A stretch of 64,000 nt of DNA from Ascidia mentula (lineage: Eukaryota > Chordata > Ascidiacea > Phlebobranchia > Ascidiidae). Numbering within the stretch: the first letter of the stretch is position 1; each line of letters opens with the position of its first letter. This document shows positions 1 to 64,000 of this stretch, piece by piece. The translations under genes were made by a program, and so were the position numbers. The stretch spans positions 16,058,001-16,122,000 of the forward strand of contig OX387203.1 of NCBI GenBank assembly GCA_947561715.1, read 5' to 3'. Under the pieces are notes generated by a model that was not told the origin of the DNA, searched no databases, and saw only the letters and a list, made by a program, of their open reading frames with translations.

Positions 1-853
1 GCTTTCCAAAAACGCAGCCATCCCGATGTTTTGCGTAAAGTTACTCGATCCCAACTCAGTTACAAAAGAAGATCCTACAGTTTGCCTTTTTCGCACACCA
101 TGCCGACAGCAAACCACTTGGTTTTCGAATCCGACGGCGATTGTTTTGGACCAGAATGCTTGTATGCTTATACGAAACATGTACATGGCCAGTGAGCAAA
201 TATATTTCCGGGTCGTGATTCAATTTTTTGGGGGCGCTTTTGAGACCTTGGCAGCAAAGATATATATAATACATATATACATATATGTGTCTGAGGATTT
301 TGGTGAAATGTTTGCCAAAATCAACACTAAATTCGCTCTTCTAGGATCATGACAGTTAACCTTACAATGCCCTACTGAATGTGGTTTACGGGCACAGAAT
401 TCTTTCGCGATTTTATGATGAACAGAACATGTTGACAAGCCAATGTCCACTTCACGTAATTAAAAAAATGCAAACTGGCGACAGAGAAACATTTTTAAAC
501 CTCCAACGTCTTTTCACTGATGTTTGACACCAGCGCAAATAACTGTTCCTGTCGACATTCCAGAATGACACCACTTTTGAATAGGGTACTTTCCGTACAA
601 CGATTCATTTGTTCTTTTGTCAGGAAACTTTTGGTTTTTCCACCGAACAATATGACTGTGTATCACATCTCGTCGCACTATTGTTGTAAAGTTTGTGATG
701 CGTACACGAGGAAATGAGTTCTGCTTCAAGCCCAGTCCGACTTGGTGTCACTGTAGGCGAATAAATGTGCAGAAATCAGACGTATGACTACGAAAAAATG
801 TTCGATTGAACTTTGTCAGAAAACAATTTTGAGAGTGTTTTTTGTTGTTTCAG
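1..853. other. No gene recognised; probably intron of the membrane-protein gene
   Basis: Only short overlapping open frames on both strands, none with a recognisable motif or a clean acceptor-donor pair. It contains an AT dinucleotide-rich patch near 255-290. Confidence 0.3.
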
Positions 854-1107
854 TGAATTTTAACGCCAACCACAAAACTGATATGGAGTTTTTACGTCCA
901 GAAGCGAATCAGCTGGCAGCGAGGTACATCCGTGAGGACCAAAAATATACAGTGGAGATAACCGCAACAGGAACCTTTGCAGTAGTTACAACGGGAATGG
1001 TTGTTGCCATTATGATCGTCGTGGGTGGAGCTTTGGTGTGGAAATGGTTGGATCAAAAACAGAAATACAACGCTAAAATGGATTATCGCCAATTTATAAA
1101 GGAATAA
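854..1107 (+). CDS. Last exon of a single-pass membrane protein, family unknown
   Basis: A splice acceptor (TTGTTGTTTCAG) ends at 853 and an open frame runs to a TAA at 1105-1107. The reading phase implies one base from an upstream exon that I could not find. The exon codes about 84 residues: a polar stretch (NFNANHK...), then a hydrophobic run of about 22 residues (VVTTGMVVAIMIVVGGALVW), then a short basic tail beginning KWLDQKQK and ending YRQFIKE. That pattern is a type I membrane anchor with a small cytoplasmic tail. An AATAAA at 1128-1133 lies 21 bases after the stop and fits a polyadenylation signal. I do not recognise the family. The open frame also extends upstream to an ATG at 784, but the strong acceptor makes that part look intronic. 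Confidence 0.6.
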
Positions 1108-1127
1108 TTCGTCCTTGTAAAAACTAA

Positions 1128-1133
1128 AATAAA
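1128..1133 (+). promoter_or_regulatory. Polyadenylation signal AATAAA
   Basis: AATAAA 21 bases downstream of the stop codon of the membrane-anchor exon, in the expected position for its 3' end. Confidence 0.5.
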
Positions 1134-1563
1134 TGACTTTTGTGTTCTCCTTTTATGCATGATGTACAGTTGTAGTTTTTAATGATTAGTGTAGAGGACT
1201 AACGCTTTCCATTACGTTGTCAACATTCGGTGGATTGGTAACAAAAATCGAAACAAACTTTTTGGGTAAGAATGTTTCTTCTAGAAACGTTGAAAATTAA
1301 CCTTACTTTTTTTTGTCAAGATAATGGGCTGCTGTCAATCAGATAAGATAATAGCTTTCGTCGTGGTAATTTTGAACCGACTTTCATCTTAGTTTAAATA
1401 CATGTGCATACTTCCTCGACTAACTCAGTCTACGTCTAATTTAACCATGCTCTGCTTGTAACGTAACTTGGCGTTTTGATTCGATATACTCTTCAATATA
1501 ATGTAATCTGTTTTTTGCGCTATTTTCGATTGCTTTTGGCGGGAGAATAAACTATGTTATGTT

Positions 1564-2260
1564 TTGAAAGGGTTGTTGGTTGAATTAACTTGCATGTATA
1601 CTAAGGCCTATCACAGACATCCTAAAGAAACACCACATTTTCCGTCGATTTATCGACGACATGATTTGGATAGTCACAGACTCAGCGGCAAACCGCTCGC
1701 CACGCACGTAACATTTAGAAAGATGTGCTTAACTGATGTAATCAATAAGGTCGGATTTATCGACGTTCTGCACATCGCACTAGTCGAATTTGCCCGAAAT
1801 GGCCCAACGATAACGTGGAAACTCCGTTACTACCAAAATTTATACTTTTTTTACGAGGGAAGAAAAAAAGCTGCAACCCAGGACGATGATAACATACAGA
1901 AGACCAGAAACGTTGAGAAGCACACTGGCCAATTACTGGAAGGTTGCCTATAGCAGCGGTGAAGTACCTATGACTGGCAGGTCACAGTGCAGTCGCTGCT
2001 TTCCATGCGACAATCGAGGAGGCATCAAATGTATGATAAAGCAAACCTCGAACTTGACCACAACCACCAACCAATAATTAGGCCAAACAAAGAAATCGTT
2101 TTCCAGAAAGTGCGGCGTGGGCATAGAGCATTGTGGGAATAAAGCCCACACAGAGGTATACAAACATAAGGAGTACAAAGCTGCCCTTGTGCATTATTTC
2201 AACAAGCATATTGCAGTGCTGAGCGAAAAACCTAACATGATGAATGCTACAATGTAACTT
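1564..2260 (+). pseudogene. Possible decayed Penelope-like retroelement fragment
   Basis: A stretch read from 1886 codes a run starting TYRRPETLRSTLANYW followed by a Cys-containing segment (CSRCFPC). This resembles the linker between reverse transcriptase and GIY-YIG domain in Penelope-like elements, which often has an arginine-rich patch followed by a Cys knuckle. The preceding frame (1564-1953) and following frame (2078-2260) are open for short distances only and show no RT or GIY-YIG motif. The assignment is weak; it may be unrelated noncoding sequence. Confidence 0.25.
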
Positions 2261-2299
2261 TCGTTGAACAACCTTCTTATAGAACACTTGACGACTGCG

Positions 2300-3120
2300 A
2301 TTCAGTCGCAAAAATCAACATCTAACGAATGTCGTTGCCCAAAGAGAATTAATATAAATGAAATCCTAACACAGAAAAGTCGGCGTCCATTCAACATGTG
2401 TTTAAACTACAAATAACAATATGGATTCAAATACATTTGGACAAGAAAACCTCTGACATAAGCACATCGATAGTCATATCCATTTGTGATGATCTACAAA
2501 AGTACAATATCAAAATCTAAGCTAAGTCTTTAACTATGATGAACTGGTAGTAGCAAATTAGTAGCAATTATATACATTTAAACAATTCTCTTGCTAAATT
2601 ATTCTTACCCAAAACATTCCTATAACGTTGTAACATTAACAACAAGAGGGAAAATCAGAATACAAAACAAACCCTGGATGACGAAAGGAATCTTAACGGG
2701 ATTGGCTTAGAACGGGCACGTGTTAAAGAAGTTACAACTCTCCTTCGGGGCTGCGGAGACGGCTTCTCGTTCGGGGTAAATGGTTGTACAGTCCGACTTC
2801 ATCTGCTGCGGTGATGTCTAGCCTTTTATTTCTTTTTCGATCATTTTGTTGTTCTTTTTCCATGTTGATACTTCTCCTGCATATATTGCGTGCTTTCGTG
2901 GCAATATTCGCCGATATCAGAATGACAGTAAATAACAGTTTTCGGGTGAAGTAAGTGTTTTAGAAACTGCTGCATCACTTAAGTATGGCTGTGTGCGTTT
3001 GATTTCAATCCGAATTTTTGCTCTAGTTTTAAGTCTATTGTTTTTAGAATACTACTAACGTCATAACGTCGAAATATACGTATAATCGGTTGGATTTAGA
3101 AGATAATTTTTTCAACACTA
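2300..3120. other. Intergenic stretch, nothing recognised
   Basis: AT-rich sequence without long open frames, inverted repeats or recognisable element ends. Confidence 0.3.
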
Positions 3121-3131
3121 ATTGATTCCTA

Positions 3132-3725
3132 GGTTTACAGGTTTGGCAGCTCGGGCATTGCAGCCTAGCTGGATCAACCACTTTTTCGTGACAAGTCGGA
3201 GCGAGATTTGAAAAATCAAGCTCCCGGTGAGGTTTGAGCTCACGACCCTTGGCTAACCATGGCCCAACGCTCAAACAACTGAGCAGCAGGAGCTGATTGG
3301 CAGGATCGCCCTACTACGCAGGTCCTTGCTTGGCGATCACAGCTATCGTATCAAGATCATTAGGTGTACAGGCTTGGCAGCCCAGGCATTGTAGCCTAGC
3401 TAGATCAGCCACTTTTTCTGCGTTGTCTGATTATGGTGGTGGACGTATATGTGAAGGTTGCCTGGCAAGTTGTGCGTTTGAGCATCAGTATACCTTGGCC
3501 CCAATATACCCCGTGAAATCACTGAGCTTCTTTAGCTCAGTTGGTAGAGCGTTGGGCCTGGTTAGCCAAGGGTCGTGAGTTTAAACCTCACCGGGAGCTT
3601 CATTTTTCAAATCTCGCTCCGAGCTGATCCAGCTAGTCTGCGCGATACGATAGCTGTGATCGCCAAGCAAAGACCTGCGCAGTGGGGCTATCATGCCATT
3701 GCATGCAATATTACTGCGTTGTCTG
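3132..3725. mobile_element. Composite tRNA-derived SINE with two heads in opposite orientation
   Basis: The segment is bracketed by an 11-bp direct repeat, ATTGATTCCTA, at 3121-3131 and 3726-3736, which fits a target-site duplication. Inside are two copies of a tRNA-like head, one on the + strand (3526-3598) and one on the - strand (about 3200-3290). A 56-bp block (3131-3186) recurs in direct orientation at 3361-3416. The distal tail occurs inverted at 3297-3350 and upright at 3638-3710. A fragment of the same tail recurs at 49,553-49,617. This looks like a dimeric or rearranged SINE inserted as one unit. Confidence 0.65.
3526..3598 (+). repeat. tRNA-like SINE head (A and B boxes)
   Basis: An A-box-like TTAGCTCAGTTGGTAGAGC is followed by a B-box region in which GTGAG and CTCAC pair as a T arm around a 7-base loop. 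The outer ends pair as a degenerate acceptor stem. The anticodon region is irregular (a loop of about 10 bases), so this is a tRNA-derived SINE head rather than a working tRNA gene. Confidence 0.65.
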
Positions 3726-3736
3726 ATTGATTCCTA

Positions 3737-5780
3737 CAACCGTTGGGTGCAAGTTGTAAGAAACGTATTAATTTCAATAATTGTTATTTATTTTGATGTG
3801 CCAAAATATTTGCAAAATTAAGTGGTACTAATGTGCTGACCTTAACGTATTGTTTTACTTATTTTGCTTCAAAACACGTTTTTCAGAGAAACTGACGAAC
3901 TGTTGACGAAGAGAAAATACGATTGTGACGTCAAAGGTCGTTGTCCATAGAAATGTTTCGTGATTCTAATACTTTGTAAAAGACAAATACAAAACTTTCA
4001 AATCCACTTTGAAGTCAACATAAACTACACGTGTAATGGCTGTGTGGCTTGCCAGAAGAAAGCTGGTCCGTTTTTTCACTTCCGTTGGATGCCTCGTCGC
4101 AGAGAGACATACCCGCTCCACTGCCAAAAGCAGCGCAGTGACAGCTACTGGAACTGTGCATCACAAAAATCGTGATTCTACACTTGTCGCATGGGAGAAT
4201 TTCTTGTTGCGATTTTGAAGGTTTATATGTGTATATAAATGGGTACTCGAGTAGCGCCCGGGGGTGTTTACACTCGCTTCGTCTACATAAATGTAAACTT
4301 GTTACGACACAATCGTGTTTACCCTTTTCAATGCATTTATATTAATCAAGTTTGGTATAGATGATGTTAAACAAATTGATCAAAATATATTTCCTTTTAC
4401 AATGATATTGAAATAGATCAGCGTTTCCCGCTGGTATGCGTACCATCACTATTATCTTGCGGGCACTTGTTGGTTATTACAGGTTTTGTGCTCATGAATT
4501 TTGATTGCCTGCCTGTTTACGTATTTACAAAATATTCGCTGTTTACCAAAACACGTCACCATATCTGCGTCGAAAATCCTCTATATTGAACACTGTTAAG
4601 CAGCCGTATCGTCGATAATTGCATTTAGTTCAACTGCATTTAACCGCTGGTGTAGGTCAGCTTGTTTAATATGTTCGTACTTGGTCGGATGTACGAGAAT
4701 AGGGTTTCCAGCCGTTAAGTCCGAATTTCAAACTCATGCGAAGCTGAACGACAAATTTGTGCATTGCTTTATACTTTCGCAATTATTGGAAATTGTCGCG
4801 CAGGTAATGTTATGTTGTGAAACCAAAGCTAAAAATTGCTGAAGCAGCACCCCAACTATTTTGGCTACGACTTAATACAAAAACGAAAATGTGCCAAAAT
4901 ATTTGCATCGTCAGCTCGTACGGTCGGTGTTCGGACGAGAAATTTCGACTCTGATAAATGGCGTCGCAGACTAGATAGCAATAATGAAGATGAATCCTGT
5001 GCATTTGCACTATGTGGTAATATCAGGTTAACAATGTCGCCTTCAAATACAGAACATTACAAACAAAATTCATCTCAAACAAATAATCTTTGACATTCAA
5101 GATTCAAAACGGTGCTGTTCGGGGGCTAAGATTGATTGAGTCGATTCACGCAGTTTGACGTTGAAATGCCTCGGAGATGTTACTTTTGGATTGATGATCA
5201 ATATTCCGACGGCATTTTTCTTGTTACACCGAGAACAAACAGCACGAAATTTTATCACGTATTGAACGCCACCAACACCGCACATCACGTTTTGGCTTCT
5301 TTTTTTATCATTAACACTGCACGTGAATATCGCTTTCCTGTCTAGACGCATTTAAAACCTGGCTGAATGGTTCAGAGGCAGAACGTACTATCAAAGACGT
5401 ATTAGCTTTTGCAGTCTACCGTGGTATTGACAGAATAATACGTGGGAGAATAGTAAAATCCGCAAACAAGTTTTTGTGAATTTCTTTACTATTCAGGAAA
5501 AGAAAGTTAATTTGTGCTTCGGCAAAATACAAATGGATAAATGAGAATACGTAACAGCGCAAATCGTGTGTAATTTATTTGGTAAGGATTGGTTCTGCAA
5601 GTACTGCAAATAGATTGGAGTAGTTAAAAATAATTTCATTGTTATTGTGTGCAAAATAGTTGTTTGTCTGAATTTACTGTTTCCAAGTAAACAGAACGAA
5701 AAACGCAGGTATAATTGAAGTTTGTAACAATTTTCTGGTCTTGACATTTTGTTTTTGTTTTCAATGTTATTGATACACTG
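3737..5780. other. Intergenic stretch upstream of the ficolin gene, no gene recognised
   Basis: Several open frames of 60-85 codons (for example 4836-5093 and 5136-5345) show no recognisable domain, no signal peptide and no supporting splice pattern. I treat them as chance frames. Confidence 0.3.
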
Positions 5781-5788
5781 GCAGTGGT

Positions 5789-5796
5789 TATAAAAA
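5789..5796 (+). promoter_or_regulatory. TATA box of the ficolin gene
   Basis: TATAAAAA lies 59 bases upstream of the ficolin ATG at 5848. This places transcription start about 25-30 bases before the coding sequence and implies a very short 5' leader. Confidence 0.45.
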
Positions 5797-5847
5797 AACG
5801 AGACGCTTGACAATACGTACTGTGTTGAAGGTTAAAGCCGGTAGAAG

Positions 5848-8800
5848 ATGCTTAAGCTGACAGCTCTTATTTTCGTATACATCGCTGGTCTGGTCGTCAC
5901 AACTAAGCAGCAACAACAATGCAGATTTGAATGGAACAAACAAACTCAGGAGCCAAATCTTCAGATAAGTGGCCTCAAAGGAGATCGAGGACCCATCGGC
6001 AGACCTGGCAATAGGGGATCTCCCGGACCCCAGGGGGACAAAGGAATTCAAGGCCCGTTACCTGACACAGATCACATGACAGCGATCATTAATAGTATGT
6101 TTGGGTCGTTTTTCTACTCGCCTCCCAAATTGTACAACTAGAATCCCTGGTTACGGATTTTGAATCAAACATTGACTTTCGCATGTTTTTGCAAAGGCAT
6201 AGATACCATATTAAAAACAACCGTGATCTGAAACATTTTGTGTCGTAGTTTGAATGTTACTAATTGAAGTTACGTTTCAAGGGCTTGTACGGATTGAAGT
6301 TGCAAGAACAGAGGCTAAGCTAAGACAAACTCTTCAAGGTTATGTATTTGCAAAGACCAAAGCATGAAATTAAATTTCAATTGCAATTTGTCGAACATGT
6401 TTTTTCTATTGCAGCACTGACAGAAAAAGTTGAACAACAAGAAGCGAAACTTAACAAATCGCTGGAAAGTAAGTTAAAAATGCTCTCTTGACTTCACCCA
6501 AATCGTTTAAAATGCATGAGACACGGTCGTGACAACATCAACTAAAAAATGTAGAAAACTGCATGAAAGTAGCGGCGACCAAAAATCGTAACTTTATCGC
6601 ATTAAAACAACGCATTAGAGATCTTTATATTGTAGATATCGAATAGTTTCAAATATAGGAGAATCCACAAATTACGTTACCTCAAAGGTCAGGACATTAT
6701 ACAAAAATATGTCATGATGACGTCACAAACCAAAGGGTTATTTGTCCCTGATTATCGGAAGATATAGCAGCAACGACACTACTCGATAAAAACGTACTTC
6801 GATAAAACGGGGATGGTGCGTTTCTTTGCTGAGTGACATTAAATGACGTCATTTTGGGTGTGATGTCGTCTTTGTGTTGACTTTAATTTGATGATTCCAA
6901 CATTTCCAGTTATTGTGAATTAATCACATCATTTATGACGCGAACTCGCAGGCAACGCGACTACCAGGAAAAAAGTGGTACTATGACAGAATAACTGTGT
7001 TACATAATCAGATAATTTAAACTAAATCTGTCTGCAGTTTTCAAATTAACATCAAAATCCGTTTGTTGCACTTGTTGTGCCCAGTTTAATGCAAAACTAT
7101 ACTGAACCAAAGCTAAAATGCTGTTAATCATTAGTAAACGCTTCGAACACTAACTGGATTCATCATCAGTACTACAATGAGTGCATGCAAGAAAAGCGTC
7201 GAGGTAATAAAGGACTGAACAAGCAGAAGGGAAACAAAATGTGCTCCACTTACCAAGGATTGCATGCTGAGTATTGCAATATTTCTCGCATGCTCATTAA
7301 TAATGGCTTTCCATCCCATTTCATCTCCACTTGCATTAGGCGTTACCTCAATTGTCGGTATACTACCGTGAACGTGAGCCCACCGACCCCCCCTCCTTAA
7401 GCACCAACCAAGTACTTGGTATTTCGACTGCCCTTCCTTGGCCCTGTAGACTATCACATACGTCAGGAATTACGACAATTCATTAACACACGCAGCTTTC
7501 TCCCCATCAAACTGCGCATGATCCATGATACCACTTCCCTTTCCAAACTCTTCAACTTTAAGGACAAGCAACAGCTTCTCCATCGCTGTAATGTTGTGTA
7601 CCAACTCACCTGCTCCTGTGCGGCCACTTACATTGGTGAGACCACGCGCAACCTTGCCACTCGCATGAAGGAGCATCATCCTTCAACGAAAGCTGTAAGC
7701 GAGGTCAGCAACCACCTGTGGGAAAATTCGGATCATCAGGTTAAATTCAATTCGCCCAAAGTTTTACACAACTGTAATATAAAATCTAAATTACCAATTC
7801 TGGAAACACTTTACATCCAACACCATAAACCAGCACTGAACGTGGATGACAGCTCCAAACCCCTTTACCTATTCAACATCTAGGTCCGTACTGCAGCCTG
7901 ACACATTGCTAATGATGACGTCGCTGCTGTGCTTCAATGTTGTTGTCACGTGACATGCCTCTGGCTTGTTGCGCGTTGCTGCTGCTGTTTCCCTTCTGCC
8001 TGCTCAGTCCTTTATTACCCCGACGCTTTTCTTGCATGCACTCATTGTAGTACTGATGATGAACCCAGTTAGTGTTCGAAACGTTTACTAATGATTAACA
8101 GCATTTTAGCTTTGGCTTTCATTTTCAAAGTTATCAACTCCAAATATTTTGCACCCATATACTGAACCAGTTTGACAAAATTTTCCATTCCTACACATAA
8201 GGCTTACTGCCAGCTCTTGCTTTGGCACGATTTCAAAATCAATGGTTAAATGCAACTTTGATTAGCTGTATCTCAGAAACCAGTCGCTGTATCAAGCTAC
8301 CTTTTTCGCCAAAAATGTTTTAAAGTTATGAGCATCTCTTAGTTTAATTATTAATATGCTTTATTTTTCCCTGTCAAATGCGCTATAAAGTATTTGAATC
8401 CACAACAATCTTATATTATCACGCCAAACTCAGAAATTCCGTTTTTTTTGTATTTTGACCAAAACTAAATTTCTAGGTGCCACAAATGTTTATTATAGCT
8501 GCAAGGCGGATGGAGAAACTGTTTGTGAAGGAGGCTGGCAGGTAAATTAAACATATGTTTGCACTGCATATTTACATAGAAGCATTCAGTTTAAATTATA
8601 GTTTTTATGTATTCTCTTTGCTGTTCGAAATTTTAATAAAAGTTATCGACAATGCATACCTTTTTAATTTCCTGTGCCATGTGCCTTCAAAACTTCAAAC
8701 AAGTTTCAACATCCTAACCATAACTGCAATTTGTTATTGAAGGTGTTTCAACATCGCTATGATGGGTCAGTAGATTTTAACAGAAGTTGGGTGGAATACA

Positions 8801-9996
8801 AGAACGGATTTGGAAACAGCTCATCAGAGTTCTGGTTAGGTATGTAAAATTTATGTCACTATCCATAATGCTGAAAACACCAGAAAAGATTTGTTTGGTG
8901 ACGTAAGGCTGATGTGGATTATTGAATAGTTAGCATATAAACCGACGTTCGTTGCAACATAAAATAGGTTAATTAAGGAATGGAAGAAAAGACTTATTTA
9001 CACTCTAATATGTAACTAGTCCAATGTATTCACAGGTTTGGAGAAACTTCGTCAAATTACCACCAGGTTCGCAAGATGTCGCCTCCGTATTGAACTATGG
9101 GATTTTGCTCGAATTCAAGCTTTTGCCGAGTACAAGTAAGACTCGATGCACACTTTTAGACCTGCTCGATCCATTGGTGTAGGGTCAGGAATAAGGGAGC
9201 CATGAAAGATACATATTTTAGTTGTATTTTTGTGAGAGTCATAATATATATTTTTTTTTTCACCACGCTTGTATTTGACTAGCGAAATTTTTATCTTTAG
9301 CGATTTCAGCATTGGCAATGAAAGAAGTTTTTACCAACTTACTCTCTCCAGTTATTATGGCACAGCCGGCGATAGTATGGTCGAAAATCACGGTTTGAAT
9401 GGCCGGGGATTCACCACTTTTGATAAAGATAACGACAGGTAACATTTTTGCGAGCAAGTAATTACTAAAAATTTTTTTACCTTGACTATACTAACAAAAA
9501 GCATCTGCTATACGAAAATCTTAAATACTGAAACCGACGGGAGCTTTTTTGTTGCTGTAAGAGATTTTGCCTCTAAACGACAAATAATTTGATCACATCA
9601 AATGTATTTTACGCCAACTCGATTGACAACTTTAAATCTGAACATTTTGGCAATTGCATCATAGCTAGGAACGGTGGTAAGAAATGTACATGGAATGTGG
9701 TTTCTGTACAAGTATCAATTAATTATGCATTATTAAGTTTTATTTAAAAACATTTCTGTCTGACATGAGGTGCGGAGTTACGAAAAACCTTCTGCCCATG
9801 ATAATTTTTTAGGCGAAGTGGCGAAAATTGTGCTGAATACTATGGAGGTCCGTGGTGGCATCGCAATTGTGCCTACGGTCATCTCAACAGTCTTTGGTCA
9901 AGGACATCTGACCGCTTTTCCGCAATAAGTTGGTACCATTGGAAAAATGAGTGGGGAGGAATTATGGAAACAAAAATGAAAGTTAAATGTGATTAA
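5848..9996 (+). CDS. Ficolin-like secreted lectin: collagen stalk plus fibrinogen-related domain
   Basis: Seven exons join in phase: 5848-6094, 6415-6468, 8477-8541, 8743-8839, 9036-9135, 9301-9438 and 9813-9996, giving about 294 residues. A hydrophobic signal peptide (residues 1-19) is followed by ten Gly-X-Y triplets (residues 42-71), a short charged neck ([17 protein letters not shown]) and a fibrinogen-related domain. That domain is shown by [22 protein letters not shown], the DKDND calcium-site region near residues 228-233, and the C-terminal [12 protein letters not shown]. Ficolins bind acetylated sugars on microbes and, in vertebrates and ascidians, feed the lectin complement pathway. 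The fibrinogen domain starts late: the usual first part (DC...SG.Y) is missing or sits in an exon I could not find in the 2 kb second intron, which is full of transposable elements. Confidence 0.92.
7110..8157 (+). mobile_element. 5'-truncated Penelope-like element with inverted terminal repeats
   Basis: The insertion is flanked by a 12-bp direct repeat, TATACTGAACCA (7098-7109 and 8158-8169); the matching unoccupied site lies near 60,946. Its ends are inverted repeats of about 128 bp (7108-7235 versus 7987-8115) that match with few differences. Between them one frame holds the end of the region following reverse transcriptase and a second holds a GIY-YIG domain. The RT core is absent, so the copy is not autonomous. 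It lies in an intron of the ficolin gene in the sense orientation. Confidence 0.8.
7416..7883 (+). CDS. GIY-YIG endonuclease domain of the Penelope-like element
   Basis: The frame of about 155 residues contains [20 protein letters not shown], the Penelope form of the GIY-YIG signature (YxL.C....YIGET), followed by LATRMKEH and a later [13 protein letters not shown], where an invariant Glu is expected. An adjacent upstream frame (7185-7400) holds a matching linker ([14 protein letters not shown]), so the original protein spanned both frames; the two are offset and the junction is broken. In intact elements this domain nicks target DNA during retrotransposition. Confidence 0.75.
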   Translation: MVFRLPFLGPVDYHIRQELRQFINTRSFLPIKLRMIHDTTSLSKLFNFKDKQQLLHRCNVVYQLTCSCAATYIGETTRNLATRMKEHHPSTKAVSEVSNHLWENSDHQVKFNSPKVLHNCNIKSKLPILETLYIQHHKPALNVDDSSKPLYLFNI

Positions 9997-10195
9997 ACGT
10001 TCGGCCAAGGTTCACTTGAAAGCCTTTACTCATGCACAAGTATCCTATTCATGCGTCTAAAAATTTTGGATGTATATAACCTATTTACGTAACACTAATA
10101 ATATCGACGAAGGCCAAGCATTGTTTCAACTTTCGACCCCTTGTATTATTTCTATTGTTAAGCTGTTGTAAAAAAGAGGCATATTACACTACAGA
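9997..10195. other. Ficolin 3' flank
   Basis: No AATAAA lies close to the ficolin stop codon; the polyadenylation signal may be a variant. Confidence 0.3.
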
Positions 10196-10214
10196 CTACA
10201 AAGGTGTGTAACAG

Positions 10215-11105
10215 AACTTGGATTTGGTCTCTGAACAGTGTTTGCAACTGAACATCTTTTCTGGTTTCCACCTTAATACTGTCCCACACTGTCCTGTGTA
10301 TTGGAAGTGAATCAAGAACCTTTTCCACGTACGTGTCAACAGGTTTAAATCCGTGACAAGAGGCGAATTGTGGACAGTTCGAGAAAAAGTGTCCGCATTA
10401 AACGTGTCATAAGCATTTGCATTCGCAATGGACAATCATTTAGCGCAGCACGGTCCAACTGCAGGCAAATTTTGGCCCGACCACAACCAAAATTTCCGTG
10501 GACACGACCCCTTTTGTTAAAAGAAGCAGCTCAACCACAATTGTCACATCATAACTAGCAGTTTTCTAAATAAATTTCGTTCCGTAATTCCGCAGATACG
10601 TGTAATCAAGATATTTTGTAATAACACTGGCCCGCGGGATAAACGAATGGTTTGTTACGGACCGCGACAAAATTTAGTTGGACCACACTGATTTAGCGAA
10701 TTAGAAAATATAAATACCATGGGCTTGCATTCCGTTCCAACAAAATCAGGTCTACTGTAAATGTATATCTATGTTCATACAACAAATGAATTGCTTCATG
10801 AAAAAAGGGAATATGCCGAAAGATTAACGAACTAAGCGATACCTCCCGAAAGACGTGCTAAATGTACAAAACTTTGAACTCTCTTCGGTTAGTTTCATTT
10901 GCCAAAATGTTCTCTCATAATTGCTTTAGAACACATGTTTATTGCGCACACTTTTTCTCGAACCTGTCCATAATTCGCCTCTTGCCACGAATCTGATGCT
11001 GTTGACGCGTACGTGGAAATGGTGATTAATTCACCTTCAATACATAAAACGGTGTGGGACAGTAATAAGATGTTCAGCTGCAAACACTGTTGGAGATTAT
11101 CACCC
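10215..11105. repeat. Inverted pair of about 200-bp repeats (10,215-10,420 and 10,940-11,100)
   Basis: The segment at 10,215-10,420 aligns with the reverse complement of 10,940-11,100. Shared blocks include CAGTGTTTGCA, ACTGTCCCACAC, AAGAGGCGAATT and GTTCGAGAAAAAGTGT. The two arms are about 520 bp apart. Short frames in both arms share the peptide KMFSCKHC, but no domain is recognised. This may be a foldback element or two opposed insertions of one repeat. Confidence 0.6.
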
Positions 11106-11742
11106 ATGGATAGCCTGAGAAACGAAGTTTGTGTCCACGGCAAGCACAGCCATACAGCTAGGCATTTTGGTGGACGACCCCAGGTGTTGTTTGTTTGAAT
11201 CCAATACTCCCTATTCCTCTCCATATTTTGGTATCCCATGAAGGACAGAGACAGGTAATATATATAATTAAACATAAAAATTTCACTTGAATACTCTTAC
11301 GCCTTCCAGTTTTCTCAAAAACTACAAAAGATATGGTAATATCGGAAATATTGATTTTTTATGTAATTTACAGCCTGTCAGTACGAAACAGCTGACTTAA
11401 AAGTCCATGTAAATTCGTGTTGATAATTTGGCGTGGTAATTGAGGTTGCGCCACAATTTCTTGAGATGAACTATATGAATCCGCCAGGACTGAATTTTGA
11501 GCAGCGAACACGTGTTTGAACCAGGAATAAATTCGTACACAACCGCTGGTTTTCAGCAATCGTACCACACACGAAACTGGGAATGTCAGGTTATAACCCA
11601 CACCCGGCTTACTTGCCAATCTTTCGGGGTAAGTATTATGTCTTTTTTTTACCACACCATGATATCCTGGCCATTCAGGTTTGGGGTCGCAATAGGTCTG
11701 TTTACGTGAGCGGGTCTTTTTAAATTTGCTTCGTAGCGCCTC

Positions 11743-11815
11743 TAGGGTCCGTAACGGTTAGCACACTAACCCGTAACTTCAAAGTCGGACGCAGATTCGA
11801 CGAAAGCCTGGTGTG
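11743..11815 (+). repeat. Possible tRNA-derived SINE head
   Basis: GTAACGGTTAGCACACTAA resembles an A box (GTxxCGGTTAGCAC in some tRNAs), and GACGCAGATTCGACG about 30 bases later resembles a B box. A single copy was seen and no flanking duplication was identified. Confidence 0.35.
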
Positions 11816-11879
11816 TGTCGTCACACAGGGTATTGTCGTGCGTCCGTGCTACGAATGATTTCTACTGGCGGAGTTTGTA

Positions 11880-13380
11880 CTTTGTTAATTGCTGTATAAC
11901 ACATTGGAATATTTAAAAATAAAATTACGCAGCTAAAAAGGGGTGGTAAATGCTGCAGGTAACATTTTTATGCGCTGGTTTGTTCGCTTTGTCGCATAAA
12001 ACTTGCTGAGAAAGCAAATGTAAACTTACTGACGAATTTGCAAATGTATGAAAAAATACAACAATTGTAAAGAATTACACTAGAAAAATTTTGACCCCAT
12101 CAAACCTTCTTGTGGGGTCCACAAAACAATATAGTGCTATTGCTTCCTATGTGATCCTAAACGACCTCTTCCATAATGTAATAAACTTTGTCATTTTACA
12201 ACTAAATGCTTTGCTTGATTCATCGAACAAGCCAACTGCAACAATAGTTTCGCGCTATTCTTCTCTGCTGCTTCTGACCTTCTTAACTAAAACATACACA
12301 AATGCGGTAATTTCTGTGTTAACCTAAATTATTCACTAACCATTTTACTCAAACGAGGTTCTGGTGTAAACACATTCTTCACGGATATTGAGGTCGTATC
12401 TTATTGCTTTACTTGCCTTTCCAAGGTTGTATTGTGTTTGCTTGTTCTGTTCATAACACATTGGCATCCCACATACACATCATTACCATTCTTTCAAACT
12501 TAATGCCTCGGTATTGGCACACAATGCCGAAACGACCTTGCGTCAACAATATGTACAAAAATACGTTGGATGTGTAGAAAAACCTACAATTTAGAACATT
12601 TTAGAAAAGCTGTGAGACATTGACATCATTTAGAGCTTGATACTGCATCAGATAGCCTCTGCAGTGTGGTATGTTTAGCATTGTTTGAAATCAGATTTTC
12701 TGTTTCTATGGTGCTGGTCATAGGCGTCGATTTTTTAACGTTTTTTAAAATTTTAAGGGTGACTTTTCCAGGTGTTAGAAATACGCAAAAAACATTTCGT
12801 CAGTCGTATCGCCCTAAACATAGGCAATAGACGCGAATTCCGTTTCGTGTCACTTTGTTTTTACACCGAATCATGTTGTTCTAGCACTAAGTTTTAAACA
12901 CTTTAATTACGGACCACCTTTACTGAAAGCGGCACATTTTTGTTTCACTCGGTCTATTGCAGATTTAGTAATTATGAAGTAACAAACAAATCTATTGCGT
13001 AATAGCTGCGCTACGTAACAATCAACGAGACACATGTGTTTGTCATAATTGTGACGGTGAAAATACCGGTCGTTTGAAACTACCTTAACGCAAAGTATAA
13101 TGTATGTAGTTTCTATGACAATAATTTTTTATTTAAACGAAAAGCTAGGAAACCACCATCTGGTTGACAAGCAAGTAAAGAGCCCTAACAACTTTAAATA
13201 GTCCCAACATAAGTACATGTCAGGAAACAATTGAACCAAGTTCTATATTGGATGCAGGTGGTAGTTGCAGATGCAAGTGAACTCTTTAAACCGAAAACAA
13301 AATGTATTGCAATAATGCCGATGTGGATTTAACTTTCTGACAACTTTTGAACTGGTAAAACTTTGCAAAAAATCAGTTTT
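11880..13380. other. No gene recognised
   Basis: AT-rich sequence with only short open frames. It contains no recognisable terminal repeats or domains. Confidence 0.3.
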
Positions 13381-13429
13381 TAATTTACTAGACAAGAGAT
13401 CTGTTGGGATGAATTACTGGAAAGATTAA

Positions 13430-13917
13430 GTTGCAATGCAACAAGAAGCAAACAAATCTGTATATGTCTGTTATTCGATGATGAGATTTTGATTTGAACT
13501 GTTGCAACAAGATTTAGCACTGAGATTTGGCATTTCTTGCTCATCGGTTTCAAGAATCATAGCAACATTAACCAAATTTCTTTCATGGCAACTAAAAAGT
13601 CATAGTATTGACTTGAATGTTGACCTATCCTAGCCCAAAAACCTCCTTACAACAAAGTTAATATATTATTGACTGCTCCTAAAAATGTAATTGCAAATCA
13701 AGACAGTTTCATTTTGTTTCTTATGGAAGAGGCAGTCTACACACCACTGTTTGGCGACTTTGTGATGGCTGACAGGATTTTTCACGTTTGTGAGGAGTTG
13801 CTTGTAAGATGTTGTGATTTATTGAAGCCACCTGGTAGGAGGTCCAGAAAACTAAACAATTTGCCAATCATCTTATATATGTTGAAAATGTTTTGTATTT
13901 TGTTGATATTGTCATGA
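13430..13917 (+). pseudogene. Decayed DDE transposase (DDE_Tnp_4 / HARBI1-like superfamily)
   Basis: Two fragments fit this family. Near 13,510-13,605 a frame reads DLALRFGISCSSVSRII, the helix-turn-helix typical of these transposases (LAyRFGvSqSTVSRI). From 13,730 the frame reads GDFVMADRIFHVCEELLVRC then LKPPGRRSRKL, matching the block with the second catalytic Asp (MADRGF...) and the PPGkrg motif. Part of the domain between them is missing and the frames differ, so the gene is dead. No terminal repeats were identified. Confidence 0.55.
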
Positions 13918-15207
13918 TATGTGCTGCTCTGTGTAATCTAATGGAACTACTTATTCAGAAGAAATATTGTTCACATGGTTTATTTTAAATTGTTGCTCTC
14001 TGGAAAGTTTTTGTCACAGAAATGCATACTTTAGTGTTAATACAAATGTCAATTACACGAGGTAATATGACAGTAAACTGAAAGGAACAAACAAAGGCAT
14101 TGAACAAAGTACAACATAAGAAGGGCAGTTTAACAATGTGCTTTTAAAGATATAAACCCGATTGCTAGAAATCTATTTCTTTAGCTTTCAATGAAGCTAT
14201 AAAATTTGAGTTTGATACATTCCTCTGAAAGAGAAGTGAAGTACACGATTTCTCTTAATTTAGTTGCTGTAGTTTCAGCTCGATGCTGCAATGTGATTGC
14301 AGTTCTGATTTAATCTAAAAAATGCCATGGTTTCAAGGCAGACTGATTTCCTATTTTCGGCTACTTCACAATTAATAGGACTACCCAAACAACTTACCTG
14401 TACAGGTGCAGTATGCCCGCAAAATTTCTCCAGATGGTCTAACACAAGGAGAATCTTTTGGGATGGTGTACACTTGGATGTGAAAAATCAGTACTTCTGC
14501 AGTAGGCAGCATTTTAAAGGTTTAATATAATGAGACTCCAGGTATTAAAATGCTCTGCTTATAGGTTGACATTTAGGAGCTTTTTGCCCACGTAAATCGA
14601 CATCGTTTTCATTTAGACAAAGCAGATTGTCTTTGCAATGCCATCACATGGGTCAAGCAGTTGCTCTTTTTCAGAAAAACGTAAAATACTTATGTAGGCT
14701 ACTACCCTTGGTGATTTAACAACTTAATTCTTTACTGCACACCCATAACATCTGCGGAAAAGACCAAAGCAACATGTTTCGACTTTGTTTTGTTATGGGT
14801 TTGCAAACCAAACAGCTTACAATGTTCCCGCAAACTCCCAACTGTCCACGTCCGCAACGCCTATGCCATGCTTAAGGTGTTTATTTAAAAACATCCCAAA
14901 ACTGTTGTTATATTTGACATTTGCCAACCAAGACCAATCATTTTCTACACAACAAAACGCGCATAGCAAAACTTAACCTATGACCCCGATTCTCGCGCAT
15001 TGGCGTTGGTGCAAATCATGTATTCATTTTAGATACGATGGAGCATAAAGATGTGCCAAGTACATCTGGGTAAGTTGTTTTAATGTTTACAAAAACACAC
15101 ACAAATTTAAAGGTTAATTTACATTGACAATGCAAAACATTATCAAGGCCTATATGGTTAATGTGTCATGTTATCATGTACATCATTTCATCATGCTGAA
15201 CGCAAGG
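13918..15207. other. No gene recognised between two transposon regions
   Basis: Short open frames only (for example 14,327-14,530 and 14,785-14,976) without recognisable motifs. Confidence 0.3.
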
Positions 15208-15444
15208 TAAAGGCTGGTTCACACTGAACGCGCAAATCGTAAACGGATTGCGGAAACCGCCTAGCGTCAATGTCGCCAACCGCACAACGTTCACATTGCT
15301 CGACGGCGCCACGCAGCGTTAGCGTCTAGTGTTGTCTGCGCGACGGGGTCAAACAAGGTCAAAGGTTTGTATATTTTCTGTAGTGGACCATTTTTAGCTT
15401 ATTTTCCTTATCTTGTCACCAGTAAAGTTGTAGTAAAAGTGGTC

Positions 15445-16411
15445 ATGGATGAACTTGTGTGTTCTTTATTGCTTGAACAGCAAAACCTTATTCTCCTATT
15501 GTTAATGAAGCAACAGAAACGAAGGTGGTGGGTGAGACCCATATTGCAGAAGAGAAAAAATATGGGCGAGCAAAATCTGGTGCAAGAAATGAGAAACGAC
15601 CCCCAGAGTTTCCATAAGTATTTTCGGATGGACACTGCTTCATATGATTTGCTTTTATCGCTGGTTCAGCCCTTAATAGAGAAACAGGACACACCAAGCC
15701 CCGCCGATGTCAGGTTCAGAGTTTTACAACTACAAGGGGCACTTCAGCATTGTATTGATGGCTTGCTGCACAGCTAATTACAAGTTTTCGTACGTCGATA
15801 TAGGAGACTCCGGAAGACACAGCGACGGGGGAGTTTTTTCAAACTCAATCTTCGGCCAGCAATTGTTGCACGGCAACTTACCGTTGCCTGCTCCTCGTTG
15901 TCTCCCGAATACAACAACAACTGTACCCTATTGTTTTGTTGGAGATGCAGCCTTTCCACTCAGAAACAACCTAATGATGCCTTATCCGGGTCATTTCTTG
16001 CCAACTGACAAAAGAATTTTTAACTATAGGCTTTCAAGAGCAAGGCGGGTAATTGAAAATACATTTGGAATTTTATCTACACGTTGGCGAATTTTCAGGC
16101 GACCTATAATACCTAACGTAGACAAAGCAGTTTTAATTACCAAGGCCGCTTGTTCCCTTCACAACTTTCTTCAAGACCAAGGGGATGAAAGTTACTTGCC
16201 TTCACACCTACTAGATAGAGAGGATAATGGTGAACTTGTACCAGGGTCCTGGAGAGCGGAAACTATTGGAAACAACCTCCAAGAACTAGGCCAAATAAGC
16301 TCCAATAACTACACTCGTAATGCTGCACAAGTGAGGGATCATTTCAAGGATTTTTTTGTTTCAGATGTCGGTCAACTGCCATGGCAAAACTCTGTTGTTA
16401 CCCGAACATAA
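15445..16411 (+). pseudogene. Harbinger transposase (HARBI1-like), internally deleted
   Basis: From ATG 15,445 the frame codes the N-terminal part (NDPQSFHKYFRMDTASYDLL, LVQPLIEKQDT). After about 15,705 it changes to another frame that resumes at SGSEFYNYKGHFSIVLMA and runs through VDIGDSGRHSDGGVF, GDAAFPL (second catalytic Asp) and RRVIENTFGIL (catalytic Glu), ending at 16,411. Roughly 100-150 residues expected between the two parts, including the segment with the first catalytic Asp, are absent, and the junction is out of frame. The 3' part is otherwise well kept, so the deletion looks recent. The gene converges with the MADF gene ending at 16,483. Confidence 0.85.
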
Positions 16412-16929
16412 AACTCACACAAGTTTTAAAAACAATCATAATTTTATTTTTGATAACAGTCAGTGTAAATGTGTTTTATTGTTTACTTATGTTGCAACTC
16501 ACAAATATACTGCAAGATATGGGTCATAGCATGGTCAGCTTTCACTTCATCCATTGACCGCAGTTTAATTGCAATCAGCTTCCCAAATTGAGCAGCAGCA
16601 TCATCACTGTGTCCTTTGGATGATTCCATTGCTGCTTCAATAGCTTTGCATTTTTTTTCTATCATTTCATATATTTTATCCTGAAAACAAAAAACTATTA
16701 ATTTTTTCTGATTTAAGTGGAAAACAACACATCAAAAATCATGTACAATCATACCATTACCAACATTTCAAAAGCTTAAACTAATTCACATGAAAAATTG
16801 AAAACTCAATTGGGTTTCATTTCTTTTTTTAAGAGGCTTCACTTTTTCTGAAGCTACACTTGTGTCTGCTTGTACTTCTTCCAAATCTACATTTAGGTGT
16901 ATATCATAATTTGTAAATAATGATGACTG

Positions 16930-17389
16930 TGCAGCGCCTGAGGTGTGCAGAACGAAACACTGCCGTATATCTGACTCCTGAATCTATTAAAAACTTCTAC
17001 CAAAGAAACTACCCTTGCGACTTTTAATCCAAACATAAAACGTAACACAAACATACCTTGATTCAAAACAAACAACACAAAACGCGCAGCGTCCAGAGCG
17101 TAGTTTTATCGCTTCGAAAGTGTTCTCTATCCTCTGTCCATATCGTTTTCTATATTCTCCCCGGCTTAAGGCCGTGCGACGGTATTTATAATATTTTTGA
17201 AAATGAGAAAAATGCGATTATTAAGGAACGTCGATTTCGAAATTAAAAATATAAACCGATTAACACATCTGTGCGAGATTAACACATCTGGCGAAAATAG
17301 AAACGAAGCGATTGACCTACATGCCAGTTGCGCTTGTACGGAATTTCAATACACAAAAAATGACGTTTAAATAAAATAGTTTCTCTGCA
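16930..17389 (-). repeat. Long terminal repeat, downstream copy (3' LTR in element orientation)
   Basis: 460 bp, apparently identical to 18,994-19,453 at a constant offset of 2,064 bases. Confidence 0.88.
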
Positions 17390-18993
17390 GAAAGTCCCCC
17401 GCTGCGAAAGTGTTTGTTGGGTGAATGTCAGGTGTTAACGTGCGTCTTGGATTAGCACGCTGAGGTTTAATCGTGCCGAACATCTTCGTGAATCGATATA
17501 TCGTTGAAACGTCCAGTAGCATTTGAACGTGCACTGAAGTTCGACGTAGATCGTTGTTGCAATCTGTAGACATTCTCGAACAAACAACAGTTAAATTTTC
17601 TAGGCCTAAGTTACTACATACGTATCGCGCGTTGTCATGATTTGTCAGGTGTTTTGTTAGTAATTTTCTTTTTATATTTGCGTGACAAACAGCTTCGGTT
17701 TTTGCGATGAAGCAAGTGACATTTAATTCAAGCGCTGGAACAACAACAAGGACAGAGAACTTGAGGATAATATACAAATAATAATAGGTTTGAGTATTGT
17801 CATGTGTCAAAAGTTCAAATTAACAGTGAAAAAATCAAACATGTCTTTAGTAATTTCCAGGATTGGCATTTAATACAGTCCACTAGGTGACGGGCTTTAT
17901 GGGAAAGGTGTTGCAATGTGAAATGTAACTCGTGTTTTGGCCGTAATCACGAATCTCCCACAAGGCAATTTGTTGACACGCAGTGCAAATATATGTGTGT
18001 GATGCATCAAGCTGCGGTCTGAGGAAAATAAAAAAAAATAGTCGCATTGAAAGTTACCAGTGCAAAATGAGCTAATGGGTAAATCACTAAGTGGATTTTT
18101 AATTCACCCACTGCACAATGCATGGCTTCAGGCTCAGCAACCAAGCGTGTGGCTTCTGGTCACTTGCGAAGTTGAGGCGTCATCAGGTGCGCCGTGCGAC
18201 TAGCAGTCACGTGCTGCTCTTCGGACTAGTTGTCCGGTAATGTGAAGAAAAAAATGTGTGCATTGAGTGAATGCGTCGCGACCAGCGCGATAGCCCTGTG
18301 ATTGCTCACTGAAAACACCATTCTGTAAATTATGCATTTCTCCTGTTTTTTTCCTATTGACAAGTTGATTAATTAATATAAAAGTTTACGTTTTGGAATT
18401 AACCATGACAATAACAAATCTAAAATCATTGTTATACCGTATCCTTTATCACAGACAACAAATAGGGTTATCCACGTCCGATGTTAATTCGATTTCGGGT
18501 ATTAAGAAGCCGTAAGTCCCGCAATAAAAAGTAATTAATTGACGATTCGGAGTCATGTATTAATCAACGAAATTTGAAAAAGTATTTAATAATATCTGCA
18601 CAACATTATATAAGGTTGACATATGACGTAACCACTAAAATGCTGGTTAGGCATTACGTAACAATAATTAACATTTACTTACGTTTCAACAAAACATGCT
18701 TTTCAAAGCAGTTTGGCATTGAGCTTAATTATACAACGTTTTAACGCAATAAAAAATGCACCAAACCTTTTCGAAATACCCAAGTGCTTGTTTTCTTCGT
18801 TGTACCTGTCTGCCAAAATATCTTACAGGGAACAAACCTGAAAAACTTGCTTGACATGGTTATATCTCGTTTCGTAAGTTAATTAAATTCAAAAAATATC
18901 AATAAATACAGTTTAGCTGTTTCAATTGCGCAGTTATTATTTCAGAAGGTTTAAGTTTGCGTGTCCAAATATCACGTCGGGGTCACCAATTTC

Positions 18994-19453
18994 TGCAGCG
19001 CCTGAGGTGTGCAGAACGAAACACTGCCGTATATCTGACTCCTGAATCTATTAAAAACTTCTACCAAAGAAACTACCCTTGCGACTTTTAATCCAAACAT
19101 AAAACGTAACACAAACATACCTTGATTCAAAACAAACAACACAAAACGCGCAGCGTCCAGAGCGTAGTTTTATCGCTTCGAAAGTGTTCTCTATCCTCTG
19201 TCCATATCGTTTTCTATATTCTCCCCGGCTTAAGGCCGTGCGACGGTATTTATAATATTTTTGAAAATGAGAAAAATGCGATTATTAAGGAACGTCGATT
19301 TCGAAATTAAAAATATAAACCGATTAACACATCTGTGCGAGATTAACACATCTGGCGAAAATAGAAACGAAGCGATTGACCTACATGCCAGTTGCGCTTG
19401 TACGGAATTTCAATACACAAAAAATGACGTTTAAATAAAATAGTTTCTCTGCA
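18994..19453 (-). repeat. Long terminal repeat, upstream copy (5' LTR in element orientation)
   Basis: 460 bp, apparently identical to 16,930-17,389. The primer-binding-like sequence lies directly below 18,994. Confidence 0.88.
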
Positions 19454-20391
19454 ACTGTAGTATAATTGGTGATTTGACCACACAACAAGAAGTTTTTCAC
19501 CCAAAACTGTGACATCCTCATGTTCAGTTTGCTGGGTAAGATCCAGCATCTCATAATTATTGACAGTTCTAAGAATATATTAAATTTGTGATAAAAAGTG
19601 GAGGTACAATAAAAAATCTAATAAATTTAAAGGTTTGTTTTAGATGAACCCTTTACATTTGGGTAAAATTACGACAATTAAATTTCTTTTATTTGAACAT
19701 ACAATCTATGGCGGAGGTGGTCATCAAGAAACTGTAAACTTGAATAATGCTCCCACTGTTTTACTAAAACAGCTTCACATCCACTTTTCCTGCTTTCCAC
19801 ACTAGTTTTTTTAAACTTTGTATAACGGTCTCTAAGACTCTTCCATCTCCTCATGCAGTCTGCCACTATTCAGAAATGAAATAAACACTAAATTGATAAT
19901 GAGCAATGTCAGAAATCATTAAGGAAGTTCACATTAAGCTTGTTTCAATCTTCTAAGGCAACAATCTATGAAAAAAACTTGATTTTCTTGATTAAATTAA
20001 ACTAGTCCTGCCTTCATTACCAGGCTGTCCAAGTTCTTTAGATATCATCACCCATGCATTTTCTTTTCTGGAAGTGTCCTTATAATCTCTGTGCTTGGTA
20101 TTATAGATAAATGGCGATTGTGAAACCAAATGTATTAACATTTCATTAAAAGTTTCCATTATAATTATTATTGGCTACAAACAAAACAGTGTACTATTGT
20201 ACTTAATACAACATCGACAGTATGTCGCAAGACGCCGCGCAAAAGTTGAATTAATTCAACCTTGCAGTTTGCCGCTTCGAACCGACTTGTTTACCGTTGA
20301 CGTTGTTACCGCGTTTTGTGTGACATGCTTGCCGTTGTCCGTTAGTCGCGGAAGTTTGCCGCAAACCGCGTTCAGTGTGAACCAGCCTTGA

Positions 20392-21470
20392 GGCTTTATA
20401 GAAGAAGCAGTGCTTCTTCATCTAGCGACAGGTGCAACATTATTGCTGTAAATTATGCCTTTTTTATGTAAGCCTAAAATGTTGAATGTGTTATATATCA
20501 AAAACAGATCACATCGTCGTACAAAACACAATAAAAGGTATTTTGGAAGCAATTGTGCTTTTTTATCTCATGATAGGTGAAAGATTATTGCTGGGAATTA
20601 TACTTTATGGCAAGTTATTCATATCGTCGTACTGAATGCAAAGCAAAGTTTCTTGAAAATGTTTGACATGTTTCATATTTTTCTGAAGATCACATCTAGT
20701 CCGCAAGGAAAGGTCTTCAGGGAGCAGGAGTTTGTCTCGCCAGACGTAAAATATTGTTGCTGTGGTGAAGCCTAAATTAGGAAGCACCATTTGTGGCATG
20801 GTGACTGTAGTGTTTGTGTTTCAATGATATCCCATGTATAAACGTTTAGACCATGAGTGCCACCATGCGACTGTGTTGGTAAATGTTTGTTTTCTATTCA
20901 TTGGATTACACGATCTGGAGTCTGACGTGTGCCGGTGTTTCAGGCAGCTTAGTTAAATCCAGAGCCGAAACGCTACAGTGACATCGGAAGATTAACACTC
21001 CCTGTTGAACTTGTAGATGGAACTTTGACTTTTTTCAAAATATTATTGCAAGGTACCCAAGACACATAATCTTTTGTGGGCCAAAAAAAGGTTTGTCGAG
21101 TTCAAGTGAATGTTCTGTACAAAAATGTGAATTAAATTGAAAAGTTACTGCAACTTCTTCATCTTCTGCAGTCCGCTTAAATGAAATACAGCCAACAGCA
21201 GTCGGAATGAAAACGTGAAAACTTCTCGTGCCTGGAATTGTGGTGCCGTGTATATAACGCTGTGAATGAATCTTTTCAGTTCTTCTGATGTGATAAAGTA
21301 AAATAAAGTTTCCTTCATACTTGATTGTTAGTATGTAAACGCATCTGTGGCAGTTAAAATTTGGTTTGATGTGGTCCGAGTTAAGCTTTCATGCATTAAT
21401 CTACGCTTGATTGTGACTTCCCATGACTTGTTGCGAAAAAGTTCCAATTTGCATTTAGGCCGAAGTCTTT
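20392..21470. other. No gene recognised; repeat-rich
   Basis: A segment at 20,852-20,958 (CATGAGTGCCACC...) recurs at 42,557-42,661 with modest divergence, so at least part of this stretch is dispersed repeat. No coding region is recognised. Confidence 0.4.
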
Positions 21471-22318
21471 ATTATGATAGATGAGATTCAACAGATTTTT
21501 GAAGTTTTGACATTGACCAGCACATCCGTCTTTTGTTGATAATGAAAAGAAAACAAAAAAAAATTGTTTTGGGCCTGTAAAATTTGTTGACGTTTTGGTT
21601 GATAGAAAGAGGGGAAATATTATTTTGTGTAAACGACGTGTTGAGAATAGAGAGCTGGCTTTCTTTTTCTAAATCCTCAGATACGAATGACACATCCATT
21701 TCTTTACTGTCTCTACAAGTAGGTTTATCTGTGGAGTTGGCACGTAAAAAACAAGAAATACAAGTTTTTCTCCAGGGAGACTATATATAGAATTCTTCAT
21801 TAAAAATTTAGCTAATGTTAGTGATATTTCCTCAGTTGCTTTAGGTTTCTTCCCCTCTTTGTGCACATTAAAAGTATTGCATAAGTTGAAGCATTGGACC
21901 GATGATCATCAAGAAGTTTGCAGGAGCCGGAAGTTCCTTTCGTCCCTTCCGCAAATGTATTTTTCACTTTTGCTTCTCGACAAACGTGACAATAAGCAAT
22001 GGTTGATTCTTTATCATAGCGGAGCCAGGAGAAGGTGCTAAGCCACGCAAGTTTGAAGAGGCGTTATTTGGCAGACCTAAACAAATATTAATAATTATAA
22101 ATTTTTTTAAAATTTATTTAAAATAAGGCTACTTACCATTTTTGAATGTTTGAACTTTCCCCTCATCCCGAACTTTCGGTTGTTTCCGTTTCCACCTCTG
22201 CATTTTTTTTACTCTCACTCACACCACTAGCTGGCTGAGTGAAAAATCCTAGTAAGGTGGATTGGCCTGTGCCAGATACAACTTCAAATCTTTTTCTAGG
22301 TTGTTCTTCACGCTCCAT
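21470..22318 (-). pseudogene. hAT-like transposase fragment with TTF-type zinc finger
   Basis: A minus-strand exon of 22,318-22,137 (MEREEQPRKRFEVV..., ending at a GTAAGT donor) is followed by an exon starting near 22,076. The second reads WLRYDKESTIAYCHVCREAK then NTFAEGTKGTS, the pattern of the TTF zinc finger found at the start of ZMYM/C17orf113-like hAT transposases. Downstream frames (KATEEISLTLAKFLMKN) continue the resemblance in a shifted frame, and an in-frame stop occurs in the first exon. No terminal repeats were found. It is a dead fragment. Confidence 0.5.
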
Positions 22319-22728
22319 TATTCGGTGAGTTATGTGTTATAGCGATCAAAAGCAACTTTCAAGGGTAGACAGGCAATATACTGCGTTTCTTTAATTAAAA
22401 AAACAATAGAAGGACAATCCCTATTGCAAAATCCGCATCTTGCTGGGTGTTATCGACCGTCGGCCGCTCGAAAACGATTCGCCTAGAATCATAAAAACGA
22501 CGTCCGGGGCAACACATAATAGGGCATTTTCGCTTACCGATGAGACGCTCGAATAGTCTACCATTTCTAAAAAAAATTCGGTTAATGACCGACAAATGAC
22601 ACAAAAAAAAACAGTCCACGGGACATGCAAAAGCCCAACCAAATGTAATCACATGATCATTTTTAAGTCCCATTTCTCTTCAGTTATGTGTGCTGCGATT
22701 CTGTAACTTGTACTTTTTTAAATCCACC
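22319..22728. other. No gene recognised
   Basis: A 92-codon minus-strand frame (22,395-22,673) has no recognisable motif; it overlaps a second frame and looks fortuitous. Confidence 0.3.
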
Positions 22729-22739
22729 AAGACCAAGGT

Positions 22740-22788
22740 GATGAGACCTTTTAGGTCGAAACAGTGGCCATCTGTCTTCAGCTTACAC
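22740..22788 (+). ncRNA. Hammerhead-ribozyme-like insertion flanked by 11-bp direct repeats
   Basis: The direct repeat AAGACCAAGGT lies at 22,729-22,739 and 22,789-22,799. Between and just overlapping them are TGATGA, a 4-bp hairpin GACC/GGTC with loop TTTTA, GAAA, a hairpin CAG/CTG with loop TGGCCAT, then TC. These are stems II and III and the catalytic core of a type I hammerhead in the right order. The base before TGATGA is G instead of C, and the flanks do not form stem I, so this copy is probably inactive and looks 5'-truncated on insertion. Copies with the same core lie at 42,401 and 60,850. Confidence 0.55.
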
Positions 22789-22877
22789 AAGACCAAGGTT
22801 GTCTAACAAATGTCCGGACATAGTTTACGCTAAGAAGACAATCGGGCAGTGTGATACAAGTCCCAATTTCATTAGTG

Positions 22878-23673
22878 CAGTGCTTTTCAACCTGTGGGAC
22901 CATTCGCACTGGTGCGGATGTGAAAATTTGTTGTGCGGATGGGCAACATGGTGCGGATGACATTCGCCCGATAAATAGCCTTAAGTTTGACTTTGCCAAA
23001 GTTTGGAATCACTTAAATGTAATTTGGTTATGTGTGTGATCGGCTGAAATGGGATCGTAACTAAAATGAAGGCCAACCGTTTTGTCGCATTTATCGCAGA
23101 CCGTTTAAAATGCGTCTCTGAAGACCCTATTTATTTTACACAAACTATGATGCAGTTTTGTACTGAGCTGTTAAGAGTTTTGGAACTTACCTGCTGGCTT
23201 CTCGGGTCCGGTTGGAGAATATGGTTGAAAAAATTTTTTTTTCGGACCTGGCACGGGCTTTGCAAATACAATTTGGTTCGAGCGTAAAATAATGATTACA
23301 ACTCACTTTTTAGAGCGGTTTACATCTCCGAAGGAAACTCTGACCTGATAGTAAATAAGGTTATAAGTTAGTTTCTCTACAACTAAATTTTCTTCACTCT
23401 TGTGTTGCAAAATTTCCTTTGTGAAATTGCAGCCGGCAGTATCTGGTTATAGCTACTGCTTGTGGCAATATTCTTTACGCATCCAAAGCTTCGGTTGCTT
23501 TGCAACAGTCCTAATTAGGATGTAACGAAATGAGTCGAAATGTTATAACTTCAACTAGCCAGAAGAGACGACTTATAGTAATAAACATTTAATTCATTGG
23601 GCCGCATTGTGCGGATGAAATTTTCGTGCTACAAAAAAGTGCGGACACACATCAAAAAGGTTGAAAAGCACTG
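22878..23673. mobile_element. Non-autonomous hAT element (MITE), 796 bp
   Basis: Terminal inverted repeats CAGTGCTTTTCAACCT and its complement are flanked by a perfect 8-bp duplication CATTAGTG (22,870-22,877 and 23,674-23,681). This is the hAT signature. No transposase is coded. The corresponding unoccupied site can be read at about 28,350-28,365. Confidence 0.88.
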
Positions 23674-23713
23674 CATTAGTGCATAGTTTCATTTCATTTG
23701 AAAATACTACTAC

Positions 23714-23942
23714 ACCTGGTCACAAAGTTTTTTCCAAAATTGATCCACATATAAGTATGTGTAAAACTGAAATCTGTGCCAATTTTAATGTTTAGGCGTG
23801 AACAGGGGCACCACCTGTTATTTTTGTTTATAAATTTGAGTTAAAATACTACACGAAATCGTAGCGTTAATATTCGCACAGATTTCTATGTCACATAGGC
23901 TTATATGTGTATCAAGTTTGGAAAAAACTTTGTGACCCGGTG
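23714..23942. mobile_element. Tc1/mariner-type MITE, 229 bp
   Basis: Inverted repeats of about 50 bp begin CACCTGGTCACAAAGTTTTT on the left and CACCGGGTCACAAAGTTTTT on the right, with a few mismatches inward. Both ends abut TA dinucleotides (23,712-23,713 and 23,943-23,944), the Tc1/mariner duplication. There is no coding region. Confidence 0.8.
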
Positions 23943-24045
23943 TATAAGTATCTTCCAGTTTCATTCATGATTTAGATCTTTAATCTTATATTTCAATGAA
24001 ACTCATGCCTTCAGAAAAAATGCGAATTACCGGGTTGTTGTAATG

Positions 24046-24422
24046 TTCTCAATTCATTTTATTTTCGTGAACGTTAGCGAAAAATCAGTACAACTTGCGG
24101 TGGACAATTGGAACCATTCTTGGTTATACAACCGGCCCTATGCAAGGTTACAGGCGTTACAAAAGGAAAAACACAAATCGGCAATTAAAAAACTGTTTTT
24201 GAAAAAAAACAAAAAAACAATGTGTTTCGTATCCTTAATTAATGAACTTTTGCCTAAACAGAAGACATTAAACGGTGTTAACACATTTCTAGGCATGTCT
24301 ATGGACTTCGGTCATATGCTGACGGAAAGTTTTCGATAATTATTTGATTAATTGATTATCGCGTCTGGTTCAACCATATAATTCCTGGGGTGTTTACCTC
24401 GCCCACGTGTTGTTGTGTAAAT
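24046..24422. other. Open frame of unknown nature
   Basis: A + strand frame of 98 codons (24,043-24,339) is lysine-rich (KKLFLKKNKKTM) and has no recognised domain. It starts inside the dispersed repeat above, so a host gene is unlikely. Confidence 0.25.
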
Positions 24423-26900
24423 TTATGTTAAGCAGGCACATGAATTGAGAAGGAATGCGTGCAGTGCTTTGTGGAATCCGGTTAAACTGAACTTCTTGAT
24501 GTTTTCTGGAATGTTGTTCCATATTTCTACGCCTTTGTAATTTAGTTTCTTTTTTGCCCAATTCCGTTGATGCACGTGGGAGAAAATATTTGTGGTTAGT
24601 ATGACTTCTGGTTGTGTGGGCATGAACTCTAGCAACTGGTGTAAAATAATTTTTGAAAGCTGGTGTTGATTTTTGTAATTGTGCACGAACTTTCCAAGTT
24701 GTAGTTTATGCATTAAATAAATAGGCAGAATTTTAGTTTTTACGTGTAGTTGCCAGGTGTGAAAAGGGCTATTGGTTACTAAGCGCAGTGCCCGATTCTG
24801 CATAACCACTAGAGCAGTGTTTCTTAACCTTTTTTGGATCACGAACCCCTAAAACATTCTTTGAAAAGCTATGGACCCCTTTGCGAAAAATACATTGCAA
24901 ATGTCGAAATTAGGTTTTAATCAAAGGCGGTTTCGCAATTGCTCAAACTATTCAAAGTGCATGTTAGGCTGCCGTTGCGGCCTGATCAAGTGGAAACGAG
25001 GACAGAGGAAAATTCGTGGACAGCGAAACCTTATGGACAGGGGAAAATACGTGGATTTGGGGGATAAATGTATTTCGTTTCATGGACCCCTTAATGCATC
25101 TTCTTGGACCCCTTGGGGGTTCATGAACCCCAGGTTAAGAACCCCTAGACTAGAGGATGTAGCAGTGACGGACTAGCAAAACTCCATGCTAGAAGACCAT
25201 ATCTTAAGTAAGAGTGTACTAGTGCATGATACACAGTTCGTAGTGTACCTTGGCCTATGTGGTGCTTAAGCTTATGCTTGTACATAGTAGCATCAACCAC
25301 ATAAACGTTGGCTATCAAACTCTATGGCAAGATATTTAGCTGTCTCAACTTTTTTACGTTCGATGCCATTGATTTTCAGGTGAAATGATTTATTGTTCAA
25401 TTTTTCACATTTGGAGAAGAGCATGAACTTGGTTTTCTAGCAATTAACTGTTGGTTTATTGGATTGCATATTGACCTTGTTAATTTTAATATTTTGTTTT
25501 TATGTGACATGATTAAACATGTGTCATCGGAAAATAGTGTTGTGTGGAACGTGGAGGCGCATAAGGAAGAAAAGGGGTCCTAAAGGTGATCCCTGAGGTA
25601 TGCCACAAACCACATTGCTGTCGGCCTGTTAGGTAGCTCTTAAGGAGGGTTTTAGTTTACCCCGAAAACCATGACTATGTGATCATGGCTAAGTCAGTAG
25701 AATGTCCAGGCCTAAATCCATTTTGAAATTTGGTGAGAAGGTCAAATTTTAGTAAGTAGTACATCATCCTTTTATGTATAACTGTTTCAAATATTTTTGC
25801 AAAGATTGGTATAATGATATTGGTCTGTAATTACTTAAGTTTTCAGAGTCCCTTTTATCACTTAGGATATGTTGCTGTTTGGATGCAGCGGTTTAGCAAT
25901 TGGCAAAGATTGGTGAAATAACCGGTGCTGCTAATTTGACTAGGTTAATGGGAATGTCATGTGGGCCTAAGGCGTTTTTTGTGTCATGGTGCATCGAAGA
26001 TTCTTCTTGGCAAACCTCGGTCATTAGATTATCTGCATTTATATCAGGAAATTGTGTTGCAATTGTTTTCCCGCTGAGTACGTTTTCAATGGTTTCCACA
26101 AATTGCAAACAGTGAGCGTCGTAACGGGTGAGAAGTGAAGAGGATGAAAATACACTGACAGACAAAATATCACAATAATTGTTGTTGCAGGTGATCATAT
26201 TTACATTAATTGACTGTGTCAGTACAGTACCTTATTGGATGCTGGGAATTTTGTACTAACGTAAATCATCTTCATTTTTTATCTTTTTTAAGTAGTGTTG
26301 TTCCATTTTTGGTCCAAATAAACTTATATAGGCAAGGCAAGTATTGAATATTTTTCTATTGACTTTTGTTAGGCTTTCATTGATAAAGATTTTGTTGTTC
26401 ATATTTTTCATGTTTAGTTTTTGTAGCTTTGCCCGATTTTAAAACAAACTATCTCGAGTTTTTCTTGATAAAAACTTTGCTATTATAGTTGGCGGTTGCT
26501 GAGTATTGTGCGTATGCATTGACAGTCTGTGGGATTTACTGATGTCACTTTTGTTGATGATCACTCCAACCTTTTTTGCAATGGAGACAATCTGTCTCCT
26601 TGGTGTGAGGAATGCCTTTAAACTCCAGACAATCTCGCCTCCCATACTGTTCCAATGCATTGACTTCATCAGAACAGGCAGCCATTCCAATTGTTAATCC
26701 TTTGATGTTTTCTTCAGTTCCATATTTTCTTTTTTGACTGCTTTTAGTTCTTCTTCAGTTTGATTTTTTGTGACATGAAATCTTTCTTTAATCGCTTGTA
26801 AATCTGCCAATGCTGAGTTAAGTTTGTCAGTTACCTGTTTTTTTTGTTCTGCTGCACTTGCTTGATTAAAATATCCAGGTAGAGTGTGTGGTGACATAAC
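24423..26900 (-). mobile_element. Decayed LINE (CR1/Jockey-like group) with ORF1 and reverse transcriptase remnants
   Basis: Reading right to left, 26,897-26,250 holds ORF1. It has a coiled coil (LKAVKKENMELKKT), then IVSIAKKVGVIINKSDISKS and PTIIAKFLSRKTRDSLF, the RNA-binding domain of LINE ORF1 proteins, then FINESLTKVNRK. Next, 26,198-25,893 codes the start of the RT region (KNALGPHDIPINLVKLAAPV); 25,640-25,560 has the RT block GIPQGSPLGPLFFL; and 24,842-24,423 codes the C-terminal part (MQNRALRLVTNSPF, WNNIPENIKKF). The endonuclease domain is missing: ORF1 passes almost directly into RT. Frames change repeatedly and a hAT MITE interrupts the RT, so the copy is old. Confidence 0.8.
24815..25147. 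mobile_element. hAT-type MITE inside the LINE, about 333 bp
   Basis: Ends read CAGTGTTTCTTAACC and GGTTAAGAACCCCTA (inverted), flanked by CACTAGAG and GACTAGAG, an 8-bp duplication with one mismatch. It interrupts the reverse transcriptase part of the LINE. Confidence 0.75.
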
Positions 26901-28870
26901 AGGGTTTCAACATAATCTTAGGTAAAATTACTTGTACTGTTGTTGGTCTAGACTTTTTGCTTTGAGCGAATTTATCTGAAATATTGCCTAGACCCATCTC
27001 CGACCCAAGTTCCGGAGGGTGACCAATAATTATATAATTTGCTCAGTAAGTAACTGGCATGCATTGGATATATGTAACAACCTGAAAAAAACAAAATTAT
27101 GATGTGCCCCTGCCCCCATAACAAAAATTTAAAAAAGTACAAGGTTAGCTGAGAATACAGCGCAACTCCGCTGTTCAAATGTTTAAGAGGACAAATTTTA
27201 AATATTTGAAAAATACATTTCCAGTTCTTACAAATTTGTGTGCGGCCATTTGGGCCTGTGATCAAATATTTTTTAAGCAGTTGCGATAACATTTGAGGAT
27301 TTGACATAGATCTGACACTATCGGCCATGTGCTAAAGGAGACTACTACAGGCACTTGCCCTTGTAGATTAAGCTAGGGATGGGCAACCTTTAGCAAAGCC
27401 GGGCCAAAGCTACACTTGATTTGGCGAAAAATATGTTACCTTTGGTGTGTAAATCTCACAATTATTAACTCCTTGATAAAAGATATGTGCAATTTTAACT
27501 GCTCAATATTGTCAAAATAGTGATTTAAGGCTCAATACGTCGCAATTTAATTGTGTTGAGTTTGCCAAAAGCAGAGTTGATTGCAGTAAAACCTCACGTT
27601 GCAAGTACCTGTTGGGGTCGCAAGACATTAGGAATATTTTTTGTCAGTCGCGCCAAAAAATAACTGCGGACTGGTCCAGATTAACAACAAAGTAAACGGC
27701 GCGAACTGCAGATATCCACTAGAAACTAGAAGGATACATGAGTGATATTTGCAAAATCGAAAGCAGAAAACAAGAGCATATCTACGCCCATAACCTGAAG
27801 TACAAGTAATGTTTCCTAAGATTATGACACTACCGGCCAACTTAACATACGCGCACGTTACTAAGTTACATGTTCGTTAATTAGGTACGCGTACATGAGT
27901 TTGACTTAGACACGGATGGCCATGAAATGTATCCTATTAAGGTACATGTACACTAATAGCGAACGTGCTGCTTATTAACGCGCGCCTACCTTATTATTCC
28001 ACATGATGTCGCTCCAGGCTTTAAACAACGTGCATGTTCGTTAACAAGGCACACGCACGTTATCTAAGGTACGCGTACAATATGACGAATTATGACACCT
28101 ATGGCCAACCATATGAAAGCGCCTACGTTAAATCGAATATACCTGAAATGCAAACCGTAGATGTGGGTTTATCAGCATATGCGTTACAGTAAGTAATGTT
28201 TAGTGAGATGAGGGGACCAAATGTGTAGTTGTTTCCTTTTTTTCTTCAGTTATGTTTGTTGGACTGCACTCCAAAAAAATACACGTCATGTACTCAACAG
28301 TCATAGTTCACTCTTAAGAAGACAATGGGGCAGTGTGATACAAATGCCAATTCATTTGGTGCATAGTTTTCTTCATGAACTCGATCCCTAATCTTATATT
28401 TTAATGAAACTCGTGCTTTCGAAAAAAATGCAAATTACCGGGTTGTTGTAATGTTCTATGTATTATATGTTGTCTTTGTCTTGGAAAATGTCATATGTTG
28501 TGATTTGACCGTTTCTTCCTGTGCTTCTGGAATGGGGGCGACTATTTAGCGCCTGTGCTATACAGTTATACTGTGCCCTAGTGGATTTTTCTTTGCCCCT
28601 TCAAAATGGCATACGTAACGTTTTGCCGGCACCTCACAGGCGGTACACAACCCACTCAGAAGCACTTTAATACAGGAAAGAGCTATAAATGGTTAAACAG
28701 GATGCTGTGCTCCACACATGATAGGAAGGCGCCTGCGTTAAACCGAATATACCTGTAGATGTGGGTTTATCAGCATACTACAACAGTAAGTAATGTTTAG
28801 TGAGACAAAGTGACCAAATGTGAAATGTTGTACAGCTAATTGGTTTAAGAATTTGTTTTAGCTTTTCAAC
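26876..28870 (+). repeat. Tandem duplication, unit A
   Basis: About 1,995 bp, followed immediately by unit B with high identity. It starts inside the 5' end of the LINE ORF1 (26,876-26,940). It also contains one hAT-like end (TAGGGATGGGCAACCTTT near 27,373) and a cluster of 10-bp palindromes. No gene is recognised; the frame at 26,972-27,328 recurs broken in unit B. Confidence 0.85.
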
Positions 28871-30951
28871 CAGGTAGAGTGTGTGGTGACATAACAGGGT
28901 TTCAACATAATCTTAGGTAAAATTACTTGTACTGTCATCAGCTTATGGACGTCGACATGCTCTTGTTTTTTGCTTTCACATTTGCAAATATCAATCATGT
29001 ATCCATCTAGTGGATATCTGTAGTTCGCGCCGTTTATTTTGTTGTTGGTCTAGACTTTTTGCTTTGAGCGAATTTATCTGAAATATTGCCTAGACCCATC
29101 TCCGACCCAAGTTCCGGAGGGTGACCAATAATTATATAATTTGCTCAGTAAGTAACTGGCATGCATTGGATATATGTAACAACATGAAAAAAACAAAATT
29201 ATGATGTGCCCCTGCCCCCATAACAAAAAATTTAAAAAAGTGCAAGGTTAGCTGAGAATACAGCGCAACTCCGCTGTTCAAATGTTTAAGAGGACAAATT
29301 TTAAATATTTGAAACATACATTTCCAGTTCTTACAAATTTGTGTGGGGCAATTTGGGCCTGTGATCAAACATTTTTTAAGCAGTTGCGATAACATTTGAG
29401 ATCTGACACTGTCGGCCATGTGCTAAAGGAGACTACTACAGGCACTTGCCCTTGTAGATTAAACTAGGGATGGGCAACCTTTAGCAAAGCCGGGCCAAAG
29501 CTACACTTGATTTGGCGACAAATATGTTACCTTTGGTGTGTAAATCTCACAACTCCTTGATAAAAGATATGTGCAATTTTAACTGCTCAATATTGTCAAA
29601 ATAGTGATTTAAGGCTCAATACGTCGCAATTTAATTGTGTTGAGTTTGCCAAAGGCAGAGTTGATTGCAGTAAAACCTCACGTTGCAAGTACCTGTTGGG
29701 GTCGCAAGACATTAGGAATATTTTTTGTCAGTCGCGCCAAAAAATAACTGCGGACTGGTCCAGATTAACAACAAAGTAAACGGCGCGAACTACAGATATC
29801 CACTAGAAACTAGATGGATACAGGAGTGATATTTGCAAAATCGAAAGCAGAAAACAAGAGCATATCTACGCCCATAACCTGAAGACAGTACAAGTAATTT
29901 TTCCTAAGATTATGACACTACCGGCCAACTTAACATGCGCGCACGTTACTAAGTTACATGTTCGTTAATTAGGTACGCGTACATGAGTTTGACTTAGACA
30001 CGGATGGCCATGAAATGTATCCTATTAAGGTACATGTACACTAATAGCGAACGTGCTGCTTATTAACGCGCGCCTACCTTATTATTCCACATGATGTCGC
30101 TCCAGGCTTTAAATAACGTGCATGTTCGTTAACAAGGCACACGCACGTTATCTAAGGTACGCGTACAATATGACGAATTATGACACCTATGGCCAACCAT
30201 ATGAAAGCGCCTACGTTAAATAGAATATACCTGAAATGCAAACCGTAGATGTGGGTTTATCAGCATATGCGTTACAGTAAGTAATGTTTAGTGAGATGAG
30301 GGGACCAAATGTGTAGTTGTTTCCTTTTTTTCTTCAGTTATGTTTGTTGGACTGCACTCCAAAAAAATATACGTCATGTACTCAACAGTCATAGTTCACT
30401 CTTAAGAAGACAATGGGGCAGTGTGATACAAATGCCAATTCCTTTGGTGCATAGTTTTCTTCATGAACTCGATCCCTAATCTTATATTTTAATGAAACTC
30501 GTGCTTTCGAAAAAAATGCCGGGTTGTTGTAATGTTCTCTGTATTTTATGTTGTCTTCGTCTTGGAAAATGTCATATGTTGTGATTTGACCGTTTCTTCC
30601 TGTGCTTCTGGAATGGGGGCGACTATTTAGCGCCTGTGCTATACAGTTATACTGTGCCCTAGTGGATTTTTCTTTGCCCCTTCAAAATGGCGTACGTAAC
30701 GTTTTGCCAGCACCTCACAGGCGGTACACAGCCCACTCAGAAGCACTTTAATACAGGAAAGAGCTATAAATGGTTAAACAGGATGCTGTGCTCCACACAT
30801 GATAGGAAGGCGCCTGCGTTAAACCGAATATACCCGTAGATGTGGGTTTATCAGCATACTACAACAGTAAGTAATGTTTAGTGAGACAAAGTGACCAAAT
30901 GTGAAATGTTGTACAGCTAATTGGTTTAAGAATTTGTTTTAGCTTTTCAAC
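28871..30951 (+). repeat. Tandem duplication, unit B
   Basis: Matches unit A nearly throughout, with small indels and about 105 bp extra at 28,937-29,040. The extra piece is largely the reverse complement of a segment around 27,693-27,777 (also present upright in unit B near 29,790). The boundary base pattern ...AGCTTTTCAAC|C is shared at 28,870 and 30,951. Confidence 0.85.
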
Positions 30952-31360
30952 GCTCAGAAAAAAAGCTAGAACAAACCCCGTATTAAATCATCAACAAAAT
31001 ATCTTGGCACTTGTGCATATTGTTATATTTTTTCCGTGCATCCTATGCAGAATCAAAACTTCAAACTGCGTTTATTATGGCATTTGAAATATAGCCAGAG
31101 GAAGGAATTGCAAAAAGCGAAGGTTGCTAGAGTGCTGCAAGTATTTATTTAGACCTTAGAAAGCATTATAATCAGGATTGCCATACCATCATTATTTCTT
31201 ATTTTTTTAAACTGCTTTTTGCAATTGTCTGTGATATCGGTTTATAACAATGTTTGTAAGCTCCGTTGTCTTGTTATTACTCTGTATTGTTGCATTGTGG
31301 CTTTTGATATATTTCTCATGTTTCTCTATCATACCTTTCTGCTACTGGAAAAAATCATGC
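30952..31360. other. Upstream region or intron of the mosaic protease gene
   Basis: No exon is recognised. Earlier exons of the protease (signal peptide, further domains) are expected but could not be identified. Confidence 0.3.
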
Positions 31361-31362
31361 AG

Positions 31363-35297
<3,935 letters not shown>

Positions 35298-35423
35298 TAC
35301 TTTTTTGTGTGTTCCACCGAGCGAACAAAAAATACCCAGATTCACTGCACAGATCAAAGCATGTAGACAATATCTTGAACATAGTTTTTCTTATGTAACC
35401 TGCATATATGCAGTTTTTCTAAA

Positions 35424-35429
35424 CTTGCG
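35424..35429 (+). promoter_or_regulatory. Possible polyadenylation signal of the protease gene
   Basis: An AATAAA-type hexamer about 130 bases after the longer predicted stop codon (35,297). Confidence 0.3.
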
Positions 35430-35559
35430 CTAATAAATTTTTAATTCGCTGTTTCGTTTCGACCTATAAGGTCTTGCCAAAGTAACTGCTAAGCAGGTAC
35501 AATTTGTTCGGCATTGTGGTGTCACACTATGTCCAAATATACCACGTTGGTGACCCGAG

Positions 35560-35790
35560 TATCAAGCACGACTGCTTTAATAAAATGAAAAAAACATTCT
35601 GTTGCTCACAAGTTACCACACATGCTGATGCTGCACTGCGAGGAATTTCAGATCACCAAACCAAATACTTCTACGAGGTGGCGGCTTTGGATCAGGATAC
35701 TGCTCCAAATGTTTCATTGATTTTCTTGACTCTCCACCAGCAGAAGAGAAGTACGCATCGATCAAAAAATAACATTTTTTTACATTTGGT
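35560..35790 (+). mobile_element. Ty3/Gypsy gag-like remnant
   Basis: A short stretch resembles the gag region of Ty3/Gypsy-type retrotransposons found in invertebrates (blocks such as VAALDQDTA). It is a broken old fragment; no LTRs or pol region were seen nearby. Confidence 0.4.
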
Positions 35791-35799
35791 TCATTATCG

Positions 35800-36805
35800 A
35801 ATATTTGTTAATACAACAAATGCCGGAAGAAATAAGTGTTAATCTGACAAAAGAGGATTTCGTGGATTTTTGGTCCTCGACTTGCACGCCAGGGAAGACA
35901 GCTGCAACTTTGCAGTCGGCCGACGCCAAGTCAAGCAAATGATAACTGCTTTTAACAACAACGCTTTGGTGTAATGTCAAAAGTGCTCCGCAAGCCTTCT
36001 GCCTATCAGGGAAGCGACCAAGGCGGTGGCCTGCAATATTGATTGTTGCACTGGGTTAGGAGGCACACAGATAACTACAAAGAATAAATTTGTGTGCATG
36101 CTAGTCTCAAAGCTAGTCCAGAGACCTTACACCTGTTAAGGATTTGCTTATTATGTACATATTGCACTGCTATTACCTTTTTTACATTCACGACTTTTTA
36201 ATATTAGCATCATCGCTCTCAAACACGTAGCGTTACATTATGTGAAGCAAATTTACCAGTGTATTTGAACAACAATGTGATACATTGGCTAAAAATCATT
36301 CCAAACTGATCTAGAAGGTTTTCTTAACAAAGAAAACGCAGTCTCAAGGCTTTTGTACACGGTTTATTGCTCCACAGTTGCGAAGATATAATTTGCTAAA
36401 TGGTTATTCCCGTATCTCAACTGACGTAAAACGTTCCGCTTCAACATGGAGAAAATATTCAGACACGTTTGGTTTATGTCTGTGTTCGGTGATGCGTGAA
36501 ACGCTTGAGTTTTTCTTCGGTCTCGCTTATCGGGAATGAATGTTCGCTTACAGCGTTTGCGCAAATACAGTCCAGTGTCAGCGCGAAGCTTAGGGTAACA
36601 ATCAAACGTTGTTTTGCATGTTAGGAGAAACAGAATCCATATCAAGGTGTGGGAATTATTCGAGGTGAGGATTTTTAGCAAATCAATGAACGTGCAAGTC
36701 GGTATTTATGCGTATCTTGATTTACACTATTTGCACATGTATTAAGCGAAACTTGATGTTTGGTTACATTACCCACAAACCACAACCAGCTGTGAATATT
36801 GATCG
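35800..36805. other. No gene recognised
   Basis: A minus-strand frame of 105 codons (36,364-36,681) has a hydrophobic run near its start but no known domain. Confidence 0.25.
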
Positions 36806-39800
36806 AAGATCCATTGCCTTGAGGTCAACTTGCGGACTGATTAAGTTTCAAAACGACTGATATTGTAACACTACGCACTAGACGAAATCAAGTTAATGTG
36901 GAACTTTGTGCCAAACTTACGTTTCATTAAAACACAAACATACAGCAATTGTGAGGCTTGCAGAAAACAACAACGGCATATCACAAACTAACGCTCATAT
37001 TCCCAAGGGTATAGTCGTGGCAGGAAGTACTGCGTAGAACGAACAATACAAATCCAGCCAAATCTTTTCTCGAACAAAATAAGGAGCACGCGTCGATGCG
37101 CGCCAGGGTAATTTCCGCCCCTTGGGCACCATGACGTTCGAGGTCAAGGTCGTGGCCTTCAGTATGTATGGTTGTGCCCTAATATGACGTATTCCGTGTT
37201 TGATGTTCGCTCATATGTAGTTTAATACGATTTATTGTCAGGAAAAACTTGTACGTTGTGTATGAAGACGAAATACGCTTGACTGGGTCTATTCGGAAGC
37301 GCGTTTTTGTGCGTGATTGCCACAACTTTTACAGCGTAACAGTATCACAACCGTCCAGTTGTACGCGAACAAGAAAATAAGCATGTTTCTAGATTCCGCG
37401 GTCCACAGTTTCGTTGTGTTTGGTATTTTGTTCAGTTCAGTGGCATGTCGCAGCTTTTGAAGATGACGCATAAAGGCGCTTGGTGAAACAAATTGGTTCG
37501 CAAGGTCACGTTTAGCTTAACAAGGTTACGCAAGACTGTGTTGATTAAAAAACCACGACTTATTTTTATTAATGGTGTCCACATTTAGTCTAGTCCACGC
37601 GCGAAAATTTTTTCGTCACTTACCAAAAAACCTGTGATAGAGATTACCGATTGGTGCAACCGTTTTGTGCTAGCTGCCGCGCTCCTGCAAAAAAGATGTA
37701 GGCGTGCACGAATTTGAACGACAGACATGAATCTGTGCAAGCCTTTCGGCTGCTTGAGCTTGCAACATTTTCAACTGGCCCGCCATTGCACAACAGGTTT
37801 GTCTCACGTAACAAGTAGTTGTATTCAGATTTTTATGGCATGTGGTACTATTGGGAACAAAGTATATTGACTTAAGAGGTGTGATGCTGCCTCACCAAGA
37901 AACAAATTGCGCTTAGCAAGCAACTTGATGCGATTTCCATAAACCCAGTATAGCCACGTGTCCACCAATCACTTTACATAGATTTACAAAAAGACCTGAA
38001 CGCATTGCGAGCCAATAAACTTTGCGAAGTTTCCACCAGGAATTTGTTGTAATACTATAATCGGCAATTTTGTTTATATAATCACAGGGTTGTCGTAATT
38101 TACCAGTTAAAAGGGACGTTGTGGTGCTCTACAACCGGTTTTAATATTTTGCCTATATAAACGGTAATCTAAGATCCATTGCCTTAAGGTCAACTTGCGG
38201 ATTGATTAAGTTTTAAAATGACAGATATTGCAACACTACGCACCAGATGAAATCAAGTCAAACTTACGTTTAATTAAAACACAAAACCTACGGCAATTAC
38301 GAGGCTTGCATAAGATGAAAAAACAACTGCATATCACAAACAAACGCTCATATTTCGAAGGGTATGGCCGTGGCAGGAAGTACTGAAGTGCTGAGTAGAA
38401 CGAACAATACAAATCCAAAAGTACGCTTCGATGCGCGCCAGGGTAATTTCCGCCCCTTGAGCACCATGACGTTCGAGGTCCAGGTCGTGGCCTTCAGTAT
38501 GTATAGTTGTGCCCTAATATGACGTATTCCGTGTTTCATGTTCGCTCATATGTAGTTTAAAACAATTCATTGTCAGGGAAAACTTGTACGTTGTGTATAA
38601 AGACGAAATACGCTTGACTGGCTCTATTCGGTAGCGCGTTTTTGTGCGTGAATGTCACAACTTTTACAGCGCAAAAGTATCACAACCGTCCAGTTGTACG
38701 CGAACAAGAAAATAAGCATATTGTTAGATTCCGCGGTCCACAGTTTCGTTGTGTTTGGTATATTTTGTTCAGTTCAGTGCCATGTCGCAGCTTCTGAAGA
38801 TGGCGCATAAAGGCGCTTGGTGAAACAGATTGGTTCGCAAGGTCACGTTTACCTTAACAAGGTTACGCAAGACTTTGTTGATTAGACTTATTTTTCATTG
38901 ATGCTGTTCACATTTAGCCTAGTCCACGCGCGAAAAATTTCTCGTCACTTACCATATAAACCTGTGATAGAGATTACCGATTGGTGCAACCGTTTTGTGC
39001 CAGCTGCCGCGCCCCTGTAGAAAAGATGTAGGCGTGCACGAATTTGAACGACAGACATGAATCTGTGCAAGCCTTTCGGCTGCTTGAGCTTGTAACATTT
39101 TTAACTGGCCCGCCATTGAACAACAGGTTTGTCTCACGTAACAAGTAGTTGTATTCAGATTTTTATGGCATGTGGTACTATTGGGAACAAAGTATATTGA
39201 CTTAAGAGGTGTGATGCTGCCTCACCAAGAAACAAATTGCGCTTAGCAAGCAACTTGATGCGATTTCCATAAACCCAGTATAGCCACGTGTCCACCAATC
39301 ACTTTACATAGATTTACAAAAAGACCTGAACGCATTGCGAGCCAATAAACTTTGCGAAGTTTCCACCAGGAATTTGTTGTAATACTATAATCGGCAATTT
39401 TGTTTATATAATCACAGGTTTGTGGTAATTTACCAGTTAAAAGAGACGTTGTGGTGCTCTACAACCGGTTTTAATATTTTGCCTATATAAACGGTAATCT
39501 AAGATCCATTGCCTTAAGGTCAACTTGCGGATTGATTAAGTTTTAAAATGACAGATATTGCAACACTACGCACCAGATGAAATCAAGTCAAACTTACGTT
39601 TAATTAAAACACAAAACCTACGGCAATTAGGAGGCTTGCATAAGATGAAAAAACAACTGCATATCATAAACAAACGCTCATATTTCGAAGGGTATAGCCG
39701 TGGCAGGAAGTACTGAAGTGCTGCGTTGAACGAACAAAACAAATCCAGGAGTACGCTTCGATGCGCGCCAGGGTAATTTCCGCCCCTTGAGCACCATGAC

Positions 39801-42055
39801 GTTCGAGGTCCAGGTCGTGGCCTTCAGTATGTATAGTTGTGCCCTAATATGACGTATTCCGTGTTTCATGTTCGCTCATATGTAGTTTAAAACAATTCAT
39901 TGTCAGGGAAAACTTGTACGTTGTGTAAAAAGACGAAATACGCTTGACTGGGCCTATTCGGTAGCGCTTTTTTGTGCGTGATTGCCACTACTTTTACAGC
40001 GCAAAAGTATCACAACCGTCCAGTTGTACGTAAACAAGAAAATAAGCATGTTTCTAGATTCCGCGGTTCACAGTTTCGTTGTGTTTGGTATATTTTGTTC
40101 AGTTCAGTGCCATGTCGCAGCTTCTGAAGATGGCGAATAAAGGCGCTTGGTGAAACAAATTGGTTCGCAAGGTCACGTTTAGCTTAACAAGGTTACGCAA
40201 GACTGTGTTGATTAAAAAACCACGACTTATTTTTATTAATGGTGTTCACATTTAGTCTAGTCCACGCGCGAAAATTTTTTCGTCACTTACCATATAAACC
40301 TGTGATAGAGATTACCGATTGGTGCAACCGTTTTGTGCTAGCTGCCGCGCTCCTGCAGAAAAGATGTAGGCGTGCACGAATTTGAACGACAGACGTGAAT
40401 CTGTGCAAGCCTTTCGGCTGCTTGAGCTTGTAACATTTTGAACTGGCCCGCCATTGAACAACAGGTTTGTCTCACGTAACAACTAGTTGTATTCAGATTT
40501 TTATGGCATGTGGTACTATTGGGAACAAAGTGTATTGACTTAAGAGTTGTGATGCTGCCTCACCAAGAAACAAATTGCGCTTAGCAAGCAACTTGATGCG
40601 ATTTCCATAAACCCGGTATAGCCACGTGTCCACCAATCACTTTACATAGATTTACAAAAAGACCTGAACGCATTGCGAGCCAATAAACTGTGCGAAGTTT
40701 CCACCAGGAATTTGTTGTAATACTATAATCGGCAATTTTGTTTATATAATCACAGGGTTGTCGTAATTTACCAGTTAAAAGAGACGTTGTGGTGCTCTAC
40801 AACCGGTTTTAATATTTTGCCTATATAAACGGTAATCTAAGATCCATTGCCTTAAGGTCAACTCGCGGATTGATTAAGTTTCAAAATGACAGATATTGCA
40901 TCACTGCGCACCAAATGAAATCAAGTCAAACTTACGTTTAATTAAAACTTAAAACCTATGGCAATTGTGAGGCTTGCATAAGATGAAAAAACAACTGCAT
41001 ATCACAAACAAACGCTCATATTTCGAAGGGTATAGCCGTGGCAGGAAGTACTGAAGTGCTGCGTTGAACGAACAATACAAATCCAGGAGTACGCTTCGAT
41101 GCGCGCCAGGGTAATTTCCGCCCCTTGGGCACCATGACGTTCGAGGTCCAGGTCGTGGCCTTCTGTATGTCTGGTTGTACCCTAATATGACGTATTCCGT
41201 GTTTCATGTTCGCTAATATTTTGCTGTAGTTTATTACGATTCATTGTCAGACAAAACTTGTACGTTGTGTATGAAGCTGAAATACGCTTGACTGGGTCTA
41301 TTTGGAAGCGCGTTTTTGTGCGTGAATGTCACAACTTTTACAGCGCAAAAGTATCACAACCGTCCAGTTGTACGCGAACAAGAAAATAAGCATGTTTCTG
41401 GATTCCGCGGTCCACAGTTTCGTTGTATTTGGTATTTTGTTCAGTTTAGTAACATGTCGTTGTATTTGAAGATAGGGCATAGAGGCGGTTGGTGATTGTT
41501 GTGTAAACACATTGGTTCGCAAGGTCACGTTTAGTTTAGCAAGGTTGCGCAAGGCCGTGTTGATTAAAATAAAAACAGATGTCGACGAAGACAAAACAAG
41601 AAACAATAAACTTGCGTCCACTTATGTTCCATTTATTCTGTCCACATTTAGCCTAGCCCAGTTAGAAAATTATCCCGGTATCACTAATGTTGTACCGAGC
41701 GATCATTAATTATCATTATAGATTTGCACCCCCAAATTCGGCTATAATTCTGGAACACCTAAACATGAATGACTATACTTGACCGTCATGAGTGAGAATA
41801 TGGCATATATCAGTGATGCGACTGGGATAAAGTTTGACTGGGAGTCCACCCGCGAAAAATTCTTGTCATTTACCGTATGTGAACCTGTGATAGCGTTTAC
41901 TGACTGGTGCAACCGTTTAAGTTGTAGTAATACTATAATCGGGGATTTTATTTGCCAGCAAACAGAATTTACCAACCAGTGTATTCACAGAATTGTCATA
42001 ATTTGCCAGGTAAAAAAGACGTTGTGAAGCTCTACAACCAGTTTCAATAGTTTTT
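36806..42055. repeat. Tandem array of about 1.33-kb units, roughly four copies
   Basis: The landmark AGATCCATTGCCTT begins units near 36,808, 38,170, 39,501 and 40,842, giving spacings of about 1.36, 1.33 and 1.34 kb. Units 2 and 3 are very similar. The fourth is diverged: it loses a middle part and carries unrelated DNA at about 41,565-41,850 before the shared tail reappears at 41,850-42,055. Each unit boundary carries CCTATATAAACGG, a TATA-box-like sequence. Short minus-strand frames of 63 codons are kept in units 2-4 (see separate entry). No known satellite or transposon is recognised. Confidence 0.85.
38348..38539 (-). CDS. Short conserved frame in the tandem array (63 codons; also 39,678-39,869 and 41,016-41,207)
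   Basis: The same 63-codon frame begins MKHGIRHIR, contains LKGRKLPWRASKRT or a close variant, and ends AIPFEI in three units, with only substitutions and no stops. Unit 1 carries a related but broken segment near 37,010-37,200. No domain is recognised. Because the units are recent duplicates, conservation alone does not prove coding; it could be a chance frame or part of an exon. Confidence 0.25.
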   Translation of the reverse strand: MKHGIRHIRAQLYILKATTWTSNVMVLKGRKLPWRASKRTFGFVLFVLLSTSVLPATAIPFEI

Positions 42056-42400
42056 CTTTAATTACACAACGGTTGTATTGTGCAATGGGTCACATTTTGA
42101 GACCGTAAACACAGATTAATTTAATCGACTTAACTTCGTGGCAATGGTGCCCATTCCGCCACTCGTTAACATGACGAGGAAATAAATTGGGAAACGTGGA
42201 AGATACCGCTTGTTATAGGAATTTGGTTCAGGTTCAGGTTTTTCTGCACCCATACCGTGACAAACCACTTATGAAACAACAAGATTTTATCACGATTTAA
42301 ATTTTTGTACAATATTTTGCTTTAAACTGTACAGTCAACACTGAGTGGATGTCTTTGCTTGGGCGTTTCATCATCAAGGTGGTCGGCTGATAGTCACACC

Positions 42401-42440
42401 AGCTGCACTGATGAGAAACAGTGGCCATCTGTCTGCAGCT
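42401..42440 (+). ncRNA. Hammerhead-ribozyme-like sequence lacking stem II
   Basis: In order: AGCTGCA (stem I strand), CTGATGA (core), GAAA (core), CAG-TGGCCAT-CTG (stem III hairpin), TC (cleavage dinucleotide), TGCAGCT (stem I return strand). Stem I pairs perfectly over 7 bp and the core bases are all canonical for a type I hammerhead. The expected stem II between CTGATGA and GAAA is absent here, but the related copy at 22,740 has it (GACC-TTTTA-GGTC). This copy is thus an almost complete hammerhead with a clean loss of one arm, and it is unlikely to cleave efficiently. Confidence 0.65.
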
Positions 42441-42556
42441 TACACAGTATTTTGCTGTTAGTGACGTGTTGGTTGTTTTTTACGGCCCATATCTGAACTA
42501 GGCAAGCCACACACGGTAAACGCAGTGTGAAAATTTGTTAAATTTTAGGTTCAGCT

Positions 42557-42661
42557 CATGAGTGCCACCAAGCGACTGGGTCGAAATGTTTGTTCTATTC
42601 ATTTACTATTACGCGATCTGGAGTAACGTGTCCCGGTTTTCAGGCAATTTAGTTAAATGTT
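42557..42661 (+). repeat. Dispersed repeat shared with 20,852-20,958
   Basis: CATGAGTGCCACC starts both copies; further blocks are CGATCTGGAGT and TTTAGTTAAAT. The copies differ by small indels. No function is known. Confidence 0.6.
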
Positions 42662-42944
42662 AGGCTTCAGCAAACTGCAATCTAAGATAAGACTGTCAGT
42701 TTGTGAGCTTTTACTTGTGTTGGTTGTAAACCACGTTGTTCTATATATTTAGTGATAGCGATGATTCTGAAATGTAAAGCATGTTTGAAAGACATATGTG
42801 CAGTTTATATTTCTCCCCATTATGAACTAAAATTTGCGTGTACTGTTTACAAACCTTAAGATTTATGAGTTTGTGATAAGTAATCATTTTTGCTTAGTGA
42901 TAACTATTTTTTTATTCTAAGGAAGATAGTTATCAACAAACATC

Positions 42945-45900
42945 ATGTCAGAAATCGAAAAGAAAACTATTTCAGAAATTGATTCACAAATTAACCAACA
43001 ACAAAAAGCAGGTAAGTTGTGTTTCTCAATTAATTCACAGATGCTTCAAAAAGAAAGATATTTGTAAATTAATACCGCAAGTGGCTTTCAATATCGTTTA
43101 AATTATTGTATCAAACAGTAGAATGTAAATTGCAACTAAAAAAGGTGGTCCACAAACTCCACCGTGAGGTAGCTTCGCGTCCCACAATGGTTTCCACCAT
43201 TGAAGATGAGAACTTGACACCCTTGGTGGTATATACCACTTAGCTCTATTTCTGCGGCTGAACTGACACCGTTTCGTACAAAACAAGGTGTCATAAATTT
43301 TATTCTCATGCACGCTTTTGACGATTGTATATCGCACAGTTTGCACCTGTCGCCTACAGCTTGTTTAAAACACGCTGTACACAAATGGGGCGATTTTTCA
43401 CTAAAGTGCTGCAGAAAAGTTGTGGAGACTTCAGGAACTGCTCAGGAAAACCAAAAAAGAGCATCCAATAACTGCATATCATTGCAACAACGGCTTCTGA
43501 CAAGTTAGATGCAACGCATAACTTTCATATCAAGACAAGTATTTCCCCCCAGCTTGAAGCGTCAAACCCAGATTAAATTTTTGAAACATTACTCATTCAC
43601 AAATAACGAAAATATATGCAATGACCTGGTTTGTAATGAAATATAATGCAATGTTTTCATTCAAAATAGTTGGCCAAAGCAACAAAACTTTTTCCTTCCT
43701 AAAAAACAACAACAATCAAGCCGGATTTTTCTTTACATTTCACTGGCGGGTTGTGCAAGTGTGGACAAGGCCCAGCAAACAAAATGGCCACGCTTTAAAT
43801 CCTTGGCAAACAGTGTAAAGAAAAGTTAATTGAAAAATGCACTTATTTGTTATTCCATCTGACAAGCCAATAAAGCAAAATAAAACGTGGAATATAGGTT
43901 ACAAACACAACAAAAACTCACTACATCACACATTTGCCTAAACCTCACACCTGTTGGTTAAATTTAGATTGCCAGATATCTGTGAAATGTAATAGGTCAT
44001 CGGTTTGGATAAGATTTTCCAGCCTCTGAAAAGAAACCAGATTATTTCATTACAATTTGCATATCATGACAATTTTGGTAGTAGATTGACATTAAAGTGT
44101 GTAAAATCGTGCACCTACTTATTATTAAAAGCACTTTTTGTAACTATCTGCGTATGAAACTGTAAAGTACGTTTATGGCGGTCTTCTATAAAATTATAAT
44201 TTGGATTTTGTTTGGCCAATTTTAGAATGGATCTTCTTATATCTTTTAATCTTTGTCTCAAACTACTAACCCACATGCCCTTAATAATAAACCAAAATAA
44301 ATACTGTGATGGACAGAAATCCCCACTATACTAAACACTTAGTTAAACATGATCTACATACCCACTTGAAATTCACCCCATTGTCTGCCACGGAAATAGA
44401 AAAATTACCTCTTTTTTTTGCTAATCCATTCGTTTATGGAATGATCTTCCATAAGAAATTCGATATGTAAAGTCTCCTTCCGTTTCCAAAAATAAAGTTC
44501 AAAAGCATCTGACTACACATCCCGTCAAAAATTTACACCTACGTGGATCTTGCCCAAAGACAACTGCCATTCATTGCATATTTTTTGTTCATCCTGATTT
44601 AAGTGATGCAAATACCTTGTCTCTGTTCAGTGCAGTTCGCGAGTATCCGCGTGTTTCCAAAAGATTTTCATATGAACCGCAAATAGTTTTGTTATTTGGT
44701 CTTTGCTTGGTAAGCTGTACCCCTCCAACGCAGGTTCTACTGGCGTAGATGTAGTTGCAAGTAAAAAGACGATGACGTATGTAATGTAGTAGTCTCTATA
44801 ATATCATTTTGCAACGCCGGCAAACAATCTTAAAATTACTTGTGTATTTTTTGCTAATACTTGTCCCAAATAATGTCCAAACGCTAAGAATATTACAGCT
44901 TATTGTCATAATATGAAGAAGTGTAACAAACAAACAGATGACAAGAAGTTTGCGGCAAATCTGTTGGATTTAGTCTGCATTTGGTTCGTTACACCCAGTA
45001 TTGACTGGCAGGATAATATCACTTTTCTTTCACCACAATTCACATGATCTTCCATGATTACTTCAAGTCATTAGCCATATTTAGGGGAGAGTTGCAGTTT
45101 GTAAACTGTGGTGGAAGGCGTATTTCGTGGTGTATTGTTTCACTACTTATATTGTGACGTGGCAATCTGCTATTATGAATGTTGTGGTTACAGAAAAAAC
45201 GCTACGCTCAGAATACACATGACGACCATTCAGACCAGGAGTGGGTTATCCTGTTGGTGGAAAGTTGGGTGGGCGCGTTTATGTCTAGTGGGACGAACGG
45301 CGCAGCACCAGGCTGCGCACAAGCGGTTGTAACAATATCATTTTAGGGGACTGGAAAATGCCTCGGGGAAAATCCTGTATACTCTTTGCTGCAAGAAGTT
45401 GGACAACTGCCATACGTGTCTAATTCAATGAAAGGATCAGGAGCAGAAATCATCAACTTGGTATTGCTAGGACTTTTAGAGTGGTATTTGCTTTCAGAAT
45501 GGATATTTTCACATGGTAATAATGCAGACTTCGAAATTTCACCCACAGGTTTGTCACTGACATAACCTGGCCTAAAATCTTCATCTGAAAATACATTGCT
45601 ATTGTAAGGAAAAATTCCTGTAACTACAAATCCTTTTTATATATGTTTTGGAGTTGCAGAAATTGGTGATGTCTTCTTTACAATTGCTGGAATATCATAA
45701 ATTTTCATTATTTTGCCAGGATTGCTTTTCATCCATCACAGGCAGTTTTTACATACTTTTTGAATAGTTAAAATACTGTTCTATCCTGGGGTGGTAGAGT
45801 TAGTAGTACCACACCATTATTTCTGCTGTAATCAGTTCAAGGAATACTCATGTGTGATATGTGGTTGTCAAGTTAAATTAAAACCGTTAATGTTGAAGAA

Positions 45901-48900
45901 AAAACATAAAATCTTCAGCTTTCATCCAACCACTTGTATTTGGCGAAGCTACACACCCTAAAGAACCTGACTTTGTAAAGTAATCTTGACATTTTTTTCC
46001 TGTTTTTCTTGAATAACTTGACGTCCATCGGTGCATTAACAACAAAACTAAAAAAGGTGTGTCCCGGATGTGTGCTCATAATAAACTTGATTCAATTCAT
46101 ACAAGTAGTAATCGAGTAGCTGACCGAATAGGAGGCTGAAACTTGATGTAGCCTTCCTCGATTGTAAGCTTTGCGCAACAAGGTTTCGCGTCATCATCAG
46201 TTGTTGTTCCACAAACATAAAAATAATTGACTATGACTTCCGTTGAAACCTTGGCCATGCTTGGACTACCCATTTAATTTGTTGTTAAAGATTAGGTGCC
46301 TTTATTTAACCGCCTAATGTGTAGTCAAACTTGTCTTTACGAAACCAGTCATCGTAGAACTCGCGAAAGTATTGCTCAAATGGTTTGTTGATACACACAC
46401 AGACATTACAACATCGTTGTACCCCTTAGGTCGACGGTGGTGTTGTTGGGCAAATCAACGAAAGATAAAAGATGTGCAGATCTCTTTGCTTTTGTTAAAA
46501 GCCACAAAACTTTGAAGTTTATTATACAAGTAACGTGGCACTGATCAGTGGATAAAAGCCACAAAACTTTGAAGTTTATTGTACAAATAACGTGGCACTG
46601 ATCAGTGGTTGTCCGCCTGCTTATTGTAAATTGAACCATCTCAAAAACTTGCAAAGCCAACAGTGAGACGCTGTAAACTCCCACAGATTGTTTTCGGCGG
46701 CCATTTTGATTGCCCAAACTGTAATTAACTTCGTGGAGACGTAATTTTGTTGCTCTCGCTCATAAGCAATTTTTTCCATTAACTTATATTTCATAGTCGA
46801 CAAGAAACGCTTCCTTCCACAGCCAAGTTTCAACTTCTATTTTAATGGCCCTGGTTGATATTTTACTGGATTCATAAGATCTTGCCAGATTTGTTTGTGT
46901 TTTTATGGGTTTTCCATGATTTTATCCCAGACTGGAACATCTATTTGTCATAAAGAAGACTATTTGTTTTTAGGTTCATCGCTACAAATATCCGCACACG
47001 GAGCAAAAATTCATGGCTGCATTTTCGGAGTTCAGGGCAACGTCAACATTGGTAACTTTTCTCCAGGTATCTCATATGTAGTAAAACGACTAAAGCATGC
47101 ATTAGTTTGTGTATTAAGTTCGATATCGCTGTTTTGTCAAGTTATTGGTGGAGTAAACCATTTGGTTTTTGAAGAATGTCAAAACTGAACACATTAACAA
47201 TATGCAATGGCAAAACAATCATCACATTTCGTAATTGATTTCGCATGCACGGAAACGCTATTTCCTGATCGCAACATACATACAGTATGACTACTGATGT
47301 TATGGAAAACTAGTTTAACTTTCTAAGATTGTACTTTTGCAATTAGGTGCAACAAACACTGAAGAAGATAAAGGTAAATAATGTTTTTACTTGAAACTTT
47401 ACTTAAGTGCAAGTGTGTGTGCTGCTACCGAATCTAAGTATAGTGTGTCACAACCGCTACGTCATCTGTATGTCAATTAGTGAAATTTCGAATCGTATTA
47501 ATTCGGTTCGGACCGAAACCGAATCACTTGTGAGACAAACAATCGTGCTGCAACAGGATAGTTGTTCAAGTGTATATTACCGACATGGGCGTATCCAGGG
47601 GGGGAGGGTCCGAGGGGTCCGGACCCCCCCCCTTTTGTAAAATATTTGGTCCTTTTTGACAACTAAACAAATGCCACTGTATTTTTTTATCAAAATCCGC
47701 GTGAAAACCAGAAATTTTCTTTGACGTTGACCTAAAAACCGCATCGTGCTTACATTCGCCATTGTTTCCAAACAGGGAGCATCGTTACCGAACACTTGGC
47801 ATTGTTACCAAACATGGTGCATTGTTACAAAACAAGTGTAATTTTTCGTCAGTTTACGGACGAAACGTCGTTTTTCAGTGGCCACGTTGTAATGACAAGC
47901 GGTTTACTTGCGTGAAAGTCAAACTTGCCATAGCGTTACACAATTGCGCAAGCCAGAAAGCCACCGTTTATGTAACGATTGGCGCGAACACCGGCGTTCG
48001 TATTTTGCGATTCTCGCCCACAATTAACCTTAGTTTATACCTGAAAATCGGGGAATTCTCTAAAAAATTTGGACCCCCCTTTAAAAATTCCTGGATACGC
48101 CCCTGATTACCGATATTGTTATTGGCTTGGGCATAACGATAATACTTCAATGAACACCAAAGACTTCACAAAAATAACAAGCAACAGTTTTGTTGTCAAT
48201 TCACTGAACAATCATAAGGCGTTGTTGATTCCGCGTTAGTTTTAGCGCAGTTTGTAAGATTGCGTGATATACAATTACGCGGAAAAGACATGTTTTGCGC
48301 CCAAAATACTATTTAAAAATTATCCATAGTCCATACGCTATTGGTATTCCAGAACGTTTTTCTTGCGCGTAAAAATTCGGTTTTTGGCAGAGGTAAAACA
48401 AACTATTCGCCGAAACCAAATCTTCGTAAAATTCGCTGATTCGGCCGAAGCTTCGGTACATCACCAATGCCAGTGACAAAAAAAGTGCTTACTCTCAGGC
48501 ATATTGTGACAAGTGTCCCGAAATGCAAACGTACATTGATTGCGCATTCACCAAGAATAAAAGCAAGACATGTGCCTGAAAAAAACAATGCTTCATGCTT
48601 GTGTTATTAGCGAAAATAATGGCTTAAATGGGCGGCGTGTTAATCAATGTAGCATTAAAACGCTGTGAATGCAATTAAGCGAAAGCAACGACAAATATTG
48701 TGTAACGTGGTTTAACGGGAAAGAGGTGTTCGCGTAGTAACTGGGAACTGCTAGCAAGCAAATTTCTGTGACTCATCGTCAGCACTAACCCGTAACATCA
48801 TAACAGTTGACAATGAAGTCACCTGGCCCACAAATACAAAACATGAAAGTGCCATATTACAAGCATTTAAATCAACACCACACCTATGATAAAGAATTAC

Positions 48901-51900
48901 TAAAAATCCCGCCACCAATTCTAAACTAGAGCTGATTGCAAGACAAACCAAGTCGTTTCAGTTGTGTAAGTATGTCACGTATACAACAGTAACAATAATA
49001 CGACGAACACAAAAACCAAAACAATGTGCGCAAAATATGGTACAATAAAATATTACAAAAACATCAAGGTCCGCTTCACTCGGTCCATGCACATCGAAAC
49101 AAGACGAACCTAATACATAAATCTTGTCAGATGTGAAATCCTTCCTTTTTGGCTTTAACATTACTGACTGCAGTTACTAGGCAAGTGGCGGCAAAGCTCC
49201 GCTCTTCAAATGAATTACATTAGAGTACACCAATTCAAAACTGCGGGGGGTACGTTGCCACATTCCACTTGTTCGGGACGAAAAGTTGTATGACAAATGT
49301 TTTTTCCACATGTTCTTGCTTAAAAAGTCTTCGGTTCGAACGCAAAGTCCGTTGTTTTGGACGGTAGGTCATTTCGTTTCAGTGTAAGCTATGAGAGCCC
49401 AAAATACTCATAGTCCGTTCTTCTGGCACATTAAAACGTAAACTTGTATTCACCGACGTTTCACCTGCTTTTCAGCTAGGCTTCCTCAGGGTTTGGCCGT
49501 GAAGCATTCTAGTGATAGACGACAAATAATGGCAATATGATCATAATATTAGAGCTGTGATCGCCAAATATAAAGGGCCTGCGCAGTGGGGCGATCCTGC
49601 CTTGATGCTATGCGAAAGCGTGGTATTACTTTTGCATAATGGCAACAATTTTTAATTTTTTAAACTAGCAATATAATATCGTACAACAGGAGCTGTCTGT
49701 CTTGTAAGAGAACTTCCAGCCAAAAAAGGATATATTTGCCTTTAAATTCAAAGACCAAATACTTTATCAACTGTAAAATATTTTGTTCTCCAGTTAAAAA
49801 CCTATTTAAAACTTCCAGAAAAAGGGATGCAACAGGCAATTAAAGAAATCAAAATGTACCAATTGGAAAAACTTGAGACAGATGTCGACTCTTACAGTGA
49901 AAAGCTTAAAAAGGCTGACATTCCAGAGGTTCATCCATCACTTATCAATACTGATATTTACAAAGGAATTGATCCTGAAAATGAAATTGAGTTTCAGCCA
50001 TCAACAAACAAGAGAGTTAATGATCGATTTGTTGGTGAACATATAAAATTTATGGATCTAGTTTCAAATTACAAAGGAGAAAAACAGAAAGGCGCATTCC
50101 TTGCATTTCTGGGTCCTGCAGGATGTGGCAAAACTACGCTTTCAAAGAGATTGTTCAGACATTTAGAAGCAGAAGATCGCTTAGTGCTTCATCTCAGGTT
50201 CATGTACTTAAACTACGGCGAAAAACAACTTACCCTTCGGGAGCTTTTGCTGGATAATCAGTTTATTGATGCTTCTGAGGAAACACTTAGTTTGGTTTTC
50301 CAGTGGATGATAACCAACCAGGAAAAGTGTACTTTCGTTTTTGATGGTTTAGATCAGGCAACTTGGACACTAAAAAACATGGCACCCATAAATGTGAAGT
50401 ATGACACTCCCTTGCCAGTACAACAGCTTGTTGCTAACCTTTGCAGCAGGCAGTGTTTTGCGAAATCTATGCTGATTTTTACATCTCGGCCCCACACATT
50501 ATTCTCAATACCTTTAGGACTCCGACCGAAGCTTACAATTTATGTTGGCGATTTTTCTCCAGAGGATGCAAAGGCGTTGTTTTATGGTTATGCAGCAGAT
50601 AAAGCCAATGACCTGTGGAACAACCTTGAAACAAGATCTCCACAGTTGCTCGATTTATGTCGCAATCCTATGCTTTTACAATTCACAGTTTACGCTGGAT
50701 TGTTTGGTGATGCAAATCACATTTCCACCGCAACGAATGTGTTTGATGCCGTCTTGCAACAACTTGACAGCTCCCAGCATTCACAAGGGGGGGAGAAATT
50801 AGAGGACCTTAAATTATCACTTGGTCAAATGGCTTACAAAGGAATAGTTCGCAGAACTGTTGTTTTTAAGCAAGACGACCTTCGAAACGTGGGTTTGGAA
50901 GATATAAAAGTACAAGATGTCATAATCAAAATGGTAAAACTGTCCTGGCTCCTCACACGGAAAGTTTTTGACGGGGCGGATGTTCTGTTTTACTTCATGC
51001 ATCAAATGTTACAAGAAGTGTTTGGAGCATACTACATTGTCCTGTCAATGTTAGAAAAAGAATTTGATCAAATCGTCGACGATTTAGTTACAAAATCCCA
51101 CTGGGCAATGACTCGTCGTTTTGTTTGTGGCCTTCTGCTCGGACACAAATTGGGTATGTGGAACATACTACAACCAATATTGTACTTTTAAAAAACAATT
51201 ACTTATTCAATTATTTTGCTTTTAAAACAAGCCAATGATGATAACCGAAATGAAACCAGTTTGGAGTCCAGTACTACCAGTCAAACAGTAAATTCAAGGA
51301 CTCAAAAAATAGGTCAGCCTTCAATTTATTTTTCCTGTTTTTTAAATGTTGAAAAATATTGCGTTAAAAAACATTGGTTAAAGAACTATATTTACAGCAT
51401 TACACCATTAAATAAAAGAAAATTAACAATTCTGCTTGACTTTTAACCCAGTTGTGTAGAATTGAAAACTCGCGTGGTTTATCGTGTCACTGTAGTGTTT
51501 TAATATCTTTTTGCAGAAAATTCTAGAGGAACAAAGCGTTACTCGACAAATCGTTTCGAAAAACAATCGAAGCGTCCAAGAAAAGGTTTGTTTTTAATTC
51601 AAATTAGGTTACCACGACTTTGCATGGAAAATATAGTTCTTAAAATTCTTTTAACAGCTTCTTCAAACACGCTTCCGAAACAATCTACTACATCATCAAG
51701 TCGTAATCCTAGCTATCAACCGAAACAAGGTAAACTCGGAACGGAATACAAAGCGTATTCGTCTGGTAATTGTTTAAACATTTGGTAAACTGAAATCGAA
51801 TGTACAAACACCTACGATCAGCAATGGCGCGGCGGAGCTCTTAAATGGTGGCAATACTTAAATAAAATTCGTTTTGTTACACTATTTGTGACAAAAAGGT

Positions 51901-52736
51901 GTTATTGACTATTGAGCAACGTCAGCAAACATAGACTATTTTATTGTCTAAACTTGGTTGAAGAGAACAAACTCTTCAACACTTTACAGATAAGAAATGA
52001 GCACTTCCGATAATGTTTTATAAAAAATGTTTTGACTTTTTTAGACAAACGTGGAAAAAGGTTATTAAAAAAGCTTTGCAAATTTCTTCCCGAAATTTCA
52101 GATAAAGGAGTTTTATTGGGTTAGTATTTGTGTCCGTCGCAGTTCGTAGTTTTATTCGTATAAAAATGTGTGTGTTTACTCCGAAAAAACACCTATTAAC
52201 ATTGTAATTAGCTACACGTCTGTGTTAAACCTGTTTCAGATTTCCTTGGAGATTTGCAAGAAATACAAGAAAAGTTCAGAGATGAAATTTCCCGATCTTG
52301 TCCTGAGGTGTTGCATTTAAACAACATTCCAATTAAAGTCTCTGATAGTCACGCTGTGGCTGATTTCCTTTCTCGGATAAAAAGACGTGGTTTGAGTCTG
52401 TGGATGGTGGCGTGTCAACTTAATACACAAAATTTGAATGTAATTTGCGATGGAATTCTAAAGATGAAACACAAGGTATGTTTGATTACAGATTATCTAC
52501 TTTCAAATGCAATTGTCGCTTACAACCAATCTTTACAGTTAAAAGATCTATACCTGAGTAGCAACAAGTTTGAGAAACACGATATTGAAATTATTTGTCG
52601 GATTTTACCGAAAGTTAATGGAAAGTTGTACCTTTCTGGGTGCGGATTAGATTCCGAGTCTATTCGAATTGTAGAGGAAGAGCAGAGAAAACTGAAACAT
52701 CCAGTAAGAACTTCAGTTACATTGGCATGTACATAA
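42945..52736 (+). CDS. NACHT-LRR (NLR-like) protein
   Basis: Ten exons join in phase to about 745 residues: 42,945-43,011, 46,974-47,051, 47,347-47,373, 49,819-51,153, 51,232-51,312, 51,517-51,585, 51,658-51,729, 52,045-52,119, 52,240-52,475 and 52,539-52,736. The N terminus is a short acidic/Gln-rich start and a motif-like segment (HGAKIHG...VQGNVNIGATN, residues 31-52). The NACHT NTPase has Walker A GPAGCGKTT (residues 156-164) and Walker B FVFDGLDQ (about 231-237), followed by the helical part with LCRNPMLLQF. Exons 5-7 code a Ser/Thr/Lys-rich linker. The C terminus has leucine-rich repeats of ribonuclease-inhibitor type (LSLWMVACQLNTQNL, LKDLYLSSNKFEKHDI, LYLSGCGLDSESI). NLRs sense infection or stress and oligomerise through NACHT. 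Further exons in the 4-kb first intron cannot be excluded. Confidence 0.88.
43012..45340. other. First intron of the NLR gene, nothing recognised
   Basis: Open frames near 43,098-43,508 on both strands overlap each other and show no domain. Confidence 0.3.
45346..45790 (-). pseudogene. Pogo/Tigger-like (DDE_1) transposase 3' fragment in an NLR intron
   Basis: The minus strand reads MKSNPGKIMKIYDIPAIVKK, then GFVVTGIFPYNSNVFSDEDF, then PGYVSDKP. This is the conserved C-terminal block of pogo/jerky-type DDE_1 transposases (TIYDIP.IV...GF..TGI.P.N...F.DEDF...YVTDRP). A stop interrupts the block and the catalytic domain is not present. The fragment lies antisense in intron 1 of the NLR gene. Confidence 0.7.
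46497..46607. repeat. 55-bp tandem repeat, two copies
   Basis: AAAAGCCACAAAACTTTGAA...GATCAGTGG occurs twice in tandem (46,497-46,551 and 46,552-46,607) with a few differences, in the first intron of the NLR gene. Confidence 0.7.
47584..48105. mobile_element. hAT-like MITE with GC-rich ends, 522 bp
   Basis: Ends begin CATGGGCGTATCCAGG and, inverted, CAGGGGCGTATCCAGG. The flanks carry a perfect 8-bp duplication ATTACCGA (47,576-47,583 and 48,106-48,113). An 8-bp duplication fits hAT or P-type elements. It lies in an intron of the NLR gene. Confidence 0.8.
48114..49430. other. NLR intron 3, no further gene recognised
   Basis: Short frames only. A SINE-tail fragment (49,553-49,617) and a PLE end fragment (49,440-49,510) lie just downstream. 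Confidence 0.3.
49440..49510 (-). repeat. Penelope-like element terminal fragment
   Basis: The minus strand reads CCCTGAGGAAGCCTAGCTG then GGTGAAACGTCGGTGAAT, the same arrangement as the PLE ends at 53,640 and 55,330. No coding part is attached. Confidence 0.5.
49553..49617 (+). repeat. SINE tail fragment
   Basis: AGCTGTGATCGCCAA and CCTGCGCAGTGGGGCGATC match the tail of the SINE at 3,650-3,700. Confidence 0.6.
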
Positions 52737-52739
52737 ATT

Positions 52740-53600
52740 AAATACATGTTATTTTTTTAGCAAATTATTGGCTTGGAACGCCAATAAGAGCATTGGTCAC
52801 AGAAATAGCCAGATTACTCCAACAACGTTTGGAACCGTCATTTCCGTGTAGGATTGCGCACACGATGCGATATTTATATCCAAACGATATTAGTTTCCCT
52901 CGCGATATTCTTGTCCGATCATGTTTGAACTGCTTACTTTACACGCGTTTGTTTTCTTGGTCAGTGAAACTGTTTGCTTTAGCCCTCGTGAAGGTTTCCA
53001 GTGTGAAAAGCTCATCGCTGTTTTTGTGCAATTGTTTATCCTTTGTTAAATGCTTTCTGGTTGTGGTCTTGTGACAACCCTTCTTCCAAACCGCCTCTCT
53101 CCACTGTATATAAAGTGTATGACTTCCTGGTATAATTTATTCTTTTAACTTCACCTCTACTATCAAATAACTGAAATAAACAGTGGCGGGGTTATTGCAT
53201 CAGATTTTACATCGCATCAAAAGAGAGCTCACGTGCGAACTTACGTCAAATGTACTGATTAAATATGATTTTCTTTTCAATTGCTAATATTCAAAATACC
53301 CAACTTGGTTTCGCAACAGGCAATAAGTATTGGTTTCATCGGAAGTTTGTTTGTGGCAAACCGCCTTTTATCCAGTTTTCAAAGTCCTAATACAAATTTA
53401 GGTCGTTTTTTGCTGCATATTGGTTGTATTTCTCTCCATGGTTTTTATTTACTTTATTCTATACATTAAAAATCCCAAATCCGATGTTTTGTTCAAAGTA
53501 TATGCGTATGTATTTTTCCTGTATGATAAGGTTCATGAAATGCAAAATAAAACTTGCTTGTGATCGAGTGAGTTAGCGAACTACAAAAATAACTTATAGT
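52740..53600. other. 3' flank of the NLR gene
   Basis: An AATAAA occurs about 440 bases after the stop (near 53,175). A 93-codon frame at 52,793-53,074 has no recognised domain. Confidence 0.3.
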
Positions 53601-53604
53601 TTTT

Positions 53605-53860
53605 TATAATTAGCGTGACTTTTAACGTGACTTTTATTGTCCCACGTTTCACCTGCGATACAGCTGGGCTTCATCAGGGTATTGGTGCGTCACACACACA
53701 AACAAGCACCAAAACCTGTACATACACGAAAAATGAAAATATAGTGCCGCTAACACCGCTTGTAAATTCACGTAAAATAATTAAAACGCGGGAACAACAG
53801 TTAAAGCAAGTTCTTGTAAGCACCGGGAAATATACGCACTGTTCTCTGTAATTCAAACAC
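53605..53860 (-). repeat. Penelope-like element 3' fragment
   Basis: On the minus strand the end of a coding frame reads NYREQCVYFPV, homologous to NDKEQCVYFSA at the C terminus of the PLE at 55.5 kb. It is followed by a 3' region ending CCCTGATGAAGCCCAGCTG...GTGAAACGTGGGAC. The copy is severely truncated. Confidence 0.6.
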
Positions 53861-53869
53861 AGATTGCTC

Positions 53870-55310
53870 TTTTGAATTTGAATCGATTCCAGAAGGGGAT
53901 CGTACTGTGATCTGCCTCCCTCTGCACAACATTACAAGAACTTGTTGTGACTGCTGTTTCCCGCGTTTTTTTAGATATTATCACGTGATTTTACAACAAA
54001 ACAAAGAATCGTGTGTTTAATATTATCACGTTTAGTTGTGTCAAAAGGCCAGAGTGTAAAAATAAAAGATAGTCAGATGCGTATTGCTGTTATAATAGAT
54101 AATGTGCTCGATCATTGCAATAGCTCCCGCTTGTACCCAGGTTGAAATGTTAGATAAGGTCCATACACACGATTCTTTGTTTGTTTCATTACCGCGGGCG
54201 TACGCTGACAAGAAAGCGTTTGGTCACAGTCTTTCGAGCAGTCGGGTAAACTAGCGGCTGAGCGTTTCCCAGGCGAAATCATTTTTATTTGGCTCATGCC
54301 CGCAAGCTTTGGATACAGGTTGCAGATCTGACTGAATGTTTTCGTCTCGCAGCCTTCTTTGCGAAGGTTCTGTAGTTTGGTGGAATGTCCTTGATCAGAC
54401 TGCCGAGGGTTGTAGAAAAGGGTTCCCAATTTGTCTTTGTCATCGCATACAATCTTCTAACTTTGAGTAGCGATATAGCTGCGTTTCCATCTTGAGATGA
54501 AATTAAGTTTTCGTATTTAACAGAATGCTTATATCAGGCCCACCTGTTTGGGTAATGTTTCAAGAAACAAAACAAGAATAAAACGTTTCTTTTACAGCCT
54601 AATGTAACAAAGGGTATATTTACTTTTTTGCAGAAAAGTATTGCTACACTGCCATTGTTGATATGTTGCTTACGTGTCCTCTATTTCAAACAAGTACATT
54701 TTAACAATTAAAAACACGATTATTGTAAATGGCTCACCGAACGATTCTCCAGTCCGTTTCAATTTATCATGAGGGGGAAATCCTTTTTTCCGTCTTGAAG
54801 AGACATCACTACAGGACACTTCCGTGTTGAATACTGTGTTAAAAGAAGTAAATATTCAAATAAAGAAATACCGTGTTTTTATTTCCTTGCGAATGGCCAT
54901 CCAGCAATTCAAATGAGAAAATTTAAGATAAATTTTTGAGGTAATCTGTTAAAAAAGAACCTCCCTACAGGTATTATGATAGTGGTGAGCAATCGAGATT
55001 TTTTTGAGAGTAAAATCTGCCCAAGTCCAGTTTAGAAAAATATTGAGAACCAGATAGGCGAGCAAGTGTTGCATCTACAGTAGGCAGCATCAGTCGTTCA
55101 CAACAAACACGTTTTTTTTTTCAACTGAGTATAGTCTACACATATTCTTGCAGATTTCTTTTTCTTGGTACCACAATCATACCAGCGCCAGTGCACGATA
55201 AATAGGTTCAATTTCTTCCATTCTTTTTAGTATAAAAAGGAAGTGGCACTCTGCGAGACAAAATGATTTTGCTGATTATTCAAAATCGTTCTTGGCACAT
55301 AAGTTTCTGA
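53870..55310. other. No gene recognised
   Basis: One minus-strand frame of 105 codons (54,112-54,429) has no recognisable domain. A T-run and AT-rich sequence lie near 55,110. Confidence 0.3.
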
Positions 55311-55503
55311 AGTTACTTATTCGAAACCGACGTTTCGTCTGCCATTCGGCGAGACTTCCTCAGGGTTATGCCAACATATTGCATCAAGCGCATAAACACT
55401 AAAAACGCAAGAAAACACGTTTGAAACCCAAGAAAAAGGGGAATAGATAACATTGGCACCGCTTGTGTCGTCACGTAACCAGGTGTGTAGCGGGGCGTAA
55501 CAC

Positions 55504-55860
55504 TTACGACAAGTTGTTGTAAACTGCTGAAAAGTACACGCATTGCTCCTTGTCATTCACGCAATGTTTGTTCTTGTGAATGTGGAGCGTCTCCAGGAAT
55601 AGACGTTTTGTGTGATCCTCTTCCATCTCTAGGACTCGGACCTCGTCGAAGTTAACTCGGTGGCCGAGTGTGACACCGTGTTTTGCCAGTGCTGTCCTCT
55701 GGCTATTTTTCGTTGCAACGTCGCGGCGATGCTCTTTTACCCGCGTCTGCAACGCTCTTCCGGTTTCACAGATATATGCTCTACCGCAGTCCTTACACGG
55801 AATGTAATAAACAACGCCTTTGGGTTGGGCCGCACCCTTCTCGATAGGGTGTGACACCAT
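55504..55860 (-). CDS. GIY-YIG endonuclease domain of the second Penelope-like element
   Basis: An open frame of 118 residues contains VVYYIPCKDC, YICETGR (G to C change in the usual YIGETGR), LQTRVKEHRRDV, a HRVNFDEVRVLE block and the Glu in LFLETLHI. Length and motif spacing suit the C-terminal endonuclease of Penelope elements. The upstream RT part has been separated by the hAT insertion. Confidence 0.75.
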   Translation of the reverse strand: MVSHPIEKGAAQPKGVVYYIPCKDCGRAYICETGRALQTRVKEHRRDVATKNSQRTALAKHGVTLGHRVNFDEVRVLEMEEDHTKRLFLETLHIHKNKHCVNDKEQCVYFSAVYNNLS

Positions 55861-55908
55861 ACTGCCCAGTGTTCTAAGTGCCTTTGTGTATACCGCAATA
55901 CCATAGTG

Positions 55909-58287
55909 CAGGGGTGCACAACCTTTTTACTACTGCCGGCCGCAACGCACGCACTACTGTGTCCTAACGGCCGCAGTTAAATATACTGCCTTTCCAACGG
56001 TATACTACTGATAATTTCGACAAGTTGACGTGAGCAATATAAGAAAGGAATGAAAATGATTCCATACCTGAAAAATGTGCACTATTTATTATTTACAAAT
56101 TACGTATATACAATGTAACGAAGAGTTGAAGTATTTAATGGCTGCCTTGTTCTTGCACGCCCATAGACAAACTTTCGAAGTTAGGTTGCTCGTTTGAAAT
56201 CATCAGACGAAGACCCGACTCCAAATTGCTGTCCAACATACGTGTTCGGTACTTGTTCTTCAAATACTTCATTTTTGAAAACGCTGCTTCGCACACGTAA
56301 GTGCTTCCAAAAAGAACAAGAGTTTTTCTGGCCAATTCTTGCAGTTTAGGATATTCAACTGCACTTTTCCAGGTATTCAGCAAATCTTCTTCGTCTTTAA
56401 ATTTCTTGACTAGCTGCTCGTTATTTTCAACTCAACCAGCTCCATTTGAAGACGTAACGGTGCAATTTCGGTTTCCACCAGATGTGGAAAAGCAACGATT
56501 CTGATTGTTTGCGAAATTTTCTCAAAATCTTTAAAACGGTTAGCGAATTCCTCCAACAGCCCGTCGAAAACGCCGGAAAATATATCGATTGGAATATTCC
56601 CAACATTTATTTCTTTGCTGTCAATCAGCGCTGTCACTTGCGGAAAATGAAAGAAATTGCGTTGCCTTAGATGACTTTTAAAGAGTAGACATTTGTCCCG
56701 GAAATCTTGTACTTTTTTGTACAGGAGACAAACTGTTGTTGTTTTTCCTTGCAAACTTTGGTTCAGATAGTTGACATGAGTTAGAAAATCCACCAGAAAA
56801 GCAAGAGATGTGAGGAAGTCAACGTTGATCAGGGGGCAGTACTTGTTTTTAAAGCCATAATATTCTGTTATTTCTTTTCGCAAAAGCAAAACACGGCAAG
56901 ACGTCTCTCCCTGAGACAACCAACGGACGGAGGAGTGATAAAGCACATCCTCTGCTGACGTATCACTTGAGCTTAAAATTTCTTGAAATTGCCTGTGATG
57001 AAGAGCATTTGCCCGAATGAATAAAATAATACCATTTACGTCTTTCAGAACGTTACTTAAAGCAACGGATTTGGCACACAATGCTTCCTGGTGGATAATA
57101 CAATGAAGATTAACGAGCTCGTTATTTTCATGCTCCTTACATACGTAATCTGACAATCTTGTCACAAATCCTTGTTGCTTACCCGTCATGGCAGGTGCGC
57201 CATCCGTGCAAATGCCACGAAGACTTTTTAAATCTAATCCGGACCGAATGCAGGCATTTTTGACTGCATCAAATATGTCTTCACCACGGGTGCGGGTAGC
57301 CAGTGTTTCCATTGAAAGAAGATCCTCACACAACTCAAAACTTGTAGATAGAGAACGAACGAAGACTAGCAGTTGCGCAGAGTCGTTGATGTCTGTAGAT
57401 TCGTCAACAGCGAGCGCAAGTAAACTTCCTTCTTTATTAACTTTTGCTTTCAGAGAGAGCTTCAACTGCTGAGCGATGTCAGATTGCCGGCGCTGCACAG
57501 TAGCGCGCGAAAGAGGAATCGATGAGTAATCTATTTCTTTGCCGGGATGAATGCATTTCACAACGTCCATGATACATCGCTTAACAAGTTCCCCATCGGA
57601 ATAAGGCTTTCCTGCAACACCAAGATGATATGCCACTCTGTAGGAAGCTTCGCAACGGTGATTGGTGGAGTGAACGAAAGAAGAGATGCAAGCGGTTTGC
57701 TGACGAACACGCTTTTTTAAATTTTCGACACAGACCTTCCTAGACTCTCCATCCAACTTTGCATAGGCGTGTGACAAATGCCGCTGAAAATGCTGCTTTG
57801 CATTATCCCCTTTTACAGTTTTAACGATTTGGCTGCAAATTAAACACTTCATGGAATGTGTTGCTGTCTGCATCATGAAATAATCCACCTCCCATTTGGG
57901 ATTAAACGCCCTTTTCTCTTCTTTTAGCAACCTTTTGCGTTTCAGCGACATGACTGATTGAGTCCACTGTTTAGCTTTTTGACAAATGTACATGCGTACA
58001 TGACAATTGACAGACATGCTATCAATGTTTTGTGACGTCACCATCCGTATTGTTTCGCTTTGTTTCGCCTGTGTTTCAAAAGTTGCGGTGGCTGCAACAG
58101 TTACTACTCGCTACAGCGAACGAATGTGTACAACGCGGAAATGGAAATGGGCCTAATTAAAAGCTTAACTCTTGAGACATTAAAAAACAAGTTTCAGAAG
58201 CAACGACGGCCGCCAATGCATGTATTTGGATATAAATGTGCACGGCCGCCAAAAATAGCGTCCGCGGCCGCAGGTTGTGCACCGCTG
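55909..58287 (-). mobile_element. hAT transposon, 2,379 bp, almost whole
   Basis: Terminal inverted repeats read CAGGGGTGCACAACC on the left and CAGCGGTGCACAACC on the right (inverted). They are flanked by a perfect 8-bp duplication CCATAGTG (55,901-55,908 and 58,288-58,295). The interior is filled by one transposase gene on the minus strand. It sits inside the Penelope-like element, so it is the younger of the two. Confidence 0.9.
56135..58044 (-). pseudogene. hAT transposase (ZBED5/GTF2IRD2/SCAND3-like), one frameshift
   Basis: A 544-codon frame (58,044-56,410) contains a BED-type finger (MKCLICSQIVKTVKGDNAKQ HFQRHL), LALAVDESTDINDSAQLLVF (first catalytic Asp), GICTDGAPAMTGK (second Asp), LHCIIHQEALCAK and SVRWLSQG. 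It ends where a second frame (56,383-56,135) supplies the hAT dimerisation block (LVLFGSTYVCEAAFSKMKYLKNKYR). The two overlap around an A-run near 56,408-56,415, so a single-base change separates them. Family length is about 600 residues, matching the sum. The likely start is either 58,044 or an internal Met (MSLKRKR). Confidence 0.85.
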
Positions 58288-60064
58288 CCATAGTGTAACA
58301 TCATACGCTTAGCGTGCCTGTTAGAACAGGAACGTGTGGCAAAAAGATCGTACCGGTAGTTATCGCTGTTTCTTGTGGCTTGACCGCGGGCTTTTTTCTA
58401 AACATCCATGACGGATACAGATTTGTCTGCAGTGCATTCTTGATAAACCTCATCTCTTTGTCGCGGCTCTATCCATCAGCGACCGCACTACCGCTGTCTT
58501 GCGCTGTATCGGATGTGCCGACTTGAACGACAGGTACCGCATGGTGTGCGTCGGCTTGCGATACACACGAGTGCTGATCAAACCATTCTCATCACGGATA
58601 ACCTCTGTATCTAAAAACGGTAGTGTGCCACCACTTTCCTTTTCTGAATTTGATTGAATCTTCTCCATGGTTATTGTGGTTAAGGAACAACTGGAGCTGT
58701 GCTTCATTAACGATGGCGAAGGTGTCGTCGACATAACGCTTCCAGTAACGGGTAGAATGCGCAAAAGTGGCGAGTGCCTTATCCTCAATTGTTTCCATTA
58801 CTACATTCGCCACTACCACAGAGATGGGCGAACCCATCGCCGTACCAAACACCTGTAGGTAAAAAACACCACGAAAGGAAAAATAAGTGGCGTTCGAACA
58901 TAATTTCAGCCCTTCAGCAATATCCTCACATGATAGCAACTTGCGCTGCTCAAGGTTACTGTCATCCTCTAAGCGTGCCATGACATTAGCAACAGCTACC
59001 GATATTTGCAAATTGGTTAAAAGAGACGTCAAAGGACGCCATACACTCATCTTCCGCTATTGCTAAGTTTCTCACTTCAGCTGCAAATTCACGTAAGTTT
59101 TTTACGTGGTATGGACTGTTCCCAACCAAAGGGAAAATAATCCTTGATATGAATTTGGCGAGACGGTGACCCGCTAAAGGAAAAAATGGGTCTGAGAGGC
59201 ACGCCCGGCTTCTGGACCCTGGAAAGCCCGTGCAATTCGGGCGTCCTACCGTCTGTGCAATGCAGCTGTCGAAACTCACCAACAGATAACGCCTCACGGT
59301 CCCTGCGTAAGTAACCAACGAAGCGGTTTATCTTTCGTTCTAAGGACGGGGTAGGGTTTCTGGAACTTTTTGTAAGGTTTTTTGTCACTTACAAGTTCCA
59401 GCAGTTTAGTATTATATTCGGAATGGTTCATGACCACCGTTTGAGCGTTGCCGCGACGTTGCAACGAAGTATAGCCAGAGGACAGCACTGGCGAAACACG
59501 CTGCCACACTCGGCCACCGAGTTAACTTCGACGAGGTCCGAGTCCTAGAGATGGAGAAGGATCACACAAAACGTCTATTCCTGGAGACGCTCAACATTCA
59601 GAAGAACAACCATTGCGTGAATGACAAGGAGCAATGTGTGTACTTTTCAGCAGTTTACAACAACTTGTTGTAAGTGTTACGCCCCGCATTTGTGGTCGAA
59701 CTGCTTCTTTTAGCGGTAACGAAATGGGAGTTTTGGTTACGGCCATGCGAAGACTACAATACAAAGTTGTGATTCCTGATCAGGTTACAAATCACGGCCC
59801 AACAAAAATTACATTAGGGGCCCAAATTGGGTCGCGGGCCTACAGGTGGACCACGCTCAAAAAAGTTACATGCAAAATCATTTTGTGTTTTTAGTAATTT
59901 TGAAGGAAAATCTGGGATTATGACCGATTTTATTTACTTTCCCGTTAATCAACACTAGATTCTTGACCGATACATAGATTTAAAGTGCAAATGACACGGT
60001 GATGACAACTTTGCGCAAAACTAAAGGTACATCTACAACAAACATATATCCAAACTTTTTCGCT

Positions 60065-61200
60065 TCTACGTCAACTAAAAAATGTAGAAAACTGCACGAA
60101 AAGTAGCGGCGACCAAAAATCGTAAACTTTGTTCGCTGTGGCGAAATTGAAATCACACAAGGCGCTCGCATCGAAAAAAGGCATTGTTTACATAGGAGAA
60201 GGCGCCTTATATTGCAGATATCGAAGCAAACAGGAGAATTCACAAATTACTTTACCACAATGGTCAGGAAAAGGTTTTACATCACACAAAAATATGTCAC
60301 TGTGACGTCACAAACCAAAGGATTATTTGTCTCTGATTACCGGAAGACCAAAGGGTATAGCAAAAACGACATTACTCTGTACTTCGATAAGACGGGGATG
60401 GTGGGTTTCTTTGCTTAGTGATATTACATTTCGTAATTTTGGGTATGATGTCATAACTTTAACCTCACCTTTATGTTGACTTTAATTTGATGATTGCAAC
60501 ATTTCTAGTTACAACTATATTGCAAAAAATACATTAGTGGATGATTGTGGCGAATTAAATAAATCATTTATGACGCGAACTCGCAGGCAACGCAACTGTC
60601 CGATAAAAAGTGGTACTATGACAGAATAACAGTGTTGTGTTGCATAATCAGCTAATTTGGTCGTTTTTTTCTAAGCGGTCTTTGCCAAAATTCAATTAAC
60701 CTATTATATCTTTCGCCGTGAGTGGACAAAACGACAATCTGTCGTGTTTTCAAAGTTCATGTACCACGTTAGCGATGATAAATGCTGTAACAACAAGAAC
60801 ACCCTGTCCCAGTAACTGTTTTATTATTACACAACTAAATAAGACATAATAGGTCGAAACAGCAGCCATCTGTCTGCAGCTCAAATTAACATTATAATCC
60901 GTTTGTTGTACTTATTCACTTGTTGTCCCCTGTTTAATGCAATACTATACTAAACCAGTTTTACAATGTTTTCCATTCCTACGCATAAAGCTTGCTGCCA
61001 GCACTCGCACGACCAAAGCGCCTTCTATGACGTCACGCAACAATAATCTCGCTTTCGCACAATTTCGTTCGTAGCGGCAAAAATGCGACTTTGATCAGCT
61101 GTATCTCAGAAACCAGTCGCCATATCAAGCTACGTTTTTCGCCAAAAAAGTTATGAACATATCTTAGTTCAATTTTTAATATGTTTTCCGTGTCACATGC
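60065..61200 (+). repeat. Dispersed repeat 'A', uninterrupted copy
   Basis: Same family as 6526-7109 plus 8158-8400. The sequence ACTATACTAAACCAG near 60,946 runs straight through the place where the ficolin-intron copy holds the Penelope-like element. The copy also contains GGTCGAAACAGCAGCCAT and CTGTCTGCAGC (60,850-60,882), a hammerhead-like remnant. Confidence 0.75.
60850..60882 (+). ncRNA. Hammerhead-like remnant in repeat A
   Basis: AGGTC, GAAA, CAG-CAGCCAT-CTG, TC, TGCAGC align with the 3' half of the copies at 22,740 and 42,401. The 5' half (CTGATGA and the first stem I strand) is not recognisable, so it cannot be active. Confidence 0.4.
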
Positions 61201-61209
61201 AGAAAGGAC

Positions 61210-62255
61210 TGTTTCGTTTTGTTTTGCCTTAAAACGGTATATTTTTCTCTAGCTATCCTTACTTTGGAATAAATGTATGATCTTGTTGGTCGGAACATTA
61301 ATTTGCCGCATGTCCCAGTTTCCTGCACTATGACGTGTTACCGATTAGTCGTTAAACATTAACGTCTGTTTTTTGTGCGGTATGTCACAATTCACATCCG
61401 AATGCATGGATTCACCTTCGAATTATTCAGTTCCACAATAACCAGATGCATGTGTTGCGTAACAATGCTCGTGGTAGTATGACGTAACAAACAATTGAAC
61501 AGGTCCGCGTTACGCTTTGTCGAATTGATATGATTGGGTGTTTCGGACCTTTATCTATGGCGTGTGCCGTAAACAACCTTGTGTGTTTATTTGTCTAAAC
61601 ATTGTGTGCCATGTTACGCCATTCACCTGCTACATAAATAATGTGTGCAAAGCCTTACGATCCATTCTATTGTCTGAAATCGTTCGTCGAACAAAAGCTT
61701 TCCGATATACATTGTGTCTGCTTTGAAAGATCCGTGTTATTGAAGGAAGTCTGGTCGTTCAACAATCAATCGCAAGAAGTTTAAAAAAAACAAGCATTAC
61801 ACAAACGTTGGAGATACTTGTGAAAGCTTTGTTCGCAAAATAATAATATTTACTTAATACAGGCTGAAATACATGAGGAAAATTTCAAAAGCTTGACGGA
61901 TGACGTACATTATTCATAACCTCCGAAAACCTGCGTCAACGCGCCGGTGGTTTCCCTACATCAAAACTGCTTTCTTTGTGATTTGAAAGGAAGCAGACAA
62001 AGCACCAGTGACGTCAACGCGTCGGGTGAGATAGTCAGGGGCGACAGAGGCATCAATGTTTTAGTTGCGTCCAATTACCAGAAGAGCAGGTAGGGTGTAT
62101 GGATTTTTTAGCTTTCAGGACAATGAATTGCGAATAATTACCATGCAAGAGCAGGGCATCGATTTTTTATTGCGTGACGAAGAAGAAGTTCGGTACAAAC
62201 TTTAACTTGTTGTTGATCCAGGAAGAACTTACAGTTGATTGTGTTATCTGCATAG
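61210..62255. other. Upstream of the ZNFX1-like exons, no exon recognised
   Basis: Helicase or NFX1-finger exons expected upstream of a ZNFX1 tail are not visible here. One possible tiny exon (62,055-62,080, between an AG and a GTAGGG) could not be placed in phase. Confidence 0.3.
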
Positions 62256-64000
62256 ATTTGTACAGCTTGAGGAGTGCGGAGATATATTCACGTATCAAGG
62301 ACTGGATAAATGGATGAACGACGAAGAAACAGACGAAGAAATGAATATTGCTTTGAAGGAATGCCCACGATGCAAAACCCCCATAAAAAAATCGAGGAGA
62401 TACAAAAATGTCATCAATAAACAACTTGAGTAAAAACAGAATTCTTGCTTTAGTTTTTACCAGGTTTTAATGAAAAAGTAAAATTAGCTTTTGTACAATT
62501 TTGTGATGATATAATTAATGCCTTTGTTTTTTTTGCCGGATTCATCCAACGAAAAACATACTTTTTCTTTTCCTAAATAAATTTTTTAAACGTTGCTTTC
62601 CTTTTAAATTGTGGGATTAAAGCAGTTGCGTTTTTTGTTGTACTATTGATTTATTTTATAACAGACTGATTAACGCATGTAAGATGAAAATTGCTGGCAA
62701 CAGCAAAAACATCAAGTCCGAAGTGGGAAATTTAAAAAGCAAAATAAAAAGCGACCAAAACCTGAAACTTCACTTCGAAAAGCAAGCACAAGGAATCATC
62801 GACGAAATAAACGAGGTATCGGATATTCTAAACATTTGTCACAGACAAAATTTATGCAAACTCAAATTTCCAGAGACGAATTCGAACGATGACCGACGTC
62901 CACGTGGTGGAAGTAAAATACAATGGTTTAAGTTTTTTGTCAAGTTTAATGCAAAATTCAAACAAGATATATTTACCGTCGACAAACTCCACATTGCAAG
63001 GTGATCAACGTCATAAATTGAGTTCTTTCCGCCTTTATTCCTTGAGCTAATTTTTCCAGGAATGAAGAAAGAATTTGAAAAAAGTTGTCGTCGAATTTCC
63101 AGGTGGTTAACAAACAAAAGAAACAACTTTTCTGGTCAAGAAACTGACGACTTGGAGCGTGAATTTGCGAGACTGAAACATTGGATGGTTTTGATCAACA
63201 TCAAATCTTCGATTGAACGGAACCCAATTTTGGAGTGAGTTTGTCAAAAAATATTCGTTTGTTACAAAACGTTGTCATAACAACTCGTGCAAAACAAACA
63301 GGGATTGCGAAGAGGTGGAAGAACTTGAAAATGTTTTGTTGAAAGATCTTTCTCCCTACTCACAAATAAAGGAAGATAAAGTGAAAAAACTTCTGGATGA
63401 AATCAAGTCAAAGGTGGCTGAGTAAAAAAAATAAAACAAAAATAAAAAATTTCATCTTTACGCTGTTCTAGAATCCATCCCTGTTTTCCGTGTTGGGGGT
63501 TTCGGAAGATGAGCGGAAGATGGTTTTGAGAGCGATGAGCTTGAGCAAAGGTCACTGGTACAAGTGTAGGAATGGCCACGTGTACGCCATCGGGGAATGT
63601 GGTGGAGCGACACAACGAAGCCGTTGTCCTGAATGCAATGAAAATATTGGTTAGTTGATTGATATTTGTGTATGTTTGCGTTACGTTTACCTGGTATTAA
63701 GTTAATTATAGATTGGCAAGCTCTTGTACTCGAAATTGTACCATGGAAAGTTTGTTTGGTACCGACTTGGTCTTGATGCTGTGTAATCGTGACAGTTAGT
63801 TGTAGAATTAAGAGGATCAGTGTGTTTTGTCGAAAAATTCAAGCACCAAGTCTTTGTTACTCATCACCAAGTCTTTGTTAACTCAACAACAATTCAACGA
63901 TCTTAACGGAAACAATCATATCCATGAGACCATGCTTGTAAAACAGGTCTTTTATTCATGTTAGATAATGATGATTGTTTTGATGTAGGAGGAGTTTCCC
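62256..64000 (+). CDS. ZNFX1-like C-terminal exons with RZ-type zinc finger (partial, runs off the window)
   Basis: Exons in phase: 62,256-62,429 (FVQLEECGDIF...ALKECPRCKTPIKKSRRYKNV), 62,665-62,912 (coiled-coil-like, Lys/Glu-rich), 63,060-63,234, 63,302-63,413, 63,472-63,649 and 63,989 to beyond the end. The fifth contains GHWYKCRNGHVYAIGECGGA then SRCPECNENIG, the RZ zinc finger shared by ZNFX1 and RNF213. The last begins GGVS, completing the IGG motif. ZNFX1 proteins are helicases acting in antiviral sensing and small-RNA inheritance; their tail has exactly the order PRCKTPI...RY then RZ finger. No helicase or NFX1-finger exon is visible upstream in the preceding 9 kb, so this may be a long-intron gene or a tail-only paralogue. 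Confidence 0.82.

Follow-up and report, generated by a model that had tools for sequence, protein, structure and literature searches.

Animal retrozymes have been associated with Penelope-like elements (PLEs) because of a shared hammerhead type, of tandem copies and of co-existence, and the available part of PMC7229834 calls PLEs "a strong candidate" for moving them; the proposal is repeated in the parts seen of PMC7761336 and PMC8969392. Among partial records, judged mostly by title, no publication title testing this mobilisation was found. The insertions of PLEs carry an optional tail of 30–40 bp, which is the space between two start sites of reverse transcription (PMC11167929), and the accessible part of PMC3846280 describes a 31-bp tail on one inverted pLTR, with target-site duplications (TSDs) of 8–10 bp in the described cases. 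In that same part the head-to-head junctions of PLEs are attributed to self-priming on the antisense template, and not to priming on two strands. Besides, for the PLE studied in PMC11167929, RNA with an inactivated hammerhead still inserts and unprocessed RNA is the main substrate in vitro, so that cleavage is not required there.

The window analysed here is the whole stretch of 64,000 nucleotides. The locus of interest within it, at positions 42325–42446, is quite probably a dead, 5'-truncated insertion of a short retroelement without coding capacity, of the same kind as the animal retrozymes and mobilised by a PLE. The family to which it belongs, its anatomy, the division of the 3' ends into two groups with the A/B rule that they follow, the target-site words and the parallel with PLEs are established at the level of the sequence.

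The copy at 42325–42446 and its relatives in the window

Read letter by letter, positions 42401–42440 display on the forward strand the order of a type I hammerhead from which stem II alone is missing; the earlier note had claimed both this order and this single loss, and was right on the two points. The 5' strand of stem I, AGCTGCA (42401–42407), is followed by the conserved core CTGATGA (42408–42414), then immediately, at the junction 42414–42415, by the conserved GAAA (42415–42418), whereas the intact relatives have at this junction a 13-nt stem II hairpin, GACC-TTTTA-GGTC. Stem III (42419–42431) is made of CAG (42419–42421), a 7-nt loop TGGCCAT (42422–42428) and CTG (42429–42431). It is followed by TC (42432–42433), with a cleavage point that we take, from the anatomy of hammerheads, to lie after 42433, and by the 3' strand of stem I, TGCAGCT (42434–42440).

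By blastn with one family unit (L009:1193–1478), 42325–42446 is recovered on the forward strand as a single 5'-truncated family copy, at 78.5% identity. This 122-bp insertion matches unit positions 152–283 and its 3' end lies at the site called A below; dispersed relatives found by the genome search match it mostly at 77–85%. The 9-bp word TATTTTGCT is present on both flanks, its left copy (42313–42321) ending three bases ahead of the matched start of the element and its right copy (42448–42456) starting one base past the matched end. The locus thus reads as a single 5'-truncated insertion, in which a non-coding retrozyme of the animal type has decayed. Only one arm is present and it ends at A; the loss of stem II is predicted to abolish ordinary self-cleavage. 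The window copy is an ordinary fossil.

Even with the threshold relaxed to E ≤ 10, Rfam gave no hammerhead match in the window, and the hammerhead claim therefore rests on homology. It is this homology, to thousands of genome places with an intact core, that bears out the earlier statement that the arrangement is not due to chance. By contrast the motif CTGATGA by itself carries little meaning, since its 12 occurrences in the window, against 6.5 expected, were reached in 4 of 100 shuffles. A search of a phage collection returned nothing matching.

A second family copy (22739–22789, forward strand) starts at unit position 233. It has stem II, GAAA and stem III and is 5'-truncated inside CTGATGA, therefore it is devoid of the 5' strand of stem I. 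The word CAAGACCAAGGT flanks it at 22728–22739 and 22788–22799, overlapping the ends of the element by 1–2 bases. A related copy provided with stem II had been announced for the window: the stem is indeed there, but the copy is incomplete on the side of stem I. A third and diverged copy (60839–60881, forward strand, 86% over 43 bp), with no clear target-site word on its flanks, is an older remnant. Complete hammerheads of the family, none of which is found in the window, are abundant elsewhere in the genome.

Other repeats and coding regions were seen along the window. A related word recurs at 37462, 38794 and 40124 (forward strand), with a spacing of about 1.33 kb pointing to a long tandem repeat, and the same 19-bp-period tandem repeat occurs at 17258 and 19322, 2,064 bp apart, probably through a local duplication. 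Pfam indicates a DDE_Tnp_4 transposase at 15707–16411, a NACHT-domain protein at 49827–51191 and a Spin-doc zinc-finger protein at 56410–58044.

The hammerhead family in the genome

The genome searched comprises 195.8 Mb in 79 contigs. A DNA search with window positions 42101–42700 found at least 83 places including the query itself, the other matches lying within query positions 225–360 and mostly ending at 346. The intact core CTGATGAGACCTTTTAGGTCGAAACAG occurs at 3,252 places with at most 3 mismatches (1,664 forward and 1,588 reverse), and GAAACAGTGGCCATCTGTCTGCAGCTTA, 28 bases from GAAAC to GCTTA, at 2,056 places with at most 2 mismatches; these counts are places and not independent insertions, and the reversed-pattern controls of both searches gave 0. 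Some members of the family are in tandem arrays of ~285-bp units (unit 286 bp), like the L009 array, with a period of 285, 5.9 copies and 99% similarity. In the loci L002–L022, overlapping loci included, 50 of the 54 rows with a hammerhead pattern are rows of this family. The usual intact copy reads CTGATGA, GACC-TTTTA-GGTC, GAAA, CAG-CTG, TC, TGCAGC.

These data support that the ~285-bp units, in each of which a single type I hammerhead is found, form a genomic retrozyme-like family. Such a family of hammerhead-bearing elements had been suggested in the earlier note, and both the 3,252 intact-core places and the arrays speak in its favor; the objection that the genome might hold no copy with three stems is answered by those found in L002–L022. 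The units have the size and structure of metazoan retrozymes (non-coding tandem units of 150–450 bp with one type I hammerhead each), and copies dispersed with target-site duplications are present too. Differences have a median of 1 within arrays versus 4 between arrays, L021 departing from this with 18–20 differences. The low difference within arrays is what a single template for each insertion would give; as the family is young, however, this is suggestive only. As for the lower proportion of mismatches in the hammerhead (3.1%) than in its flanks (9.8%), it was left out of the argument because the copies had been picked for being identical to a query that lies within the hammerhead.

By letters and complementarity, the intact copies of L002–L022 have the CUGANGA and GAAA core, a UH site, three stems and an open-ended stem I; this core and this order of parts are those of type I hammerheads. 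With the model RF00008 they score 20.2–22 bits, for a gathering threshold of 48.5, and the match (e.g. L009 828–882) ends short of the CTG-TC site, thus it does not confirm the type I reading. The genome search with RF00163 was empty, but so were its controls, which makes it uninformative. When the intact region is folded at minimum energy, stems I and II are retained and an ACTG/CAGT pairing replaces stem III. As regards the tertiary contact between loop 1 and loop 2 of metazoan retrozymes, no closed loop 1 is evident in the secondary-structure fold, and among the copies read the variation of stems I and II is too small for weighing changes against base pairs. Folded as a circle, the unit reaches –90 kcal/mol and its positions 3–36 form a hairpin of ~34 nt.

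Sister hammerheads that differ in the loop of stem III were noticed at L038, L044, L061 and L031. The loop contains a palindrome in the main family (TGGCCA), in L061 (TAGCTA) and in L038/L044 (GTGTACAC), and not in L031; loop-loop dimers formed via such palindromes are conceivable.

The pattern made of a stem-II-less core and stem III, which would miss diverged copies, matches 13 genome places with at most 3 mismatches, and the flanks of all were read. CTGATGA is kept in three of them, the window copy, L024 and L025. In L026, L027 and L029, CTGGTGG runs directly into GAAA, and these are probably one duplicated locus because their flanks are near-identical. The others correspond to the 3' part of the family, either joined to other sequence (L028, L030–L034) or adjoining an inverted family copy (L035). 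Six stem-II-less places share an identical break, the 13-nt hairpin being gone between two GA words, and a reverse transcriptase skipping the hairpin would yield such a deletion. The letters at the cleavage site are CTGTC in the window, CTGTA in L024 and L025, and CATATGTC in the L026 trio; as CTGTA is carried by 94 of 1,192 exact-match copies, its presence in both L024 and L025 is a weak sign of a shared source.

Insertion ends in the family and in resident PLEs

The ends of the copies were read in 86 rows from 77 loci, which are not 86 insertions: L063/L064 and L113 account for several rows each, and some head-to-head arms were entered as separate rows. The sample consists of 30 loci and 51 further stretches that match the anchor exactly and all belong to contig C1, from which a few places already in L003, L017 and L021 and the repeats of the same flanks were left out; it is biased to exact anchor matches, mostly from one contig. 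Modulo the unit, the 3' ends of all 86 rows fall within –3 to +43 relative to the unit end, and they form two groups about 30 nt apart, A (up to +13) with 61 rows and B (+20 to +43) with 25, none being found between +14 and +19. The 5' ends are scattered over the unit, and in 25 of the 86 rows they are adjoined by part of that unit in inverted orientation. The flanks share words of at least 7 bp in 28 rows, versus a mean of 4.1 and a maximum of 9 in shuffles, and words of at least 10 bp in 14 rows, versus 0.6 and 3 respectively. Site A is just before the hairpin 3–36, and B is in its 3' strand or at the end of it; on this predicted fold, we propose that the hairpin might space two start sites, A and B.

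Two further observations were made on these ends. Unit positions 225–228, just ahead of the hammerhead core, are the 5' end of 11 of the 86 rows and possibly a stop point of reverse transcription. Copies of the tail in which another base precedes it, sought as the sign of a partner element, were found at 23 places.

Thirty head-to-head insertions were examined, and 28 of the 29 classifiable ones have one A end and one B end. The script had counted 22 head-to-head rows, i.e. 20 A/B and 2 A/A; one of the latter, L117, was counted A/B by eye, its tail being present after a small deletion, while L077 and L086 (both A/B), missed by the 40-base gap rule, were added by hand and L063 was left out because it repeats the L009 insertion, truncated where the locus stops. 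The A/B expectation was fixed before 7 further loci were fetched: the six classifiable are all A/B, and L138 could not be classified, its plus arm being without its 3' end. The sole A/A among the 29 is L016, whose two flanks are exact mirror images over 66 nt. The 86 rows that were not paired by the script comprise 59 A, 26 B and 1 unclear; with B at 26/85, independence predicts 42.5% of A/B (p about 7e-10). Flank words of at least 7 bp accompany 27 of the 29 head-to-head loci versus 1.4 in shuffles, the word of L016 arising from its mirrored flanks. In the family the head-to-head tail, on one end only, measures about 22–43 nt.

PLEs reside in the same genome. Window positions 58592–59050 correspond to a PLE-type reverse transcriptase (RT) fragment with at least 152 matching genome places; it was named PLE by its letters and by the hammerhead-bearing loci reached from it, Pfam giving no match. 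Open reading frames (ORFs) reach 801–841 aa in five PLE loci, and their minimal hammerheads run into GAAACGTC (L071–L074) or GAAACGTT (L070). Nine head-to-head pairs of resident PLEs were examined, and all seven classifiable pairs, from four family groups, are A/B, with one short and one long end: L070, L071, L126/L127, L128/L129, L132/L133, L134/L135 and L136/L137, the latter classified by eye after a weak blastn match. L072, with homology beyond the expected ends, and L130/L131, with one end not found, were left out, and L073 and L074 are tandem loci outside this count. Matching words were seen by eye on the flanks of the head-to-head PLEs. For the PLE studied in PMC11167929 no difference of start site between top and bottom strands is reported, hence no A/B division.

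The two 3' end sites ~30–40 nt apart, the tail on one arm and the short TSDs that would be expected from mobilisation by PLEs are all found in the family. The 286-bp unit is devoid of the ORF with RT and GIY-YIG that makes a PLE autonomous. No sequence above chance is common to the unit and the five PLE loci, therefore we name no PLE partner; the tails of resident PLEs offer no plain equivalent of the hairpin 3–36. Copies at a 2.8-kb spacing on C1 were considered as a PLE mark and rejected: they belong to a stretch that is duplicated and contains a single ORF of at least 120 aa, un-PLE-like by eye.

Other PLE-like traces were observed in the window. At 7107–8115, a PLE fragment with a GIY-YIG domain (7416–7883) stands between 130-nt inverted arms (7107–7236 and 7986–8115). 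Both arms carry a minimal hammerhead motif of the PLE type (8053, forward; 7169, reverse), and the whole looks like another head-to-head insertion. Three CTGANGA...GAAACGT motifs on the reverse strand, at 49489, 53677 and 55363, resemble the hammerheads of resident PLEs.

Proposed mobilisation of the family and comparison with known systems

The mobilisation of the family might proceed as follows. Tandem copies would be transcribed and, by analogy with published retrozymes, the hammerhead would cut the transcript into monomers, which would be ligated into circles. At a staggered cut in the target, a PLE protein would then copy the retrozyme RNA by target-primed reverse transcription, starting either at A, just upstream of the ~34-nt hairpin, or at B, which is within the 3' strand of this hairpin or where that strand ends. 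The extension of both target strands, one from A and the other from B, would then give a head-to-head insertion with a tail at a single end. In this scheme we infer the cleavage, the circularisation and the PLE protein as the enzyme. More generally, we incline, if only slightly, to the idea that animal retrozymes are parasites of the PLE machinery, and that at each double-armed insertion the labour is divided in a fixed way, one PLE reverse transcriptase starting at A and another at B on the opposite strand, with a spacing set by the template hairpin. If this is true, an RNA of 285 nt bearing a hammerhead and this hairpin would be a minimal PLE substrate.

Could a LINE-type enzyme, and not a PLE, have moved the retrozyme, the inverted copies being formed by twin priming? 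The 5' truncation and the target-site words of about 7–14 bp fit LINEs too. However, in twin priming of the L1 type the inverted part stops at an internal position of the element, whereas here both outer ends are unit 3' ends, A plus B, in the 28 of 29 classifiable cases; moreover the junctions printed have no consistent poly-A or simple-repeat 3' end, and the PLEs of the same genome obey the same A/B rule, which altogether makes this explanation unlikely. Tandem satellite DNA with a fossil hammerhead, spread by recombination instead of retrotransposition, would account for arrays of 99% similar units, but it is hardly credible for copies that are, in those read, largely dispersed and 5'-truncated with defined 3' ends; their flank words are far above shuffles, and target-site duplications contradict such an origin. 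The probability of a mere chance resemblance to a hammerhead, to which the blank Rfam result in the window would lend itself, is negligible, as it is refuted by the homology to thousands of intact-core places.

A last explanation concerns the stem-II-less form, which might be a distinct minimal hammerhead lineage, still mobile and working, for example as dimers. Stem-II-deleted "minizymes" are able to act in this way, and the same exact deletion is found at 6 of the 13 pattern matches, in up to four separate lineages. PLE RNA with an inactivated hammerhead also still inserts in vitro (PMC11167929). On the other hand the stem-II-less places are six, compared with 3,252 intact-core places, no variant common to them proves a common descent, and the L026 trio has two core changes (CTGGTGG): such a lineage seems quite improbable. 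We thus retain, as the most probable reading of the window copy, a decayed retrozyme moved by a PLE.

In this retrozyme-like family, the A/B end rule appears as a fingerprint that insertion of the PLE type has left in the genome. Mobilisation by PLEs was earlier proposed from co-occurrence, and a structural fingerprint is now available in the insertions themselves; the rule also supplies exact start sites against which a purified PLE protein could be tested.

The family compares with the metazoan non-LTR retrozymes of Cervera and de la Pena (2020, PMC7229834) which, in the part of the article available, are likewise short tandem units without coding capacity, each provided with a type I hammerhead, dispersed and multimeric; in that part no description of the A/B tail pattern of insertion ends was found. 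With the GIY-YIG PLEs (PMC11167929 and the available part of PMC3846280) it shares the 5' truncation, the tandem and head-to-head insertions and the short TSDs. The hammerhead near the 3' end and the one-end tail are common to both as well, the tail being of about 22–43 nt in the family and 25–45 nt in the resident PLEs. The family unit differs from PLEs in that it has no ORF, and its hammerhead has a CAG/CTG stem III, in place of which GAAACGTC or GAAACGTT follows directly in the five PLE loci of this genome. The minimal hammerheads of PLEs and Terminons are said, after Lunse 2017, to act as dimers. These hammerheads, also covered by the accessible part of PMC7761336, resemble ours by the type I order and a short stem III; they differ by the missing stem, which is stem III in them and stem II in the window copy.
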